Shown: one piece after another, positions 1-64,000 of the stretch
How positions within the stretch are numbered: position 1 is the stretch's first letter
Layout of the letters: the number at the start of each line of letters is the position of its first letter
Source: Desulfobacterales bacterium
GTDB lineage: Bacteria; Desulfobacterota; Desulfobacteria; Desulfobacterales; JAHEIW01
Reading direction: 5' to 3'
NCBI GenBank assembly: GCA_030066985.1
Contig: JASJAN010000023.1
Location: 1-64,000 of the forward strand
DNA length: 64,000 bases
Made by a program: the position numbers and the translations under genes
The notes under the pieces: model-generated
Databases searched by the model: none
What the model was told of the DNA's origin: nothing
Seen by the model: only the letters and a program-made list of their open reading frames with translations

Positions 1-145
1 CATAAATCCCCGTCAGAAACGCTACTGAGCCCAGGACCGGGCGTCTGCCCGAAAGCAATATAATAAGCGGCAAAATACTCAGTGGAATGATTGAAGTGCT
101 GTCTACAAGGCTAATGGGTGTGAGGATCAGAAAAATTGTCTTCAT
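1..145 (-). CDS. Partial membrane protein, GAP/LysE-like exporter N-terminus
   Basis: The first 48 codons of a minus-strand gene that runs off the left edge. The translation starts MKTIFLILTPISLVDS, then a long hydrophobic stretch and SGRRP followed by GSVAFLTG. A D-S/L near the first membrane segment, then an R-P pair and a second hydrophobic segment, recalls GAP-family (Sap, LysE-like) membrane proteins. No clear ribosome binding site precedes the ATG at 145. What is seen is the membrane character and the start; the family is inferred from a short piece and could be wrong. Confidence 0.45.
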   Translation of the reverse strand, partial: MKTIFLILTPISLVDSTSIIPLSILPLIILLSGRRPVLGSVAFLTGIY

Positions 146-542
146 ATACTAAGTTTTAATTATAATGACGTGCCCAAATGAAAATATTAAATGCTATGGT
201 GTTCTTTAAAAAAACCACCCTGTGTAATGCAACATATAAAAGCCTGACCCTGTGTGCAGGTCGGAGTTTATTAGGCAGCATGCCGCACCACCCCGGATGA
301 CAACCACAGCATCCCTTTAAATTAAATAAGCTGAAATCTTGCCAGAGTAGAACTTGGGATACAATCACAGAAAACCAAGATTGCTGGACTTGTGATGAGA
401 ATATCACGACATCACCCTTATTGCAGATATGCGAATTTGGCAATAAAAAATCCCGGTGTCGTGCCGGAGTCATTTATGTTTATGTTGAGGGGAATCATTC
501 TAAGATTTGTTGATATAATGTTGATCAATCTGACAACTTTTT
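146..542. other. Intergenic stretch without supported gene
   Basis: About 400 nt between the partial membrane gene and the MFS gene, both read leftwards. A 105-codon open frame on the minus strand here has no ribosome binding site, no domain and an unnatural composition, so it was not called. No clear hairpin terminator was recognised. Confidence 0.5.
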
Positions 543-1700
543 CTATTGCGCTCTTTGAGGATTAGGTAAACTCAATACGATTGCACAGAAAAGTATTGGC
601 AAAAAAGCGATCGAAGTCAGTGAGAACCAAATTCCATAAAGATCGGCTATTTTTCCTATAATCGGTGCGGCTCCACCCCCAATAGCAACTGCAACCCCAA
701 GGGTAATACCCGATGAAAGTCCAACACGATTCGGGAGATAATTTTGCCCTAAAATAATTGATGGGCTATAGGTCCCGTAGAGCATCAACCCTATCGGGAT
801 CAATAATAGCGTTGCCAACTGTACATTCTCCACGAAGATTAATATGGGTAGAAATATTGTTAGGCCCAAATAACCGAGCAGCATGACGTTTTTTTGCCCT
901 AATCGGTCGGCCAAACTTCCTCCTAACAAATTACCAAGTATTCCCGAGCCTGCAAAAATCGACAGTGCCATGGCTCCAGCTGCTTTGGATTGATTCAATC
1001 CGTTAATCCAATAGATCGGAATAAAGGTATTTAATCCATAAAAAATTATCGAACGACCGATGATAGCAACGGTTAACCGTGAAAATGCACCCCAGTTATC
1101 TTTAAAATCATCTGCGTCCGGAGCACGCCGGTCCCGATTTCGATCTTCCTCCAGAGATTCAAACGTCGAATACTGACAGGTCATAATTAAAGCCATAATG
1201 GACACGGGCACGATAAGGACAAGCGTTCCTTTTAATCCCCATTGAATTAGAGCAGCCGTAATTAAAACAGGCCCGATGGCAAAACCGATTGTGCCGCCAA
1301 CACCAAAAAAACTCATTGCGGTTCCCTTCTTGGATCCGGCTGCAAAATTGACCAGTCGTGCCGCCTCTGGGTGGTATGCTGCAATGCCTATCCCACTAAC
1401 GATAGCTAAAAACATTATCCAATGATAACTTTTAAATATCCCTGATAGGGCAAGACCCATTCCGGCCGCCAATAGGCCTGCCGATAATAACCAAGGCTTC
1501 GAAAATCGATCCGCTGCGTGCCCAAACAGCGGCTGGACAATACTTGATGTCATGTTTGCGGCGAAAACGATCCCGGCTGCAGCTGCATAGGAAAGATCAT
1601 AGGCGACAATAAAAAAAGGCAACAAGGCAGGTAGAGCTCCCTGATTTATATCGGTCACGAGATGTCCAGCGGATAATATCCCAATTTGTCGGTGTTTCAT
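543..1700 (-). CDS. MFS efflux transporter, fosmidomycin-resistance (Fsr)-like
   Basis: A 12-helix major facilitator of about 385 residues. The N-terminal motif HLVTDINQGALPALLPF is typical of the Fsr-like branch of drug:proton antiporters, and the loop between helices 2 and 3 (GHAADRFSKPW) fits MFS motif A. A hydrophilic acidic central loop (around residue 190, EEDRNRDRR) separates the two six-helix halves. The ATG at 1700 is preferred over one eight codons upstream because a GAGGA sits seven bases before it. It is divergently transcribed from the AraC-type regulator at 1780, with about 80 nt between starts, so the regulator probably controls this pump. The substrate cannot be read from sequence. 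Confidence 0.85.
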   Translation of the reverse strand: MKHRQIGILSAGHLVTDINQGALPALLPFFIVAYDLSYAAAAGIVFAANMTSSIVQPLFGHAADRFSKPWLLSAGLLAAGMGLALSGIFKSYHWIMFLAIVSGIGIAAYHPEAARLVNFAAGSKKGTAMSFFGVGGTIGFAIGPVLITAALIQWGLKGTLVLIVPVSIMALIMTCQYSTFESLEEDRNRDRRAPDADDFKDNWGAFSRLTVAIIGRSIIFYGLNTFIPIYWINGLNQSKAAGAMALSIFAGSGILGNLLGGSLADRLGQKNVMLLGYLGLTIFLPILIFVENVQLATLLLIPIGLMLYGTYSPSIILGQNYLPNRVGLSSGITLGVAVAIGGGAAPIIGKIADLYGIWFSLTSIAFLPILFCAIVLSLPNPQRAQ

Positions 1701-1779
1701 TTTCGAATCCTCATTTTTTATCATCCAAATTCTATTTATGATTGATCATAGCTTATAAGGATGTTATCTTTCTTGCGCT

Positions 1780-2583
1780 ATGAAGACAAAATATGCCGCA
1801 AAAAGGACAAAATCCGCATCTCCAGACCCTGTAGAGGATATTGTCAGTGTTCCCCGGCCCATCGTTGCAATGGCCAAAGAGTTTCCACCTGGGTATTTGA
1901 TCCCCTACCACCAGCATGCCCGAGCACAATTGTTGTACGCATCATCAGGGGTGATGACTGTGAAAACCGTCAGCGGCATTTGGGTTGTGCCACCTCTTCG
2001 CGCTGTGTGGATACCGGCGCACACTCATCATCAAATAAATGTATCAAATCAATTGTCCATGCGTACGCTATACATTGATCCGACCTTTTTTTCGGGTCCA
2101 TCTGAAAAGTGCTGCGTTATCGCTGTAACTCCTTTGCTAAAAGAACTCATACTCCACGCTATATCCGTGCCGCGTCTTTATCCATTAAAGGGCCCTGAAG
2201 AAAGGTTGCTGACGGTGATTTTGGATCAAATCCGAAGTATGAGAATTGCCCCGTTGGAACTTCCAATCCCAGAAGATGTCAGGTTAAAGAAGATATACAA
2301 ACGCCTTTCCAATAGCCCCGCGGACAATCGAAGGTTGGAAGATTGGGGAAAAATGGTCGGTGCAACCGGGCGGACATTAGCCCGACACTTTCGCTTAGAA
2401 ACTGGGATGACTTTTGGTCAATGGCGGCAGCAGATTAGGATCCTGGAAGCGCTGAAACGTTTGGGCATGAAAGAATCGGTCACAACGGTAGCAATAGAAC
2501 TTGGATATGATAGCCCGAGTGCTTTTATTTCTATGTTTAAGAAAGCGCTTGGCAAAACACCAGGACAGTATTTTGCTGAATGA
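1780..2583 (+). CDS. AraC-family transcriptional regulator with N-terminal cupin
   Basis: A 267-residue protein. Residues about 25-100 form a cupin/AraC-binding domain (PYHQHARAQLLYASSG, then WIPAHTHHQI). The C-terminal 100 residues hold two helix-turn-helix units, with GRTLARHFRLETGMTFGQWR and VAIELGYDSPSAFISMFKKALGKTPGQYF, the hallmark of AraC/XylS proteins. Family members bind DNA and respond to a small ligand bound by the cupin. It lies head to head with the Fsr-like MFS gene, the common arrangement of a local regulator with its target pump. The first ATG in frame is used; no strong ribosome site is visible. Confidence 0.88.
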   Translation: MKTKYAAKRTKSASPDPVEDIVSVPRPIVAMAKEFPPGYLIPYHQHARAQLLYASSGVMTVKTVSGIWVVPPLRAVWIPAHTHHQINVSNQLSMRTLYIDPTFFSGPSEKCCVIAVTPLLKELILHAISVPRLYPLKGPEERLLTVILDQIRSMRIAPLELPIPEDVRLKKIYKRLSNSPADNRRLEDWGKMVGATGRTLARHFRLETGMTFGQWRQQIRILEALKRLGMKESVTTVAIELGYDSPSAFISMFKKALGKTPGQYFAE

Positions 2584-2755
2584 ATCAGTTGCTTAAATAT
2601 ACCAAACGACGACTATTACCGATAGTCCTCGCTTATTGAGGATTAAAACCCATACCAGAATGATTCATGTATCAATTAAATGGAAGACATCCCTCTGAAG
2701 GGAACGAGGATGACGCTCACCCCAAGCAAGGAGGCCCTGGGGGTTTCATAATGAA

Positions 2756-2784
2756 AAAGCGGAAGAAATTTAATCCTCCGCTTT
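2756..2784. terminator. Hairpin between convergent genes
   Basis: The 8-bp arms AAAGCGGA (2756-2763) and TCCGCTTT (2777-2784) form a stem with a 13-nt loop. It lies between the AraC gene (plus strand) and the desulforedoxin-like gene (minus strand), so it could end both transcripts. The T-tract is short on both sides. Confidence 0.5.
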
Positions 2785-2832
2785 GATGGCAGTGTGTTTT
2801 TTAGAGAGAATCAATGAGATCGAAGATTTCCA

Positions 2833-2988
2833 CTACTTCTTTGTCATATCCTGACCACAACACTGAAGGGGCACTGTACAGGCATCCTCACCAGTTCCGC
2901 AACTACAGGTTTTTTCAACTTTTAATTCTAATCCACACAATTTGCAAAAATACACATCGCCTTCCTTCATTTCGTGACAAATCGGCAT
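2833..2988 (-). CDS. Desulforedoxin-like small iron protein with Cys-rich insertion
   Basis: A 51-residue protein preceded by AAGGAG seven to eight bases before the ATG at 2988. Residues 10-20 read GDVYFCKLCGL and residues 43-51 read CCGQDMTKK; the same two blocks, C-x2-C then C-C, bind the Fe(Cys)4 centre in desulforedoxin and the N-terminal domain of desulfoferrodoxin. Between them the usual short Gly-rich loop is replaced by a longer segment with three extra cysteines (Cys28, Cys30, Cys37), plus Cys4 near the start, eight in all. Desulforedoxins are typical of anaerobic sulfate reducers, where related modules take part in superoxide reduction or electron transfer. The gene stands alone, tail to tail with the AraC gene. 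The role is inferred. Confidence 0.8.
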   Translation of the reverse strand: MPICHEMKEGDVYFCKLCGLELKVEKTCSCGTGEDACTVPLQCCGQDMTKK

Positions 2989-3354
2989 GACAAATCTCCT
3001 TTTTTAATTGTTTTATATACTTATGAAAAAATGACAAACCCAATTGTTCCCGTATATCTTAATGAATGGATTTATTCAATAAAAATCCAGGATTCTTGAA
3101 ACTACTGATTGAGATAATCAAAGGTCCGACTAATGTTTTGCCCCACCATAAATGTCAACACCTTTGACGCCCAGGTTGTCGCACGCTTTGCCGATGAATC
3201 AATATACCGTATCAAAGCTATGAAAATCATAGTCTGCAAAAAGCATTGATTTGCAGTTGATATACAGGTTAAGTCTCTATTTCGATACGCATTCGTGTAA
3301 TATCGCGGACAACCATTACAACAACCAAATCCACCCATCCAGACAGGAGGCAAC
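2989..3354. other. Intergenic stretch, promoters only
   Basis: This 366-nt divergent spacer separates the desulforedoxin-like gene from the GMP-synthase-like gene and should hold both promoters. It is AT-rich near the left gene. Short open frames here have no ribosome site or recognisable domain. Confidence 0.4.
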
Positions 3355-4623
3355 ATGTCGACTCAGGCCAACAAGATCCAGACGCACAGATTTAATTACG
3401 CCACTCCCGAGAATCCCGCAGATTTCAATCCTGCGGACTTTGTTGAGAAAGCAATTTCATGGGTGAAAAGCCTGGTGAAACCGGGTGAGAAGATCGCTCT
3501 CTCCGCGTCCGGGGGTGTCGACAGTACGATCGCCGCTTTTCTCCTCGACCGTATCGTCGGCAAAGACCTACATGCGTTCTTCATCGAAGACGGTTGCCGT
3601 CGCCTCATAAACGGCAAGCCCGAGGGGGAAGTCACGCGTGAGATCTTCAGCAAACTGAATTTCAAAGTTCTGGAAGTGAAGGACGAGATTCTCCCGCCAT
3701 TGGTGGGGCTTTCCGACGGTGAGCAGAAACGCAAGACGTTTATCGGCAACTATAGGAAAGTATCAGACAGGCATATTGGCCAGGTGGGCGCCTCCTGGAT
3801 CGCGGACGGCACGATCGCACCGGACATTATCGAAACCGAAGGTGGCTTCAAGAGCCAGCATAACGTCGGCTGGGATTACTCTGTCGGGAAGATCGAGCCG
3901 CTGGCGTCGCTCGCGAAGCCTCAGGTAAGGAAGGTCGGCGAGTACCTCGACCTCCCTCCGTCATTCACGCACCGGATCCCCTGTCCCGGTCCCGCGCAAA
4001 TCGTCAGAACTGTCGGCGAATTCACTGAAGAGAAGCTCCGTACGAGCCAGCTCGCCTCCGACATCATCGAGCAGGAAACTGAGAAATACTACTCTGAGAA
4101 ACACGGTAGGCCCTACCTTTACGACGAAACTACCGGCATCCGGACGCCCTTTCAGTACTTCGGAATGGCGCTCGACCCGAACATGGAACCCGACCCGGAC
4201 CTGGCAGACCTGGCCCGCAGCACTCTCGGCACCAACGCGGAGTGCTTCAAAATGGATAGCCAGACGACGGTCGTCCCCGATGAGGGAACGCGCCCCGAGA
4301 TTCCTATCTATAAACCTGTCTCGTGGATAAAGGTCGACGGCGATATCGACTATGACAAACTGAATGCGCTCTGTGTCGAGGCGTGGAGTAAGCTCGAGCT
4401 TCCGCGCATTCTTCTCGAACTTTGCGAGAACGATGCGCCGAAAATCAGGTATGTCGTCGGTATGCGGGCGGTCGAGAGCGCGGCCGCGAAGCTGGCGCAT
4501 CCGGTCCGGATAGACGCGGCGGCGCTCCTTGAGATAGGCAAGAAAATTGCCGCGCACACCGGTGCGTCGAGGGTGGCGTACGATATCAGCATCAAGCCGC
4601 CTGCAACGATCGAATTCGAGTAG
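3355..4623 (+). CDS. GMP synthase-like ATP-pyrophosphatase without glutaminase domain
   Basis: A 422-residue protein. The PP-loop SGGVDST at residues 52-58 binds ATP pyrophosphate; DGTIAPDIIET and a stretch matching KIEPL..L.K.QVRKVG follow in GuaA order; the C-terminus ends RVAYDISIKPPATIEFE, as GMP synthases do in their dimerisation domain. GuaA converts XMP to GMP using glutamine, but this protein lacks the N-terminal amidotransferase domain and no such gene is adjacent. It could be the synthase subunit of a split (GuaAb-type) enzyme, use free ammonia, or adenylate another substrate. The start has a strong AGGAGG four bases upstream. GC content is visibly higher than in flanking DNA, which suggests acquisition by transfer. 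Confidence 0.8.
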   Translation: MSTQANKIQTHRFNYATPENPADFNPADFVEKAISWVKSLVKPGEKIALSASGGVDSTIAAFLLDRIVGKDLHAFFIEDGCRRLINGKPEGEVTREIFSKLNFKVLEVKDEILPPLVGLSDGEQKRKTFIGNYRKVSDRHIGQVGASWIADGTIAPDIIETEGGFKSQHNVGWDYSVGKIEPLASLAKPQVRKVGEYLDLPPSFTHRIPCPGPAQIVRTVGEFTEEKLRTSQLASDIIEQETEKYYSEKHGRPYLYDETTGIRTPFQYFGMALDPNMEPDPDLADLARSTLGTNAECFKMDSQTTVVPDEGTRPEIPIYKPVSWIKVDGDIDYDKLNALCVEAWSKLELPRILLELCENDAPKIRYVVGMRAVESAAAKLAHPVRIDAAALLEIGKKIAAHTGASRVAYDISIKPPATIEFE

Positions 4624-5175
4624 CTGTCATTCAGGGATGTGGCTGCCCTTCAGGCAGCGCAAGAGAAGTAACAAAAGGATTTGCCAACAGGCTAGATGGA
4701 GGTTATCCCAATTCCGCTACGCTCCATTGCGAAGCCACATCTGCACGTTATGCAGACTACATTCATTCTTTTTTGGGTGGTTCAATTCTTTCAAGTTTAA
4801 CCGTATTTGATATCATATCCGGAGCCAAACCTTTGAGCATGACAATGTTCAAATATGTTTTTATATATGTTTTATATGTTTTGGCATATATAACCCGACT
4901 TGCAATTTTTTCACCATTATTAAAGAAAATAAATGGCTTAAAGTTATTGTATGACAAATCTATGGCTGGTAATACTACTTCTGTTACTTCTTAACGGAAT
5001 ATCTGTAAACTCGGTAAACCTTTGATACTCTCAATATTTCTGTATTTGGGAATTGAAGATTCATCAGCGAAGTCTTCAGTTTCGCATTATTTCTTCACAC
5101 CACAGTATGTACTATGGCATGACTCTATAGAAAACTCATACATTCCGGCCTGAGTAATACCCTTAATGCAATAAT
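4624..5175. other. AT-rich intergenic stretch with one small hairpin
   Basis: About 550 nt. Just after the GMP-synthase-like gene, GGCTGCC (4641-4647) pairs with GGCAGC (4653-4658) to make a short stem without a T-run, a weak terminator candidate. A 73-codon plus-strand frame at 4773 is AT-driven and has no ribosome site. Nothing else was recognised. Confidence 0.4.
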
Positions 5176-5862
5176 ATGATATTCCGAAACATACACGATA
5201 AATCTTACTTGCCAAAAATGTTTATTGCGGTAGCAATCCTCGGGTCCATATATATCTCTGGCTATCTGATGTTCACCAGTGTCGACAAAATGTTGCCTTT
5301 ATTAAAGCCTTACAAAATAAACGGAGATCTTGTAAGGAACATCCTCATCCTATCTTGTATGAGCATCTATTTCCTACGCTTGTTATTCACCTTATTTGTC
5401 TTCTTTCAGCGCAAAATGTATTGGGGCGAGGCATTTGTCATTGCGAACATCATGCCATGGATATTTCCTTTTATTGCGTATGAAAGCGGAAATTATACTG
5501 GCTCAATAGGATGGATAGAAATGGTCGGCATTTTGCTGTTTTTTACAGGGTCATTTTTAAATACAGCTTCTGAATATTTTCGCTTTTCGTGGAAACAAAA
5601 GAAAGAAAACGCCGGCCATTTATACACGGGCGGGTTATTCAAATACGCTCGTCACATTAACTATTTCGGAGATATCGTACTTTTCGCTGGGCTAGCAACA
5701 GTCGCCCGTCAGATTCAACTTCTAATTGTACCCATTGCAATGGCATTATTCTTTATGGCTATTCTAATCCCCTTGAAGGAAAATTATCTCAAGGATAAAT
5801 ATGGTAATGAATACACATGCTATACCGCCAATACAAAAATGCTTATTCCTTTTATTTTTTAG
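5176..5862 (+). CDS. DUF1295/isoprenylcysteine methyltransferase-like membrane protein
   Basis: A 228-residue integral membrane protein with about six hydrophobic segments. The C-terminal part has GHLYTGGLFKYARHINYFGD, close to the G-L-F/W-x-Y-S/T-R-H-P-N-Y-x-G-E motif shared by steroid 5-alpha-reductase-like DUF1295 proteins and isoprenylcysteine carboxyl methyltransferases, followed by a final helix and KENYLKDKYGNEY near the end. The usual Pro after the motif His is Ile here. These families bind a cofactor (NADPH or SAM) at the membrane surface; which one applies cannot be said. No clear ribosome binding site is seen before the ATG. Next gene is the RsbU-like phosphatase, 96 nt downstream. 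Confidence 0.7.
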   Translation: MIFRNIHDKSYLPKMFIAVAILGSIYISGYLMFTSVDKMLPLLKPYKINGDLVRNILILSCMSIYFLRLLFTLFVFFQRKMYWGEAFVIANIMPWIFPFIAYESGNYTGSIGWIEMVGILLFFTGSFLNTASEYFRFSWKQKKENAGHLYTGGLFKYARHINYFGDIVLFAGLATVARQIQLLIVPIAMALFFMAILIPLKENYLKDKYGNEYTCYTANTKMLIPFIF

Positions 5863-5958
5863 TCGAATTTTTCTCGCTGTTATTCATACCTATTAAATTG
5901 TATAACAGTTCCTTCCCTCCTGCTGGTTTTAAATTCTCCGATTAGAGGAGATCGAATC

Positions 5959-7602
5959 ATGAAAAAAGCAAAACTTTTCCAACTCAAAAACGAAATGCTC
6001 GTTGCTAACTGTATTGCCAACTTCATCGGTGTTTTTTTGGCAATCGCTTTGATACGTATAGCTGAGCCGTTTCCCAAAGAGTTATTTGACAATCCTATCA
6101 TCTATTGGACTGATGCGCTTTTTGATCCATTTGTATTTACTTTCGTTATTGTGATGACATTGCTATATGAAAAACCTATCCGCCATTACCTAAATGCCCT
6201 GTCCAGGCGCACATCCATACCTCAAGATCTTAAATTAAAAGCTCGGCAGCGGTTGCTAAACGAGCCATTTGTTTTAATCGCACTGGATTTTGGTATCTGG
6301 GTCCTGTGGGCAATTGTTTGGTCTACGATTCATTGGGCTTATGATTCTGGAACACAGCTGGTTCAACGCAGCTTGTATAATGGTCTGGGTATTGGCTTGA
6401 TCACTGTCACCGTCGCTTTTTTTCTGCTCGAGCACTTGTTGCAAAAGCGGCTGGCGCCGTATTTCTTTCCAGACGGCGGTCTTTCTGCCATTCCGAAAAC
6501 GCTGCGAATTAGAATCCGAACCCGCCTGGTAGCCCTACTTTTTGCATGTAATCTGATTCCCCTGATCAGCATAATCTTGATTCTGAACAGATTCTTGGGA
6601 AGTCAACACGAACCTGCCCTCGCGCTAGCAAATTTACAACCGGCGATCAATATCAATGCATTGATTTTTATCGGGGTCGGCATTTGTTTGACTATCTTGG
6701 TAAGTCGCAACCTGAGCATCCCTTTCCGGGACATTATTCACACTCTTCGTAGGATAAAAAACGGTCGCTTTGACAAACGAGTTAAGGTTTTTTCCAATGA
6801 TGAAATTGGGTATACAGGTGATGCAATCAATGAAATGACCAAAGGCCTCATTGAACGGGAAAGAATGCAGCAATCTCTTAATTTGGCCAGGGAAGTTCAA
6901 CAGAATCTTCTTCCAAAAAGTAATCTGAAAGTTAATGGATTCGATATAGCAGGCAAAAGCGTCTACTGTGATGAAACCGGTGGTGATTATTATGATTTTA
7001 TATCTATTGAGGATGCTGATAAGCAGAAAATTGGGGTGGCAATTGGCGATGTTTCGGGACATGGTATTCCCTCGGCTTTACTCATGGCCACTGTTCGTTC
7101 TTCTTTGCGGCAGCGGGCATCTTTACCGGGCAGCACTGCCAGGATCATTTCTGATGTGAACCGTCAACTGGTTAAAGATGTTGAAGATTCCGGACAATTT
7201 ATGACAATGTTTTTTTTGGCTCTTGACACTGCATCAAGGCAACTCGAATGGGTACGAGCAGGACATGATCCCGGCTTTGTTTATGATCCTGGTTCAGATT
7301 CATTCAGTGAGCTTGGTGGATCGGGAATAGCACTTGGTGTGGATGCCGATTGGATCTATGAGGATTATAAAAAAACTGATTTTTCAAATGGTCAAATCAT
7401 TTTTCTTAGTACAGACGGAATTTGGGAGGCACGAAACAAAAAGGGAGAAATGTTAGGTAAAGAGCCAATCCTAAATGCAATTCGACAAAACTCCTCTTCA
7501 GACGCAGGGCAAATTGTTGATGCAATTTTTGCCATCTTGTATAAATTTATAGGTGATGCGAAAATAGAAGATGATATAACATCGGTGGTCTTAAAAATAT
7601 AA
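5959..7602 (+). CDS. Membrane HAMP-SpoIIE (RsbU-type) protein phosphatase
   Basis: A 547-residue protein. The N-terminal half has about six hydrophobic segments (residues 15-245), then a HAMP linker near 245-300 (RKIKNGRFDKRVKVFSNDEIG), then a short coiled stretch and a PP2C/SpoIIE phosphatase domain from about 320 to the end. The metal-binding motifs are present: DETGGDYYDF, GDVSGHG and the late STDGIWEA and EDDITSV. Such enzymes dephosphorylate anti-anti-sigma factors in partner-switching stress pathways. No STAS or anti-sigma kinase gene lies nearby. A close paralogue of the phosphatase half is at 12488. The start has AGAGGAG nine bases upstream. Confidence 0.88.
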   Translation: MKKAKLFQLKNEMLVANCIANFIGVFLAIALIRIAEPFPKELFDNPIIYWTDALFDPFVFTFVIVMTLLYEKPIRHYLNALSRRTSIPQDLKLKARQRLLNEPFVLIALDFGIWVLWAIVWSTIHWAYDSGTQLVQRSLYNGLGIGLITVTVAFFLLEHLLQKRLAPYFFPDGGLSAIPKTLRIRIRTRLVALLFACNLIPLISIILILNRFLGSQHEPALALANLQPAININALIFIGVGICLTILVSRNLSIPFRDIIHTLRRIKNGRFDKRVKVFSNDEIGYTGDAINEMTKGLIERERMQQSLNLAREVQQNLLPKSNLKVNGFDIAGKSVYCDETGGDYYDFISIEDADKQKIGVAIGDVSGHGIPSALLMATVRSSLRQRASLPGSTARIISDVNRQLVKDVEDSGQFMTMFFLALDTASRQLEWVRAGHDPGFVYDPGSDSFSELGGSGIALGVDADWIYEDYKKTDFSNGQIIFLSTDGIWEARNKKGEMLGKEPILNAIRQNSSSDAGQIVDAIFAILYKFIGDAKIEDDITSVVLKI

Positions 7603-7886
7603 AATTGACCAAGCAAGTTACAAAAGCCGGATAAATTAATATGGAATAGTATTCAATAGCTGTAGATGTTAAATAAGGCTAAAAGCCCACAACAATGGTC
7701 AGGTCCAGCACACTTCAAGATATCGCCCTTGATGAATTGAAACTGCTATAACCTTTAGCTGTCCCCAAAAAGCCGCCATTTTTAAAAAATATTTAAAATC
7801 CCATTCCGCAAAAGCCTTCGCAAACAAAAGACTATAGTGATGAAATAGCCCCCCTTTCGATTACTTATCTTGGTTCGACAAGAATT

Positions 7887-8951
7887 CTAAATTAAGCTCT
7901 TATAGAACTCGAGATCCGGTCCGGCGATGGGGGCCACCGCGTCGATGCGCTTCTGGCGTTCGGCCTGGTTCCAGTTCCATGTTTTGCGCGCAAGGGCAGC
8001 ATTTTGGGAAACCTGTTGGACGCTTTCCATACCACTGACAAGGGTGGTGACGGGAAGAGACCACACGAAGCCGAAGACATCCTCCACGGAAAGAATCGCC
8101 GGTATTATCGGCTTGACCGAGACATTCGTGCGACGCCAACCCTTGTTCCCACCGAAGAAACGACCGTCGGCCAGCGTTTTCATGGCCAGCACGCCAATGC
8201 CCGCCTTCACGCACTTGGGCACCACATGAGTGACGAAGCTCTCGTAGTGGGGGTCGGCGGGGTTAACCGGCATCTGCGAGGAGACCATCTTCACACCCCG
8301 TTTTTTAAGCTCCTCCAGCATCTTGAGGTGCGCTTTGTAGGACTCATGGCCGGTGAAGCCGATGTTCCTGACCTTGCCTTTTTTCCGGGCCTCAAGAAAG
8401 GCGTCGAGCACACCGTTTTGGACGCGCTCTGCCACATCCCTCGGGCTTCCAAGGGCATGCACCTGCCATAGGTCCACGTAGTCGGTCTTCATGCGGGATA
8501 GGGAATTGTCGAGGTCATTCAGGGCACTCTTCCTGTTTGTGGCCAAGGTTTTGGTCATGATGAAGGAAACGTCCCTGAATTTGGGAGTGAGGAATTTTCC
8601 ATAGCGTTCCTCTGCTTTTCCACCGCTGTAGAAAGGGGCGTTGTCGAAGAAGCGCACCCCCTCTTCCAAGGCTTTTTCGATGATGGCTTGTGCGTCCTTT
8701 TCCGAGGCACTCCCCACATGAGCTCCGCCCACGCCCAGGTTGGTCACGACCGGACCGGAAGACCCCAGCTTGCGCAGGGGCAGGAGTTTGCCCAGCCGGT
8801 CAGAGGAGGCGGTGGCCGCCGCAATCGTTCCAGCGCTGTGGAAAATGCCGGGCACCATCAGCCCGGCGGTGCAGCCCGCCAGCATAGCCATGAACTCTCG
8901 GCGTTTGAGTCCCGTGTTCAGGTTGACGGTGTTTTCATTCTCATGTTTCAT
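7887..8951 (-). CDS. Tat-exported aldo/keto reductase
   Basis: A 354-residue protein. The leader has a twin-arginine motif, KRREFMAMLAG, and a hydrophobic stretch ending in a small-residue cleavage region near residue 48, so export in folded form is likely. The mature part is an aldo/keto reductase TIM barrel: RFFDNAPFYSGGKAEERYG carries the catalytic Asp and Tyr, the Lys follows in IMTKT, and the His in LWQVHAL. No C-terminal Fe-S cysteines are present. The start has GGAGG before the ATG. It is the last of four co-directional genes (zinc dehydrogenase, SDR, cupin, this), with a 317-nt gap in front, so it may have its own promoter. Substrate unknown. Confidence 0.88.
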   Translation of the reverse strand: MKHENENTVNLNTGLKRREFMAMLAGCTAGLMVPGIFHSAGTIAAATASSDRLGKLLPLRKLGSSGPVVTNLGVGGAHVGSASEKDAQAIIEKALEEGVRFFDNAPFYSGGKAEERYGKFLTPKFRDVSFIMTKTLATNRKSALNDLDNSLSRMKTDYVDLWQVHALGSPRDVAERVQNGVLDAFLEARKKGKVRNIGFTGHESYKAHLKMLEELKKRGVKMVSSQMPVNPADPHYESFVTHVVPKCVKAGIGVLAMKTLADGRFFGGNKGWRRTNVSVKPIIPAILSVEDVFGFVWSLPVTTLVSGMESVQQVSQNAALARKTWNWNQAERQKRIDAVAPIAGPDLEFYKSLI

Positions 8952-9268
8952 AATATCCTCCGTTACAGGACATAAGTTCTTTTACATACAGTACAAAGAG
9001 GACTCCTAAAGTTGATGCAATGTGTATTAGGGGGAATTTGTAGATCCGATAAAAAATGCTGAATAACACTGCCATAACTTTATAACTATATGAAAAATAG
9101 AGAAATGGAACCGCATAGGGTTTTTAATATCAAATGGATGTCAGCGACAGTTGTTGATTACATATTAATCAGTTAATAATCAACCATTTGATATTATATT
9201 GTTTTTAGACACCGGCCCAGAATTTTAAAGCATAATTCATTGTTTAAGATTTGACCCCGGCATCGCGG

Positions 9269-10159
9269 TTACATCTTGGGCTGGGCCGCAATGACGTTGA
9301 ACTTGCCCTGCGTGCGTACATAAATGATGCTCTCCTCTCCCGCTTCTGATGAGACCTGATGCACCGCCTCGCCCTTCGAGCTGAAATAACTGCCCGGCTC
9401 CAGAGTCATGGCGTCGGTCTCGCCCGGCACCTGGACCTGCGGTCGACCCTGGATCACTACAGCACGGAAGCTTGAGCTGTGGCTGCGTATCTTCCCAGTA
9501 AATCCGGCCGGTAGCTTGACAAGGGTCCCGTTCAACTGACCGTCCTGCGGTTTGCCCCAAAGAAAGGCGACCTTTGGTCCTTTGGCAGAGGCTGGCGCTC
9601 CGGGCGGATCGACCCAAACGATGTTCGATGCGTCGACGTTGATTGGTCTTTCTCTACGATCAAATGCCTCCTTGGGCGGAAGGACGAGATACGGACCTTT
9701 ATCAATCTCTATGTACGCCACATTGGTAGGACCCTTGGCAGCGGTAATGTGTACTTCCCCGGCCGGCTGCGTCCAAAAAGAACCAGTGGGCATCCACATC
9801 TTAGCGGCATTTGGATCATCGTTGTGAACGAGGCCGCTAATAACCACGCCGCGGTAGGTAATGTTGTGAATATGAGGTGGTGACGAGAAGCCGTCCGCAA
9901 ACTGAACGAGAAAGCCTGTCGCCACAGGGAACTTGCGATCGGGATCGCCCCAAAGCGTACCGGCCTTCGGGCTCTTGTCACCGCGGAGGGGGTTTAGCGG
10001 GGTCCACTTGACATCGGACGTCAGGACAACCTCAAAAGTTGGCTTGGCTGCTGGTTTCGGAGCGGTGCTGTCGGATGCGGCCTGCATGCTGGTGAAGGCG
10101 GTTACGATGCTTGCAAATGCGATTGATAGAAACATTCTCATATTTCTTATTGTCCTCAT
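9269..10159 (-). CDS. Secreted double-cupin protein, DUF4437 type
   Basis: A 296-residue protein with an N-terminal signal peptide (hydrophobic segment about residues 9-27). Two cupin repeats follow: the first with [15 protein letters not shown] and a late H in GEVHITA, the second with [15 protein letters not shown] and GEAVHQV. This layout matches DUF4437/ChrR-like cupins, whose His residues can bind a metal. Function is not known; an exported enzyme or sensor of small molecules is possible. It sits 52 nt downstream of the SDR gene and reads the same way. An ATG six codons downstream of the first is an alternative start; neither has a good ribosome site. Confidence 0.75.
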
Positions 10160-10211
10160 TTATTGCTCATTCTAATCATTTGCGTGAGACAACGCAATCA
10201 TTGTGCGCTGG

Positions 10212-11042
10212 TCATCCGATTCGGTTTCCATCCGCTTGTGTTATTTGGGCCAGAACCGCCTCGATACTACGAACAATTGCTTCACATTTTTGTGTGTTCA
10301 GTGCATCGGGATGGGGCGAGGCAAACTGACCGATGTCATTGTCAAAATACTGGCCGGAAGCCACTGCGAAATCATCTGACAGAGCCGCGCGGCAGAGAAT
10401 ATCCGCGCCGATGCGGAGATCGCCGCCGGCCACGCCATAAGCCTGTTTGACCATTTTGCTGCCAAGCATTGACCTGGGATTCACGGCAATGATCGCCGGG
10501 CCGTCATCCCCCAACGAAAGCGCCATGCTGCGTGACCACATGTTAAGTGCCAGTTTGCTTTGCGCATAAGCTGCACCGTCGGACAGCCTGCCCCGTCCGG
10601 CCAGCGCTTCCGGATCTACCGCAGACTGAGCCGCCGAGGAGACATTGATGACCCGTCCGGAAGCTCCAAGCAGTGGCAAAAGCCGTTGCGTCAACAAATA
10701 GGGTGCAATGGTATTGACCGCAAACCGCACATCAAGCCCGTCCTGCGTGACGAGCTCGGCTGAGCGATAGACACCGGCGTTGTTGATGAGCACGTCGAAT
10801 TTGGCGTGCTTTTCAGTGACAGCCTTCGCAAAGGCCTCTACATCGGCCATCCGCGATAAATCAGACACGTAGCTTTCAACTCGTCCACCTTCCGGCAGCG
10901 CTGAGAGCGTTTTTTCCACTTCCTTCAGTTTTGCCGAGCTACGCCCGTGCAACAAAACGTTGTGGCCCAGCGAAATCAACATCATGGCGGTTTCCAACCC
11001 GATGCCGTCGGTCGAACCAGTAACAAGAATTGTTTTTTGCAC
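10212..11042 (-). CDS. Short-chain dehydrogenase/reductase
   Basis: A 276-residue classical SDR. The nucleotide-binding motif TGSTDGIG is at residues 9-16, NNAG at 87-90, and the catalytic Ser (VSS, 134-136), Tyr159 and Lys163 (YAQSK) are all in place. The Arg at LLHGRSS suggests NADP(H) preference. The protein resembles retinol dehydrogenase-like or oxidoreductases of broad range; substrate cannot be given. Translation starts at GTG, with GGGAG upstream. It lies between the zinc-type dehydrogenase and the cupin gene in a same-strand run, with higher GC than the 5-7 kb region, which fits a transferred cassette of oxidoreductases. Confidence 0.88.
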   Translation of the reverse strand: MQKTILVTGSTDGIGLETAMMLISLGHNVLLHGRSSAKLKEVEKTLSALPEGGRVESYVSDLSRMADVEAFAKAVTEKHAKFDVLINNAGVYRSAELVTQDGLDVRFAVNTIAPYLLTQRLLPLLGASGRVINVSSAAQSAVDPEALAGRGRLSDGAAYAQSKLALNMWSRSMALSLGDDGPAIIAVNPRSMLGSKMVKQAYGVAGGDLRIGADILCRAALSDDFAVASGQYFDNDIGQFASPHPDALNTQKCEAIVRSIEAVLAQITQADGNRIG

Positions 11043-11141
11043 GGTTTTGTCTCCCTCACTCTGTGCCTTCAGCTATTATGCTCTGCATTCTGTCCCGAAA
11101 TCATCCACCCTTTGCCTAAAACCAGGGCTTCCTATGCATGA

Positions 11142-12143
11142 CTATAGTACCAGAACCTGTTTGCCCATCATGGTTCCACTCTCCTGCTTTATGTGCATTG
11201 CCTGGATATTCTCAGGTGTCAAACCCGTGAAGGTTTTCTGGCGTGTTGTCACAAGGGTACCTTCATCCAACAACCCGGCTACAGTCGCAAGCAATTTCCC
11301 CTGCTCGGAGATATCATCCGTTTGGAACATTGATCGGGTGTACATAAATTCCCAGGAAATAGCGACGCTTTTGAATTTAAACACGGTGATGTCCACCGCA
11401 TTGACCGGGTCATCGATAAGCACGATATGACCCTGAGGGCGGATGCATTCGGCCATCGCCTTCCAATGCCGTTCCATTTGCGTCGTACAAAAGATGGCGT
11501 CAACCGAATCGGTTCCGGTTGCCTTTAGCTCTTCATAGAGATTATTTCTGTGGTTCAGGATAATGTCAGCACCTAAATTTTTACACCAATCAATTGTTTC
11601 CGCCCTTGATGCGGTCGCAAACACTTTCAATCCAGCCCAGCGCGCTAACTGTATGGCTATGGAACCAACGCCTCCCGCACCACCGATTATCAGAATGCTT
11701 TTACCGGCGTTAGCCCCTGCTTGCGGGACAAAACCCAGGCGATCAAATAACCCTTCCCAGGCCGTTATCGACGTCAACGGCATTGCCGCTGTGTCTTCGG
11801 GTGAGAGTTTCTCAGGCGCCAGCGCGGCTATGCGCTGATCCACCAGATGGTATTCGCTATTGCACCCTGGTCGGGTAATATCGCCCGCATAAAAGACCTT
11901 ATCTCCCGCTTTAAATCCGGTCACACCATCGCCGGTTTTTTCGACAATGCCAAAAACATCCCAGCCAAGCACGCCATCTTTTTCTGATCGTTGGCGAACT
12001 TTCGTATCGACTGGATTCATCCCGATGGCAATGACGCGAACCAGAAGATCCTGTGCCCCCGGCTCTGGTACTGGCTGCTCTTCCAATTTATAAGCACCGG
12101 CGTCTTGGGCGTCGCTGCCACTTTTTGCAACTATGGCTTTCAT
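11142..12143 (-). CDS. MDR-family quinone oxidoreductase / zinc-type alcohol dehydrogenase-like
   Basis: A 333-residue medium-chain reductase. The N-terminal GroES-like part has MNPVDTKVRQ and LGWDVFGIVEKTGDGV, and the Rossmann part has the GGAGGVGSIAIQLA nucleotide motif. The catalytic zinc cysteine-histidine set is absent, as in the quinone-oxidoreductase (ZADH/YhdH-like) branch, so it probably reduces quinones or enones with NADPH. The ATG is preceded by AAGGAG. A near-palindrome GTTTAA-ACG-TTAAAC just upstream (12168-12182) may be an operator. It is the first gene of the oxidoreductase run at 12.1-7.9 kb. Confidence 0.86.
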   Translation of the reverse strand: MKAIVAKSGSDAQDAGAYKLEEQPVPEPGAQDLLVRVIAIGMNPVDTKVRQRSEKDGVLGWDVFGIVEKTGDGVTGFKAGDKVFYAGDITRPGCNSEYHLVDQRIAALAPEKLSPEDTAAMPLTSITAWEGLFDRLGFVPQAGANAGKSILIIGGAGGVGSIAIQLARWAGLKVFATASRAETIDWCKNLGADIILNHRNNLYEELKATGTDSVDAIFCTTQMERHWKAMAECIRPQGHIVLIDDPVNAVDITVFKFKSVAISWEFMYTRSMFQTDDISEQGKLLATVAGLLDEGTLVTTRQKTFTGLTPENIQAMHIKQESGTMMGKQVLVL

Positions 12144-12167
12144 GTGTTTCTCCTTTGTATGTTTTTT

Positions 12168-12182
12168 GTTTAAACGTTAAAC
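12168..12182. promoter_or_regulatory. Candidate operator palindrome
   Basis: GTTTAA at 12168-12173 and TTAAAC at 12177-12182 are perfect inverted arms around ACG. The site is 25 nt upstream of the quinone oxidoreductase ATG, where a repressor could block transcription. The factor is unknown and AT-rich palindromes of this length arise by chance, so this is only a candidate. Confidence 0.3.
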
Positions 12183-12487
12183 TGAGCGTTCAGGTTTGTT
12201 CTCTTACAACGTCAATGTCAGAGATAAACCATCCAGTAATAGCATGGAGGTCTCATTTGTTCAACGCTGTCAAAAACCACACCGTATCCGAATAGAGTCT
12301 ATGGATTGTCTGCAGGTGCCGCCTCTATCTTGACACTGGAATCCCTATTTATTTATACTGCAATATTGCCGTGGTGGTTACCATGAGCTATACAAATTAA
12401 AATGGTTTGCTCGGGATCTACAGATCCTCAAATCAGCGCTTCCGGACGCACCGCGTTTCGGCGGCTGCAATTTTTTGCAGAGAAAAT
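12183..12487. other. Divergent intergenic stretch
   Basis: About 300 nt between the divergently read quinone oxidoreductase and PAS-SpoIIE genes. An in-frame extension of the plus-strand gene reaches back to 12407 but has no ribosome site and a non-conserved composition, so it was not taken as coding. Promoters of both genes should be here; no clear -35/-10 pair was picked. Confidence 0.4.
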
Positions 12488-13702
12488 ATGAAAAATAAAA
12501 AACCTGATAACCGTTCAAAAAATGAGGCGCTTAAATTCTCAGAGGCCTTAGCAAAAACGATTTTAAATTCCCTTTCTGCTAATATCGCCATTTTGGATAA
12601 AAACGGCGTCATCATTGAAACCAATGCGGCATGGCAAAATTATGCGACGGTTAATCAAATGAAAGGATCCAATGATTCCATTGGTGTGAACTATCTGGAG
12701 CTGTGCGATGCGACCACCGGCAAAGAGGCCAAGGATGCGCATAATGTCGCCACTGGAATTCGGTCCGTCATCAAAGGAGAAACAAAAGAATTTTTATACG
12801 ATTATCCCTGTCATGGACCGGATGGGCGCCATTTTTATTATTTAAGGTGCATTCGAGTGGCTGAAAAGCAACCCATTCGGGTCGTCGTAAGCCATGAAGA
12901 TATCACTGCCTTGATACTGGCTGAAGAAGCATTGCGGAAAAGAGAGCGAGAGCGGGATCGACTGCGCCAATCGCTGGAATTAGCCCGAGAGATTCAGCAA
13001 ATACTTTTGCCAAAAGATAATCCTAAAATCGAAGGATTGGATGTCGCCGGCAAAAGTATATATTGTGATGAGACGGGGGGCGATTATTTTGATTTCGTTA
13101 AGTTTAAAGAAAAACACGGTCAAAAATTAGGCGTAGTAGTGGGAGATGTTGCCGGACACGGCATCTCATCAGCCTTGCTGATGGCAAGTGTCCGATCTGC
13201 GCTCCGCCAACGACTTGCTTTGCACGGGTCTATTTCGCAGATTATTACCGATGTAAACTACCAATTGGCTGGAGATCTTGCAGATTATGGCCAATTTGTC
13301 ACCCTGTTTTATATGCTCGTAGATCCGGCAAAACAGACACTTGAATGGGTGCGTGCCGGACACGAGCCGGCTATCTTTTATGACCCGGTAACTGACGATT
13401 TTATTGAGCTTCAAGGCTCCGGTATGGCTTTAGGTGTGAACAAGAGCTTTAAATATGAGAAAAATCAGAAGGAAAACTTTTCAAGAGGAAGTATCGTCGT
13501 CATCGCTACTGATGGCGTTTGGGAGGCCAGGAATGAAAAAGGCCAGATGTTTGGTCGAGCAGCTGTTTACGATGTCATTCGAAATAGTTCCGACAAGAAC
13601 GCTCATGAGATCATGGAGACGATGATCAGCACGATTAATGGATTTTTAAATGCATCCAATCCTGAAGACGATTTGACCCTTGTCGTTTTGAAGGCGCTTT
13701 AG
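12488..13702 (+). CDS. PAS-SpoIIE (RsbU-type) protein phosphatase
   Basis: About 404 residues from the ATG at 12488. An N-terminal PAS-like sensor (residues about 15-140: LNSLSANIAILDKNGVIIETN, then YLELCDATTG) leads through a charged helix to a SpoIIE-type PP2C phosphatase from about 175. Metal-binding motifs DETGGDYFDF, GDVAGHG, TDGVWEA and EDDLTLV are intact. The phosphatase half is very similar to the one at 5959 but the sensor is soluble PAS rather than membrane-HAMP, so the two look like sensor-swapped paralogues feeding a common partner-switching pathway. No anti-sigma partner is next door. A longer frame to 12407 was rejected for lack of a ribosome site. Confidence 0.85.
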   Translation: MKNKKPDNRSKNEALKFSEALAKTILNSLSANIAILDKNGVIIETNAAWQNYATVNQMKGSNDSIGVNYLELCDATTGKEAKDAHNVATGIRSVIKGETKEFLYDYPCHGPDGRHFYYLRCIRVAEKQPIRVVVSHEDITALILAEEALRKRERERDRLRQSLELAREIQQILLPKDNPKIEGLDVAGKSIYCDETGGDYFDFVKFKEKHGQKLGVVVGDVAGHGISSALLMASVRSALRQRLALHGSISQIITDVNYQLAGDLADYGQFVTLFYMLVDPAKQTLEWVRAGHEPAIFYDPVTDDFIELQGSGMALGVNKSFKYEKNQKENFSRGSIVVIATDGVWEARNEKGQMFGRAAVYDVIRNSSDKNAHEIMETMISTINGFLNASNPEDDLTLVVLKAL

Positions 13703-13805
13703 ATACAGCCTTTGAGCCACCGGAAAGGTGAATCTCTTCAAAGGTCTTTTAATTGTCATCACATTGTGTTTAGGTTCCTGAATTAAAACCATCACATTCG
13801 GGGGG

Positions 13806-13834
13806 CGGGGGAAAAGCAAGACACTTTTCCCCCG
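13806..13834. terminator. Strong hairpin between convergent genes
   Basis: An 11-bp perfect stem, CGGGGGAAAAG (13806-13816) with CTTTTCCCCCG (13824-13834), around a 7-nt loop. It sits between the ends of the PAS-SpoIIE gene and the coiled-coil gene and probably stops transcription from both sides. Confidence 0.7.
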
Positions 13835-13842
13835 ATCCAATT

Positions 13843-14145
13843 CTACCAAAGCGTTTCTCGGGAAGACATTTCCTGAAATTTACGATCGAGTTTGCTGCCG
13901 ATCGTGCCGAAAAGCTCGTCGAGTTCGTTTTTTATTGGTGACCAGTCGGAAGGGCACTCTTTCTCAAGCTGCTCCACCCGCAACTGAGCGTTTACGACCT
14001 CTTGCTCGAGCTGCCCGATAAGCGGGAGAACTTTTTCCTTTTGTTCAGACCCGAATTCGTCTGCGGTCTTTTTCATTGACTCCAGCTTCTCTTTCCATGC
14101 CGTTACTTCTGCCTGCATCGCTTTGCAGTAATGCTCTACTTTCAT
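13843..14145 (-). CDS. Small coiled-coil protein of unknown function
   Basis: A 100-residue, highly charged, almost wholly helical protein rich in Glu, Lys and Leu, with heptad-like spacing (QLEQEVVNAQLRVEQLEKE) and no signal peptide or membrane segment. The C-terminal WSPIKNELDEL and final RKFQEM continue the helical pattern. A good ribosome site (AAAGGAG) lies eight bases before the ATG, which supports it as a real gene. Small proteins of this kind occur in many Desulfobacterota and are often linked to stress response, but no function is established from this sequence. It is transcribed alone. Confidence 0.7.
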   Translation of the reverse strand: MKVEHYCKAMQAEVTAWKEKLESMKKTADEFGSEQKEKVLPLIGQLEQEVVNAQLRVEQLEKECPSDWSPIKNELDELFGTIGSKLDRKFQEMSSRETLW

Positions 14146-14814
14146 TTGTCGCTCCTTTTATTAATTTAAGATTAGGGCAGCGCTCCGGTCTACCCGGGGC
14201 AATTTGCCATATATCGTTACCGGCTCTACGGAAAGCCCCAAAAAGCCGGGAAGCTTGAATTTAAGCAGATACCGATAATTCCGCGACGGTATTTTGCCTA
14301 CATTTGCCGGACTCCACAGATAACGTATCCGGCGTTATTAGAGTTTGGCGCTCATCATAGAAAATTTGACCGACTACCAGAGAAATGTGGATACGATTCG
14401 GGTTCGTAACGCCACACTGTGCCCTACACCGATAATATTTTATATTTTCCGTGGAGGGCATCCAGGACTGCTATTCGCTATGATAAAACACTCAAGTTGG
14501 CAACTATAAGTGAGTCCGGTTTTTTTATCAATATAAAAATAATATAAATCGCTTTTTAAAATCTGCAACTCACAAATTGGCAGGACCGCCGTGATGGTTT
14601 GTCAGCCAACCCCGGGCCACAGCGAGCTGCAGCGTTGAGGTGCCCGGCAAAAAGTGGGCGAGCCACAGAAAACAGGCGGCGCTTCTATCTATTTTGAAAC
14701 GCCGCCCTCATTAGATTTATAGGGCTTCCGTCGGGTATCAGGTCCGCCAATTTGTTTGGATTTATCGGCGGTTCAGCGTACCTGCACAAGCCCATGAAAC
14801 GGTCTATGCTGCAA
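14146..14814. other. Long intergenic stretch with hairpins
   Basis: Almost 670 nt without a supported gene; a 66-codon minus-strand frame at 14261 has no ribosome site. Between 14605 and 14650 CCGGGCCAC and GGTGCCCGG can pair imperfectly, and another GC stem follows at 14675-14706. The left part is AT-rich. No tRNA or known RNA was recognised. Confidence 0.4.
14675..14706 (-). terminator. Candidate katG terminator
   Basis: GGCGGCG (14675-14681) pairs perfectly with CGCCGCC (14700-14706). On the minus strand the stem lies about 110 nt after the katG stop and is followed by TGTTTTCTG, a weak T-rich tail. Confidence 0.45.
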
Positions 14815-17016
<2,202 letters not shown>

Positions 17017-17049
17017 TTAGGAACGATTGTCAGCCAATGATTAAATGAT

Positions 17050-17511
17050 TTATGCATCGCGCGATTGACAGTCTCGGCAGGTGCCGAAAAAATCAACCCT
17101 GTGATTTAGAATTTGAAAACCTGTTTCTTTGATGACTTCTTTGGTCAGGTCTTTGAGACTACCCAAATTCGGATCAATAACCTTATGACACTTTGTACAA
17201 ATGACGTGGGGGTGAGGATAGGGCTTATGGCCGTCATAGCGATTGCTCCCATCTGGGAATCCAAGTTCCAACACCTCGTTGAGCTGTTTAAGAAGATTGA
17301 CCGTCTTGTAGATGGTGGCGATGCTGGTTGTTGGAAATTCTGCCCTGACCGTTTCATAAATCCGTTCAACAGTCGGATGACCATCGCTAACTGCCAACAC
17401 CTTCAAGACGGCCAGCCGCTGGGGTGTAAGACGGAATTCGTGTTCCTTCAGCTTCACAAGCATCTGATGGTAGCGTTGATCTGTGATAGCTGTATCAGCC
17501 CTCTTTTTCAT
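17050..17511 (-). CDS. perR: Fur-family peroxide regulator PerR
   Basis: A 153-residue Fur-family repressor. The winged-helix domain carries RLTPQRLAVL and SIATIYKTVNLL. The two CxxC pairs of the structural zinc site are present (ICTKCHK and TCRDCQ). The regulatory metal site matches PerR rather than Fur: an early His-Pro-Thr, SNRYDGH with an Asp, and PHPHVIC. In PerR, oxidation of these His residues by peroxide releases DNA. Its position directly upstream of katG on the same strand supports this role. A dyad around GGATA-N5-TATCC lies 30 nt upstream and could be the operator. Confidence 0.9.
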   Translation of the reverse strand: MKKRADTAITDQRYHQMLVKLKEHEFRLTPQRLAVLKVLAVSDGHPTVERIYETVRAEFPTTSIATIYKTVNLLKQLNEVLELGFPDGSNRYDGHKPYPHPHVICTKCHKVIDPNLGSLKDLTKEVIKETGFQILNHRVDFFGTCRDCQSRDA

Positions 17512-17535
17512 TGTTCCATACCCGGAAGGTTTTTA

Positions 17536-17564
17536 ATTATGGATAGCTATTATCCGTTAATAAT
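17536..17564. promoter_or_regulatory. Candidate PerR/Fur-type operator upstream of perR-katG
   Basis: An AT-rich dyad 25-53 nt before the perR start: ATTAT then GGATA (17541-17545), five bases, TATCC (17551-17555), then AATAAT. PerR boxes are AT-rich inverted repeats that contain TATAAT-like arms, so autoregulation is plausible. The match is by shape and position, not by exact consensus. Confidence 0.4.
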
Positions 17565-18071
17565 GGTTCTCTTTTTATAAGTCAAGAGATAAGTGGCGGA
17601 ATTCAGCCGCAACATGTCTCAAATAAGGTCACGTCGCTGTTTGCTTATATTAAAACCCAATAGACATCACGCGTATACTTGCTTCTTTTGTAATTAATCA
17701 AAAACCAATTCGCAGCGACTGTAAGCACCCCATATCCAAATTCAAAATCATCAAAACAGACCACCGATCCGGCCATTAAAAGCAAGCACTCTGCTCTATT
17801 GATCCGCACCCCATGCCGTTTTGCGGTCTGCGCTTTCAGGGCGCCGGTCGACATGGCAGTATCGTCTCTAGAATTGACGACTATTTGGTCTCTAATTGTT
17901 GACAGGTTATCATTGGCTGCCTTATTTTGTATCGTCTGATTGCATGTAATATGAAATAGATATGCATGTTGTGAGATATAGTTGCCTTTTATGTCGAACA
18001 AATTTGATGGGTCTATTCAATTCAAACAATAAACGCCAGATACTGGTCCGTTTAGAATTAAATCTAGCAGG
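17565..18071. other. Intergenic stretch, no convincing gene
   Basis: About 500 nt between divergent perR and the nucleotide-transporter-like gene. A minus-strand frame of 118 codons at 17645-18001 shows no ribosome site, domain or signal and was left out. Promoters for both flanking genes should be here. Confidence 0.4.
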
Positions 18072-20270
18072 ATGGCAATAACACAATCGAGAGAGCGGTA
18101 CAGCATCATTTTTGCCAGCGTGGCAGCATTAATGATGATCGGGCACCTTCAAGGCGGCAAGACGGTTCGGGACGCTTTGTTCCTCTCTTACTTTGACGTC
18201 GTCGACCTACCCAAGATGATGATTGCGACTGCGATTTTGTCTGCAGTTGCCGTTGTCAGTTTTTCCCGGGTGCTCGCCAGATACGGACCGGCCCGGCTGA
18301 TGCCTCCCTTTTATATCCTCAGCGGTATGATATCTTTTGGAGAGTGGGTGGCCATGTCATTCTGGCCGCAATTTGTTACGGTTGCCCTGTATTTTCACAT
18401 CACAGTGTTTGACGCCCTGCTGATCAGCGGTTTCTGGTCCATCATCAACGAACGCTACGACCCGTACAGTGCCAAAAATGTTATCAGCCGCATGGTCATT
18501 TTCACCGCCTTAGGCGGTCTTTTCGGTGCCGGCGCCGCCGCTGTCGTCGCTAAGACAGTTGACATCCGTGCCGTAATCGCGATGCTGGCGATCTTGCATG
18601 TTGTCACAGGGCTGGCCCTTTTTGAGGTTACCCGCGGCCAGACCCCCAGCAATGAGCAGCGGACCTCCCCTCAGGGTCTGATATCCGTTTTGAAAAAGAA
18701 TTCTCTGATCCAACGCATGGCGCTGCTCATGTTGATGCTGGCCGTCACCATAACGATGCTGGACTATCTGTTCAAGGCCACGCTCCAGGCCTCCATGCCC
18801 AAGGAACAACTGGTCACCTTCTTCGCCTACTTCTATATCGCCATCGATATCGGCTCTTTTTTGCTTCAAACCTTCGTCAGCCGCAGAGCACTGCAATGGC
18901 TCGGATTCGGTGGCACCATCGTGGTGCTGCCGCTGAGCATTATTTTGGGCGGGTTGATCACGTGCGTCTTTCGATCGCTAACATCGGTTACGCTACTGCG
19001 TGGCGCTGCCAATCTGATAACCAATTCCTTTTTCGGACCCGGATACGAGCTTTTTTTCACACCCATTTCAACCGCTGACAAACGCACCAGCAAGATTCTG
19101 CTCGATGTCGGCGCCAACCGCTCAGGCAACATGTTGGGGGGTCTGTTGATCATGGGCCTTTTGATGATTCCCGGATCCACCGGCACCTATATTTTGTTAA
19201 CCGTCATGGTTTTTGCAGGTATGATGTCGCTGTTAATTTATCTGCTCAACCGAGGATACATCTCCCAGCTTGCGCACAACCTGCTGAACAGAAAACTGAA
19301 AGTCGATGAGGCCAACCATAAAGAAAAGGCTCCGGAAACTGATTTGGTATACAGCCGGGTGCGACTCGAGCCGGCTGGTTCGATGCAGCAAATATCACCC
19401 TACCGTAGCAGGGACAATTTGTCAGAGGACCAACCTGCTCAGCAGCAAAAAACCATTTCAGCACACAAATCCACGCCGTCGGGTACCCGTACCCATGATG
19501 CTGCTCAACTGGAAACCATACAGGATTTGCTCAGCCAGGATGAAAACCGCATCCGGCGTGCGCTGGTCAATAAGAAAATGACACCCGCCCTGTTGCCGCA
19601 TATTCTGCCGCTGTTGCGTAGTCAAGGCGTGTTGAAGGAAGCCCTGAATGCCATTAAACCGCTGGCATCTCTGGCCTCCGGACAATTGGTTGACGCCCTG
19701 CTGGATCACCATCAACACCCCCTAATCCGGCGCCGCATCCCTCTTCTGCTGGGACAGGCCGACAACGAACGCGCGGTGCAAGGGTTAACATTAGGTCTTC
19801 AGGACAAGGAACCGGATGTCCGCTTCCGCTGTGCGGAAGCACTGGCCCACATCAAAAGCAGTCACTCTGAGCTGGCCGTTGATACCGACACTGTTTGGAA
19901 CTGCGTCTACCGCGAAATTGCCTTTTTCAGCGGCTCGGATTTCAAGCCAATCCGGGGGGTGGAACCGCTGCGTCACTTGTTTAACCTCTTTGGTGTTATT
20001 TTCGGCACTGATATAATGGATATTTGCTATGAATCACTGCAGGTGCAAGATGCAACCATCCGCGGTACAGCTTTGGAATATCTGGAAAACCAGCTGCCGC
20101 AAAACGTGCGGACACCGCTATGGCCACTGATTGAATCCGGTCATATTGAAACGAAATCGGTACGCTCCTCGCAAGAAATCATGCAAGATCTGCTGCGAGC
20201 GCTGGACTCGGCCAAAAACAGGGACGATATTCTCGAACTCAGCGTCAAAGATCTTGAGAGGCAGGATTGA
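18072..20270 (+). CDS. Npt/ADP-ATP-translocase-like transporter with C-terminal HEAT repeats
   Basis: A 732-residue protein. Residues 1-400 hold about 12 membrane helices. Features such as GKTVRDALFLSYF near the start and the overall pattern recall bacterial proteins related to plastid/Rickettsia nucleotide (ADP/ATP) translocases. A charged linker (about 405-470) follows, then residues 475-640 form HEAT-like helical repeats (LPHILPLLRSQGVLKEALNA, RRRIPLLLGQADNERAVQGL, EPDVRFRCAEALAHI). The soluble half may bind a partner or sense state. A Ser/Thr kinase gene follows 120 nt downstream on the same strand and may modify or use it. Free-living bacteria rarely need nucleotide import, so the substrate is uncertain. 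Confidence 0.75.
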   Translation: MAITQSRERYSIIFASVAALMMIGHLQGGKTVRDALFLSYFDVVDLPKMMIATAILSAVAVVSFSRVLARYGPARLMPPFYILSGMISFGEWVAMSFWPQFVTVALYFHITVFDALLISGFWSIINERYDPYSAKNVISRMVIFTALGGLFGAGAAAVVAKTVDIRAVIAMLAILHVVTGLALFEVTRGQTPSNEQRTSPQGLISVLKKNSLIQRMALLMLMLAVTITMLDYLFKATLQASMPKEQLVTFFAYFYIAIDIGSFLLQTFVSRRALQWLGFGGTIVVLPLSIILGGLITCVFRSLTSVTLLRGAANLITNSFFGPGYELFFTPISTADKRTSKILLDVGANRSGNMLGGLLIMGLLMIPGSTGTYILLTVMVFAGMMSLLIYLLNRGYISQLAHNLLNRKLKVDEANHKEKAPETDLVYSRVRLEPAGSMQQISPYRSRDNLSEDQPAQQQKTISAHKSTPSGTRTHDAAQLETIQDLLSQDENRIRRALVNKKMTPALLPHILPLLRSQGVLKEALNAIKPLASLASGQLVDALLDHHQHPLIRRRIPLLLGQADNERAVQGLTLGLQDKEPDVRFRCAEALAHIKSSHSELAVDTDTVWNCVYREIAFFSGSDFKPIRGVEPLRHLFNLFGVIFGTDIMDICYESLQVQDATIRGTALEYLENQLPQNVRTPLWPLIESGHIETKSVRSSQEIMQDLLRALDSAKNRDDILELSVKDLERQD

Positions 20271-20390
20271 TTGTCTATTGAGGCTTGAATTCAAGCGTTA
20301 ACGCAAACCGAATTTTTAAGCAGCAGGTGGTTTTGAAATGTGCATTGTATCATTTGAAACAACAAAAACGCTACAAAAGCAGGCAAATCA

Positions 20391-22535
20391 ATGAAAACGC
20401 TCCGTGGAAATACTTCGCTGGACAAAAAGCTCACCGGGCAATATCGTCGACTATTCCGCAACCTGGGGCTTTTGATGCTGACGATCGTAGCGCTGGCCAC
20501 CGCGGCAGTCGCCTATTTCGACAAAAGACAGGTCGAAGATCTTTCGCGTGAGTTAATCGCCAGCACTGCAGCGACTGTTGTGGCGCAATTGACAGCCTTT
20601 TTTCAAACCGAAGACAACAACCTGCGGACCGCCGTGGAGCAGCTAAAAATGGCCCAACTCCAAGGAGATCTGGTGATCAAAGATCTTTTTTTCCTTTTAT
20701 CTCCCTTTATAAATCCGCATCAAAATGCCAGCGGCATTCTCCTGACAGAACTCAACGCCGATAACGATTATTATGGCATACTCAATACAAATCCAGGTCA
20801 ATCTGAATTTCAGGTCCGCACCCATTTCGCCCAGGAGTGGGGCCGAGGCAAAGCGCGGCTCGAACGCTGGAAAGCTGGTCAAATGCTGGAGAGCTGGTTT
20901 CGAAAAGATGATTTTGATATCAGTTCCCGCCCCTGGTATGCAAAAGCCCTGGAAGCGGCAGAAAATGAGATCGTCGCAACCGACCCCTATTCATTTTATA
21001 CCACAGACAAACAAGGCATCACCCTATCAACACGCTGGCGCAAACAGGCAGCGGACCGCCAATTCATTTTGGCAATTGATATCCTGCTTTCCGATATCAC
21101 CCGAATCACCCAGGCGATGCGACCCACCGACAACGGCGTGGTCTTTGTGCTGACCCATGATCTTCGATTAGTGGGGCTTCCGGCAGATGCGCGGCTTGAA
21201 GATCAAAGCCCCGTTGAAACGAACCTGCTAAAACCGTATCAGCAAGTGGACATGCCTGTGCTTCAGGCTGGTGTATCCGAGTGGGAACGTCACGGGCGCA
21301 TCCGCAAGGCATTTTCGTTTGAGTTTGATGGGCGCTATTGGTGGGCCGGTTTTGAATGGATCGAAGATCACCCCCAACATGCCGGTTTTTGGGCCGGCAT
21401 TCTGGTTCCCGAGTCCGATTTTCTGGGCGCCCTGTCTGTGCAGCGCAACATTTCACTGGCAGCGATTGCCGGGATTGGCCTTGTGCTCGGTTTGATTTTA
21501 ATCGTCAGTGCCGTGCACAAAATTCGCCACGAGGTCCGGGAAGCGGTCGCTCACATCGGACAGAAATTGGGGCCTTTTGAATTGCTTTACAAAATCGGCG
21601 ATGGCGGTAACGGCACCGTCTATCGTGCCAATCATGCCCTGCTCAAACGACCCACGGCAGTCAAGGTGATGCTGCCGCAATTTGCCAGCAGTGAATCCGC
21701 CAAACAACGTTTTATCAGAGAAGTGCAGTTGACCAGCCGTCTGACCCATCCCAACACGATTGCCATTTATGATTTCGGCCAAACGCCCGAGGGAACACTT
21801 TACTACGCCATGGAGCACCTCAACGGCGTCACCTTAGAGGATCTGGTGCGCATTTCAGGCCCTCAACCCCCGGCGCGAGTGTTGCATATCCTTCATCAAG
21901 TCTGCGCTTCTCTGAGCGAAGCCCACGACCAGGGACTGATCCATCGCGACGTTAAACCGGCCAATATGATGCTGTGTGAACGCGGTGGACTGTACGATGT
22001 GGTTAAAGTTCTCGATTTTGGCTTGGTCAGAGAAATCCAAGAAGATCAACTGCAGCAACCGGACGAGGACAACGCGGTTGTGGGCACGCCGTTTTACCTG
22101 GCGCCTGAGCTGATCAACGATGCTTCGGTTTTCAGCCCGCTAAGTGACCTGTATGCGCTGGGCGGCGTTGCCTACTATTTGCTCACCGGGCACAATGTGT
22201 TTGAAGGGGCCAGTGCCATGGAGATATGCGAAATGCATTTGCACAATGAGCCGCTGCCGCCCTCCCGGCGCGTCACCCGTTCGATTCCCGCCGATCTCGA
22301 GGCCAGCGTGATGCAGTGTCTGGCCAAAGAACCGGCCGACCGGCCGCAGAGCGCCGGCGCTATGTCCGCAATGCTTGCTCGATGTGAAGACTTTAGCGCC
22401 TGGACAGACCAACAGGCCCAGAAATGGTGGGCGGCCAATCGCAGTACGTTGCCGGTGGAAGAGCACGAGGACACCCATTCGCCTTTGTCAGACACTCAAA
22501 TGTTGATCCAATCCGATACCCGAACCGGATCTTAA
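20391..22535 (+). CDS. Membrane Ser/Thr protein kinase with extracytoplasmic dCache-like sensor
   Basis: A 714-residue protein. Membrane helix 1 (about 25-42) and helix 2 (about 345-370) flank a periplasmic sensor resembling a double Cache domain, with SSRPWYAKA and FYTTDKQGITLSTRW, which in Cache proteins bind small ligands. The cytoplasmic Hanks-type kinase starts near residue 393: Gly-rich loop IGDGGNGTVYRA, VKVML with the ATP-binding Lys, HRDVKPANMML catalytic loop, LDFGLV, and an APE-like LAPELI. Kinases with this inside-out arrangement transmit outside signals to intracellular targets by phosphorylation. It follows the HEAT-repeat transporter gene and probably shares its transcript. Confidence 0.88.
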   Translation: MKTLRGNTSLDKKLTGQYRRLFRNLGLLMLTIVALATAAVAYFDKRQVEDLSRELIASTAATVVAQLTAFFQTEDNNLRTAVEQLKMAQLQGDLVIKDLFFLLSPFINPHQNASGILLTELNADNDYYGILNTNPGQSEFQVRTHFAQEWGRGKARLERWKAGQMLESWFRKDDFDISSRPWYAKALEAAENEIVATDPYSFYTTDKQGITLSTRWRKQAADRQFILAIDILLSDITRITQAMRPTDNGVVFVLTHDLRLVGLPADARLEDQSPVETNLLKPYQQVDMPVLQAGVSEWERHGRIRKAFSFEFDGRYWWAGFEWIEDHPQHAGFWAGILVPESDFLGALSVQRNISLAAIAGIGLVLGLILIVSAVHKIRHEVREAVAHIGQKLGPFELLYKIGDGGNGTVYRANHALLKRPTAVKVMLPQFASSESAKQRFIREVQLTSRLTHPNTIAIYDFGQTPEGTLYYAMEHLNGVTLEDLVRISGPQPPARVLHILHQVCASLSEAHDQGLIHRDVKPANMMLCERGGLYDVVKVLDFGLVREIQEDQLQQPDEDNAVVGTPFYLAPELINDASVFSPLSDLYALGGVAYYLLTGHNVFEGASAMEICEMHLHNEPLPPSRRVTRSIPADLEASVMQCLAKEPADRPQSAGAMSAMLARCEDFSAWTDQQAQKWWAANRSTLPVEEHEDTHSPLSDTQMLIQSDTRTGS

Positions 22536-22669
22536 CCTTTCACCGCTGTGCCTTTACAGCTCCTTTCGCTAAACCCTTATCCTTTGGGGTTATGTGTTTG
22601 CCGGCAATGAACACATGACAAGGCCAGATTGTCTCTTGGTCACCATATCCGACTGAGCCGATATGCCGT

Positions 22670-24499
22670 TTAGGGCAGGATCCAGCGCTTTTTTAGCTGA
22701 TCGAGCCCGAACACAGCAAGGTAGATCAGCAATCCGCCGCAACAGATCCGTAATAAAGCGAATAGAATTTCACCCCTAAATATGAATTGATGTAATCCGG
22801 CCAGAGCTAGTATTAGCCCAATACACAGACACAACCATTTAATGAGATTGAAGGAGATTTCTTTTAAACTCTGTTTAATTGACCTGTCCGGCCAAAATCC
22901 AATGGGTTGCACTTTTGCGATAAATTGGTTGATGGTTGCTGCCGGTGTCGCTCTACCCCAGAGCACACCCATCAACACACCTAATAGACTGGACAATGAA
23001 GTTAAAATTAAGCGAAACTCATAGCTGATATCCGTAAAAAAGGCAAAAAAACCGCCGGCCAAAATGCCTGCCGCAATCGCCAACAATTCGGCATCAGCAT
23101 TAATACGCCACCAAAACCAGCGCAATAACGTTGGCGTGCCGAATGCCGCACCGACGGTGGCGACTGCTCTCCAACCGCTCTCAATGCTTCCTATATAGGT
23201 GCTGATGACCAATGCGATCAGCAGAAACAGCACGACCGCTATTCTGGCAATTAAAATTTGAACTTTGTCGGAAGCCCCGGGGAATATTTTCAACAGCCAA
23301 TCATTGATAATGTAGGATGCGCCCCAATTGATGTGCGTGTCGACCGTACTCATAAAGGCAGCCAACAGGCTTGCCAAAACCAGCCCCAAAACGCCCGGGG
23401 GCAGCAGAAGTGTCATCAGCACCGGATACGCCCCCTCCCGGTCATTTAAAACAACTGTTGTATTATCAATCGTATACACATCCTGCCCCAGGGGTAAAAC
23501 AATCAGTGCCGCGAGGCCCACCACAAACCAGGGCCAGATTCTTATCAGATATTGAAATATTAAAAACAGCAGTGAGGCTTTTTTGGCGTCGGCCGCATTG
23601 CGGGTCGTTGCCAGCCTTTGCATCATGTAACCGCCACCGTCGGCATCGATTCCGGAAAATGATTGCGCGAACAGGTAAACCGCAAACAGCACCGATCCGA
23701 TTTCCAGAGCACTCATCCAGCCGGCCTGTGTCGGAAACAGCTCGAGAAATTGATGTTGGCTGCCATATAGGTTTTTCAAGCCATCAGATAAACCGCGCTG
23801 GCCGCCGATATAAATCCAGGCATTGACGGCCAGCCACACACCTCCGGCGAGACTCAAAATGAATTGGATAAAGTCAGTGATAATAACGGCACGAATGCCA
23901 CCCATAGATGAATATATGGCGATTATTAAAAGCATTAAAACCAGCGTAATGGCTTCGTTGGGTGACCCTAAGCTGCCACTGGCGGGAATCAGCTTACTGG
24001 CAAAGTCATACAATTCAGGAAACCATTTATTCCAGCTAAAAAACACGTTTGATATTTTTAACACCGCAGTGAAAATCCAGGCGAGGATGATACAATTCAG
24101 CAAGATGCCGCTGACACCGGCTCTGAGCAGCCGAAGCGCTTCGGTTCTTCTGCCCGAGTACCGTATGGCGATAAACTGGGCGTCCGTTAACACGCCGGTC
24201 TTGCGCCATGCTGCGGCAAAAAAGATGATCACCGCCGAGTGAATACCCATCCACGGAAGCCAGAGCCAGTTGCCGGATAAACCTTTGCTGGCGATAATGC
24301 CGCTTATGGCAAGGGGGGTGTCGGCCGCAAAATTAGTGGCAACAATTGAGATGCCTGCCAGCCACCAGGGCATATTTCTGCCGCCTAAAAAATACTCTTC
24401 TTTGTTTTTGCCTGATACTTTTCGAAGCAAAAATCCGATAAGCAGGACCAAAATGAAATAGGTAATGATTACCCCAAAGTCGATTGGCTTCATTCCCAT
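22670..24499 (-). CDS. Sodium:solute symporter (SSS family)
   Basis: A 609-residue membrane protein with 13-15 helices. YFLGGRNMPWWLAGISIVAT is the classic N-terminal SSS motif, and FSGIDADGGGYMMQR and a central ATTRNAADAKKAS fit the family core. The length is on the long side because of an extra C-terminal helix pair. SSS proteins use the sodium gradient to take up sugars, amino acids, carboxylates or vitamins; the branch here resembles sugar/proline-type members but the substrate cannot be told. It is convergent with the kinase gene and has no co-directional partner. An ATG two codons on is an equally good start. Confidence 0.88.
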   Translation of the reverse strand: MGMKPIDFGVIITYFILVLLIGFLLRKVSGKNKEEYFLGGRNMPWWLAGISIVATNFAADTPLAISGIIASKGLSGNWLWLPWMGIHSAVIIFFAAAWRKTGVLTDAQFIAIRYSGRRTEALRLLRAGVSGILLNCIILAWIFTAVLKISNVFFSWNKWFPELYDFASKLIPASGSLGSPNEAITLVLMLLIIAIYSSMGGIRAVIITDFIQFILSLAGGVWLAVNAWIYIGGQRGLSDGLKNLYGSQHQFLELFPTQAGWMSALEIGSVLFAVYLFAQSFSGIDADGGGYMMQRLATTRNAADAKKASLLFLIFQYLIRIWPWFVVGLAALIVLPLGQDVYTIDNTTVVLNDREGAYPVLMTLLLPPGVLGLVLASLLAAFMSTVDTHINWGASYIINDWLLKIFPGASDKVQILIARIAVVLFLLIALVISTYIGSIESGWRAVATVGAAFGTPTLLRWFWWRINADAELLAIAAGILAGGFFAFFTDISYEFRLILTSLSSLLGVLMGVLWGRATPAATINQFIAKVQPIGFWPDRSIKQSLKEISFNLIKWLCLCIGLILALAGLHQFIFRGEILFALLRICCGGLLIYLAVFGLDQLKKRWILP

Positions 24500-25104
24500 G
24501 GTTAAATTAGGCTCACTCTCGTTCGGATGGATATATTGTTAAAATCTGTCAATAGCTATACAATCAATTGCTGCCATCAGCTCGTGCTGTTGATCAGTCC
24601 GCACTCTTAATAACATGACGCCCATATAAAATTAGCCCATAAATTTGGCACTATTTCAGAATTATCAAATAATTAATGCGATAATCCATTTGGACATGTG
24701 AAGCAGATTTTTCCTGCGCACTCGATAAGAACGCCGATGAGCAGGATAGTCGACTTTGCCTGTCTGTGACAAAAGCGGCAAAACCTCAACAGGCTGGCGC
24801 TGCTCGCATCCTGCCTTAAGGAGGCCAGCGGCATGTAATTGAGTATCCGGGATCAGTATGTACAGACTTAAAAGAAGCTATGGTTAAGTGGAGAAATGGA
24901 AACATTACAAGAGTCGATCAAGATTGAGTGACCGATAAATCACACTTATCAACATGGCCAATCACCTCATGCATCCAAATATAAACCTTGGTTTTTTCAG
25001 GTTCAGAAGGTCCCGAAGCAAAAGTGGACGGATTTGGTTGTCAAGTGAGCGCTATGTTGGGATTGCTCGGTTGTTTAGTGATCCAGTAAGTCTGAGGATT
25101 TCCA
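24500..25104. other. Intergenic stretch of 600 nt with nothing recognised
   Basis: It lies between the symporter start and the end of the small membrane-protein gene. Some imperfect dyads occur (GAGCAGGAT near 24737 with ATCCTGC near 24810). An 85-codon frame at 24954 is not supported. It might be the remains of lost genes. Confidence 0.4.
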
Positions 25105-25476
25105 TCAAACCACCACATATAGGAGGAAACTGCCGAAACAAATTGCCAGCAGACCACCGATGCGGCCAAAGGAAGGTGCAAGGCCAAGCGCCCAGGACAT
25201 TAAACGCTTAAAATTAGCACGGCCCATCATTCCCAAAACAGCTGCGGCGATAATCGAAATATATCCCAGGACTAAAATCGCGGTTGGAAACCTTGTTTGT
25301 GAAGCATACAGAATTAATGCGACACCGATGATGACTCTGACAACGACCGCCAGGATATGCAGACCTATTGATTCCAATTTTCTGCGCAGCAGCCCAAATA
25401 TCTTCTCAGGATTGATCACAATGATGAAGCCGGCAACAATCGTTGCGATGCCAAATAGTATGATGAGATATTTCAT
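25105..25476 (-). CDS. Small four-helix membrane protein of unknown function
   Basis: A 123-residue protein, almost all hydrophobic, with four predicted helices: 1-22, about 40-60, 64-85 and 100-122. A positively charged loop (GLLRRKLESIG, then RANFKRLMS) lies on what would be the cytoplasmic side. No family was recognised with certainty. Its start overlaps the stop of the OsmC gene by four bases (ATGA type), so the two are translationally coupled and probably work in one process. Confidence 0.65.
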   Translation of the reverse strand: MKYLIILFGIATIVAGFIIVINPEKIFGLLRRKLESIGLHILAVVVRVIIGVALILYASQTRFPTAILVLGYISIIAAAVLGMMGRANFKRLMSWALGLAPSFGRIGGLLAICFGSFLLYVVV

Positions 25477-25880
25477 GCCAGTTCTATCTTGAGATCAACC
25501 GCATTTTTTAGGGTGTTGGCCACGATACAGCCGCGTTCAGCTATGGTCACCAGTTTTTGCATGGCTTCTTTATCGCTATATTGGGCTGCTATTGTCATTT
25601 CAACGGCTGAAAAACTTGGCGGTGCGGCGTCCAGGGTACCCGTGATCGTTAATTTGACATCGCTCATGTCAGATTCCCGGCTTTTGGCCGCGGCCAGAAG
25701 ATTGCTCATAAAACATCCGCCTAGCGCCATCAAAAGATTCTCGCCGCCCATGGCTCCCCGATTTTCACCGCCTTTGGCTTCAGGCCGATCCATCACAACC
25801 GTATGTTCTCTGGCCCTGCCTTCAGATGCAGTGGGGCCGACCTGGTCGACGCTGACATTTACCTTTACAACTTCACCCAT
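25473..25880 (-). CDS. OsmC/Ohr-family peroxiredoxin-like protein
   Basis: A 135-residue OsmC-fold protein. The two redox cysteines are present in their usual contexts: ALGGCFMSNLLAA and ERGCIVANTL. The Arg/Glu network expected near the active site can be seen in the N-terminal half (RAREHTVVMDRPEAKGG). Family members reduce organic hydroperoxides using dihydrolipoyl or thiol donors in the cytoplasm. This one is of the short YhfA-like kind rather than clearly Ohr. It is first in a pair with the small membrane protein, with a four-base overlap. In some Desulfobacterota the first Cys of OsmC-like proteins is Sec; here it is a normal Cys. Confidence 0.85.
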   Translation of the reverse strand: MGEVVKVNVSVDQVGPTASEGRAREHTVVMDRPEAKGGENRGAMGGENLLMALGGCFMSNLLAAAKSRESDMSDVKLTITGTLDAAPPSFSAVEMTIAAQYSDKEAMQKLVTIAERGCIVANTLKNAVDLKIELA

Positions 25881-25942
25881 TTTATCTCCCCCTTTTGTTC
25901 GGAGTTGGTTTGCCTAAATAGTTTAAGGCGTGTGCGCGGAAA

Positions 25943-26692
25943 TTAATTTCCATTTTTCAGCGTGGCTGCAAGGAACTTCGTAAAGCGCTCCCAGGATTTT
26001 TTATCCGCTGCCTCTTGATATCGGTCACTCCCAAAAACCGTAAACGCATGTCGCGCACCGCCATAGGTGATCATTTCGTGGGCAACACCGGCCGATTCCA
26101 GCTCTTTAGCCAGATTGGCAAATTGGTCCATGGTGATGAGCTTATCTGCAGTACCATGCATAATCAATATCTTTCCCCGGGCCTGGGTGTAATTTTGCCC
26201 TGGCGGTGTTTGTAAACCGCCATGAAAAGCGGCAAAGCCCTTTAGATTTGCGCCGGATCGCGCCAGTTCCAATACCGCCGCGCCACCGAAACAATAGCCA
26301 AAAGCAGCGCCATTGTCGATGTTCGCCCCTTTTTTCTTTGCTGTATCCAGAGCACCCTGCATCAGAGCCCGCATTTTTGCTCTGTCTTGATACAGCTCAC
26401 CCGTATGCTGCCGCTTGTCTTTGACTTCGGTGGGTCGCACGCCGGCACCAAACAAATCCAGAGCAAAAACAGCATAGCCCAGATCTGCCAGCATATGGGC
26501 TCTTTTGATTTCATAGTCCGTCAAGCCATCCCAGTCGTGAATGAGCAGAACAAACGGGGCCTGTTTCGAGGGGCTGATGTAATAGCCCTCGTAGGGTTGA
26601 CCATTGATCTGATACGTCACCGGAGCGCCGGAGGCACCCAGCGCAGCAGTAGAGAAAAGTAAAAGAAGGATTGATAAGATAAGGTAGCGCAT
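25943..26692 (-). CDS. Secreted dienelactone hydrolase family protein
   Basis: A 249-residue alpha/beta hydrolase with a signal peptide (hydrophobic residues 3-18, cleavage near ALGASG). The nucleophile elbow is GYCFGG at about 133-138, where Cys replaces Ser as in dienelactone hydrolases; the Asp lies in HGTADKLI and the His in GARHAF. Dienelactone hydrolases open lactone rings in aromatic catabolism, but exported members in anaerobes are often general esterases. No catabolic neighbours are present. It lies 62 nt upstream of the OsmC gene on the same strand and may be cotranscribed with it. Confidence 0.85.
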   Translation of the reverse strand: MRYLILSILLLLFSTAALGASGAPVTYQINGQPYEGYYISPSKQAPFVLLIHDWDGLTDYEIKRAHMLADLGYAVFALDLFGAGVRPTEVKDKRQHTGELYQDRAKMRALMQGALDTAKKKGANIDNGAAFGYCFGGAAVLELARSGANLKGFAAFHGGLQTPPGQNYTQARGKILIMHGTADKLITMDQFANLAKELESAGVAHEMITYGGARHAFTVFGSDRYQEAADKKSWERFTKFLAATLKNGN

Positions 26693-27085
26693 TTTGAATT
26701 CTCCTTAATAGACCAACTGTTCATTCAATTACCAGTCAGCGATATTTAAAAATTTTTGGTTTTCGTTAAACATATCCTATTGTTTCCAAATTAATGCACT
26801 CAGAGCATCAAGTCCAGCGATCCCAAACGGTTTTTTACGATCATAACCGCAAAGACTTTATGGGTAAATGTGGCTTCTAAAATCTGCTCAAAATTACTGG
26901 TTTCAATCAGCCCAATGAATTAAATGAGATCGCATAAGCTGAAAATCAACTTAGTTTGCAGGGGCGGTCGTCCTGTCGGGGACCGCCTTTTTTTGTGGTT
27001 TTATTTGCACATCAAGAAAGCGGTCTTAACATACAACGTTCTTGGTCACCGATGAAATAAACTTGTAAATTAGGAGGAAACTTAA
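26693..27085. other. Intergenic stretch with possible small transcript
   Basis: The 393 nt between the hydrolase gene (minus) and the cupin gene (plus). A perfect intrinsic terminator for the plus strand lies at 26963-26994, yet no plus-strand gene lies before it. A 28-codon frame starts at the ATG near 26801 and is closed by TAA; the same frame continues after it with a protein-like reading to a second TAA just before the terminator. It may be a small RNA, a leader, or a decayed small gene. Confidence 0.4.
26963..26994 (+). terminator. Orphan rho-independent terminator
   Basis: GGCGGTC (26963-26969) pairs perfectly with GACCGCC (26981-26987), and seven T residues follow (26988-26994). It is directed on the plus strand, about 90 nt before the cupin gene, so it either ends an unrecognised upstream transcript or acts as an attenuator. 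Confidence 0.85.
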
Positions 27086-27457
27086 ATGTTTGGATTTGTT
27101 ATTAATATCGAAAAAGCGACGTTGGAGAATAAAAACTTTCGCAAGGTACTGCACACCGCTCAGAACAGCCAACTGGTGGTGATGAATCTGCTGCCCGGCG
27201 AAGACATTGGAGCGGAGGTTCATGATCTCGATCAATTCATTCGCTTTGAATCCGGTCGGGGCAAAGTTATTCTGGATGGAAAAGAATACGAGGTTGAGGA
27301 TGACTGGGCAGTTGTAATTCCTGCCGGTGTGGAGCATAATGTGATCAACACCTCTGACAACGAGGCGATGAAGCTGTATTCCATTTACTCACCACCGGAG
27401 CATCCGGAGGGAACCGTTCATCCTACCAAAGCAGATGATACAGGCCATGATCATTAA
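27086..27457 (+). CDS. Single-domain cupin protein
   Basis: A 123-residue protein made of one cupin barrel. Motif 1 is GEDIGAEVHDLDQFIRFESGRG, where only one His is present in place of the usual two, and motif 2 is VIPAGVEHNVINTSD. The C-terminal tail YSPPEHPEGTVHPTKADD is shared by a family of small cupins found in many bacteria. Such proteins can be isomerases, sugar-binding or metal-binding stress proteins; no function is assigned. The ATG is preceded by AGGAGG. It is transcribed alone and ends in a hairpin shared with the gene facing it. Confidence 0.8.
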   Translation: MFGFVINIEKATLENKNFRKVLHTAQNSQLVVMNLLPGEDIGAEVHDLDQFIRFESGRGKVILDGKEYEVEDDWAVVIPAGVEHNVINTSDNEAMKLYSIYSPPEHPEGTVHPTKADDTGHDH

Positions 27458-27465
27458 GGTTTTAA

Positions 27466-27512
27466 ATCGGGGCGCCTAATTAGACTCTAGCCTATATCAA
27501 TGGCGTCCCGAT
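27466..27512. terminator. Hairpin between convergent cupin and DUF5329 genes
   Basis: ATCGGGGCGCC (27466-27476) pairs with GGCGTCCCGAT (27502-27512), 11 bp with one G-U pair. The loop is long (25 nt). Placement between two converging genes supports a two-way terminator. Confidence 0.55.
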
Positions 27513-27527
27513 CTCTATCTGCCATGC

Positions 27528-27878
27528 TTATTTATTTCTGAAGCGCTTTAACTCCTCTGAGAACCAATCTTTGCTTTCGACCACATCTTTATCCGAGCAG
27601 CTTATTTGGTAGGACATACCACTCAACATACTCTTTGAGGCACAGTAATCGATGAAATCTTCGGTGGTTTTAATTTTGGCCTTGAAATGATCATATTTTT
27701 TTAAGATATGCTCGATTGCTTCTTCAGCACTATGTGCCTTGCCATTTCTGATAAAGGCACAGTTAGAATTCTGAATCCTATTTATCAGATACTCAATTTC
27801 TGCTTGCATGTTTGTAGCGCTGGCCATAATCGGCCATGCAAGCAATATGAGCACCAAAGTAGTGAACATTTTTTTCAT
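27528..27878 (-). CDS. DUF5329 family periplasmic protein
   Basis: A 116-residue exported protein. A signal peptide covers residues 1-21 (KKMFTTLVLILLAWPIMASA). The mature part shows the pattern of DUF5329: EIEYLINRIQNSNCAFIRNG, SAEEAIEHI, KTTEDFIDYCASKS and a late CSDKDVV, with conserved cysteines that could form a disulfide. The family is found in many Proteobacteria and has no known function. The gene is single and faces the cupin gene. The start follows a weak purine-rich stretch (GGTAGACG is not a good ribosome site), but the signal peptide supports this ATG. Confidence 0.8.
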   Translation of the reverse strand: MKKMFTTLVLILLAWPIMASATNMQAEIEYLINRIQNSNCAFIRNGKAHSAEEAIEHILKKYDHFKAKIKTTEDFIDYCASKSMLSGMSYQISCSDKDVVESKDWFSEELKRFRNK

Positions 27879-28110
27879 TTACGTCTACCTAGAAAGGAAA
27901 TGAGGTTTAGCGTTTCCAGTTAGACCACCAATCGCAATAAATATCAAATGCAATATTTCCACGGATGCATTCCGAATTTCAGGCGTCAAATTATCCGATT
28001 GGTTGGCTTTAATTGCGTTACTGCAACAGCTGCATCCTGATTAACTCTTTCGCTCTTTTATTTGTCGACGGCTGTATTATATTACACCTAAATTTTAATT
28101 GGAGGCGAAT

Positions 28111-28482
28111 ATGAGTGACGATAAAAACGTGCTGGGCCAAAAGCTTCAGTTGTGCTCTGTTGACCCGATAACGGGCTACTTGCGCACGGGCACTTGCGAG
28201 ACAGGGCCCCAGGATTCAGGATCGCATGTCGTCTGCGCGCAGGTGACAGATCGTTTTTTGGAGTATACAAAATCAAGAGGCAATGATCTGAGCAGCCCCA
28301 TCCCTGGATCCAGCTTTCCTGGTCTGAAACCGGGGGACCGCTGGTGTTTGTGTGCGCTGCGCTGGAAAGAAGCCTTGGAAGCTGGCGTTGCGCCACCGGT
28401 GATCATGGAGGCAACCCATGAAGCAGTGCTGCGCCATGTATCGCTCGAAGATTTAAAACACCATGCTTTGATTGAAAATTAA
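28111..28482 (+). CDS. DUF2237 family protein
   Basis: A 123-residue soluble protein. The sequence NVLGQKLQLCSVDPITGYLRTG, then SHVVCAQVTDRFLEYTKSRGNDLS and GDRWCLCALRWKEA, are family hallmarks of DUF2237, which has conserved cysteines and a small basic fold of unknown role. The ATG at 28111 follows GGAGG by five bases; a TTG four codons upstream was rejected. It stands alone, with its own short intergenic regions on both sides. Confidence 0.85.
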   Translation: MSDDKNVLGQKLQLCSVDPITGYLRTGTCETGPQDSGSHVVCAQVTDRFLEYTKSRGNDLSSPIPGSSFPGLKPGDRWCLCALRWKEALEAGVAPPVIMEATHEAVLRHVSLEDLKHHALIEN

Positions 28483-28601
28483 GCTTACCGCAAACAAGCC
28501 GTCTGGGGAAACGGGCACTGAGCATTACGCATTGATATAAGCAAAGCATGTATATGGTCTTATTTTGCCTTTACACCGTCAGGGGCGAGAATAGTGTATT
28601 T

Positions 28602-29897
28602 TCACCTTTTAAGAGACCATAACAATCCTGCCTGAATCAACAGGCCGATGACGGTCAGACCGCCAGCGGCAGCAAATGAAAAGCGATAGGCCCAGGGCTC
28701 AGCATAGCCGGCGGAAATCAACCCGTCCACGATGGGGCCGGCAATCAATGTGCCCGCCACACCAAAGCTGAGAAAAAACGTGCCGTTGAACCAGGCGAAC
28801 AGACGTCCGCGCATCTGAGGCGGTATCAAAACAGATGCAAAAGTATAAGCAGCCGCCATAATTATCGCATCCCCGACCCCGCGTAAAAAGCATGCCACAT
28901 AAATCATGGGCAGGGAGGTTGAAAATGTGAGCATACAAAGCCCGGCAACGGCAGCCAAGGTGCCGATCAGCAGTGCGCTGCCATTGCTGGTCCGACGACA
29001 GAGCCAGCCGACGGTCCATCCCAGGGCAACAATGGCCAGTGATTGGGTGTTCACAATATAAGACAGGGTACGGCTGTCGAGATCCAGGCCCGTATCCAGC
29101 GTAAGGTACTGCGTGAAAATGATGGCAATCGAGTTGCGGCCGAAATTGATAAATACCATCCCGGCCAGAAAAACCAGGTAAACAGCAGAAGTCGATGTCA
29201 ATTTAGCGCTGTGATCTTTTGCAGTGCTTGCTGCAGGATCGATCTTAACGCCTCCCTCCGGCAGAAAAAAGAGCGGTAAAGTGGAGATCAGCATGGCGCC
29301 GGCGGCCACAAAAAAAAGCGGGCCTTCATAAAATCCCCAGCCTTCGACTTTTAGTCCCAAACCGTCATAGAGCAACCCGCCGATCCAGACACCGATCACA
29401 CGTCCGACACCCCCCAGGCTGGCAAGCCACCCCTGAATGCGGCTACGCTGCTGTTCATCATAAATGTCTGAAACCAGAGCGCTCCAACTGATGTTGGACA
29501 TCGACCAGAAAATTTCAATAATGGTCAATCCCAAGATAATCGCATAACCGGCAACACTGGGGGCGGAAAATTGCCGATGCACATACCAGACGGCAACCGT
29601 CCCGCAAGCCGCTAGTACTTCACCAACGATAATCAGGGTGCGGCGCATCTGGAGACGGTCGGAGAGGCGGCCCCAAACCAGGGTCTGGGCCAGCACATTG
29701 ACCACCATCGGCAGCGTGGCAAACAGGGTGGTTTCAGTAACGCTGAGCCCAAGGTGATGGCGCAGGTAGATGGAAAGATACGCATAAAAAAGGCCGCGGC
29801 GAAACATGGCCAGTATTTCAAAGGACGATAAACCCGTAAAATAGCGTAAAGGCGTTGCGGGCAAGAAAACCTCTTTCGATTGGCTTATGAACGGCAA
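28602..29897 (-). CDS. MFS transporter
   Basis: A 431-residue protein with 12 membrane helices. Motif A appears as WGRLSDRLQMRRTLI between helices 2 and 3, and a second version WLCRRTSNGSALLIG in the other half. A central hydrophilic loop near residues 205-225 separates the halves. It resembles sugar or drug transporters of bacteria but no substrate-specific motif is clear. It is on the minus strand, upstream of nothing co-directional except a gap of 160 nt from the broken dehydrogenase gene, which reads the same way and would be transcribed before it. Confidence 0.82.
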   Translation of the reverse strand: MPFISQSKEVFLPATPLRYFTGLSSFEILAMFRRGLFYAYLSIYLRHHLGLSVTETTLFATLPMVVNVLAQTLVWGRLSDRLQMRRTLIIVGEVLAACGTVAVWYVHRQFSAPSVAGYAIILGLTIIEIFWSMSNISWSALVSDIYDEQQRSRIQGWLASLGGVGRVIGVWIGGLLYDGLGLKVEGWGFYEGPLFFVAAGAMLISTLPLFFLPEGGVKIDPAASTAKDHSAKLTSTSAVYLVFLAGMVFINFGRNSIAIIFTQYLTLDTGLDLDSRTLSYIVNTQSLAIVALGWTVGWLCRRTSNGSALLIGTLAAVAGLCMLTFSTSLPMIYVACFLRGVGDAIIMAAAYTFASVLIPPQMRGRLFAWFNGTFFLSFGVAGTLIAGPIVDGLISAGYAEPWAYRFSFAAAGGLTVIGLLIQAGLLWSLKR

Positions 29898-30057
29898 TGG
29901 CAGTCCAGAATCAGGTGATTGCGCCGAGCTTCAATGGCAGTAAATCCTATTAGCACCCACCAGTCTCACCAGGATCTGTGCAATGTTTATCCAATTTAAA
30001 CAGCTAAATACACTTCTGCTGCGCGCAACCATATGTCCCAAAACGGGTAGACGTCAA

Positions 30058-31065
30058 TTAAAAATCGTTCTCGAGCACAATCCGGTAGCGCGGTTTACCT
30101 GTCCGCAACCTTTCTAATGCGTCGTTGACTTTGGACATCTCAAAGGTTTCTATCATCGGTTCGATGCTATGGCGGGCGGCAAACGCCAACATTTCGTTGA
30201 TGGTGGCCGGGCTTCCCAGAGGCGATCCGCCAAAGGATTTTTGCCCGATAATCAAAGGCACGGTCGTTATCTCAACCGACGGGACCGCGCCGACAAGATG
30301 CAGTTTGCCTTTGGGACTCAAGGCGTTGAGGTAAGCATCCCAGGGCAGCGCAATATTGACGGTTACCAAGATCATGTCGAAATGTCCGGCGAGGTTTTCC
30401 AGCGCACCTGTGTCGCGGGTGCTCACATAATGATGGGCGCCCAGCTGCCGTGCCGCTTTCTCCTTTTCAGCGCTGGTGGAGAAAGCGGTTACTTCGCATC
30501 CCCAGGCTCGCAGAAATTGCAGGGCCATGTGCCCCAGGCCGCCGATACCCACCACGCCGACCCGATCTGTGGGACGGATGTTGTTTTGAACGAGGGGATT
30601 GAATACTGTAATACCGCCACAGAAAAGCGGACCGGCGCTGGCGGCTTTTACGCCGTCGGGCAGCGGAATCACCCAGCCCATGTGTGCGCGCACACGGTCC
30701 GCAAAACCGCCGTGTCGGCTCACTATCGTTGCCTGGGCGTTGGCGCACAGATTATGGTTTCCGGACATGCACTGGGAGCACAGCATGCAGGACTGTGCAA
30801 ACCAGCCCAACCCCACCGTCTGACCTTTGGCCAGGTGCGATACGCCTGGGCCGATGGCTGAAATTTCACCAACAATCTCATACCCGGGCACCAGCGGATA
30901 TTCGGCAATTTCCCATTCGTTGTTGATCATGCTCAGGTCACTGTGACAGATACCGCAGTGGCTTACCTTGATGTCGACCTATTCAGCTCCGATTTCACCG
31001 AGCTTATATTCAAACGGCTGCAGCGGTGCAGAAGCTTCTTTGGCGGCATAAGCTTTAACATCCAT
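30058..31065 (-). pseudogene. Zinc alcohol dehydrogenase (YahK/cinnamyl-ADH type) with in-frame amber codon
   Basis: The complete reading frame would give 335 residues, from the ATG at 31065 (GGGAG upstream) to 30058. Codon 29 is TAG (30979-30981), in a place where relatives have Glu/Asp (GAE-stop-VDIKV). Translation on both sides is otherwise intact: HCGICHSDL with a catalytic zinc Cys follows the stop, then GYEIVGE, the four-cysteine structural zinc loop (CMLCSQCMSGNHNLC) and GIGGLGH for NADP. A restart at the ATG at 30930 would lose the first zinc ligand. Most likely a recent nonsense mutation or read error; readthrough as pyrrolysine is a remote option, since many genes here end in TAG. 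Confidence 0.75.
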
Positions 31066-31147
31066 ATGCTGTCTCCCTTCATATACTGGCAATCAATGCT
31101 GGGTTAGTCCAATCGTCATTTGAAGGTGCGCTTGCGAATTTCACATT

Positions 31148-31729
31148 TCACCAAATAGTCTTATACGAATCAGGCGCCAAATCCCACTTGCGACCGTAAA
31201 CGTGGATACGGTCGGTCCTCTCATTTTGATCATATAACCACCCGCCGGCATGAACCCAAGCAAGAATACCCCCGCGCAGATTTATAATGGTAAATCCTTT
31301 TGGCGCGAGCTGCTGGGCAAATATGCCGCTGCGGTAAGCAATGGTGCAATAGGCAATTTTGAGGTGATCCCTGTATTTTTCAGGATTTTTCAGAAAAACT
31401 TCGGACGTTATCGCGCCGGGAAGCATTGATATCCGCTGCTCTTCCGGTTTGCGTGTGTCGATAAAGATAACTCTTCTTTCTCTGGCAAACCGAGCGGCAG
31501 TATTGGGTTCGACATCCGTCACTTCAGGAAAACTAATCTGATAATCGAGATATAGTTTTTCAATCACCCTTCGCTTTTCAAGGTCTGATAACGGCTCGAC
31601 GGCAAACACAAGCGACGCAATCGATGAAATAAGGAGGACCGTCAGAAACTTGCGTAAGGTCGTTATTGTAATCCAATTTGTCATCGAGTTAATAATTTTG
31701 TTAAGCTCTCTGTAGAACACCGCACTCAC
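31148..31729 (-). CDS. Exported rhodanese-like protein
   Basis: About 193 residues if the GTG at 31729 is used; an ATG at 31684 is an alternative, and neither has a clean ribosome site. A hydrophobic signal or anchor (FLTVLLISSIASLVFA) precedes a single rhodanese domain: VIFIDTRKPEEQRIS, MLPGAI, then the active loop YCTIAYRSG with the catalytic Cys and RGGILAWVHAGG near the end. The domain carries sulfur or acts as a phosphatase-like fold; in the periplasm it may handle thiosulfate or polysulfide. It is divergent from the NTF2-like selenoprotein candidate at 31962. Confidence 0.82.
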   Translation of the reverse strand: MSAVFYRELNKIINSMTNWITITTLRKFLTVLLISSIASLVFAVEPLSDLEKRRVIEKLYLDYQISFPEVTDVEPNTAARFARERRVIFIDTRKPEEQRISMLPGAITSEVFLKNPEKYRDHLKIAYCTIAYRSGIFAQQLAPKGFTIINLRGGILAWVHAGGWLYDQNERTDRIHVYGRKWDLAPDSYKTIW

Positions 31730-31961
31730 TCCAATTCAGCATAAGGTTTGTTAGAATAGATATATTAATACCGGAAATCAAAATGTCATTACACCACAAA
31801 GGCCCTGGTCGGATTTGCCTAAAAAAGGCTTTATTTATTATAGATCTTATGTGAAACCATCACATGTCCCGGTTCAATCCGAAGACGCTCAACGATATGA
31901 AATGGTTTGTGGGCGTCTTTTTCAGGATCACCGCATGAAGATTGTCGATGGGGAAACCATT

Positions 31962-32369
31962 ATGAAAAGGTTTTTACTTGCTTTCTTTATGATTTTACCA
32001 TTGGTGGGTAGCATTTTTGCAAAAACCACATATGAAATTGCCCCTGAATACATCGCCGCGCCGGCCCGGTGATATTTTAATGCCGCCAGCAAAAGCGATC
32101 TGAAAGCCATGCGCCCTTGTTTTCAGGATGGGGCAGTCATCATAGATGTCAGCCGCAAGATTGAGGACATTGAGGCCATTAGCCGCTGGGCCCAAAATGA
32201 GGTCTCTAGTGGGCACTACACCATATTGCAAATTGTGACGAAGGAAAAAAATGCTCTGAAACTGCTGATCAGGTTTGCACCGCAAGGGCATAGCCATGGA
32301 TTCAAGGCTCATTACACATTTGAATTCAAGGACGGTAAGATCAGTAAAGTGAACTTGCGGTATGCATAA
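31962..32369 (+). CDS. Probable selenoprotein: exported NTF2/SnoaL-like protein with in-frame UGA (Sec37)
   Basis: Read through the TGA at 32070-32072, the frame gives 135 residues. Residues 1-19 are a signal peptide (FLLAFFMILPLVGSIFA). The body has the NTF2/SnoaL pattern: YFNAASKSDLKAMRPCF, then IEAISRWAQ and an ending FEFKDGKISKVNLRY. The UGA lies just before YF. The next gene is a paralogue, and in the alignment PAR-UGA-YFNAA against PVR-Cys-FFDAA the UGA meets a Cys; a second Cys 16 residues on (Cys53, Cys59 in the paralogue) is shared. A UGA/Cys pair with intact coding on both sides is the usual sign of selenocysteine. A CTGAAA/TTTCAG hairpin (32100-32126) is only a weak SECIS candidate. 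The alternative is a nonsense mutation. Confidence 0.65.
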
Positions 32370-32426
32370 GCTAAAATGGTAGCCGGCAGCGACCCGACCA
32401 AAACAGATAAAAAGGAAGTAAAAAAA

Positions 32427-32873
32427 ATGAAGTTTAACTATATTGCCACGTTGAACATTTTACTATTGATTACTGCTTTGACTGCCAACGGTGACAATTT
32501 TAATGATTTCAGCAAGGACAGTCAGCTGCAAGAATTATCGCCACCGGTGCGCTGTTTTTTTGATGCCGCCGCTCAAAATGATCGCACCGCGTTGATGACC
32601 TGTTTTGCCGATGACGTGGCGGTCAGCGGCAAAGCCAAAGCTTCAATTGTACCCGATACGGAAACAGCCGAGCCTCCGGAACTGGGGTATCATGAGACGT
32701 CCATCACCCGCGTGCACGGTATCGTTGAGGTCAGCTTTAGGGCCTTTGGCATTCACTATGACATCATGGTGGAGTGCTGGGATCATCAATACGATCCCCG
32801 CTGTGTGGAAGATACTTATATACTGGAGCTTGTCGAGGGTCTCAAAATGGCATCCGATAAAGCAACGTCCTGA
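32427..32873 (+). CDS. Exported NTF2/SnoaL-like protein, Cys paralogue of the preceding gene
   Basis: A 148-residue protein with a signal peptide (about residues 1-20) and an NTF2-like body: PPVRCFFDAAAQNDRTALMTCFADDVAVSG, in which Cys43 and Cys59 are 16 residues apart as are Sec37 and Cys53 in the upstream gene. Later parts (VHGIVEVSFRAFG, then CWDHQYDPRC) differ and have two more cysteines. NTF2-like domains bind small molecules or act as simple enzymes (SnoaL cyclases, isomerases); conserved Cys pairs suggest a redox or thiol role here. The ATG is preceded by AAGGAAG. It lies 57 nt after the selenoprotein candidate and shares its transcript. Confidence 0.7.
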   Translation: MKFNYIATLNILLLITALTANGDNFNDFSKDSQLQELSPPVRCFFDAAAQNDRTALMTCFADDVAVSGKAKASIVPDTETAEPPELGYHETSITRVHGIVEVSFRAFGIHYDIMVECWDHQYDPRCVEDTYILELVEGLKMASDKATS

Positions 32874-33070
32874 GATGGTGATATTTAGAAAATAGCTTCC
32901 CTTCCTTTTTAAGCAGGGGGCAGTGCATGTCTGAGCCACAAATGCAAACCATGCACCGCGCCCTGCCGTTTTTTATCTCAACTGCATCAATAGCGCTAAA
33001 ATGAAATCAAAAGTTGACAAAATGCAGGATGATGACCAGCATAATCTGAAGAACAAAAATTGAAACAAGA

Positions 33071-33114
33071 TGATTCATCCTCGGAAAACTAAAATTCCAG
33101 GGATGGATGAATCA
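33071..33114. terminator. Hairpin after the NTF2-like pair
   Basis: TGATTCATCC (33071-33080) pairs perfectly with GGATGAATCA (33105-33114), 10 bp with a 24-nt loop. It may end the transcript of the two NTF2-like genes; no T-run follows. The 330 nt from 32874 to 33206 hold no other feature. Confidence 0.4.
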
Positions 33115-33206
33115 ATATGCTGAACAATTTCTTATAGAATTGCAGAAAACGCTCTGTGACGGGCCACATTTGTATTTACCCGGTCATTGCGAGAAAGCGT
33201 GCTCGA

Positions 33207-33806
33207 ATGAATAAAATCTTGATTAAATTTTACTGTTTGGCGTTGATGTTAATGCTGGGCATGACGGCTTTTCAATTCTTCAGCTCATCCGATAGACCTG
33301 ATAATCCCAATGCACTTTCCAGACTGCAGGCAGCACAAATATCAGACGACCGTGTTGCGACATGGGAGACCACACCCGGAATCCATCTTATCGCAGGGAT
33401 CTGCGCGCTATTGCTCGTGACTTATCTGTACTGGAGCTGCTACCGCAAATTCCAAAAAGACAACCTGGCCGAGTCTAAAGTCAGGGAAAATACCCTTTAC
33501 AACATCTCGCTGAAAACCGGCCGCACCGAATATGATCTTTTCCATAAGTCTGCAGAAGGCTGGTCGGTATCCAACGATAAAATTGAGCAGGATTTTAAAC
33601 GCTATATGTCCGACCAGGTCATGCCGCATTATGCGCAGGATTTTGTCCGCAAAAATCGGGAGCACATCGACGAATCGTTGATCACCCGAAAGGATGTAAA
33701 ACCGACGACCTGGAAGGATTGGGCGATCGCAGCGCTTGTATTTCCAGGCAGTGTCCTGTTTCTTTATTTTTTGATGTCCTTGTTCGATAAATACCCGAAA
33801 GTCTAA
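33207..33806 (+). CDS. Membrane protein of unknown function (three helices)
   Basis: About 199 residues from the ATG at 33207. Helix 1 is at residues 5-25, helix 2 at about 52-73 (LIAGICALLLVTYLYW), and helix 3 at about 172-193 (AIAALVFPGSVLFLYFLM). The part between helices 2 and 3 is soluble, charged and helical, with no recognised motif (NTLYNISLKTGRTEYDLFH, HYAQDFVRKNREHIDESL). A start 17 codons earlier is possible but lacks a ribosome site as well. It directly precedes the cydB remnant: its stop is at 33804-33806 and the remnant begins at once, so the junction may mark a deletion or insertion end point. Confidence 0.55.
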   Translation: MNKILIKFYCLALMLMLGMTAFQFFSSSDRPDNPNALSRLQAAQISDDRVATWETTPGIHLIAGICALLLVTYLYWSCYRKFQKDNLAESKVRENTLYNISLKTGRTEYDLFHKSAEGWSVSNDKIEQDFKRYMSDQVMPHYAQDFVRKNREHIDESLITRKDVKPTTWKDWAIAALVFPGSVLFLYFLMSLFDKYPKV

Positions 33807-33807
33807 T

Positions 33808-33951
33808 GCGCCACCCTCCGCCGCACCCGAATCCCAGTCTCTATTGCTGGTCGGCACAGCCGTTGTTCTGCTGCTGATTTTGGCTTACGCTGGTGACTGT
33901 TATTACATCTTCCGGGGAAAAGTAACATATAAACATGAAAGCGCCTACTGA
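33808..33951 (+). pseudogene. C-terminal remnant of cytochrome bd oxidase subunit II (cydB/cioB)
   Basis: Read in the frame ending with the TGA at 33949-33951, the 47 codons give a final membrane helix (LLLVGTAVVLLLILAYAGD) and YYIFRGKVTYKHESAY. The last helix followed by Y-x-(V/I)-F-R-G-K-V is the well-known end of CydB/CioB subunits. Nothing of the remaining 300 residues of CydB nor any CydA lies upstream; the preceding gene is unrelated. The piece is therefore a truncated remnant. The DUF2474 gene that commonly follows cydB overlaps its end by 17 bases and is intact. Confidence 0.75.
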
Positions 33952-34054
33952 GAAAAAAAGACAATGGTTGTGGTTTGCGGCACTTTGGTGCGGGGGTTTA
34001 TTGGCGGCCTTCATGCTAAGTTTTCTGGTGCGCTGGCTGATAACAAACACCTAG
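33935..34054 (+). CDS. DUF2474 small membrane protein (cytochrome bd accessory type)
   Basis: A 39-residue protein with one membrane helix: charged start MKAPTEKKRQW, then a hydrophobic stretch (LWFAALWCGGLLAAFML), then VRWLITNT. Short single-helix DUF2474 proteins are found right after cydB-type genes and are thought to be accessory subunits like CydX. Here the gene overlaps the end of a cydB remnant by 17 bases, the arrangement seen in intact operons, so it identifies the remnant independently. With no oxidase left in this window it is probably non-functional or serves a copy elsewhere. Confidence 0.65.
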   Translation: MKAPTEKKRQWLWFAALWCGGLLAAFMLSFLVRWLITNT

Positions 34055-34219
34055 GGTCACTAACAGACTCAAAAAGCTGAACTCACCTTTGTAACTTAAA
34101 TCCTAAAGGTCACCCAAGATACGGACTAGTGAAATTTAAAATCATTCGTTTCGCCCACTAAAACACAGGATGCTTTTCAATTTAAGCAGTCAGCCCTTTA
34201 AGAATCCTCTAAAAAAGCG

Positions 34220-34248
34220 TTGACCTACTATATATTGTATATTATAAT
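34220..34248 (+). promoter_or_regulatory. Near-consensus sigma-70 promoter for the histone H1-like gene
   Basis: TTGACC (34220-34225), a 17-nt AT-only-rich spacer, and a perfect TATAAT (34243-34248). It points to the H1-like gene, whose ATG is 97 nt downstream. This is the best promoter match in the window and suggests a highly expressed gene. Confidence 0.8.
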
Positions 34249-34344
34249 AGTTGGACTACAATATAGCTCTGTTCTAAATTATAGTCATCTTCTCGAATAG
34301 GCAGCCACATCTGCCCAACAATCAATCTTTGGAAGGAGATTGCC

Positions 34345-34803
34345 ATGCCAGTCGCAAAGAAAAAAGCAAAAAAGAAAAAAACTGTTGCCCGAAAAAAAAC
34401 GGCCGCAAAGAGAAAAACAACGGCCAGGAAAAAAACTGCTGCAAAAAGAAAACCGGCTGCCAGAAAAAGAACTGCCGCTAAGAGAAAGACGGCTGCAAAG
34501 AAAAAGACCGCCAGAAAAAAGACAGCCGCTAAAAGAAAACCGACAAAGAAAAAAGCAAAAGCCAGAAAGAAAACCACGGCTAAAAGAAAGACAGCTAGAA
34601 AGAAAACGGCTGCTAAAAGAAAACCGGCTGCAAAAAGAAAGACAGCCAGAAAGAAAAAGGCTGCCAAGAGAAAACCAGCTGCTAAAAGAAAGACAGCCAG
34701 AAAGAAAAAGGCTGCCAAGAGAAAACCGGCTGCCAAGAAAAAAGCAAAGGCCAGAAAGAAAACCACCGCAAAGAGAAAGACAACCAAAAGAAAAAGACGG
34801 TAG
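34345..34803 (+). CDS. Lysine/alanine-rich histone H1-like DNA-binding protein
   Basis: A 152-residue protein composed nearly only of Lys, Ala, Arg, Thr and Pro, built of repeats such as TARKKTAAKRK and KPAAKRK, with no hydrophobic core. This composition matches the eukaryotic histone H1 tail and bacterial proteins of the Hc1/Hc2 and AlgP kind, which bind DNA without sequence specificity and compact the nucleoid. The ribosome site AAGGAG and a near-consensus promoter support high expression. The long open frame on the opposite strand is a by-product of the repeat. Tandem codon repeats make length changes by slippage likely between strains. Confidence 0.85.
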   Translation: MPVAKKKAKKKKTVARKKTAAKRKTTARKKTAAKRKPAARKRTAAKRKTAAKKKTARKKTAAKRKPTKKKAKARKKTTAKRKTARKKTAAKRKPAAKRKTARKKKAAKRKPAAKRKTARKKKAAKRKPAAKKKAKARKKTTAKRKTTKRKRR

Positions 34804-34821
34804 GTTCCATCTAAGCCTTAA

Positions 34822-34878
34822 AAAAACGGGGAGACGATCATCATTTTCTTCACGAATATGATCGAACTCCCCGTTTTT
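34822..34878. terminator. Two-tier bidirectional terminator
   Basis: AAAAACGGGGAG (34822-34833) pairs perfectly with CTCCCCGTTTTT (34867-34878), and a nested stem CGATCAT (34835-34841)/ATGATCG (34858-34864) extends it. T-runs on both strands make it a terminator in both directions, for the H1-like gene and the facing dodecin gene. Confidence 0.88.
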
Positions 34879-34955
34879 GTCCAACAGAGATGCATCCAGT
34901 ACCGGGTTTCATTCGGTTGTTTAGTTCTTAAGAAACCCAGCCGCATTGATCCAAG

Positions 34956-35159
34956 CTAATTGGTAAGTACAAACGTAACTTTCAATAGCACCTTATATTG
35001 AGTTATCTTGCCATTTTTAATATCCGCCTGTTGATCCTTTATCCATACGCTCTTAACATTTTTTAGGGTCTTGTTGGCACGTTTGACACCGGCTTTTAGG
35101 GCATCATCAAAGCTTTTGGAAGAAGTGGCAGAAATTTCGGTTACTTTGGCAACGGACAT
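34956..35159 (-). CDS. Dodecin family flavin-binding protein
   Basis: A 67-residue protein that fits dodecin in length and pattern: VAKVTEISATSSKSFDDALKAG, RANKTLKNVKSVWIKDQQ with the flavin-stacking Trp, and a beta-strand end YKVLLKVTFVL. Dodecins form hollow twelve-subunit shells that store riboflavin, FMN or CoA and protect cells from free flavin. The ATG is preceded by AAAGGAGG. It is transcribed alone towards the H1-like gene. Confidence 0.92.
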   Translation of the reverse strand: MSVAKVTEISATSSKSFDDALKAGVKRANKTLKNVKSVWIKDQQADIKNGKITQYKVLLKVTFVLTN

Positions 35160-35372
35160 GGTTCCCTCCTTTCACAAGTTCAGGTAAAATGACTTGATTG
35201 GATTGATGAGATACAAGTTGATTTGAACTTCTACGAATTAATGGAAATCTATGAAATGCAACATTGAGAATATGTGCATGGTGAAGTAAAAGTCAAGATG
35301 CAAAACCCCCTCGCCGGATCTTGCAAAAGACGGTTTTCATACTCTCCTAAAGCGTTAATCAATCACCAGGTC

Positions 35373-35885
35373 TTATCCCACTTTTTCGTGGATCTTTATG
35401 ATTTGATCCACTTCATCCTGGATAAACCGAGTGTGCGCCACGGCTTGTTCCATCGTCATCATCGGAACTTCGGCAGACAGATCTTTTAGCTTCTCACGGT
35501 CGATACCGACGGTTTTGTTCACCATAAACGAATCAACCTCACCGTCTCCCAATATATAGCCGCAACCACCGGCAACTCCCAAAAATTTATCTCCAAAAAA
35601 AATGGGAACCACCAGTTTCATCAGACCGGCATCGCATTCTGAGATGACCGGTTGTCGGGTTCGCTCTGCTTGAGCAGCGATATTTTGATGTGCAACCGCA
35701 CAGATATAGTTTTGCCCCTTCTCATCGGCCTTGATCAGCGGGCAGAGCTTGTTGGCCCAGCGCTTAAATTCGGTAATGCGTATGCCTTCCACGTCAAAAA
35801 CCGAAGCATTCAAGCCGGATTGTGCATTAATTTTTTGTTCCAGTTCAAGCCATTTTTCTAAAGGTGCAATGTCGATAAGTTTCAT
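35373..35885 (-). CDS. Stand-alone PocR-domain ligand-binding protein
   Basis: A 170-residue protein consisting of one PocR (pfam10114-like) sensory domain: an early N-A-S-V-F-D pattern, ITEFKRWANKLCPLI, Cys in YICAVAHQNIA, SECDAGLMKLVVPI and FLGVAGGCGYI. PocR domains bind small organic compounds or metal-cysteine centres and usually sit in front of a regulatory output; here there is none. Its ATG overlaps the stop of the receiver-PAS-kinase hybrid by four bases, so it is coupled to it and may deliver a ligand signal to that kinase. It is the last gene of the 50.3-35.4 kb block. Confidence 0.82.
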   Translation of the reverse strand: MKLIDIAPLEKWLELEQKINAQSGLNASVFDVEGIRITEFKRWANKLCPLIKADEKGQNYICAVAHQNIAAQAERTRQPVISECDAGLMKLVVPIFFGDKFLGVAGGCGYILGDGEVDSFMVNKTVGIDREKLKDLSAEVPMMTMEQAVAHTRFIQDEVDQIIKIHEKVG

Positions 35886-37834
35886 TCATTTCTCTCCTTG
35901 GGTTTCGCAGAGGTCTCTGCCATCCTCGGAATCGAAACCTTAAATGCCGAGCCATGCCCGGGTTTCGATTCTACGTTTATCTTTCCGCCGTGTTGATCGA
36001 TAACCTTATCTGCAATAAATAGTCCCAACCCTGTTCCTTGGTTCCCTTTGGAGGAAAAGAACAGGGTAAACAAATTTTCATAGGTCTCCTGATTCATTCC
36101 AATGCCATTGTCCTGAATTTCAAAAATGACCTGCCGAGCATTCTGCTGAACTCGGAAAACAATTCGATGCTTTTTGTCGGCTTGATCTTCAAGGCAGGCG
36201 TCCAGCGCATTTTCCAGTATATTGATTAACGCCAGTCGCACAACGCCGGCATCGATATTGAGTGTGCCGACCGTTTCGTCGAAGTCGCGGATAAAATCGA
36301 AGCCTTTTGCCCTAATTTTTGCTTCTACTGTTGCAGCCACATCTTCGGCAAAGTTGAGGCCATCGATAGGTGACCGTTTGAGCTCTCTTTCTTTGGCAAA
36401 GAAGAGGATGTTATGAACCAGTTTGCGAATACGATCTACAACCGTTTTAACATCCGCCCAACCTGCCTGCACGCGTTCCGGTTTGTCCTTGGCAAATCCG
36501 GAATCCACCAGATAGATACCGCCGTCCAAACCTGTCAGCAAGCCTTTGATTCCGTGCGATATGGAGCTGATCTTCAATCCCAAAGAAGACAGATGATCCT
36601 GCAGTTTGCGAATCTGGGTGATGTTAGTGGACATTTCCATGACGTGGGTGACCTCGCCGTTGGCGTTGCACAAAGGGGCTGTCCAGATCAAAACATTGTA
36701 GCGCTCACCGGATTTGGCCGTGACCACCATCTCCGATTGATGAGACCGGCCATCTTCAAAAGTTTTAACCACCGGGCAGTTCGGACAGGGTTCGGCCCGA
36801 TGTTTGTAGACCTCATGGCAAAAAGCACCTTGTTCAACATCAAAATCTTCTTTGAAACGTCGATTGGCTGCCGTCAGCCGAAATTGGCGATCCTGCACCG
36901 AGATGTAACAGGGCACTTCATCAAAAAGTTGCTGATAGCGCTGACGGCTGCGATCCAATTCTTCCTGCAGGCGTTTAACTTCCGTTATATCGGCCGATAT
37001 CTCCACAACCAGCTCGACGTCACCGTCCTGATTGCGAATCGGTGCGGTGTTGACCATCACCGGCGCTTTTTCACCGCCCACGGTTTTGACAACGGCCCGG
37101 GTCCGCAGCCCTTTGCCGCTGGTATACGTCTGGCCGGCCGGGCAATTTTCGCGGGTGCCCGTTTTTCCTGAATAGATCTCCCAGCTTTTACAGCCGACCT
37201 TATCTCCCAGGCGGTCTCGATATAAAGGATTGACCGCGACCACCTTCAGCGCCGGGCTGTGAATGGAGACAAAGCAGGGCATTTCGTTAAAATAGGTCAG
37301 ACCGCCTTCCAGATCCACGGCCATATCGCGCATGGCAGAAGACAGCCCTTCGACGGCCTGCCCGACGGCAACCTGCCGTTCGATTTCAACCAGTTTAGCG
37401 GATTTTTCGCGTACCAGCGATTCAAGATTTTCAGTATATTCCCGCAACTGCTGCCGCATGCGGATTTTTTCAAGTGCCCGGTTTAAGGCAATTTCGAGCA
37501 CATCATCGTTAATCGGTTTGGTGACAAAATCGATGGCTTGATACTTGAGGCTTTTAATGGCCAGATCCATGTCTCCGTGGCCGGTGATCATAATCACTTC
37601 AGTGTCGGGACTTTCCTGCTTGAGGGTGCGCAACAGCTCGATGCCATCCATGCCAGGCATTTTAATGTCGGTGAGCACAATCGGCGGTGCTTCGCGGCGG
37701 AAGATATCAAGGGCTTCTTCTCCGTCCTGGGCGGTAAAAACCGTATAACCGCTGTCGGTTAGAGCGATACTGAGGACCTTGCGGATGCCTTCTTCGTCAT
37801 CGACGATTAATAGTTTCTTATTCATTTCGCTCAC
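35882..37834 (-). CDS. Receiver-PAS-PAS hybrid histidine kinase
   Basis: A 650-residue protein. Receiver domain at 1-122 (VDDEEGIRKV, LTDIKMPG with the phosphoacceptor Asp, TKPIND), a coiled helix to about 165, PAS domain 1 (about 175-285), PAS domain 2 (about 300-410) and an ATPase domain to the end (NILENALDAC N-box, DNGIGM, GTGLGL). The likely phosphoacceptor His is in SSISHGIKGLL. PAS 2 has the motif C-x10-C-x2-C-P followed by TFEDG, also in the haem kinase at 47565. It is cytoplasmic, so its input probably comes from the partner PocR protein or from redox state. It belongs to the block that includes tmc. Confidence 0.88.
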   Translation of the reverse strand: MSEMNKKLLIVDDEEGIRKVLSIALTDSGYTVFTAQDGEEALDIFRREAPPIVLTDIKMPGMDGIELLRTLKQESPDTEVIMITGHGDMDLAIKSLKYQAIDFVTKPINDDVLEIALNRALEKIRMRQQLREYTENLESLVREKSAKLVEIERQVAVGQAVEGLSSAMRDMAVDLEGGLTYFNEMPCFVSIHSPALKVVAVNPLYRDRLGDKVGCKSWEIYSGKTGTRENCPAGQTYTSGKGLRTRAVVKTVGGEKAPVMVNTAPIRNQDGDVELVVEISADITEVKRLQEELDRSRQRYQQLFDEVPCYISVQDRQFRLTAANRRFKEDFDVEQGAFCHEVYKHRAEPCPNCPVVKTFEDGRSHQSEMVVTAKSGERYNVLIWTAPLCNANGEVTHVMEMSTNITQIRKLQDHLSSLGLKISSISHGIKGLLTGLDGGIYLVDSGFAKDKPERVQAGWADVKTVVDRIRKLVHNILFFAKERELKRSPIDGLNFAEDVAATVEAKIRAKGFDFIRDFDETVGTLNIDAGVVRLALINILENALDACLEDQADKKHRIVFRVQQNARQVIFEIQDNGIGMNQETYENLFTLFFSSKGNQGTGLGLFIADKVIDQHGGKINVESKPGHGSAFKVSIPRMAETSAKPKERNE

Positions 37835-37863
37835 GTTACCAGGTTGGCCATTTGAAACGGGAC

Positions 37864-38214
37864 TTAGCCGATCGTATTTTTAACGATTCCGACCAATTTT
37901 TCCGGGTCAAAGGGCTTCTTCACAAATGCAACGGCGTCCTTAACCGCATGATCGCCATCGATTCCGCTGACCACAATCACCGGCGTGTTCTTCAGTTCCT
38001 TGTTTTTGCGAAGCTTGCGGTAAAAGCGGGGGCCCCATTCGCCGGGCATTTGCAAATCCAGACAGATCAGGTCCGGCTTTTCGGTTTTGACCACCTCCAG
38101 CCCTTCCATGCTGCTGGAAGCACTGCAGGTGGCATAACCGTTATCGCTAAACACCGCCTTTAAATATCTGACGACAGCCGGGTCATCGTCAATGATTAAA
38201 ATTTTCTTCGGCAT
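37864..38214 (-). CDS. Single-domain response regulator
   Basis: A 116-residue CheY-like receiver. KILIIDDDPAVVRYL gives the acidic pair, ICLDLQMPG the phosphoacceptor Asp, VVSGIDG the Thr/Ser switch and KKPFDPE the conserved Lys. No output domain. The ATG at 38214 has AGGAG six bases upstream and is preferred over an upstream frame extension of 13 codons. It lies between tmcA and the hybrid kinase on the same strand, the position such regulators hold in tmc clusters of other sulfate reducers, as far as I recall. Confidence 0.88.
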   Translation of the reverse strand: MPKKILIIDDDPAVVRYLKAVFSDNGYATCSASSSMEGLEVVKTEKPDLICLDLQMPGEWGPRFYRKLRKNKELKNTPVIVVSGIDGDHAVKDAVAFVKKPFDPEKLVGIVKNTIG

Positions 38215-38348
38215 AGCCTTCTCCTTCGACAGATTTGAGCAAATACTGCTCAAATCTGAGTTAATTGTTACTGGTTATTTGTTATCAGAATTGGATCGTG
38301 CCTTTCGATTTTCTTTCAGATAATTCACCAATAACGAATAACCTATAA

Positions 38349-38729
38349 CTAATTGCGAATATGGCATGAACCGCACATCACTGGTCCCTTTTTTTGTTCA
38401 AGGTGACAGCCTTTGCAATTTGTATGAAATGCCTTGCGCAAACCGGGCATATCGCCTGAGCCCTTCTCATCATGGCATTCGGAACAGCTTTGATCTTCCG
38501 AGGACTCATCTTCCAATTTTTGGCCGTCTTCATAAACATGATGGCATTCGCTGCAATCCTCCAGAGCCGCTTTTTCGTTGTGGTCATCATGCCGAAAAAC
38601 TGCCGGAGGTCGTTGTCTTTTTGAGAAACCCTCATCTTCGACCACTTCCATATCTTCCTGTGAAAATGCCGGCATCAGAAATACGCCAACAAAGAGGAGT
38701 GCCATTACTAAAAGTACGCCTTTTTTCAT
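38349..38729 (-). CDS. tmcA: TmcA, acidic tetrahaem cytochrome c3 (type II)
   Basis: A 126-residue periplasmic cytochrome. A signal peptide (residues 1-23, [19 protein letters not shown] start) precedes an acidic mature protein with exactly four CxxCH haem sites: CSECH, CSECH, CKGCH and CGSCH, and upstream His residues (FRHDDHNEK) for the sixth ligands. TmcA takes electrons from hydrogenases, directly or via type I cytochrome c3, and passes them to the TmcBCD complex. A good AAGGAG eight bases before the ATG at 38729 fixes the start. A 90-nt gap with repeats separates it from tmcB. Confidence 0.93.
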
Positions 38730-38769
38730 TATACTAACTCCTTCCAACTTGCAGGTTCACAGGTTCTGC

Positions 38770-38839
38770 GTTCAGGGTTCTGGGTTAACAATCCTGAGCC
38801 TCAGAACCTTTGAACCCTGAACCTCTGAACCCTGAACCT
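38770..38839. repeat. GAACCCTGAACCT direct and inverted repeats between tmcB and tmcA
   Basis: GAACCCTGAACCT occurs twice in direct orientation (38812-38824, 38827-38839; period 15), and an inverted copy of most of it, GTTCAGGGTTC, is at 38770-38780. In RNA the inverted parts could fold into a hairpin between the tmcB stop and tmcA start, where it may protect or separate mRNA parts. Similar low-complexity repeats occur between genes in many Desulfobacterota. Confidence 0.7.
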
Positions 38840-40173
38840 TATGACGGTTTCTCCATCACATCATATAAAATATCACTGATAAACTTTATCTCATAGCCGA
38901 GCCCATAATGATGATTGATATCCTCGAGGCCGCTGTGGCAGTTGTGACAGGGCGCTATCAATATTTTGGCGCCTCTGGACTTGGCTGCAAATAGCTGCTC
39001 GGCTTTGATGCGATTGCCGTCCATGCGTGTCATCTTGTATGGCGGCCCGCAATTGATGACCCCACCACCGGCACAGCAGCAGTAATTGTGTTCCCGGTTG
39101 GGATGCATTTCGATCAGCTCTTCGCAAATGGCATTGACGACATAACGGGCCTTATCTGCCAGACCGCCGCCTCGAATCACGTTACACGGATCATGCAGGG
39201 TTACAGGCTCTTGAAATTTTTTAGCAATGGTTATTTTTTGGTCTTTGATCAATTCATAGTAAAAATCGATGGCATGAACGATGGGTATGGGCGGCATGCG
39301 CCAACCCAGCCAGCGATTGCCCATATCGTAGACCGAACGAAAGGCATGGCCGCATTCGCCCATCACAATCCGGTTAACGCGCAAACGGGCGGCAGTTTCA
39401 AAATGGGCCCGCTTCACCCGCCCCATGATCTCATTGTCACCGGTATACATAGCCATATCGCTGTTATCCCAGCCCGGTGTAGCCGGCATGGTCCAGTCTA
39501 CCCCGGCCACATCCATGATGACCGCCGCCTGGTAAAGCAGCTGCGCCTGAAATTTGGGCTCAGGCCCGATGACCGAATACATAATATCAGCCCCCTCTTT
39601 TTCCAATGGAATCCGTAAGGTAGGAATTTCGGCCTGGGCTTCTTCCTCCTGCCACTGCAGTGTATCAATCCATTCATCATCTTTTACCCACATCTGATTC
39701 ATCGTAGCGGCATGGCTGTGGGCGGTGTCTTGAATATAGAGCGGTGTCACGCCGAGCAGGTGGCAGATGCGTCTGACGGTCAACATCATGTAGGCGATGT
39801 CGATGCCAAACGGGCAATACATGGCGCAGCGTTTACAGGCATTGCATTGGGTTGAGGCAATCTCAGATGCGCGTTTGATAAATTCAGCGCTGACCTGCCC
39901 TCTGGTCTTAAGCATTTCCCACAGGGTTTGCTTTACTTTTCCGACTGGCGAAAATTGTGGATCTTTGTCATGTGAAAGGTAATAGTGGCAGGCTTCAGAG
40001 CACAGGCCACAGTGGACACAGGTTTCCACATAGGCCTTGAGGCGTGCGCCGGATTCCCCTTTTAAAACGCGGTTGATGACTTTTTCTATCCGCTCCTCAG
40101 TCAGATTCTGGACACCAACCTCCAGTCCTTCATCGACGATCTTCTTTTCTTCTGTTATCGCTGCTTCAGCCAT
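38839..40173 (-). CDS. tmcB: TmcB, HdrD-like iron-sulfur protein
   Basis: A 444-residue cytoplasmic subunit of the Tmc complex. Two [4Fe-4S] ferredoxin motifs are near the start: CVHCGLCSEACHYY and CNACKRCAMYCPFG. The C-terminal half has two CCG-type cysteine clusters as in heterodisulfide reductase HdrD: CNVIRGGG with the later YCCCAGGG, and CHNCHSGL close to the end. It passes electrons between the membrane cytochrome b (TmcC) and a cytoplasmic acceptor. The ATG at 40173, nine bases after GAGAGG, is preferred over one two codons upstream. Gene order on the strand is tmcD-C-B-A. Confidence 0.92.
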   Translation of the reverse strand: MAEAAITEEKKIVDEGLEVGVQNLTEERIEKVINRVLKGESGARLKAYVETCVHCGLCSEACHYYLSHDKDPQFSPVGKVKQTLWEMLKTRGQVSAEFIKRASEIASTQCNACKRCAMYCPFGIDIAYMMLTVRRICHLLGVTPLYIQDTAHSHAATMNQMWVKDDEWIDTLQWQEEEAQAEIPTLRIPLEKEGADIMYSVIGPEPKFQAQLLYQAAVIMDVAGVDWTMPATPGWDNSDMAMYTGDNEIMGRVKRAHFETAARLRVNRIVMGECGHAFRSVYDMGNRWLGWRMPPIPIVHAIDFYYELIKDQKITIAKKFQEPVTLHDPCNVIRGGGLADKARYVVNAICEELIEMHPNREHNYCCCAGGGVINCGPPYKMTRMDGNRIKAEQLFAAKSRGAKILIAPCHNCHSGLEDINHHYGLGYEIKFISDILYDVMEKPS

Positions 40174-40215
40174 GAGCATTGTCCTCTCAATCTGGTTCTA
40201 TAGTATTTGTTTTTA

Positions 40216-40294
40216 CCACAGAGATCGCAGAGCAAAGGTTTAAATCGTTTGTGAGCCTTAATTTTTTTCTCTGTATGCTCCGTAAGCCCTGTGG
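40216..40294. repeat. CACAGAG-type imperfect inverted repeat between tmcC and tmcB
   Basis: CCACAGAG-ATCGCAGAG (from 40216) faces CTCTGT (40269) and CTGTGG (40289-40294), forming an imperfect inverted repeat with an AT-rich middle. This kind of CACAGAG element is scattered in intergenic regions of deltaproteobacterial genomes. Here it splits two genes of one operon and would be transcribed. Confidence 0.6.
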
Positions 40295-40316
40295 GCAAGC
40301 TTTTACATTATGCAAC

Positions 40317-40976
40317 CTACCAATCTCTAGCGTGCCTTATGGCGCCAAATTCCGACCCCATATACGCCCGGGTCAACGGTGCAAACAGCATATGGCTCAA
40401 ACGCGTAAACGGAATGGCCACCAGCATGATTTCGCCTGAAAGAATGTGCAGAATCAGAAGTGTTTCATACCCGAACCACTGATAATAGACCAAAATACCG
40501 GTAACAAACGGTGCGGCCACAATTGCCAGAAGGATGTAATCGGACGCCGATGTCACATACTTAACTTCCGGATTCACCAAACGCCGCACCAAAAAGAACA
40601 CACAGGAAACAATCACAATCAGCGTCATTATCTCAGCCCACCCCTCGGGCAGCGTCCACCAGCTGAGGTTCCAGGATTCTTCGACCAGGGTGACATGGGC
40701 CAGTAAAAAAAGCGGCGTCAGTATTAGGCAGATGTGAAACGCAAAGGCCACGATTGTCAGCGCCGGATGCCTTCTCATATTTTCAGTGGCAAAGGGCGTG
40801 CTCCAACGAAAAATGGAGCGCAGGCTGTATTTCAAACTCATGTAGGAATAGATGAATTTTTCTTTGCGGTGAACCAATATCATTAAGCTGATGAGGCGAT
40901 AAAGACAGCCACCGATGAAAAGGATAAATGCCAGCCAGGCCAATGGGCCACTCACAAAATTGTATAGATCGTGCAT
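40317..40976 (-). CDS. tmcC: TmcC, membrane cytochrome b subunit
   Basis: A 219-residue integral membrane protein with five helices in the NarI/DsrM-like pattern. His residues that could bind two haem b lie in the helices (AFAFHICLILTPLFLLAHV and LLILHILSGEI, then FTRLSHML). A loop with RWSTPFATENMRRHP is on the cytoplasmic side. TmcC connects periplasmic TmcA with cytoplasmic TmcB and possibly the quinone pool. It follows tmcD by 11 nt. Confidence 0.92.
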   Translation of the reverse strand: MHDLYNFVSGPLAWLAFILFIGGCLYRLISLMILVHRKEKFIYSYMSLKYSLRSIFRWSTPFATENMRRHPALTIVAFAFHICLILTPLFLLAHVTLVEESWNLSWWTLPEGWAEIMTLIVIVSCVFFLVRRLVNPEVKYVTSASDYILLAIVAAPFVTGILVYYQWFGYETLLILHILSGEIMLVAIPFTRLSHMLFAPLTRAYMGSEFGAIRHARDW

Positions 40977-40987
40977 GCTACCCCCTT

Positions 40988-42253
40988 TTAGCGCAAAATC
41001 TCTTCGACAGGTACAATGCGGCGCACATAGATATTGTTATGGAGTGTGCGCAGTAGAATCTTATCGCCGTCGGGACTGAACACGGGATCCCAGATGGCAT
41101 CAAATGCCTGATCCCAGATGCGATCATTGACAACAATGCTGTATTTGCCGTCTTTTTCAATTTTAGCAGCAAGCGTTTTTCCACCAGGGCTAAATACCGG
41201 CGGCCAGGCCCTGTCAAAGCCGTTTTGCCACACGGCGCCGTCAGCAACAATAAACCAGCGCCCGTCGCTTTTAGCCGCCGCCGCAACTCGCTTACCATCC
41301 GGGCTGAAGACCGCATCGCTAATTTGATCTTTAAACGTCACCGGCCAGGGGCGCCCGTTGACGGCAACGGTCCAACGGCCGTACTTGGGTGCCACGATCG
41401 CTGCCAGCGTACTGCCGTCGGAACTGATCATCGGATGCCAGAGCTGCACAAATTTTCGATCCCAGACGATCTGTCCATCTTGAGCCAGCACCCATTTACC
41501 GCCGGTTCGGACCGGAGCGATGACGGCGTTGTTTTCCGGATGAAATATGGGCTCCCAGACGCAATCAAAGGTTTGTGGCCAGGGTGTACCATTGACGGCT
41601 ATGGTGTAATCGTAGAGATTCAGCCGCACCTCGGCGGCCAGTTTTTCGCCGTCCGCACTGATGGCTGTTTTCCAGACATTGACAAATGTCGTATCCCAGG
41701 GTTGACCATCTGCGGCCACGGTAAAAGCACCCTCTTGAAATTTAAGTATTTCACCTTCACCAAAATCAGCCACCTGAACGGCGGCGGCGGTGTGGGAGCC
41801 GTCGGGGCTGAGCATGGGATTGGTCATATTGGAATATGTTTTTTCCCAGACAACATCATTTAAGGCCATACCGTATGTCATATCCTGCTGAACAGCGACG
41901 GAAATGTTCTGACCGTCCGGGCTAAACTGCATATCCCACACATAGCCGAAGTTGTTCTTCCAGGACGTGCCGTCCACGGCTATGGTCCACTCTCCCATTT
42001 CAGACACAAAAGCGACCGGGCGACCGTCGGGTGTAAATCGCAGGTGCCAGATTTTATCAAATACGGTCTCCCACGCTTTTCCATTCACACAGACATTAAA
42101 CTCACCTTCTGCCAAGTTGACGATGGCAGCGACCTGCTCGCCGTTGGGGCTGACGCAGAGCTCCTCCACCCAGTTATAGGTTGCATGCCACTGGCTGATA
42201 TCGGCTATTTCCCTGCTGCCAGGTTCCCAGTCCCACTCAATTCGTGTCAACAT
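40988..42253 (-). CDS. tmcD: TmcD, tryptophan-rich WD40-like beta-propeller subunit
   Basis: A 421-residue cytoplasmic protein of about eight repeats of the type SPDG-x-x-(V/I)-A-A-x-V with W in a fixed place (W-x-x-x-F-D-x-(I/A)-W-x-P-x-F-S-P-(D/G)-G), i.e. a TolB/WD40-like beta-propeller. TmcD is the Trp-rich fourth subunit of Tmc and its biochemical role is not established; a scaffold is likely. It is the first tmc gene in transcription order here, 84 nt behind a response regulator gene. Confidence 0.9.
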   Translation of the reverse strand: MLTRIEWDWEPGSREIADISQWHATYNWVEELCVSPNGEQVAAIVNLAEGEFNVCVNGKAWETVFDKIWHLRFTPDGRPVAFVSEMGEWTIAVDGTSWKNNFGYVWDMQFSPDGQNISVAVQQDMTYGMALNDVVWEKTYSNMTNPMLSPDGSHTAAAVQVADFGEGEILKFQEGAFTVAADGQPWDTTFVNVWKTAISADGEKLAAEVRLNLYDYTIAVNGTPWPQTFDCVWEPIFHPENNAVIAPVRTGGKWVLAQDGQIVWDRKFVQLWHPMISSDGSTLAAIVAPKYGRWTVAVNGRPWPVTFKDQISDAVFSPDGKRVAAAAKSDGRWFIVADGAVWQNGFDRAWPPVFSPGGKTLAAKIEKDGKYSIVVNDRIWDQAFDAIWDPVFSPDGDKILLRTLHNNIYVRRIVPVEEILR

Positions 42254-42337
42254 TGGTTCGACTCCTGTTGGCTTGCTTCAGTTTTCCCTTGGCCGTCCTG
42301 TTTCTCAACCGCGTGCTCGCACCGATGGCAAATACCG

Positions 42338-42739
42338 TTAATGCGAACCGATTAGCGCGTTTGTCATGTTGAGCAGATGCTCGGCTTCAGGCGGTTTTTC
42401 AATATAGGCATCCGGGTCCGGAATGGGCTCCTGGAGACGCGCGTTGACCATATTCAAATAATGCGCAAAGGTTTTTTGGGTAACGGCTGACAGCATAATG
42501 ACCGGTATCTCACACAATGTTTCATCCGTTTTGAGCTGCCGGTACATTTGAACGCCGCCTTCGCCAGGCATCATGACATCCAGTATGATTAGATCCGGAC
42601 ACACATCTCTGGCTTTGAGCATGCCTTCATTTCCATCCCGGGTCATCACCGGCTGATATCCGCTGGTTTCCAGAAGCGTGGAGATGAAGATTCGCATATC
42701 CAATTCATCTTCGACGATCAGAACCGTTTTCTTTTTCAT
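42338..42739 (-). CDS. Single-domain response regulator
   Basis: A 133-residue receiver: VLIVEDELDMRIFIS, LIILDVMMPGEGG with the phosphoacceptor Asp, IMLSAV and YIEKPPEAEHLL with Lys. An insert between strand 4 and 5 (KTFAHYLNMVNARLQEPIPDP) and YIEKPP are shared with the regulator at 49866, so the two are close paralogues. It lies between the usp gene and tmcD, and may receive phosphate from one of the block's kinases. Confidence 0.88.
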   Translation of the reverse strand: MKKKTVLIVEDELDMRIFISTLLETSGYQPVMTRDGNEGMLKARDVCPDLIILDVMMPGEGGVQMYRQLKTDETLCEIPVIMLSAVTQKTFAHYLNMVNARLQEPIPDPDAYIEKPPEAEHLLNMTNALIGSH

Positions 42740-42783
42740 ACGAAAACCCTATCCTCACAAGCTGCCATTACGGGCATCGACGT

Positions 42784-43707
42784 TTAAAGATGAGCGACTT
42801 TATCCGGATGATTGACACTGGCCACCGGGCAGGCGGATCGCAGAACAACCTGCTCGACCGTGCTGCCGAGTTCCGCCTCTTCAGGATCAATTTCCCGCGT
42901 GTGGTGAGCCATGACAATCAGATCGCCGGTCTTTTCACGCGCAAACTTCAATATTTCAACGTATGGAATCCCTTCGCGGACTTCGATGTCGTAATTGTCA
43001 TACCCGTTCATTTTGGCGACATAACGCTTTTCAATTTTTTGCCGCGCGGCTTCAATTTGTTTCTCAATCGCTGACTGCTCCATAGTGGCGCCGGCAGAGC
43101 TGGTGTTGATTTCGCAGGCATGAAAAAGATGCAGTTTAGCGCCCACCTCGCGGGCTAAGCCGAAAGCCCACTTGTAGGCATAGTCGGCAGCCTTGGAAAA
43201 ATCGGTTCCGAAAACAATATTGGAAAACAATTTCCAGCAGGTGGTACAGGGGCGACTGATGATCACCACCGGACAGCGCGCGGATTTGGCCACTTTTTGC
43301 ATCGTGCTGCCGACAATACTGCGGTAGCGGGTCGCACCGACATCCTCCTGCCGGGTATGTGATCCCATAATGATCAGGTCAATGTCTTCCTTGCGAGCCT
43401 TTCTTAAGATTTCCCTGTATGGGACGCCAACCGCAGCTTCGATAACCGCATTTTCACTGTCGGCCAACAAAGCGCCATAGGTATTTTTCATTTCTTCTCT
43501 GACCCAATCGATATAGTCCGGATCCGGCTCCATAAGCTCACCGGTTCTCACATCGGTAACAAAAGGGCTATAGCCGCGACTGGGAATGCCCAGTACGTGA
43601 AAAATAAACAGCTTGGCATCCCACTTCAGCTCCAGATCGAAGGCCACTTTGGCAGCGTTATCGCAAGTGGGGGAAGCCGTTGTGGCAAAAAGGATTTTTT
43701 TAAACAT
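42784..43707 (-). CDS. Tandem UspA universal stress protein
   Basis: A 307-residue protein with two UspA domains, about 1-150 and 160-305. The first has FATTASPTCDNAA and MGSHTRQEDV, the second FGTDFSKAADYA and MAHHTREIDPEEAELGSTVEQV, each close to the G-x2-G-x9-G(S/T) ATP-binding pattern of Usp domains. These proteins modulate stress survival; as far as I recall a Usp gene is part of the tmc operon in Desulfovibrio, where the same order is found. It follows the unknown protein gene by 5 nt. Confidence 0.9.
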   Translation of the reverse strand: MFKKILFATTASPTCDNAAKVAFDLELKWDAKLFIFHVLGIPSRGYSPFVTDVRTGELMEPDPDYIDWVREEMKNTYGALLADSENAVIEAAVGVPYREILRKARKEDIDLIIMGSHTRQEDVGATRYRSIVGSTMQKVAKSARCPVVIISRPCTTCWKLFSNIVFGTDFSKAADYAYKWAFGLAREVGAKLHLFHACEINTSSAGATMEQSAIEKQIEAARQKIEKRYVAKMNGYDNYDIEVREGIPYVEILKFAREKTGDLIVMAHHTREIDPEEAELGSTVEQVVLRSACPVASVNHPDKVAHL

Positions 43708-43712
43708 CTCAC

Positions 43713-44246
43713 TTACCTCCTTAGCTCGCAGTGTTCAGGGGTGGCGTGAAAACTCAGTTGCCACGCAATCCCATCGATAAATTCGAACAGCGTGTAGACC
43801 GTATCAAATTCAAAAATATCGACACGGTCCCCGAAAACGACATGCTTCAGCCTTCCAAGCTTGAGCGGCACATCCAGCAAACCGGCCAGCTGCATGGACT
43901 TAATCTCAGAGGTCTGGCTGGCATGGACGCCAAAAAGGGAATTGTATATCTCCAGACGCTTATCCGGAACGCCGATCATCTCCACTGTTTTACCGAATTC
44001 CAGATGATCGAGCAGACCGGCATCGCATCCCTGTTGCGGACAGCCTTGGACCTGTTCCGAATAGGTGGGGAAAAACGCATTTAACTGATTAAAAAGCGCA
44101 TATTTTTCGAGCATCCTGAAAAAGCTTCTCAGGGTGTATGCTTCCTCAAGTGCAATCTGACAGCTGAGTAAATCGAGCCGTTCAGCATCGACGGCTTTTC
44201 CCTCGTAGTGAATGGTGCCGTCTGTATTTAAGGTGACAGCATTCAT
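43713..44246 (-). CDS. Conserved unknown protein of the tmc cluster
   Basis: A 177-residue soluble protein, the first gene behind the sigma-54 promoter. It has a helical N-terminal half (SCQIALEEAYTLRSFFRMLEKY) and two or three cysteines in QGCPQQGCDAGL, which might bind metal or form a disulfide. The rest is mixed alpha/beta with HVVFGDRVDIFEFDTVYTLFEF. No family function is known to me. Its constant position beside usp and tmc genes suggests a part in regulation of the same complex. Confidence 0.7.
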   Translation of the reverse strand: MNAVTLNTDGTIHYEGKAVDAERLDLLSCQIALEEAYTLRSFFRMLEKYALFNQLNAFFPTYSEQVQGCPQQGCDAGLLDHLEFGKTVEMIGVPDKRLEIYNSLFGVHASQTSEIKSMQLAGLLDVPLKLGRLKHVVFGDRVDIFEFDTVYTLFEFIDGIAWQLSFHATPEHCELRR

Positions 44247-44322
44247 GGCAGTCTTTTACTTCCCATCAAAATTTATGGATTCGTTGCGACAGTTGTTTAC
44301 CCGTTCGTGCAACCTTACTATG

Positions 44323-44338
44323 AGCATCAAACGTGCCA
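44323..44338 (-). promoter_or_regulatory. Sigma-54 (-24/-12) promoter of the usp-tmc operon
   Basis: On the minus strand the sequence is TGGCACG, four bases, ATGCT; the consensus is TGGCACG-N4-TTGCW, so one base differs. It lies 77 nt upstream of the ATG at 44246, right for a transcription start near 44312. The adjacent upstream gene encodes a sigma-54 activator, which makes the match much more credible. Confidence 0.8.
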
Positions 44339-44582
44339 GCCACTTTAAGATGAACTTTAAATCATTTATTTTTAAATTATTTTAGTTACTTAAAAATTCA
44401 TCAAGCGAAATGCCGCCGGAATATCGACCAAAGTGAATGTTGCATAATTGAAACAAATTTTTGATGATATTGAGGCGAATGATCCTAAATTGGTGAGTAA
44501 TTTTTTTAAATTTTATTAATTACTATATAATTACAATTATTTATAAAAATACCGCAGATCCACCTGAATACACCTATAGAAC

Positions 44583-44618
44583 TGCAACATATTGCAACAA
44601 TTACTGCATCAAAATGCA
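44583..44618. promoter_or_regulatory. Twin TGCA-N6-TGCA sites, candidate activator enhancer
   Basis: TGCA-ACATAT-TGCA (44583-44596) and TGCA-TCAAAA-TGCA (44605-44618), centres 22 bp apart, i.e. two helical turns on the same face. They lie about 250 bp upstream of the -24 element, typical for Fis-type HTH sigma-54 activators. Binding by the neighbouring activator is inferred. Confidence 0.6.
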
Positions 44619-44711
44619 ATCATCTTTGCTATGATTCCTAAGTTTGATGGTCGGTGTTCAGAATATGTGACGGGTTAGCGTCGGATCGGATATGGGGGGG
44701 TGGAGAATAAA

Positions 44712-46433
44712 TTAGCTGAAAATATTGTATTTTTTCATCTTGCGCCACAAGGTGGATCGGTTCATATCGAGCGCAGAAGCGGTCTTGCCTTTATTCCAGT
44801 TGTGTTTTTGCAGGGCATTTAAAATCAGGGTTTTCTCGCTGTATTCAATATTTTTCTCAAAGGACGACTTATCGTCGGGCAAGCGGGATGACAGATCATC
44901 CTGAAGGGATAGCGGTAAATGATGATGCTCAATCATTTTATCCTGACAGACGATCAAGGCATGTTCGATGATGTTTTCCAATTCTCTGACGTTTCCGGGA
45001 TAATCATGGTTTAACAGCACTTCCAGCGCGTCGTTTGAAATTTTTTCAACGGTCGTGTCCCGGGTCGCACACAGGCGCTTTAGAATATGGGAAATGAGTA
45101 GCGGGATGTCACCCCGCCGATTTTTCAATGCAGGCAAATCCAGACGCATCACATTCAACCGGTAGAACAAATCTTCGCGGAATCGCTTTTCTCTGACCAA
45201 CTGCTCAAGATTCTGGTTGGTCGCGGATATAATGCGAACATCCACCCGGGTGGTCTTGCGGCTGCCCAGCGGATAAAATTCCTTGTCTTCCAGAACCCTC
45301 AGCAGTTTGGCCTGCAGCGATAAAGGCAAATCACCGATTTCGTCCAAAAAAATGGTGCCGCGATCCGCTTCCTGAAATCGCCCCGGTTTGTCTTTGTCTG
45401 CTCCGGTAAAAGCGCCTTTGACATAGCCAAACATTTCGGATTCCAGCAAATTATCCGGCAATGCTGCGCAGTTGACTTTGACCAGCGGTTTTTTCGAGCG
45501 CTTACTGGCATTGTGAATGACCCTGGCCAATACATCTTTGCCGGTGCCGGTGGGGCCTTCAATCAGAACGGTGGCGTCACTGGCCGCGACAACCGGTACA
45601 ATCTCAAAAATCTGTTGCATGGCCGGATCCTTTCCGACCATATCGTAAAACGTATAGCGGCCTCTTATTTCACTGTTGAATTGATATTTCAATGATAGAT
45701 CCGAAATCGTCGCCAGTCCGCCGACAATGCGGCCATCCTCATTTTTAAGCGCCATGAAATTGGCTCTGATGGGTATGGCCTGTCCATCGCGGGTCTTGAT
45801 TTCCCCTTCAGCGGTTGAACGTGCTTGTCCGTCGGCAATGGTTTCCTCAAACAGCACCATTTCATGGGAGGCGGTTTTGCCAAATATGGTACTGCAGGAT
45901 TTTCCCAGCACATTGCCGCGGTTGAAGCCGCTGATAGTTTCGGCCCGGTTATTGAAAAACGTGATATGCCCGCCGCGATCAACTGTCAGAACGCCAATAT
46001 CGAGGTTGTCCAGAATAATTTTCAGCCGTCGATCATCGTGTCGCACGCGTTCAAGCAGATCTTTAAAGACGGTATGATCCTGAAAAACTTCAATACACCC
46101 CAATGGGGTCTGGTCCGGTCCAAAAATGGGTGTGATAATCCGCGTAATATTGTGCTTGCCGGTCTGGCTGTCGCTGACCTCAAAATCGACACTGCCGGTT
46201 TGACGACCGCTTTCAACAGCATCCAGGTAATAGCATTCGCCGCCGCACAGCGGGTCAAGCAACACCTGGCTGCAGTATTGGCCGCGCAAATCCGATTCAT
46301 TGTACCCGGTAATAATTTCGGCAGAGTGATTCAAAGAAATGATCTTGCGATCCGGCCCCACGACCATAACCCCCATTGAAAAGGTGTCTAAAAGATCGCC
46401 GAGCTGGCGGTAATGAAGGAAAATGTCATCCAT
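44712..46433 (-). CDS. Sigma-54-dependent PAS-PAS-AAA+-Fis transcriptional activator
   Basis: About 573 residues from the ATG at 46433. Two PAS domains (about 5-120 and 130-250) precede an AAA+ domain with Walker A GPTGTGKDVLA, the GAFTGA loop that contacts sigma-54, Walker B GTIFLDEIGD and the Arg finger region (RFREDLFYRLNVMRLDLP), then a Fis-type HTH at the end (HNWNKGKTASALDMNRSTLWRKMKKY). PAS 1 has Cys residues in CSQVLLDPLCGGECYYLD that could sense redox or bind metal. No receiver domain, so its signal is direct. It lies upstream of the sigma-54 promoter of the tmc operon and overlaps the preceding kinase gene by 8 bases (50 if an upstream ATG is used). Confidence 0.93.
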   Translation of the reverse strand: MDDIFLHYRQLGDLLDTFSMGVMVVGPDRKIISLNHSAEIITGYNESDLRGQYCSQVLLDPLCGGECYYLDAVESGRQTGSVDFEVSDSQTGKHNITRIITPIFGPDQTPLGCIEVFQDHTVFKDLLERVRHDDRRLKIILDNLDIGVLTVDRGGHITFFNNRAETISGFNRGNVLGKSCSTIFGKTASHEMVLFEETIADGQARSTAEGEIKTRDGQAIPIRANFMALKNEDGRIVGGLATISDLSLKYQFNSEIRGRYTFYDMVGKDPAMQQIFEIVPVVAASDATVLIEGPTGTGKDVLARVIHNASKRSKKPLVKVNCAALPDNLLESEMFGYVKGAFTGADKDKPGRFQEADRGTIFLDEIGDLPLSLQAKLLRVLEDKEFYPLGSRKTTRVDVRIISATNQNLEQLVREKRFREDLFYRLNVMRLDLPALKNRRGDIPLLISHILKRLCATRDTTVEKISNDALEVLLNHDYPGNVRELENIIEHALIVCQDKMIEHHHLPLSLQDDLSSRLPDDKSSFEKNIEYSEKTLILNALQKHNWNKGKTASALDMNRSTLWRKMKKYNIFS

Positions 46434-47568
46434 TTGGCTTTTTAGGAAGTTTGATGAAAAATGTAGAGCCGACATCTTCTTGCGATTCGACTTTAATTAT
46501 GCCTTGATGGGCATCAACAATTTTCTTGCTGATCATCAACCCGATGCCCGTTCCCTCGGAACCTTTGGTGGAAAAGAAGCGTTGGAATAGTTTCCGTTTT
46601 GTTTTTGCCGTCATACCGCAACCGTTATCCAGCACCTGATATTCAACCCCCCACCCGCGCCTTTTTTGCGCCCGGACGGTCACGGTTTTGCCCAGCTCAT
46701 CCGGGTCGTTATTGCGGCAGGCATCAATTGCATTTGACACCAAATTCAGCAGACAGCGGCAAATGAGATCCGTATCAAAGTCACATTCCGGCAAATCTGC
46801 TGCAAATTCACTGACCAGCTCGATTCCCAATTCCTGGGCACGAGGGCGCATCAGATCTATGACCTCTTGAGCCGGCTCGCGAGGATCACCGGCTTCGATA
46901 TTTAAATCGGTAGCTTTAGCGTAGTTGAGCAAATCCAGCGACAGGTTGGTGATCTTATCAACATTGCCCTTGATCATCTCCCAGCCCTGCATCAGATACT
47001 TTTGATCATTGAGCTCGATCCCTTTCTCCAGCACAAACGCACCGCCCTTGAGCCCGCCGGTAATATTCTTAATGGCATGGGAGAGTCCCGCCACCGTCTG
47101 ACCGACCGCAGCCAGTCGTTCAGCTTCAACCAGCTGCTGTGTCTTTTCTTTCACCAGTTGCTCAAGGTTCTGGGTGTATTCATTGAGCTTTCGTCGCATC
47201 TCTATGCGCTCGGCTGCTCGATTTAATGCAATCTCCAAAACTTCATCATTAATGGGCTTGGTGACAAAATCGGTGGCTTCATACTTAACGCTTTTGATAG
47301 CCAAACCCATATCACCGTGACCGGTGATCATGATAATTTCCGTATCCGGGCTGATTTTTTTTAAACGGCGCAACAGTTCAATGCCGTCCATTTCAGGCAT
47401 TTTGATATCGGTCAGCACAATCGGCGGTTGTTTGGCTTTAAAAACCCGCAACGCTTCGACCCCATTGGCGGCGGAATGTACCTGATAACCCAAATCTGAT
47501 AGAGCAATGCTGAGGACTTTGCGGATTCCCTCTTCGTCATCAACCAGTAATATTGATTTTTCCGTCAT
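46426..47568 (-). CDS. Receiver-histidine kinase hybrid
   Basis: A 380-residue protein with an N-terminal receiver (VDDEEGIRKVLSIAL, LTDIKMPEMDG, TKPINDE), a coiled link, and a kinase core: the His is in GLSHAIKNITGG, the N-box in LLNLVSNAIDAC, then DNGCGM and EGTGIGL. The receiver and link are nearly the same as in the hybrid at 35882, so both came from one ancestor, but this one lacks PAS domains. The order receiver first, kinase second suggests a phosphorelay that starts from the haem kinase next to it. Its start overlaps the stop of that gene by four bases. Confidence 0.9.
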   Translation of the reverse strand: MTEKSILLVDDEEGIRKVLSIALSDLGYQVHSAANGVEALRVFKAKQPPIVLTDIKMPEMDGIELLRRLKKISPDTEIIMITGHGDMGLAIKSVKYEATDFVTKPINDEVLEIALNRAAERIEMRRKLNEYTQNLEQLVKEKTQQLVEAERLAAVGQTVAGLSHAIKNITGGLKGGAFVLEKGIELNDQKYLMQGWEMIKGNVDKITNLSLDLLNYAKATDLNIEAGDPREPAQEVIDLMRPRAQELGIELVSEFAADLPECDFDTDLICRCLLNLVSNAIDACRNNDPDELGKTVTVRAQKRRGWGVEYQVLDNGCGMTAKTKRKLFQRFFSTKGSEGTGIGLMISKKIVDAHQGIIKVESQEDVGSTFFIKLPKKPNG

Positions 47569-49841
47569 TCTTCTTCTGCGATGGGAAATTTTATGATGAA
47601 ACCCGTCCCCTCACCTTCGCGGGAGACGGCGCGAATGCTACCGTTGCAATCCTGAATGATGCCATAGCTAATGGAAAGGCCCAGACCGGTACCCTGTCCC
47701 ACCTTTTTGGTGGTAAAAAAAGGCTCGAAAATTCGTTCTAAAATGCTCTCCGGAATTCCGGTTCCGGTATCATGAAACTCAACAGTGACCACACCGTCAT
47801 TGGATCGCGTTTTTAACCGGATGGCTTTGGCGTCTTTGGGATGCGGTTGGGATTGCCAGCGCTCGTCAATGGCATCCCGCGCATTGATCAACAAATTGAT
47901 AAACACCTGTTCCAAGCGATCCGGATCGGCCATGATCAGGGGCAGATTCGGCTCCAAATCACGCGCCAGTTCGATACCGCGAACTTTGAGTTGCTGTCCT
48001 AAGATTTCAAGCGCTTTTTCCAAGATGGTGTTAACCTGGACTTTTTCCAGCGTAATGTCTGATTTGCGACCAAATTGGCGCATGTGATTGATAATTTTGG
48101 TGGCCCGATCCACATAGGTGTCGATTTCCTCAGACATGGTCAGAAGGATATCGTCTTTAATTTTTTCATTTTTACGGATTTTTTTCATAAAAAAGCGGCT
48201 GGCCGTCTTGATGACCGACAGGGGTTGATTGAGCTCATGGGCGACACCGGTGGCCATCTCGCCCAGTGTTGCCATTTTGCTGGCCTGAATCAATTGCTGT
48301 TCGGTTTCCAGCCGCTGGGTAATATCGCTGGTGGTCACCAAATACACTTTTTCGCCGGGATATTCATGCGGTGATATGCGGATGTTGACAAAAAGTGTGC
48401 GATCGCTCTTATCCAAGTGTCTGGCCTGATTGATAACCGGGGTGGTCTTGATCAAATTCCGGTAATGGTCCTGTTCCTCCGGTCTAAAAAGCTTCATAAA
48501 GGACCTGGCCATTATCTCATCTTTTTTGTAGCCGTAAACCGTTTCGACACTGGTGTTGCAATCCAGGATTTCGAGCGTATCCATATCCAAAACAAAAACG
48601 GGATTGGGGATGTTATCAAAAATTGCGTAGTATTTTTTCTCAGATTTTTCGAGCTCCTGTTCGAGCAATTTGATTTCGGTGACATCCAGGCTCATCTCCA
48701 TGGCAGCCACAATTTCGCCGTTTTCATTTGTTATCGGAGATGTTTGCACAATCCAATGGGTCGGACTTCCGTCTTTGCCTACGCCTCTTTCCTCGCTGAA
48801 ATGCGACATGCCGTCTTCAAAAGTTTTCTCCACCGGACAAATCACGCATTTTTCATTGCGTCCTTTGTAGGCAGCATAGCAGTAATCACCGGGCATGGGA
48901 TTAAATTTCTTGTCAAATTCCCGATTATAGCGAATCAATTTATAATTACGGTCCTGAACGGTGATGATGCAAGGAACCTGCTCAAACAAATTCTGGTATT
49001 CATTACGCTGCTTGTTCAGTTCGGTTTGTTTTTCTCCGATTCTTTTGCCCATTTTGTCTATGGCAACCGACAGCCGGCCCAGCTCATCAACCTGGTCGAC
49101 ATCAATCTGATTTAAATAATCGCCGTTGGCAATCTGCTGTGTGCCGTCAATCATTTTCTTTATAGGCCGTTTCACAAAGCGCAGAATAAAAAATATGATC
49201 GCCGCTGAGGTGATCAAAAACAATATGGCGGCAAAGGCCACCAGCCAGCCCTTAAATACACCGAGCTCTTTGTCTATCTGGTCTAGCGATATCACCAGAT
49301 CCAAGGCGCCCAGCACCTTTTTATCTTCCGGATGCGCATGGCAGACGGAAGATGCGCAACCGGGCTCACTGTAAATGGGGCTAATAATGCCTAGCAATCG
49401 GTACCCCTGGGAATCGGTAAAAATGCGCGTTCTTTCCGACAGGCTCAATTCGGAGAGCGGCGGCTCCGAGCGGTGACAGATGTAACAGGCCTCATCTTTG
49501 ATGTTGGTGATGGTGTCCACCTCGGCGTCTTTATTTGAAAATTTTATTTCACCGCCCTTGTTGTAAATACGGATGTTTTCAAGTTTTTTCTCTTGAGCAA
49601 TATTTTTAATGATCAGCGTAATATCTTTTCTTAAATTGTTCATCATGGCATAGTGCATACCAAGCTTGATGGAATGAGACAGTCCATCGGCACCTTCAAC
49701 AATACCCTGCATGATTTTTTTATGCTGGTAGTTGATGTTAAAATAGGCCCATATCGAAATGCTCAGTAACAGGATCAGCCCAACGAGGATCGTCAGCTTG
49801 GATATGATGCTGCTGCTAATGTGATGAAAGAGTTTGAACAT
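47565..49841 (-). CDS. Membrane sensor histidine kinase with periplasmic c-type haem motif
   Basis: A 758-residue protein. Helix 1 (14-33) and helix 2 (about 198-220) frame a periplasmic domain of about 160 residues with a CxxCH site (CYICH, 119-123) and a second Cys-x4-Cys-His (162-168), as in DUF3365/Tll0287-like haem sensors. A HAMP domain (220-275), PAS 1 (about 285-400, with the Cys motif C-x10-C-x2-C-P), PAS 2 (405-525) and a HisKA/ATPase core follow ([34 protein letters not shown]). It probably senses redox state, O2 or NO outside the cytoplasmic membrane through haem. It is coupled to the hybrid kinase gene by a four-base overlap. Confidence 0.9.
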
Positions 49842-49865
49842 ACCAACGCCGGTGATGTTAAATAA

Positions 49866-50279
49866 TTATGATTGACTTCCCAAAAGTTCGTGAATCAGGC
49901 GGCTGAGTTCGCCCGCATCCGGTGGTTTTTCCATGTACGCTTCGGGTTCCGGCAACTCCAAACCCTGGCCGGGGCTTAACAATCTGATCGAATGCAAAAA
50001 TGTTTTTCGGGCAATGGCAGATAAAATGATAATCGGTATGCACGATAATGCGGGGTCGGTACGAAAGTGTCGATAGGTCTGAAGACCGTCATCAATTTCA
50101 GGCATCATGACATCTAAAATGACAAGCGCCGGTTGGTTTGTGCTGGCCTTTTGAACAGCTTCGGTTCCATCGCGGGCCGCAGTGGCTTCAAATCCGGAAG
50201 TTTCCACCACTGTGGTGATAAAAATACGCATATCGCGTTCATCATCAACCACCAGGATTTTGCGATTTCCCATAGTCAA
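49866..50279 (-). CDS. Single-domain response regulator heading the tmc regulatory block
   Basis: A 137-residue receiver: ILVVDDERDMRIFIT, LVILDVMMPEID with the phosphoacceptor Asp, IILSAIA and YMEKPPDAGELS with Lys. It has the same insert before the last strand as the regulator at 42338 (KTFLHSIRLLSPGQGLELPEP). With no output domain it must act by protein contact. It lies 24 nt upstream of the haem kinase gene and is the first gene of the block; the promoter should be in 50280-50571, where no clear sigma-54 or sigma-70 site was found. Confidence 0.88.
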   Translation of the reverse strand: MTMGNRKILVVDDERDMRIFITTVVETSGFEATAARDGTEAVQKASTNQPALVILDVMMPEIDDGLQTYRHFRTDPALSCIPIIILSAIARKTFLHSIRLLSPGQGLELPEPEAYMEKPPDAGELSRLIHELLGSQS

Positions 50280-50571
50280 ATTCCAGTGCCCAAAATGCTA
50301 AGAGTTGGGAAACGATGGTCGCGACACCATCGGTGATTGCAGCTTTTACTGAACGGCCGCTTAATTTTGTACCAAATTGATTAAATCTGCAAGTACAAAA
50401 GGAAAAAGCGCGGCTTGAAGCCGGTATTTCGTTTTTAATCGATCCGGCCAACAGTTTATTCCGGCCAGAAGAGATACCGGCACAAAATGGACTTTTATGG
50501 GATTGGCGGTATTTTGACTATCGCAGGCAAATCAGATATTATGAAATGATAAGGAGCCTATTTGAAAACAT

Positions 50572-50955
50572 ATGAAACGCCTCTATTTTAAATCAGCCAT
50601 CTGGATGATGGGTCTTTTGCTGACGCTAAGCGCCGGTTGTGCCCAACTGCGCGGCCGCACAATTGAAACCTATCATTCCGATTATCGTGCCACCGTGCAG
50701 GCCAGCTCGGAGGCATTGGAAAATCTAGATATACCAATTCTAAAGGAAGTGTCGGACGAGCTAAAAACCGAATTTTTAGCAAGACGACCAAATGGCACAC
50801 CGGTGACGGTGCAAGTGACGCGGATCGATCAAAATTTTACCCAAGTTTCGGTCGCCACCGGCGCCGGCGTCGACCGCATCCTGCACAGGGAAGTTTCAAA
50901 CCAGATTCATGGATTTATTCGCCAGAAGATAGGGACGATCACTGTCGAAGATTAA
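50572..50955 (+). CDS. DUF3568-type lipoprotein
   Basis: A 127-residue exported lipoprotein. The leader MKRLYFKSAIWMMGLLLTLSAGC ends in a lipobox (LSAG-Cys), so it is anchored in a membrane. The mature part has the short alpha/beta form of DUF3568 (ETYHSDYRATVQASSEALENL, VTVQVTRIDQNFTQVSVATG, and GFIRQKIGTITVED at the end). The function of the family is not known. The stop codon is part of the left arm of a 153-nt palindrome. A weak AAGGAG lies upstream of the ATG. Confidence 0.75.
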   Translation: MKRLYFKSAIWMMGLLLTLSAGCAQLRGRTIETYHSDYRATVQASSEALENLDIPILKEVSDELKTEFLARRPNGTPVTVQVTRIDQNFTQVSVATGAGVDRILHREVSNQIHGFIRQKIGTITVED

Positions 50956-51106
50956 AAGCTATTTCAAAAATGTGTCTAACGCTCAAAGGCTTTGTTAAAA
51001 ACCGATTCAAAATGCTCGAATACTAATCCGCCGGAGGCGGACTCCACTTTTGAATCGGTTTTCGCCTTGCCTTTGGACGTGATCCACTATTTTTGAAATA
51101 GCTTTT
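50954..51106. repeat. 153-nt nested palindrome starting at the lipoprotein stop codon
   Basis: Three nested inverted repeats share one centre: a perfect 17-bp outer pair AAAAGCTATTTCAAAAA (50954-50970)/TTTTTGAAATAGCTTTT (51090-51106), a perfect 15-bp middle pair AAAACCGATTCAAAA (50998-51012)/TTTTGAATCGGTTTT (51048-51062), and a GC core TCCGCC (51027-51032)/GGCGGA (51036-51041). CAAAGGC and GCCTTTG lie between the outer two. It may be a mobile miniature element, or a strong terminator. No transposase is seen. Confidence 0.85.
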
Positions 51107-51394
51107 ACTTGTCTAAGGGGTTGTGGCATTATTCATTCAACCGCTCCCGATGAGCGAAATGAATGATCACTCGCGAATACCGCGCACTGTTTGAGTGCAT
51201 TAGGGATCGTTGTAAAAAAACAGGGATCGGCGAGGAGCTACGGATTCCTGAATCACGCATATTCTTATATAATTTATTGTTATATTTCTTCTAGCTGTTT
51301 TTTTCTACGAGCCTTTATACACGAGTTTGCACGGATTTCGCGAGTGATTATTCATGAAGCCGCTCTATCGGAATTCTCCTCAACCGGCAATTAT
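51107..51394. repeat. Intergenic stretch with an 18-nt inverted repeat pair
   Basis: GAATGATCACTCGCGAAT (51161-51178) and TTTCGCGAGTGATTATTC (51336-51353) are inverted copies with two differences, about 160 nt apart. The sequence between holds no supported gene. It borders the palindrome at 50954-51106, so the whole 440-nt gap is made of inverted repeats. Confidence 0.6.
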
Positions 51395-52420
51395 TTAGTC
51401 GTTTTTTTGTTTAGAGTACCCCGGAATTAGCGTCTGGGAGCTGATCACACCCGAAAGCTGCCGTATCTTGTTGTGCACAAAGTCCCCGATGGTTTCGGCA
51501 TCCGAGGAGACCAGATCGCGTTTCAACACAATCTTGGCGATGACATCAACACTACCGTGGACCGAATGCACCTCTTTGACTTCCTCCAGTTTGAAAAGCC
51601 TATCCACAAGCCGGACCTCTTTTTTAGCAGACACATTAATCAGCACAAAAGCGGTAATCTCGCGCAACATATCCGGATATTCCGTTTCCTTTAAATTGGC
51701 CATTTTATCTCTAAATGCCTCCATGGTCTTGGGCACCAGCTGACTGATACCGATTCCGTATCTGAGATCGTGGTCATTTTTTTCCCACTGGTGAACCGAT
51801 ATATAGGTATACAGATCCGCCAGAGTTCGACCTGGAAAATGATCGATTAAATTTCCCTTTTTTATGATGGCATGCAGGGGCCGGTAAATAGTTTTATACC
51901 AATCTCTGGCAGCATCCGGCAGCGTCACCGGCCCCTTGCTCTGACCGTCAAGATAATCCCGATGGCGTGAAATCTGTTCGATCAGAAGCTCATACTGGCC
52001 AAAATCCGTCAGCTCAATGGTATGTGGCAACTGGGTTTGGTCATCAAAATGGGCTCTTTCACGATACAGCAAATTCTCCAGAGATCCCTTAGAAGGAATA
52101 AATTCGGTTACCTTGGCCCGAATTTCGTCATGGCCCAGTTCCTTGGCCGCTGAGATGCGATGATTGCCATCCAGCGCATAGTATTCATTTTTAATCTGAA
52201 AAAGCTTAACAGGGGGCAGTACTTTGCCCGAGCGCATCCTGCTCTTGATTTTTTCAAGCCGTTCAACAGGCACATGTGAACGGATTCCAAAGCGATCGTC
52301 AAAATCGAGATAACGGCCAACACTGCCGACGATTTGTGTCATGGGAACCGAGCGGATGCCGCGATCGCGGGTTTCATAGGCCGCTTCATTTTTCTGGACC
52401 TCTTTGAAGGATTTAAGCAT
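51395..52420 (-). CDS. ParB-like / DUF4032-like / AsnC-RAM fusion protein
   Basis: A 341-residue soluble protein of three parts. Residues about 20-105 are ParB/Srx-like (PPVKLFQIKNEYYALDGNHRISAAKELG), the nuclease or cofactor-binding fold where DGNHR is the core motif. Residues about 160-245 (DWYKTIYRPLHAIIKKGNL, FPGRTLADLYTYIS) recall DUF4032. Residues 255-335 form an Lrp/AsnC-type ligand-binding (RAM) domain, VLINVSAKKEVRLVDRLFKL and HGSVDVIAKIVLK. Such a fusion suggests a regulator that binds a small ligand. It is followed by a metallophosphoesterase gene 39 nt upstream on the same strand. Function unknown. Confidence 0.7.
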   Translation of the reverse strand: MLKSFKEVQKNEAAYETRDRGIRSVPMTQIVGSVGRYLDFDDRFGIRSHVPVERLEKIKSRMRSGKVLPPVKLFQIKNEYYALDGNHRISAAKELGHDEIRAKVTEFIPSKGSLENLLYRERAHFDDQTQLPHTIELTDFGQYELLIEQISRHRDYLDGQSKGPVTLPDAARDWYKTIYRPLHAIIKKGNLIDHFPGRTLADLYTYISVHQWEKNDHDLRYGIGISQLVPKTMEAFRDKMANLKETEYPDMLREITAFVLINVSAKKEVRLVDRLFKLEEVKEVHSVHGSVDVIAKIVLKRDLVSSDAETIGDFVHNKIRQLSGVISSQTLIPGYSKQKND

Positions 52421-52459
52421 CAGAATTGCCCTATAGGTTTCGAACCCGGGTGCAACCCG

Positions 52460-53068
52460 TTAAGGTTTGCCGTTGTCATCCATATCAAACACATAATACC
52501 CGAAGGTGTTGATCACCCGGGTATGATTGTATACGGTTATGCGCTGGGATGCATCGTCAAAATGGGCATGGATATGCCCGTGAATGAAATAAGTCGGTGT
52601 ATATTTCTCGATCAGCCACCGAAAACTCTTAAAGCCTTTGTGGCATCGATCTTCCGCATCATGAATGTGTCGCGGCGGCGCATGGGTGATAACGATATCT
52701 ACACCTTTTCGCCACCAGATTCGCGGACGCAACCGCTGAATCTTCCAGTGCATTTCCCGCTCGGTATACTGGTGGGGGCCGCCGTTGTACCAACGCGAGC
52801 CCTCCAATCCCAGAATGGTTTTACCCTTAAATTCAACCAAATCATGGGCCAAATGTGTACAATCGCCAGGCGGTTTTTGACCATGGCGCAGATCATGGTT
52901 GCCGCGCACAAAATAAAGCGGTGCGTTCAGTCGATCCGATAAAAATGAAAGATATTCCGGCGGCAGATCACCACAGGCCAGAATAAGTTCAATACGCTCA
53001 AACTGGTGGGGATCAAACTGATCATATAAGACGGGTTCGACCCGGTCGGAAACTGTTAACACCCTCAT
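52460..53068 (-). CDS. Calcineurin-like metallophosphoesterase
   Basis: A 202-residue cytoplasmic protein of the MPE fold. Seen motifs: ACGDLPPEYLSF with the second metal Asp, VRGNHDLRH (GNHD), THAPPRHI, and the final GHIHAHF (GHxH). The first D-x-H motif is replaced by VSDRVEPVL, so one metal ligand His may be missing or replaced by Asp. The family cleaves phosphoester bonds in nucleotides, lipids or proteins. It lies directly upstream of the ParB-like fusion gene on the same strand (39 nt) and probably shares its transcript. Confidence 0.85.
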   Translation of the reverse strand: MRVLTVSDRVEPVLYDQFDPHQFERIELILACGDLPPEYLSFLSDRLNAPLYFVRGNHDLRHGQKPPGDCTHLAHDLVEFKGKTILGLEGSRWYNGGPHQYTEREMHWKIQRLRPRIWWRKGVDIVITHAPPRHIHDAEDRCHKGFKSFRWLIEKYTPTYFIHGHIHAHFDDASQRITVYNHTRVINTFGYYVFDMDDNGKP

Positions 53069-53134
53069 TTATATACTCATCATACCAAAAGTGTTGGCAT
53101 TCAATAGGCCGAATACAAACGCGTCATAAAAACG

Positions 53135-53165
53135 AAAAGGAATCAGATTGAAGCTGATTCCTTTT
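53135..53165. terminator. Rho-independent terminator
   Basis: AAAAGGAATCAG (53135-53146) pairs perfectly with CTGATTCCTTTT (53154-53165) around a 7-nt loop. On the minus strand the stem is followed by CGTTTTT, so it would end the small basic protein gene at 53198-53368; the plus-strand side is T-rich as well. Confidence 0.85.
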
Positions 53166-53197
53166 TTGATGATCGCATTTGGCAAATGTGCTTTAAG

Positions 53198-53368
53198 TCA
53201 CTCCCTGTTTTGCTCTTCTTTTTCAGGCTTGCGTCGGTCTTCATTTGACCGCCTTTCGGGAATGTACTCAGTATAAGAAAATTGTCGCCGATCGACTTTT
53301 GAGCGACGATCGTGCTTGTTGGAATCTTTTTTATCTGATGTTTTCTTTGCAGCCATTAAAAAACCCAT
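53198..53368 (-). CDS. Small basic protein with RRS-x-x-DRR motifs
   Basis: A 56-residue, highly charged protein. The core has two similar pieces, DRRSKVDRRQFSYTEYIPE and RRSNEDRRKPEKEE, the repeated (R)RRS-x-x-DRR pattern with Y-x-x-(Y/H)-I-P-E-R-R found in small proteins of many Desulfobacterota. It is likely disordered and nucleic-acid binding, but no function is known. The ATG at 53368 follows GGAGG by five bases. A perfect terminator follows the gene. Confidence 0.7.
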   Translation of the reverse strand: MGFLMAAKKTSDKKDSNKHDRRSKVDRRQFSYTEYIPERRSNEDRRKPEKEEQNRE

Positions 53369-53665
53369 TTGGGCCTCCAAGCATTTAATCGGTTGGTGTT
53401 TTTTATGTCAAATTGGGTTAAAAATCAACTTTTATTTCCATTTTTGCCCCGAGGGAGACCTCTGCGATGGCTTGCCGGATTGCTGTCGATGATAACAATT
53501 TGTAAAAAGTTCTTGAAAAGTTTGGGGTCCATCATCTATTTTATCAATACGGCTGATGAAAGCGGCTGATGAAATATTGGATAACGGCCCCGCAAAACGA
53601 CCATCGCCTTTACACCTACAGTCTTGTTCTGCAAATACATTTCATGATCCAAAGCAGGAGGAACA

Positions 53666-53941
53666 ATGATTGCCTACTATGTTTATGATGAAAAAAAAGA
53701 AAATGATACCATTGTCATACCGGAAATGGGCTGCAGTATTTCGGTAACCGCAGATATCTTCGAAAAATTTATTTCCGTGGAACCGGATTTTACCGCATGG
53801 TCGGGAGATGCATGCGGCGAGCTGTCTCCAGAAGATTTTGGCACCATTATCGCTTCCCGGGAGGACCTTGGCGATGTTTGTGTCACCAACAATGACATGT
53901 GGCGCAAGCGCATGTTTTTTTATATGAACAAACCAAAATAA
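53666..53941 (+). CDS. Small protein of unknown function
   Basis: A 91-residue acidic protein without signal peptide or membrane segment, preceded by AGGAGG five bases before the ATG. It has an alternating beta/alpha pattern (NDTIVIPEMGCSISVTADIF, PEDFGTIIASREDL). Three cysteines are present (MGCSIS, DACGEL, GDVCVT). No family was recognised. It reads in the same direction as the PAS kinase 93 nt downstream and could be cotranscribed with it. Confidence 0.6.
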   Translation: MIAYYVYDEKKENDTIVIPEMGCSISVTADIFEKFISVEPDFTAWSGDACGELSPEDFGTIIASREDLGDVCVTNNDMWRKRMFFYMNKPK

Positions 53942-54034
53942 TTCAAATGTGTAACAAATTGGCAAGCACAAAAAAAAGATCGGCACGCAAGTGCCCACTG
54001 AGACGCAATGCGCCATTTAAAGAGAGAATCCAAA

Positions 54035-55723
54035 ATGAAAACTGAATTTACCTTGGAGAATGAAGGTTTAGCGGACAATATGGTTTTGACCGTTATTCTG
54101 ATCGCAACCATTTACTGGGTTCTGGACTCTATTTTAAACCTGTTTTTTTCCAACCGGTTTAATTTGATCGCTGAACTTTTCGGCCCTGATCTGTATGATG
54201 TCTATATCCGGGTTATCGTATTGTGTCTGTTTATAATTTTCGGATCCCACGCCCAATCCATCATCAATAAGTTAAAACTGGCCAAGAAAAAGTTGGATGA
54301 ATCGGAGGAGCTGTGGCGGTCATTGGTGGAAACCGCACCGGACATCATCACGACTGTTGATCGCGAGGGCACGATTCACTTTATCAACCAATCTACCGGC
54401 CTACTTTCACCGGATCAAATGATGGGAAGATGCTTTTATGATTTTCTACCGCAGCCGTATCAGGAAATGGCCATGGAAAGTGTTGACAGTGTGTTTCGAA
54501 CCGGAGAAACCGACAGTTTTGAAGTTCTGATAGGTGAAAACACCGATGCCACCTGGTACACTTACCGTGTCGGTCCGCTGCGTATTAGCGGCAAAGTGGT
54601 CGCGGCCACCATCATTGCGTCCAATACAACAGAATTCAAACAGGCCGAAGAGTTGATGCGCTACAAAGAGTTGTTTGATAATGTTGCTGAAGGTGTCTTT
54701 ATTCTCAATCGCAACGGGCAGTTTATTGAAAGCAACGAGCGCGTTCTTGAAACCACCGGGTATACCAAAGAAGAATTGTTGAATTTAAATATCAGCGACC
54801 TGGTTGAAGCCGATCAAATCTCTTTTATCAAAAACACGATGGAAAAAGTCAGCCGTGACAAAGAAGCACGGTTTGAGCTGAACCTGATGTCCAAAACCAA
54901 CGGCCGCATACCCAATGAAATCAATTGCCGTTATATTACCTATTTGGGAGAATTCTGCTATTTGTGTGTCGCCCGTGATATTACACAGACGAAAATGCTT
55001 CAGAACCAGCTGATCCGCTCTGAAAGACTGGCCGCCACCGGCCAGTTGGCCGCTTCCATTGCACATGAAATCAATTCACCGCTTCAAGGCATAACGGCCC
55101 TGATTAATGTTATCCAGAACCAGCATAAAAAAGATAAAAAATTATTAGAGCAGTTGGATCTGGTTAAAAGTGCATTTGAAAGCATTCGAGATACGGTCCG
55201 CAACCTGATCGATCTTAATCGGCCGGGTAAAGAGAAAAAGCAGCCGGTCGATATCAATCAGGTTATTGAAAACACTGCAACGCTGGTGCGCAGTTTCCTG
55301 ACGAAAAGCCGGGTAAAGATTAATCTGAATATGGAAGCCTCAAAAACAAAGTTAACTGCCTCACCGCAACAGTTGGGGCAGGTCTTCATGAATCTGATCA
55401 ACAATGCTGTCGAATCCATAACCGGTGATGCCGATTTTCAAAAGAAGCTGAAAGAAAACCCAGCTCATAGCGGTGACATTTTTATCGACACGTTCAATCG
55501 AAATAAAGAACTGGTTATCCAAGTCAAAGACAGCGGACCGGGTATCGCCAAAGCAGATCTGGAACAAATTTTTGATCCGTTCTTCACACGCAAAAAAACC
55601 ATGGGAATGGGCGTGGGCTTGTCCATTTGCCATGGCATCATTGAGGATCACAAAGGTTACATTGTTGCCAACAACGAAAAAGGCGGCGGTGCCGTTTTTA
55701 CGATTACGCTACCGCTGAAGTAG
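54035..55723 (+). CDS. Membrane PAS-PAS sensor histidine kinase
   Basis: About 562 residues. Two membrane helices (about 17-38 and 55-75) precede a coiled link, PAS 1 (about 85-205; DIITTVDREGTIHFIN), PAS 2 (about 215-335; EGVFILNRNGQFIESNERVLE) and a kinase core: the His in ASIAHEINSPLQG, the N-box FMNLINNAVESI, DSGPGI and GMGVGLSI. No receiver or HTH, and no response regulator next to it, so it must signal to a regulator elsewhere or to those at 37.8-50 kb. The ATG at 54035 is used; the frame opens nine codons earlier. Confidence 0.88.
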   Translation: MKTEFTLENEGLADNMVLTVILIATIYWVLDSILNLFFSNRFNLIAELFGPDLYDVYIRVIVLCLFIIFGSHAQSIINKLKLAKKKLDESEELWRSLVETAPDIITTVDREGTIHFINQSTGLLSPDQMMGRCFYDFLPQPYQEMAMESVDSVFRTGETDSFEVLIGENTDATWYTYRVGPLRISGKVVAATIIASNTTEFKQAEELMRYKELFDNVAEGVFILNRNGQFIESNERVLETTGYTKEELLNLNISDLVEADQISFIKNTMEKVSRDKEARFELNLMSKTNGRIPNEINCRYITYLGEFCYLCVARDITQTKMLQNQLIRSERLAATGQLAASIAHEINSPLQGITALINVIQNQHKKDKKLLEQLDLVKSAFESIRDTVRNLIDLNRPGKEKKQPVDINQVIENTATLVRSFLTKSRVKINLNMEASKTKLTASPQQLGQVFMNLINNAVESITGDADFQKKLKENPAHSGDIFIDTFNRNKELVIQVKDSGPGIAKADLEQIFDPFFTRKKTMGMGVGLSICHGIIEDHKGYIVANNEKGGGAVFTITLPLK

Positions 55724-55752
55724 ATAAAAATGAGCTAATGCTTTAAGCCTCT

Positions 55753-55824
55753 CGCAAAGGCGCAAAGTCGCCAAGAATTTTTTAGGTTAAAAAATATAAT
55801 GCTTTGCGGCTTAGCGGCTTTGCG
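55753..55824. repeat. CGCAAAG-type inverted repeat between convergent genes
   Basis: CGCAAAGGCGCAAAGTCGCCAAG from 55753 faces CTTTGCGGC and CGGCTTTGCG up to 55824, an imperfect inverted repeat with an AT-rich middle. Such CGCAAAG elements are frequent in intergenic regions of deltaproteobacteria. Between converging genes it could end both transcripts. Confidence 0.7.
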
Positions 55825-55848
55825 TGATCAATATCATGGGATCGGCTG

Positions 55849-57063
55849 TTAAAAAGCGTGCTTTTCAGCGGGGGGATTCTCGTTTGATTTTTGACTTTCG
55901 GATTGGGTTTGCAGACTGACCAGTATTTTTTGCGGGGCGACCTGATCAATTTTGACACCGAAAGGCAAGAAAATGTTTTTGGCAGAGAGCCTGACCTGGT
56001 GCTTGCCAGCATCGAAATTACTCAAGTCTACACTGACCTGCACATCTTGATCTCTCAAGGTCCGGATCTTGTTGCGTCGACCCGATAGGGTTAAATCCAC
56101 CGTGGGAGTTGACCCCTGTCCGATAACAAGCTGACTGGGCATATTGGTATGTTGCACGGGAACCGCTACAGTCAGCTCTGATTCTTGCTGGCTCGCCAAA
56201 GCCACCCAGGCGATGGTAACCAGCGCCAGAGCGCTGAGTTTAACACGCCAGTTTTCAATCAATAGTCCTTTTAGGAAGTCTTTTAAAGCAGGCACATTGA
56301 TCTGGGGACCGCCGATGACTTCATTGAGATGGGCCGTTAACGCATCAGGGTCTTGCCAAGTTACAATCTTGCCGTCTGAAACGGTGGCCACCTCCGAGCG
56401 TTCCTCAGAAACCACCAGACAAACAGCATCCGTGACTTCAGATAGACCCAATGCCGCGCGGTGCCGGGTGCCATATTGAGTCGGTAAATTTTCATTCTCG
56501 GACAGCGGCAGGATACAACCCATTTGGGTAATACGATCCTGGTTTATAATGATGGCGCCGTCATGTGCGGGAGCATAGCGATTAAATATACTTTTGATCA
56601 AAGCCGGATCGGGCAGCGCCATAATCGTCTGCCCGGCATGAATGAATTCAGAAGGATTGTCATTTCGGGCTAGCACCAGCAAAGCACCTGTTCGATCGTC
56701 AGCCATCTCAAACAGCAGCTGTGATAATTCGCGGCCAAAAGTCTTTTTAAACGCTCGCCGCCGAGATCGCAAATATCGCATTGGGCTGACGCGCTCTAGT
56801 ACCTGGCGGATTTCACTCTGAAACAGTATCAGCAATAAAATAAGAAGTACTTGCCATAATATCTGAAAGACCCACGTGGTTAGATAGAGGTCCCATAGTT
56901 TGGCCAACGAATAAACGCCCCCCAGAGCCACCAGGCCAATGATGACACGCAGCGCGCGACTTTCACGGAACCATACATACAACTGATAGGCGACAACGGT
57001 CAGAAATAGAATATCGACGATATCTCGCCACATGGGCGTCGGAATGAGATCAATCAGATACAC
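55849..57063 (-). CDS. Diadenylate cyclase (CdaA-type) fused to a YbbR domain
   Basis: About 404 residues. Three membrane helices (about 10-90) are followed by a DAC domain that makes c-di-AMP from two ATP: the DGA motif (YAPAHDGAIII) and RHR motif (GTRHRAALGLSE) are intact. After it comes another helix (VKLSALALVTIAWVALA) and a YbbR-like domain outside the membrane (PSQLVIGQGSTPTVDLTLSG, VSVDLSNFDAGKHQV). In Firmicutes CdaA and its YbbR-domain regulator CdaR are separate neighbouring genes; here they are one chain. A GTG at 57063 with GGAG six bases upstream is preferred over an ATG 18 codons before without ribosome site. No phosphodiesterase is near. Confidence 0.9.
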   Translation of the reverse strand: MYLIDLIPTPMWRDIVDILFLTVVAYQLYVWFRESRALRVIIGLVALGGVYSLAKLWDLYLTTWVFQILWQVLLILLLILFQSEIRQVLERVSPMRYLRSRRRAFKKTFGRELSQLLFEMADDRTGALLVLARNDNPSEFIHAGQTIMALPDPALIKSIFNRYAPAHDGAIIINQDRITQMGCILPLSENENLPTQYGTRHRAALGLSEVTDAVCLVVSEERSEVATVSDGKIVTWQDPDALTAHLNEVIGGPQINVPALKDFLKGLLIENWRVKLSALALVTIAWVALASQQESELTVAVPVQHTNMPSQLVIGQGSTPTVDLTLSGRRNKIRTLRDQDVQVSVDLSNFDAGKHQVRLSAKNIFLPFGVKIDQVAPQKILVSLQTQSESQKSNENPPAEKHAF

Positions 57064-57286
57064 AGGCGACTCCACATTCGATTTACATCCAGCAGGGTGC
57101 AGCCGAAGCTCCGGCATGCGCCCGCACCATTTTATGAGGGATATAAAATAATATTAACAGGATATCCGGCATTCGTCAATTTTGGCGCTGCCGGATTTGA
57201 AACACGGTGGTGACAATTTTGGAGAGGGTCTATAATAGAAATCGCGCTGGCATAGAGAAGGTTTTCAATCGCTGGGCCATCCAAAA

Positions 57287-57634
57287 CTAGCCGCTATAGG
57301 ATTTCCCACACTCCTTACAGCGCCCATCGGGTCCAATCACGCCGATACAGCTTTCATCACTGCATAGCGTGCGGTTTTCCCACTCATCATCAGTGTCGGA
57401 CGCAGCAGGCGCTTTGTCATCTGTAACATCGGCCGGCTGGTCATCTGGCATTTCAGCAGAGCGCTCTTCATCTTCAGAAGGATCTTTTTCATAAGCGCGA
57501 CCACATTCTTTGCAACGCCCGTCCGGCCCAATGACACCAATGCAACTTTCATCACTGCACAAAGTCCGGTTTTCCCATTCATCCCCCGATTCACTTTCCC
57601 CTTGATTGTTGAATTCAACAGGCTCATCCGACAT
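57287..57634 (-). CDS. Twin zinc-ribbon protein
   Basis: A 115-residue acidic protein with two nearly identical zinc-ribbon-like units, each TLCSDESCIGVIGPDGRCKECG (four cysteines: C-x4-C and C-x2-C), at about residues 24-45 and 90-111, separated by a disordered Asp/Glu-rich linker. The repeat units are almost identical, so the duplication is recent or kept by gene conversion. Single-unit relatives are found in other deltaproteobacteria. Function not known; probably zinc binding. It is the last gene of a three-gene operon and follows the HAD gene by two bases. Confidence 0.75.
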   Translation of the reverse strand: MSDEPVEFNNQGESESGDEWENRTLCSDESCIGVIGPDGRCKECGRAYEKDPSEDEERSAEMPDDQPADVTDDKAPAASDTDDEWENRTLCSDESCIGVIGPDGRCKECGKSYSG

Positions 57635-57636
57635 GT

Positions 57637-58254
57637 CTACACCTCCAGTAAGCTTTCAAGTTCTTTTAAATTTTCTATATGATAAGGCGTCGTTAACGCT
57701 TCATTACGAAAAGCAACAAAAGGCACTTCTGCCGCACTGGCAGCTTCGGCATCCACCTGCGAATCACCAACGTATATGGCCTGATTCGAAGCAATGCCAA
57801 AATGGGATAATACTTTAAGCAGCATGTCCGGATGTGGCTTCGGACGCGGGATATCCACAGACGTGACCACTAGATCGAAGTATTCCACTAGTTTAAATTC
57901 AGCGAGCAGCCGGTCCATTGTATCGGTACGGTTGGTTGCAATGGCTGTTTTTATCTGAGGTCTTATCCTATTGAGCAGCGGGGTCAGGTGAGGCTCAATT
58001 TTCAGGTATTTAAGAAACTCGCCGTAATCCAACTGCTCACGATAGGCGTGTACCGCAGCGATGGCCTCCTGGCTGCCAAACAAGTGCACAATGGATTCAT
58101 TTATCGTATGCTGGTGGACATAGGCAAACTGATCCGCTGTCAGTGTCGGTCTGCCAAAATGCTCCAAAAGATGATTGTAATAGGCCCAGTTGGCCGCTTC
58201 AGTATCGAAAAGAACACCGTCACAGTCAAATGCAACCACACGAATATTTTTCAT
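57637..58254 (-). CDS. HAD-family phosphatase (phosphoglycolate phosphatase-like)
   Basis: A 205-residue HAD hydrolase of subfamily IA. The catalytic FDCDGVLFDTE is at residues 9-19, motif II is TAIATNRTD, the Lys follows in PRPKPHPDML and motif IV is YVGDSQVDAEAA. A helical cap (about 20-90) is in the first loop. Members cleave small phosphoesters such as phosphoglycolate or beta-phosphoglucose; the exact substrate is not given by sequence. It lies six bases after the selenoprotein candidate gene and two bases before the zinc-ribbon gene, so all three share one transcript. Confidence 0.87.
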   Translation of the reverse strand: MKNIRVVAFDCDGVLFDTEAANWAYYNHLLEHFGRPTLTADQFAYVHQHTINESIVHLFGSQEAIAAVHAYREQLDYGEFLKYLKIEPHLTPLLNRIRPQIKTAIATNRTDTMDRLLAEFKLVEYFDLVVTSVDIPRPKPHPDMLLKVLSHFGIASNQAIYVGDSQVDAEAASAAEVPFVAFRNEALTTPYHIENLKELESLLEV

Positions 58255-58260
58255 TTGGAT

Positions 58261-59337
58261 TTACTGGGTTTGCTCTTTTTTGTCGTCAGCCCGTTGCCGT
58301 AGATCACCATACACCCTGATGCTGAGTTTGGGTTGGATATTGCTGTCGGTTTCCAGAGTGATCATGTCGAAATAGCGCCCTTTTTGCGACCGTTTGTTTT
58401 CGATCAACAGCGCATAAACCGGCCCCTTTTCACCTTTTTCTTCAGACAGTTCGAATCGGATGTCTTTGCCGTCTTTGGCGCTGACCTTCACAATTTTGAA
58501 CGGATATTTCTTTCTGGGGGTAATTGTCACTTTGCTTTTGATCTCATCTCCGGCAATGCCCCGCAATTTTACCCGCTTGGGCCGAATGGTGACAAATTTA
58601 TCGACGTTTCCAGAAATGGTCAGCTTCAAGCGTGGATTTTGTTCATCATTTGTAAATAAGGTGGCGTGTTTTCGGATCGTATGGCCGCCCTTACTATGTG
58701 TATTTACCTTTAGTGTAACCTTGCCCTCACCGCCGGGAGGGATTTGCCTCGTATAAGAGGCCGCTGTGCACCCTCAGTCGGTTTTGACGCGCTTAATTTC
58801 AAGCGGTGCAGAGCCCTTGTTCTGAACGATAAATGCATGGGCAACTTCCTGGCCTTCAGCCACCGGTTCGAATTGGTGGGCAGGCGCCGGGACAACCGCC
58901 AGCGGCTGCTTCAAGGAAATCTGCAAAATCTCAACACGCTCTCGGGGTGCCGCATCTTCGGTTTTCAATTTTTGCACCGGCGGTTTTCTGTCGATAAAGG
59001 TTTTGGCTTTCAGGCGGTTTTTGGCAATGCCTTGCATTGAAAACCATTGCTGAACAGCCTGAATCCGTTTTTGGATAACCTCACGATTTTTGCGGAGGTC
59101 GCCTGGTTGGTGGGCGTAGCCTACAATACGCAGCCCCATGTCTGGAGCGGCCTCAAGCGCTGCCTGAATTTTCTTTAGATCCTTTTTGAATTTCGGATCG
59201 ATCTCGGCGGAATCCATTTTAAAATAGAGGGTCGCCAAAACGACCGGTGTATCAACTGCTTTGGCGCTATACGCGAGTGTTCCAAAGCAAATGATCATTA
59301 GGATCAATATTAAGATTGCACCTGTCACTTTTTGCAT
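58261..59337 (-). CDS. Probable selenoprotein: exported OmpA-like + DUF1573 protein with in-frame UGA (Sec188)
   Basis: Read through the TGA at 58774-58776 the frame gives 358 residues. Signal peptide 1-26; OmpA-like domain about 35-130 (LYFKMDSAEIDPKFKKDL, then LRIVGYAHQPGDLRKNREV), which may bind peptidoglycan; then DUF1573 from about 155 (VAEGQEVAHAFIVQNKG, SAPLEIKRVKTD). DUF1573 proteins go on with C-G-C-T; here the codons are UGA-G-C-T-AASY, so UGA replaces the first conserved Cys, and coding continues without break (IPPGGEGKVTLKV, then TNDEQNPRLKLTISGNVDKF). An RNA hairpin follows at once. Selenocysteine is the best explanation; a chance nonsense mutation at this codon is the alternative. 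It starts the operon with the HAD and zinc-ribbon genes. Confidence 0.72.
58737..58775 (-). promoter_or_regulatory. Candidate bacterial SECIS hairpin next to the UGA codon
   Basis: On the minus strand GAGGG (58775-58771, beginning inside the UGA) can pair with CCCUC (58741-58737), and inside it GCCUC (58761-58757) pairs with GAGGC (58750-58746) over the six-base loop UUAUAC. Position and size fit a bacterial SECIS; a G at the start of the loop, usual in known ones, is missing. Confidence 0.45.
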
Positions 59338-59865
59338 CAGGCTAACTCCTTCCGTAACCTCAAAATTGACTGACTATAGAAATTTTATGTTGCCTGCTGA
59401 TAGATGTCAAGAAGTCGGCAATTAAGCATCTGAAACGCTTTGTTTTTCTGCATCCATTAGAATCAATTTCCCGCTAAAAAGTCGACATTCAATTTCATCC
59501 GTCAGAACCCATAGCGGTTATATTTGATTTGCCACTCATACGTTACCCTTTAATTGTCATATACAGGTTAGCCGGTTGCCGCTTGACCTGTTGAATAGGC
59601 TAGATTCCATTTTTAACCGGCAAACGGGCTCAACGGGCCCAACGGGCGAACCAAATCGTTTTAAGGTTAAACCGGTCAAATAGCGCTTATGTTTCGTCCG
59701 AGTGTATTTTTTTAAATTGTTAAACCGTTTTAGAAGTGATTAGATTTTGTCTGATAGCAAGGCGCGAGTCGTCGAAATGACGGAGCGTACATTATAGTAC
59801 GCGAGTAAATTTCGACGATGAGTAACACCGCTATCGGGCAAAATATGATTGCTTATAAAACGGTT
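59338..59865. other. Intergenic region with repeats upstream of the selenoprotein operon
   Basis: The 528 nt between priA and the OmpA-DUF1573 gene, both read leftwards. It holds a triple AACGGGC repeat (59623-59647), a long palindrome (59722-59866) and presumably the promoter of the 59.3-57.3 kb operon. No gene is supported. Confidence 0.6.
59623..59647. repeat. AACGGGC triple direct repeat
   Basis: AACGGGC occurs three times with a period of nine bases (59623-59629, 59632-59638, 59641-59647). Short CAACGGGC tandem repeats are common between genes in related genomes. No role is evident. Confidence 0.7.
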
Positions 59866-59866
59866 T
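59722..59866. repeat. 145-nt nested palindrome ending at the priA stop codon
   Basis: Nested inverted pairs around one centre: AAACCGTTTTA (59722-59732)/TAAAACGGTTT (59856-59866), ATTTTGTCTGATAGC (59744-59758) with its near-inverse ending at GCTATC (59830-59835), TCGTCGAAAT (59769-59778)/ATTTCGACGA (59809-59818) and core GCGTAC (59785-59790)/GTACGC (59797-59802). The right arm reaches the TAA of priA. Like the palindrome at 50954 it borders a stop codon. Confidence 0.82.
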
Positions 59867-62307
59867 TAGAGGAGGGAGACCGGATCGACGTCCACGACCA
59901 CCCTTACCCTACGATTGTTAAACATCCCCGGATGGTCAGCCATGAGCTGACCGATATATTGATGCAACGCTTTGGCGCGCGTAGCTTTTAAAAGAATTTG
60001 CCATCGATATCGGCGGGCAATTCTAGCCAACGAAGATTCAATCGGCCCCAAAATCTCAACGGTTTCATAAACAGAGGCCTTTGAGGTTTTCAGCAACAGG
60101 CAAACCTTTCCGAGGGCAGCGGCATGGTCACGGGTCAATTGATGGTCTTTACCAGAAATTTTAAGTTGGATTATTCTTGAAAACGGCGGATATTTCAATG
60201 TTTGGCGGAAATTGATTTCCTGTTTGTAAAAGGCCTTAAAATCCTGATTTTTAGCCGCCGATATACTGAAATGTTCTGGATTATAGGTTTGTAAAATAAC
60301 CCGGCCCGGTGATGCGCCCCTGCCCGCTCGGCCGGCCACCTGTGCAATCAGCTGAAATGTTCGCTCACCGGCTCTAAAATCAGGAAAACTTAAGGATAAA
60401 TCCGCACAGATAATTCCCACCAAAGTGATATTCGGAAAATCGTGACCCTTGGCCACCATTTGGGTGCCCACCAAGATATCGATGGACTGGTCGTTCAGAC
60501 CTTTGAGCATTTTAAAAATGCTGCCTTTGCGGGTGGTCGTATCCCGATCCATACGCGCGATGCGGGCCTTTGGAAAAAGTGCTTGCACCGTCGTCTCAAT
60601 TTTTTCCGTACCCAGTCCAATTTTTTTAATCTCCGATGATCTGCAACTGTCACAGCTGTTGGTTGCCGCACGAGAGTACCCACAGTAATGGCATCGAAGA
60701 GCGTTGGCCTTTTGGTGATAGGTCAGGGAAATATCACAATGTTTGCAGCGCAGCGCCTGACCGCAAGATTGGCAGAGCGCAAAACTGGCAAACCCGCGAC
60801 GATTGATAAACAGCAAGACTTGTTCACCGCGATCAAGTGTTTCTTTCATTGAGCGCTGCAATTCAGATGTAATAAAACGGCGAATACCCCGAAATCCCAT
60901 GCTTTCACGGAGATCCACAATTTTTATGGCCGGCAACGAACGCTGCTCGATCCGCTGTTTTAGATTGACTTCAATAAATTTTTTGGCCCGGGCATTGTGG
61001 TAAGATTGGATCGACGGTGTTGCCGACCCTAGCAATGCAATACAATCATTCTGCTTGGCTCTGACCACTGCAAGATCTCTGGCATTATAGCGCAGGTTAC
61101 TTTCCTGTTTGTAGGAGGCATCATGCTCTTCATCTACAATAATCAGACCGACAGCCGGAAAAGGCGCAAAAATAGCCGATCGCGCGCCGATAGCAATCTG
61201 CGCTTTTCCCTGCTGGATCAGACTCCATTGATCTAAGCGTTCACCGGCAGATAGACCACTGTGAAGGACGGCGATGCGTTCTCCAAATCGGGCACGAAAA
61301 CGACGCTCCATTTGGGTGATCAGAGCAATCTCAGGAACCAAGACCAAAACGGATTTCTGCTGTTTAAGGACGCTATTGGCAATTTGCATATAAACTTCTG
61401 TTTTGCCGCTGCCGGTGACACCTTGCAAAAGAAAGGTGGCAAAGCCGCTGCGCATGCTTTTGTTGACCTGTGCCACAACACTTTGCTGTTCGGAATTCAA
61501 GTCATGCGCTGTATCTGCACGTATGGGCTCCCCAAAAGGATCGCGATAGACACGTTTGTGTCGAATGATCAGATACCCATCTTTTTCAAGCAGCCTGACC
61601 AGGCGAGCTGCAGTGGGCACCTGTTTTTTGAGCTCCGGCATTGACAGCTCCCCTTGCTGATCGATGATCTCGATGACCTTTCGGCGGGCCTTTGAAAGCC
61701 GATCCGTAGATGCAATCGGCTTTCCAAGCGCGATATAGCGCTCGGTACGGGTGCGGGTCGGCGCCGGTCTCAATTCACGGGTTTTTGATACCCATCCGCA
61801 ATGCAGTAGGGCCTGAATAAGCGCTCCGGGCACCCTTTCATCTAACTTATCGTTGAGGTGCTTGAGGCGGAAGGGTCCCGATAAAAGCAGCTTTAATACC
61901 GACCCTTTAAGGGCAGTGGCGGTGTTATTTTTTAACGCATCCTGACCCTGTGGCGTGATCGAAAGGGTCGCATAATCATAAAGGTTAAGACCACCGGGAA
62001 GCGCATTTTTGACAACATCACCGATGGGATGTTTGTAATAATCAGATATCCATTGAAAAAATGGAATCATCGCATCCGGAAAGAGTGGCTCCTGATCGAG
62101 CACATCCAATATGTCTTTGATATCGCTGGGCTTGCTTTCGGTTGCAGCGTCCAGAATGTAGCCGGTTACACGGCGTTGCCCGAATGGAACCAGAACGCGT
62201 TTACCAACAGCGATAAAAGCACTTAAAAAAGGCGGCACGCTGTATGTGAAGGTCTGGTAAACCGGTAAAGCAACCGCGACTTCGATGTTTGAATTATCGG
62301 CTGTCAT
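59866..62307 (-). CDS. priA: Primosomal protein N' (PriA helicase)
   Basis: About 813 residues from the ATG at 62307, longer than E. coli PriA (732). An N-terminal DNA-binding domain (VAVALPVYQTFTYSVP, RRVTGYILD) is followed by a DEAD-like helicase: Walker A GVTGSGKTEVYM, DEEHD, GSATPS, and the eight-cysteine zinc module (CQSCGQALRCKHCDISL, CHYCGY, CDSCRS), then VGTQMVAKGHDFPN and GRAGRG. PriA restarts stalled replication forks. A TTG start 14 codons upstream is possible. Its stop lies in the right arm of a palindrome. Confidence 0.95.
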   Translation of the reverse strand: MTADNSNIEVAVALPVYQTFTYSVPPFLSAFIAVGKRVLVPFGQRRVTGYILDAATESKPSDIKDILDVLDQEPLFPDAMIPFFQWISDYYKHPIGDVVKNALPGGLNLYDYATLSITPQGQDALKNNTATALKGSVLKLLLSGPFRLKHLNDKLDERVPGALIQALLHCGWVSKTRELRPAPTRTRTERYIALGKPIASTDRLSKARRKVIEIIDQQGELSMPELKKQVPTAARLVRLLEKDGYLIIRHKRVYRDPFGEPIRADTAHDLNSEQQSVVAQVNKSMRSGFATFLLQGVTGSGKTEVYMQIANSVLKQQKSVLVLVPEIALITQMERRFRARFGERIAVLHSGLSAGERLDQWSLIQQGKAQIAIGARSAIFAPFPAVGLIIVDEEHDASYKQESNLRYNARDLAVVRAKQNDCIALLGSATPSIQSYHNARAKKFIEVNLKQRIEQRSLPAIKIVDLRESMGFRGIRRFITSELQRSMKETLDRGEQVLLFINRRGFASFALCQSCGQALRCKHCDISLTYHQKANALRCHYCGYSRAATNSCDSCRSSEIKKIGLGTEKIETTVQALFPKARIARMDRDTTTRKGSIFKMLKGLNDQSIDILVGTQMVAKGHDFPNITLVGIICADLSLSFPDFRAGERTFQLIAQVAGRAGRGASPGRVILQTYNPEHFSISAAKNQDFKAFYKQEINFRQTLKYPPFSRIIQLKISGKDHQLTRDHAAALGKVCLLLKTSKASVYETVEILGPIESSLARIARRYRWQILLKATRAKALHQYIGQLMADHPGMFNNRRVRVVVDVDPVSLL

Positions 62308-62349
62308 GGTGTTATTATCAGCAACAGATTTTTCCCATATGGGCAACAA

Positions 62350-62762
62350 TGGCCCGGCGGTCGGTGATTCGGCTGGCAGAATGCCACTCGATCATTAAAG
62401 CGACGCTAAAATTATCGGTAACGTCTCCCGGTTAATCAAATCTAAGGTTCAACCCTCCTATCAAACCGGAAAGATGGTCTAAAAATCATTTTGGGTGACA
62501 GCGCGTTACCACCGGCCCCAAAACGTATATCTTTATAATCTTTAATTTTTTTTAACAAATGCGTATACATATTAAAAAATTAATGTTAATATAGCCTTAA
62601 GTGAAATGGGATTCAACCCATTGCTTTTCCGAGTGCTGACCGCAATAAAATAGATCTTGACGGTCGGATACGCGACGTATATTTCTTAGATCGCACTGCA
62701 TCGGCTCGGAAATTACTAATGAAATTCAAGTTCTGGACGATAGATAGGTTAAGGAGGCAGTT
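62350..62762. other. Divergent intergenic region with promoter candidate
   Basis: About 410 nt between priA (minus) and a small exported protein gene (plus). TTGACG (62657-62662) and TATATT (62678-62683) with a 15-nt spacer are a possible promoter for the plus-strand gene. Nothing else was recognised. Confidence 0.45.
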
Positions 62763-63062
62763 ATGAACTTAACAAAGAAATGGGCAGTTATCGGTGTGAT
62801 CGCGGCTTTGATCTGCTTGCCCTTTGCGACTTCAGCCCAGGCTCAGGATTATTTCGAAGCCAAAGAACCCGGCGGCGGCGCCATGATGTATGACACCATT
62901 GTTGTACGGCCCATCGGTATAGTAGCCACAGCGGTTGGATCGGTTTTTTGGCTGGTCTCGTTGCCGTTTTCGGCTGGCGGTGACAACACCGATATGGCGA
63001 CTAAAAAGCTGATTAAAGAACCTGCCGCATATACCTTTAAGCGACCTTTAGGCGAATTTTAG
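62763..63062 (+). CDS. Small exported protein of unknown function
   Basis: A 99-residue protein with a signal peptide (residues 1-27, LICLPFATSAQAQ end) and one more hydrophobic segment (RPIGIVATAVGSVFWLVSLPFSAG, about 55-78). The ending KLIKEPAAYTFKRPLGEF is seen in a family of small exported proteins of Proteobacteria with no known role. The ATG is preceded by AAGGAGG. It is transcribed alone. Confidence 0.72.
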   Translation: MNLTKKWAVIGVIAALICLPFATSAQAQDYFEAKEPGGGAMMYDTIVVRPIGIVATAVGSVFWLVSLPFSAGGDNTDMATKKLIKEPAAYTFKRPLGEF

Positions 63063-63100
63063 CCCCCATTTAAATCTTCTTCTGTCTTGACACAGGGGTA

Positions 63101-63150
63101 TTAATTGCATATACGAAGCTGCAATTAATGACTCACGATACAGCTGTATC
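63101..63150. promoter_or_regulatory. Two dyads upstream of upp
   Basis: TTAATTGC (63101-63108)/GCAATTAA (63121-63128) is an inverted repeat, and GATACAGCTGTATC (63137-63150) is a perfect 14-nt palindrome 57 nt before the upp start. The first may be a terminator of the preceding gene, the second an operator. Neither matches a known pyrimidine regulation element. Confidence 0.45.
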
Positions 63151-63206
63151 TGTATTTCTCCTACCTGTCTTACCATGCTCTTAACCTATCGCAAAAGGAG
63201 GTCCCC

Positions 63207-63833
63207 GTGCCGGTACATGTCGTAGATCACCCTTTGGTCAAGCACAAATTAGCGTTCATGCGGGAAAATGATATTACCACCAAAGATTTCCGTGACCTTG
63301 CTTCAGAACTGGCCAATCTCTTGACTTATGAAGCCACTAAACATCTGGAAACAGAAAGCGTCACCATCCAGGGTTGGGCCGGTGAAGTTGAAGTTGAAAA
63401 AATTAAAGGCAAAAAAATCACCGTCGTACCGATTCTAAGGGCTGGCCTGGGTATGATGGACGGCGTCCTTAATCTGATACCCACGGCCAAAGTCAGCGTT
63501 GTCGGCCTTTACCGCAATGAAGAAACCCTTGAACCGATCCGGTATTATGTCAAGATGACAAGCCAGATGGAGGAGCGGATTGCATTGATTTTGGACCCCA
63601 TGCTGGCAACCGGCGGTACGGTGATCGCCACGATTGATCTGATAAAAGAATCCGGCTGCAAAGATATCAAAGGGATTTTTATGGTCGCTGCGCCGGAAGG
63701 CATCGAACGGTTGCAAACGGCTCATCCCGATGTTGAAATTTGGGTTGCCGCCATAGATGAAAAACTAAACGATGTCGGATATATATTGCCCGGATTAGGC
63801 GATGCGGGCGATAAAATATTTGGTACCAAATAA
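63207..63833 (+). CDS. upp: Uracil phosphoribosyltransferase
   Basis: A 208-residue enzyme that makes UMP from uracil and PRPP in pyrimidine salvage. The PRPP-binding motif is [10 protein letters not shown], the N-terminal part [22 protein letters not shown] is highly typical, and the uracil-binding end [18 protein letters not shown] is complete. Translation starts at GTG with a strong AGGAGG upstream. A uracil-permease-like gene begins 61 nt downstream, which matches the usual upp-uraA pair. Confidence 0.97.
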
Positions 63834-63894
63834 ACCCAGCTGACATCATTAATTCTGTCACCTTATCTTCAGCCATCAGAGGACCAGCGTAGGC

Positions 63895-64000
63895 ATGGCC
63901 GTCAAGGATTGGATAACAGATTATAAATTAAGTTTTCCAGACAGTTTATTCAGTGTACAAATCCTGCTGGTCGCATTTGCTGGGTTGATCACCGTGCCCA
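63895..64000 (+). CDS. Start of a uracil/xanthine permease-like gene (partial)
   Basis: The first 35 codons of a gene cut by the right edge. The reading MAVKDWITDYKLSFPD then VQILLVAFAGLITVP fits the N-terminus of NCS2 permeases, where the first helix contains a Q-x-x-x-V-A-F-x-x-x-(V/I)-x-V-P pattern. Location behind upp supports a uracil permease (uraA type). An AGAGGA lies some 11 bases before the ATG. Confidence 0.7.
   Translation, partial: MAVKDWITDYKLSFPDSLFSVQILLVAFAGLITVP

Follow-up and report, generated by a model that had tools for sequence, protein, structure and literature searches.

The window, that is, the whole stretch of 64,000 nucleotides analyzed here, belongs to a draft Desulfobacterales genome of 81 contigs (97.8% complete) and carries a SnoaL/ketosteroid isomerase (KSI)-like gene, NTF2a, followed by a paralogue, NTF2b, and preceded by genes for a rhodanese-domain protein and a zinc alcohol dehydrogenase (ADH) on the opposite strand (Table 1). 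The NTF2a frame translates as MKRFLL...ARUYFNAA...RYA*, where U marks its sole in-frame stop, a TGA. Both the extent of this gene and its continuous frame broken by that TGA alone had been given by the first-pass annotation, made from the nucleotide sequence only, and were confirmed.

Table 1. Features of the NTF2 locus and of the genes adjoining it in the window.
Feature	Position	Strand	Description
ADH	30058..31065	-	Zinc alcohol dehydrogenase; one in-frame TAG at 30979-30981
Rhodanese	31148..31729	-	Open-frame protein with a rhodanese domain; by eye, hydrophobic near the N-terminus and with a CTIAYR loop resembling an active site
NTF2a	31962..32369	+	Exported SnoaL/KSI-like gene; single UGA in an otherwise open frame
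In-frame TGA	32070..32072	+	Residue 37; nearest relatives have Cys there
Hairpin	32100..32126	+	8 bp, 27 nt past the UGA; 11-nt apical loop starting CA
TGT	32118..32120	+	Cys53, partner co-varying with position 37
NTF2b	32427..32873	+	Paralogue; first ~60 residues like intact Olavius NTF2b (60%), C-terminal part not

The read-through product of NTF2a comprises 135 residues and begins with a signal peptide, as judged by eye. It scored 26.4 bits against the SnoaL_2 profile (PF12680), slightly below the Pfam cut-off of 27, and had no match in NCBIfam; its orthologue in the Olavius-associated proteobacterium Delta 1 (hereafter, Olavius Delta 1) reached 32.1 bits against the SnoaL_2 profile. An AlphaFold2 model built from a 19-sequence alignment (mean pLDDT of the whole, 87.9) adopted the NTF2/KSI fold over residues 31–135, with every ten-residue block from residue 31 onward above 90, residue 37 lying within helix 33–43 and Cys53 within helix 47–53. 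The top match in a Foldseek search with this model was the ketosteroid isomerase 6uae (E = 1.7e-7), and a PDB profile search with NTF2a placed 4u13 first (E = 6.7e-10). The NTF2/SnoaL-like domain proposed earlier is corroborated by the model and by the Foldseek and PDB profile searches. NTF2a has its fold and profile in common with the SnoaL_2/KSI-like NTF2-fold proteins, such as the nearest solved structure, 4u13 (SMa1630), and the KSI of Comamonas (Pseudomonas) testosteroni; in contrast to these proteins, it is exported, going by its signal peptide, it shares a Cys37/Cys53 pair with its subfamily, and its codon 37 is UGA. Tyr38 and Asp62, invariant in three NTF2a alignments (A2, A3 and A4), are taken by us to correspond to Tyr14 and Asp38 of KSI. 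Since the product matches an intact orthologue over its full length and its residues 31–135 adopt the NTF2/KSI fold, the NTF2a frame is more than a product of chance.

The closest relative of NTF2a that was found is the intact gene of Olavius Delta 1 (locus L069, 3001–3423; identical in DNA and in gene order in genome G589), which is 48% identical to the read-through product over its full length (E = 3e-35), carries the Cys pair and, like NTF2a, lies near an NTF2b gene. It differs from the window gene in being intact with Cys37, in being set apart from NTF2b by an F420-type NADP oxidoreductase gene and in the completeness of that NTF2b. Relatives came from tblastn against plasmids (10 records, the best from Deinococcus aetherius, 43.8% identity, E = 5e-23) and from a profile scan of genome contigs (27 loci out of 36 pattern matches, the Olavius Delta 1 locus included), for which the profile was needed, as single-sequence scans of genome and viral contigs with NTF2a gave no relative. 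Cys occupies position 37 in the relatives from Olavius Delta 1, Deinococcus, Vibrio (two), Hoeflea, Pelagimonas and Aestuarium (partial). Among 33 aligned sequences, with the NTF2a UGA scored as Cys37, Cys was present at both positions 37 and 53 in 7, at neither in 26 and at one only in none. This set takes in seven of the ten plasmid matches (Streptomyces H4–H6, 40.8% identical like H3, being left out) and leaves out two further sequences, the partial Aestuarium relative (L047), which has Cys37/Cys53, and a distant Cupriavidus relative (L048), which has Ala37/Cys53 and is the sole exception to the co-variation. The pair is also found in the NTF2b proteins of both the window and Olavius. From this distribution, the UGA takes the place of one member of a Cys pair that co-varies, in agreement with the first-pass claim of a UGA aligned with Cys in the company of a second Cys. 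The expectation that homologues would have Cys or UGA at this place holds for the nearest relatives, whereas position 37 is Ala, Arg, Gly or Val in 26 of the 33 sequences, and the pair is therefore dispensable. Linking helix 1 to helix 2 of an exported protein, Cys37 and Cys53 probably form a disulfide, and a catalytic role for them is unlikely because most relatives are without the pair.

NTF2b had been described as a paralogue matching NTF2a around the UGA; this holds for its N-terminal part (PVRCFFDAAAQNDRTALMTCF), to which the resemblance is limited. Beyond about 60 residues its likeness to the intact Olavius NTF2b is lost, and the C-terminal 82 residues alone matched neither Pfam nor plasmids. 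Its structural model fell below 50 pLDDT at residues 63–119 and 128–148, a weak result from an alignment of only 8 rows, and a search in 92 relatives returned the gene itself and one weak match to the N-terminal part. As to NTF2a, 21 of 24 conserved family columns are kept in the comparison with the Olavius orthologue, versus 39 of 91 positions elsewhere, which is similar to intact relatives and argues that constraint lasted until lately. NTF2a departs from the conserved columns at 4 of 23 (G69D, R74S, G83S and V103I, the last common to the Olavius orthologue), the most among the 33 sequences. Such departures were rejected as proof of decay because intact relatives differ from each other by similar numbers, with no clear excess in NTF2a.

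UGA decoding, and in principle UAG decoding too, is to be expected of this organism, since its genome holds selB (TIGR00475, 376.6 bits), a tRNA-Sec (75.2 bits, anticodon tca), seven genes that contain an in-frame UGA (3 of the 13 matches to the molybdopterin family, 4 of the 5 to FlpD) and pylS (325.5 bits, cut-off 178). A genome devoid of selB and tRNA-Sec was among the findings that the first-pass annotation would have taken to mean a nonsense mutation; both are present. Within the window itself, neither Rfam at gathering thresholds nor ARAGORN gave a match. Genes for Sec, namely selB and tRNA-Sec, thereby coexist with the Pyl gene pylS in this genome (L115, at G000:C24:87676-88407; L007; L011).

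A SECIS element, for which the first-pass annotation had suggested a search in the 60 nt after the UGA, does not stand out there by the scripted bSECIS model, under which the control genes gave mixed results. In the part of its source that was consulted (PMC13188914), this model is defined by an apical loop of 3–9 nt with a G among the first two positions, an upper stem of 4–16 bp, a distance of 16–37 nt from the UGA and a minimum free energy (MFE) of at most -7.5 kcal/mol, and the hairpin listed in Table 1 falls outside it by its loop length and its first two loop bases. The model was scripted in three forms, with 174 Cys codons and 600 other codons as background and 7 Sec-type genes as controls. 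The loose form asks for 4 or more enclosing pairs and an MFE no higher than -7.5. NTF2a passes it at -8.3 kcal/mol, its loop being closed by just one stacked pair, and 5 of the 7 controls pass; this form says little, since it is also passed by 46% of the Cys codons and 43% of the others. NTF2a fails the strict form, which is our own demand for four stacked pairs under the loop and is passed by 4 controls, failed by 3 and passed by 21–24% of the background. With a GG/GU loop added, NTF2a fails again, and 4 of the 7 controls, 8% of the Cys codons and 9% of the others pass. The region after the UGA folds no better than its shuffles (z = +0.40; 121 of 200 as good). Together, the SECIS and folding results count mildly against a selenoprotein. 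The base following the UGA is U in NTF2a and C or G in the seven controls; it was rejected as an informative sign, since a conserved Tyr comes next and its codon starts with T.

No relative bearing a UGA was found. Single-sequence searches with NTF2a returned only its own genome, both in 96 relatives (1/96) and in a sample of the phylum (1/395). Profile searches gave 15 of 395 genomes in the phylum (its own and weak matches, none with internal stops), 3 of 389 in the order (its own, Olavius Delta 1 as G589, and one weak match, none of them a UGA relative) and 1 of 389 in the class (its own only), in samples that overlap. Some of the collections scanned, including those of genome contigs and plasmids, may lack records very near the window's own. 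All 27 profile-scan loci read through position 37 with no stop. Neither a profile search of viral contigs nor a search of phages gave any match.

Around the Olavius gene, the order is a MarR-type regulator, an aldo/keto reductase, NTF2a, the F420-type NADP oxidoreductase and NTF2b, followed by an oppositely oriented MFS transporter; the oxidoreductase gene had no significant match in the window. The corresponding place could be read in two of three congeners (G001 and G002). In G002 (L040), it holds a 51-nt NTF2 relic (73% identity, E = 2e-5; KSDLAALRTCFRNDAVI) that is nearer NTF2a than NTF2b and after which the frame breaks. In G001 (L039), a match to NTF2a is absent there, and all that is left of the rhodanese gene is about 42 codons interrupted by a stop; for G003 (79% complete), none of the matches listed falls on the NTF2 region. 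At least two congeners are losing this place. The non-coding block 31766–31790 of the window is shared with G001 and G002, though the adjoining genes decay there, and is possibly regulatory. The first-pass annotation had read the rhodanese as a hint of sulfur or thiol chemistry, a link that we do not retain: no rhodanese was found by tblastn in the regions of 6.4 and 9.0 kb that surround the Olavius NTF2a, and G002 and G004 have an open rhodanese frame with no intact NTF2 gene adjoining. On these grounds, the rhodanese was rejected as a functional partner. The ADH gene lies 0.9 kb from NTF2a and is intact apart from its TAG, which falls on a variable site occupied in three relatives by Glu, Asp or Gln; among the matches listed for five members of the genus and family, none was to the ADH DNA. 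In a genome with pylS, this TAG could be a nonsense mutation or else a site where pyrrolysine is tolerated.

NTF2a is probably a gene recently inactivated by a nonsense change, its UGA presumably going undecoded. This reading is favored by the local decay (congener relics, the missing oxidoreductase, the unrecognizable second half of NTF2b and the ADH TAG), by the lack of UGA relatives in the searches, by the failed strict SECIS form and by the absence of the Cys pair from most relatives. NTF2a would belong to a patchily spread family of exported SnoaL/ketosteroid isomerase-like proteins with a Cys37–Cys53 pair. Lying in a small cluster that the genus appears to be losing, it would have been inactivated rather recently, when its Cys37 codon became a stop; ribosomes would halt at the UGA and release only 36 residues, most of them signal peptide. 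However, Cys37 to TGA is only one of 47 single-base changes able to create a stop in NTF2a, so that a random nonsense would land there in only 1.5–2.1% of cases, depending on the weighting, and on any Cys as TGA in 3–4%. Additionally, the frame shows no further lesion although an NTF2 gene probably stood there already before the window's genome (G000) and G002 diverged, the conserved columns are kept about as in intact relatives, and the SECIS result is weak, given that three of the seven Sec-type genes fail the strict form and NTF2a passes the loose one. Dozens of nonsense-broken genes are possible per genome, and a UGA that falls on a Cys now and then is therefore to be expected. The prior was set at about even from the yield of deep-Sep, for which the consulted part of that study gives 12 genes belonging to new selenoprotein families from 20 genomes (PMC12013277); the local evidence shifts this prior towards the broken gene.

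The working selenoprotein proposed by the first-pass annotation was not borne out, given the missing UGA relatives, the lack of a SECIS that stands out and the decaying surroundings, and we consider it rather unlikely. In such a protein, Sec37 would replace Cys37 and form a selenenylsulfide with Cys53, between helices 1 and 2 in an exported protein of KSI fold, the UGA being decoded by SelB and tRNA-Sec with an atypical SECIS. This would account for the pairing of the UGA with Cys in aligned relatives whose partner Cys co-varies, for coding sequence conserved on both sides of the UGA over the full-length Olavius match, and for an otherwise intact frame in which random nonsense has about a 2% chance of striking Cys37, in a genome with selB, tRNA-Sec and seven in-frame-UGA genes, three of which are themselves without a strict SECIS. 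Against it stand a strict SECIS that is absent, a fold no better than shuffles, a decaying cluster, a Cys pair lacking in most relatives and the want of any UGA relative in our searches. As far as the consulted parts of the sources show, bacterial selenoproteins predicted from UGA/Cys pairs (Sargasso Sea, PMC1088965; deep-Sep, PMC12013277) resemble NTF2a in the UGA–Cys alignment within a Sec-decoding genome; those families have SECIS-like stem-loops after the UGA, in contrast to NTF2a, which has no clear SECIS. Other UGA relatives are reported there for six of the nine new deep-Sep families, whereas none was found for NTF2a, and the remaining three without one leave such a case some room (PMC12013277). 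A Sec37–Cys53 protein of the SnoaL/KSI/NTF2 fold with an atypical SECIS, standing beside an ADH whose TAG is possibly read as pyrrolysine, so that two neighboring genes would depend on recoded stops, is slightly less credible still.

An assembly or sequencing error, by which the genome really has a Cys codon and NTF2a is an intact Cys member, would suit a draft of 81 contigs, an otherwise intact frame and a TGA one base away from a Cys codon; it is improbable, as one base error does not account for the change in NTF2b and the congener relics. A translation restart at ATG 32109 (ORF 32109–32369), giving an 86-residue remnant with its own role but no signal peptide, is very improbable, since its product would be without helix 1, whereas all 27 profile-scan loci have the helix-1 stretch in frame.

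A SnoaL/KSI/NTF2-fold protein that contains Sec would, to our knowledge, be the first of its kind, and this fold would join the selenoproteome should the UGA be decoded as Sec. A literature search judged by titles and abstract openings found no description of an NTF2-like, SnoaL or ketosteroid isomerase selenoprotein. Term searches of the consulted main texts gave no occurrence of SnoaL or NTF2 in PMC13188914, PMC12013277 and PMC8318568, and none of SnoaL in PMC1088965. If the UGA is not read as Sec, the locus is a caution for searches based on UGA/Cys pairs: a chance nonsense at a conserved Cys, in an otherwise intact gene of a Sec-decoding genome, passes their main homology filter, and it is the local decay and the missing UGA relatives that betray the broken gene.

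Two further features of the window are recorded here. An ORF at 34345–34803 (+) is lysine/arginine-rich and repetitive, with a histone H1-like look, and a TAA around 52460 (-) is flanked on either side by coding-like codon use and may mark another interrupted gene or a gene end.
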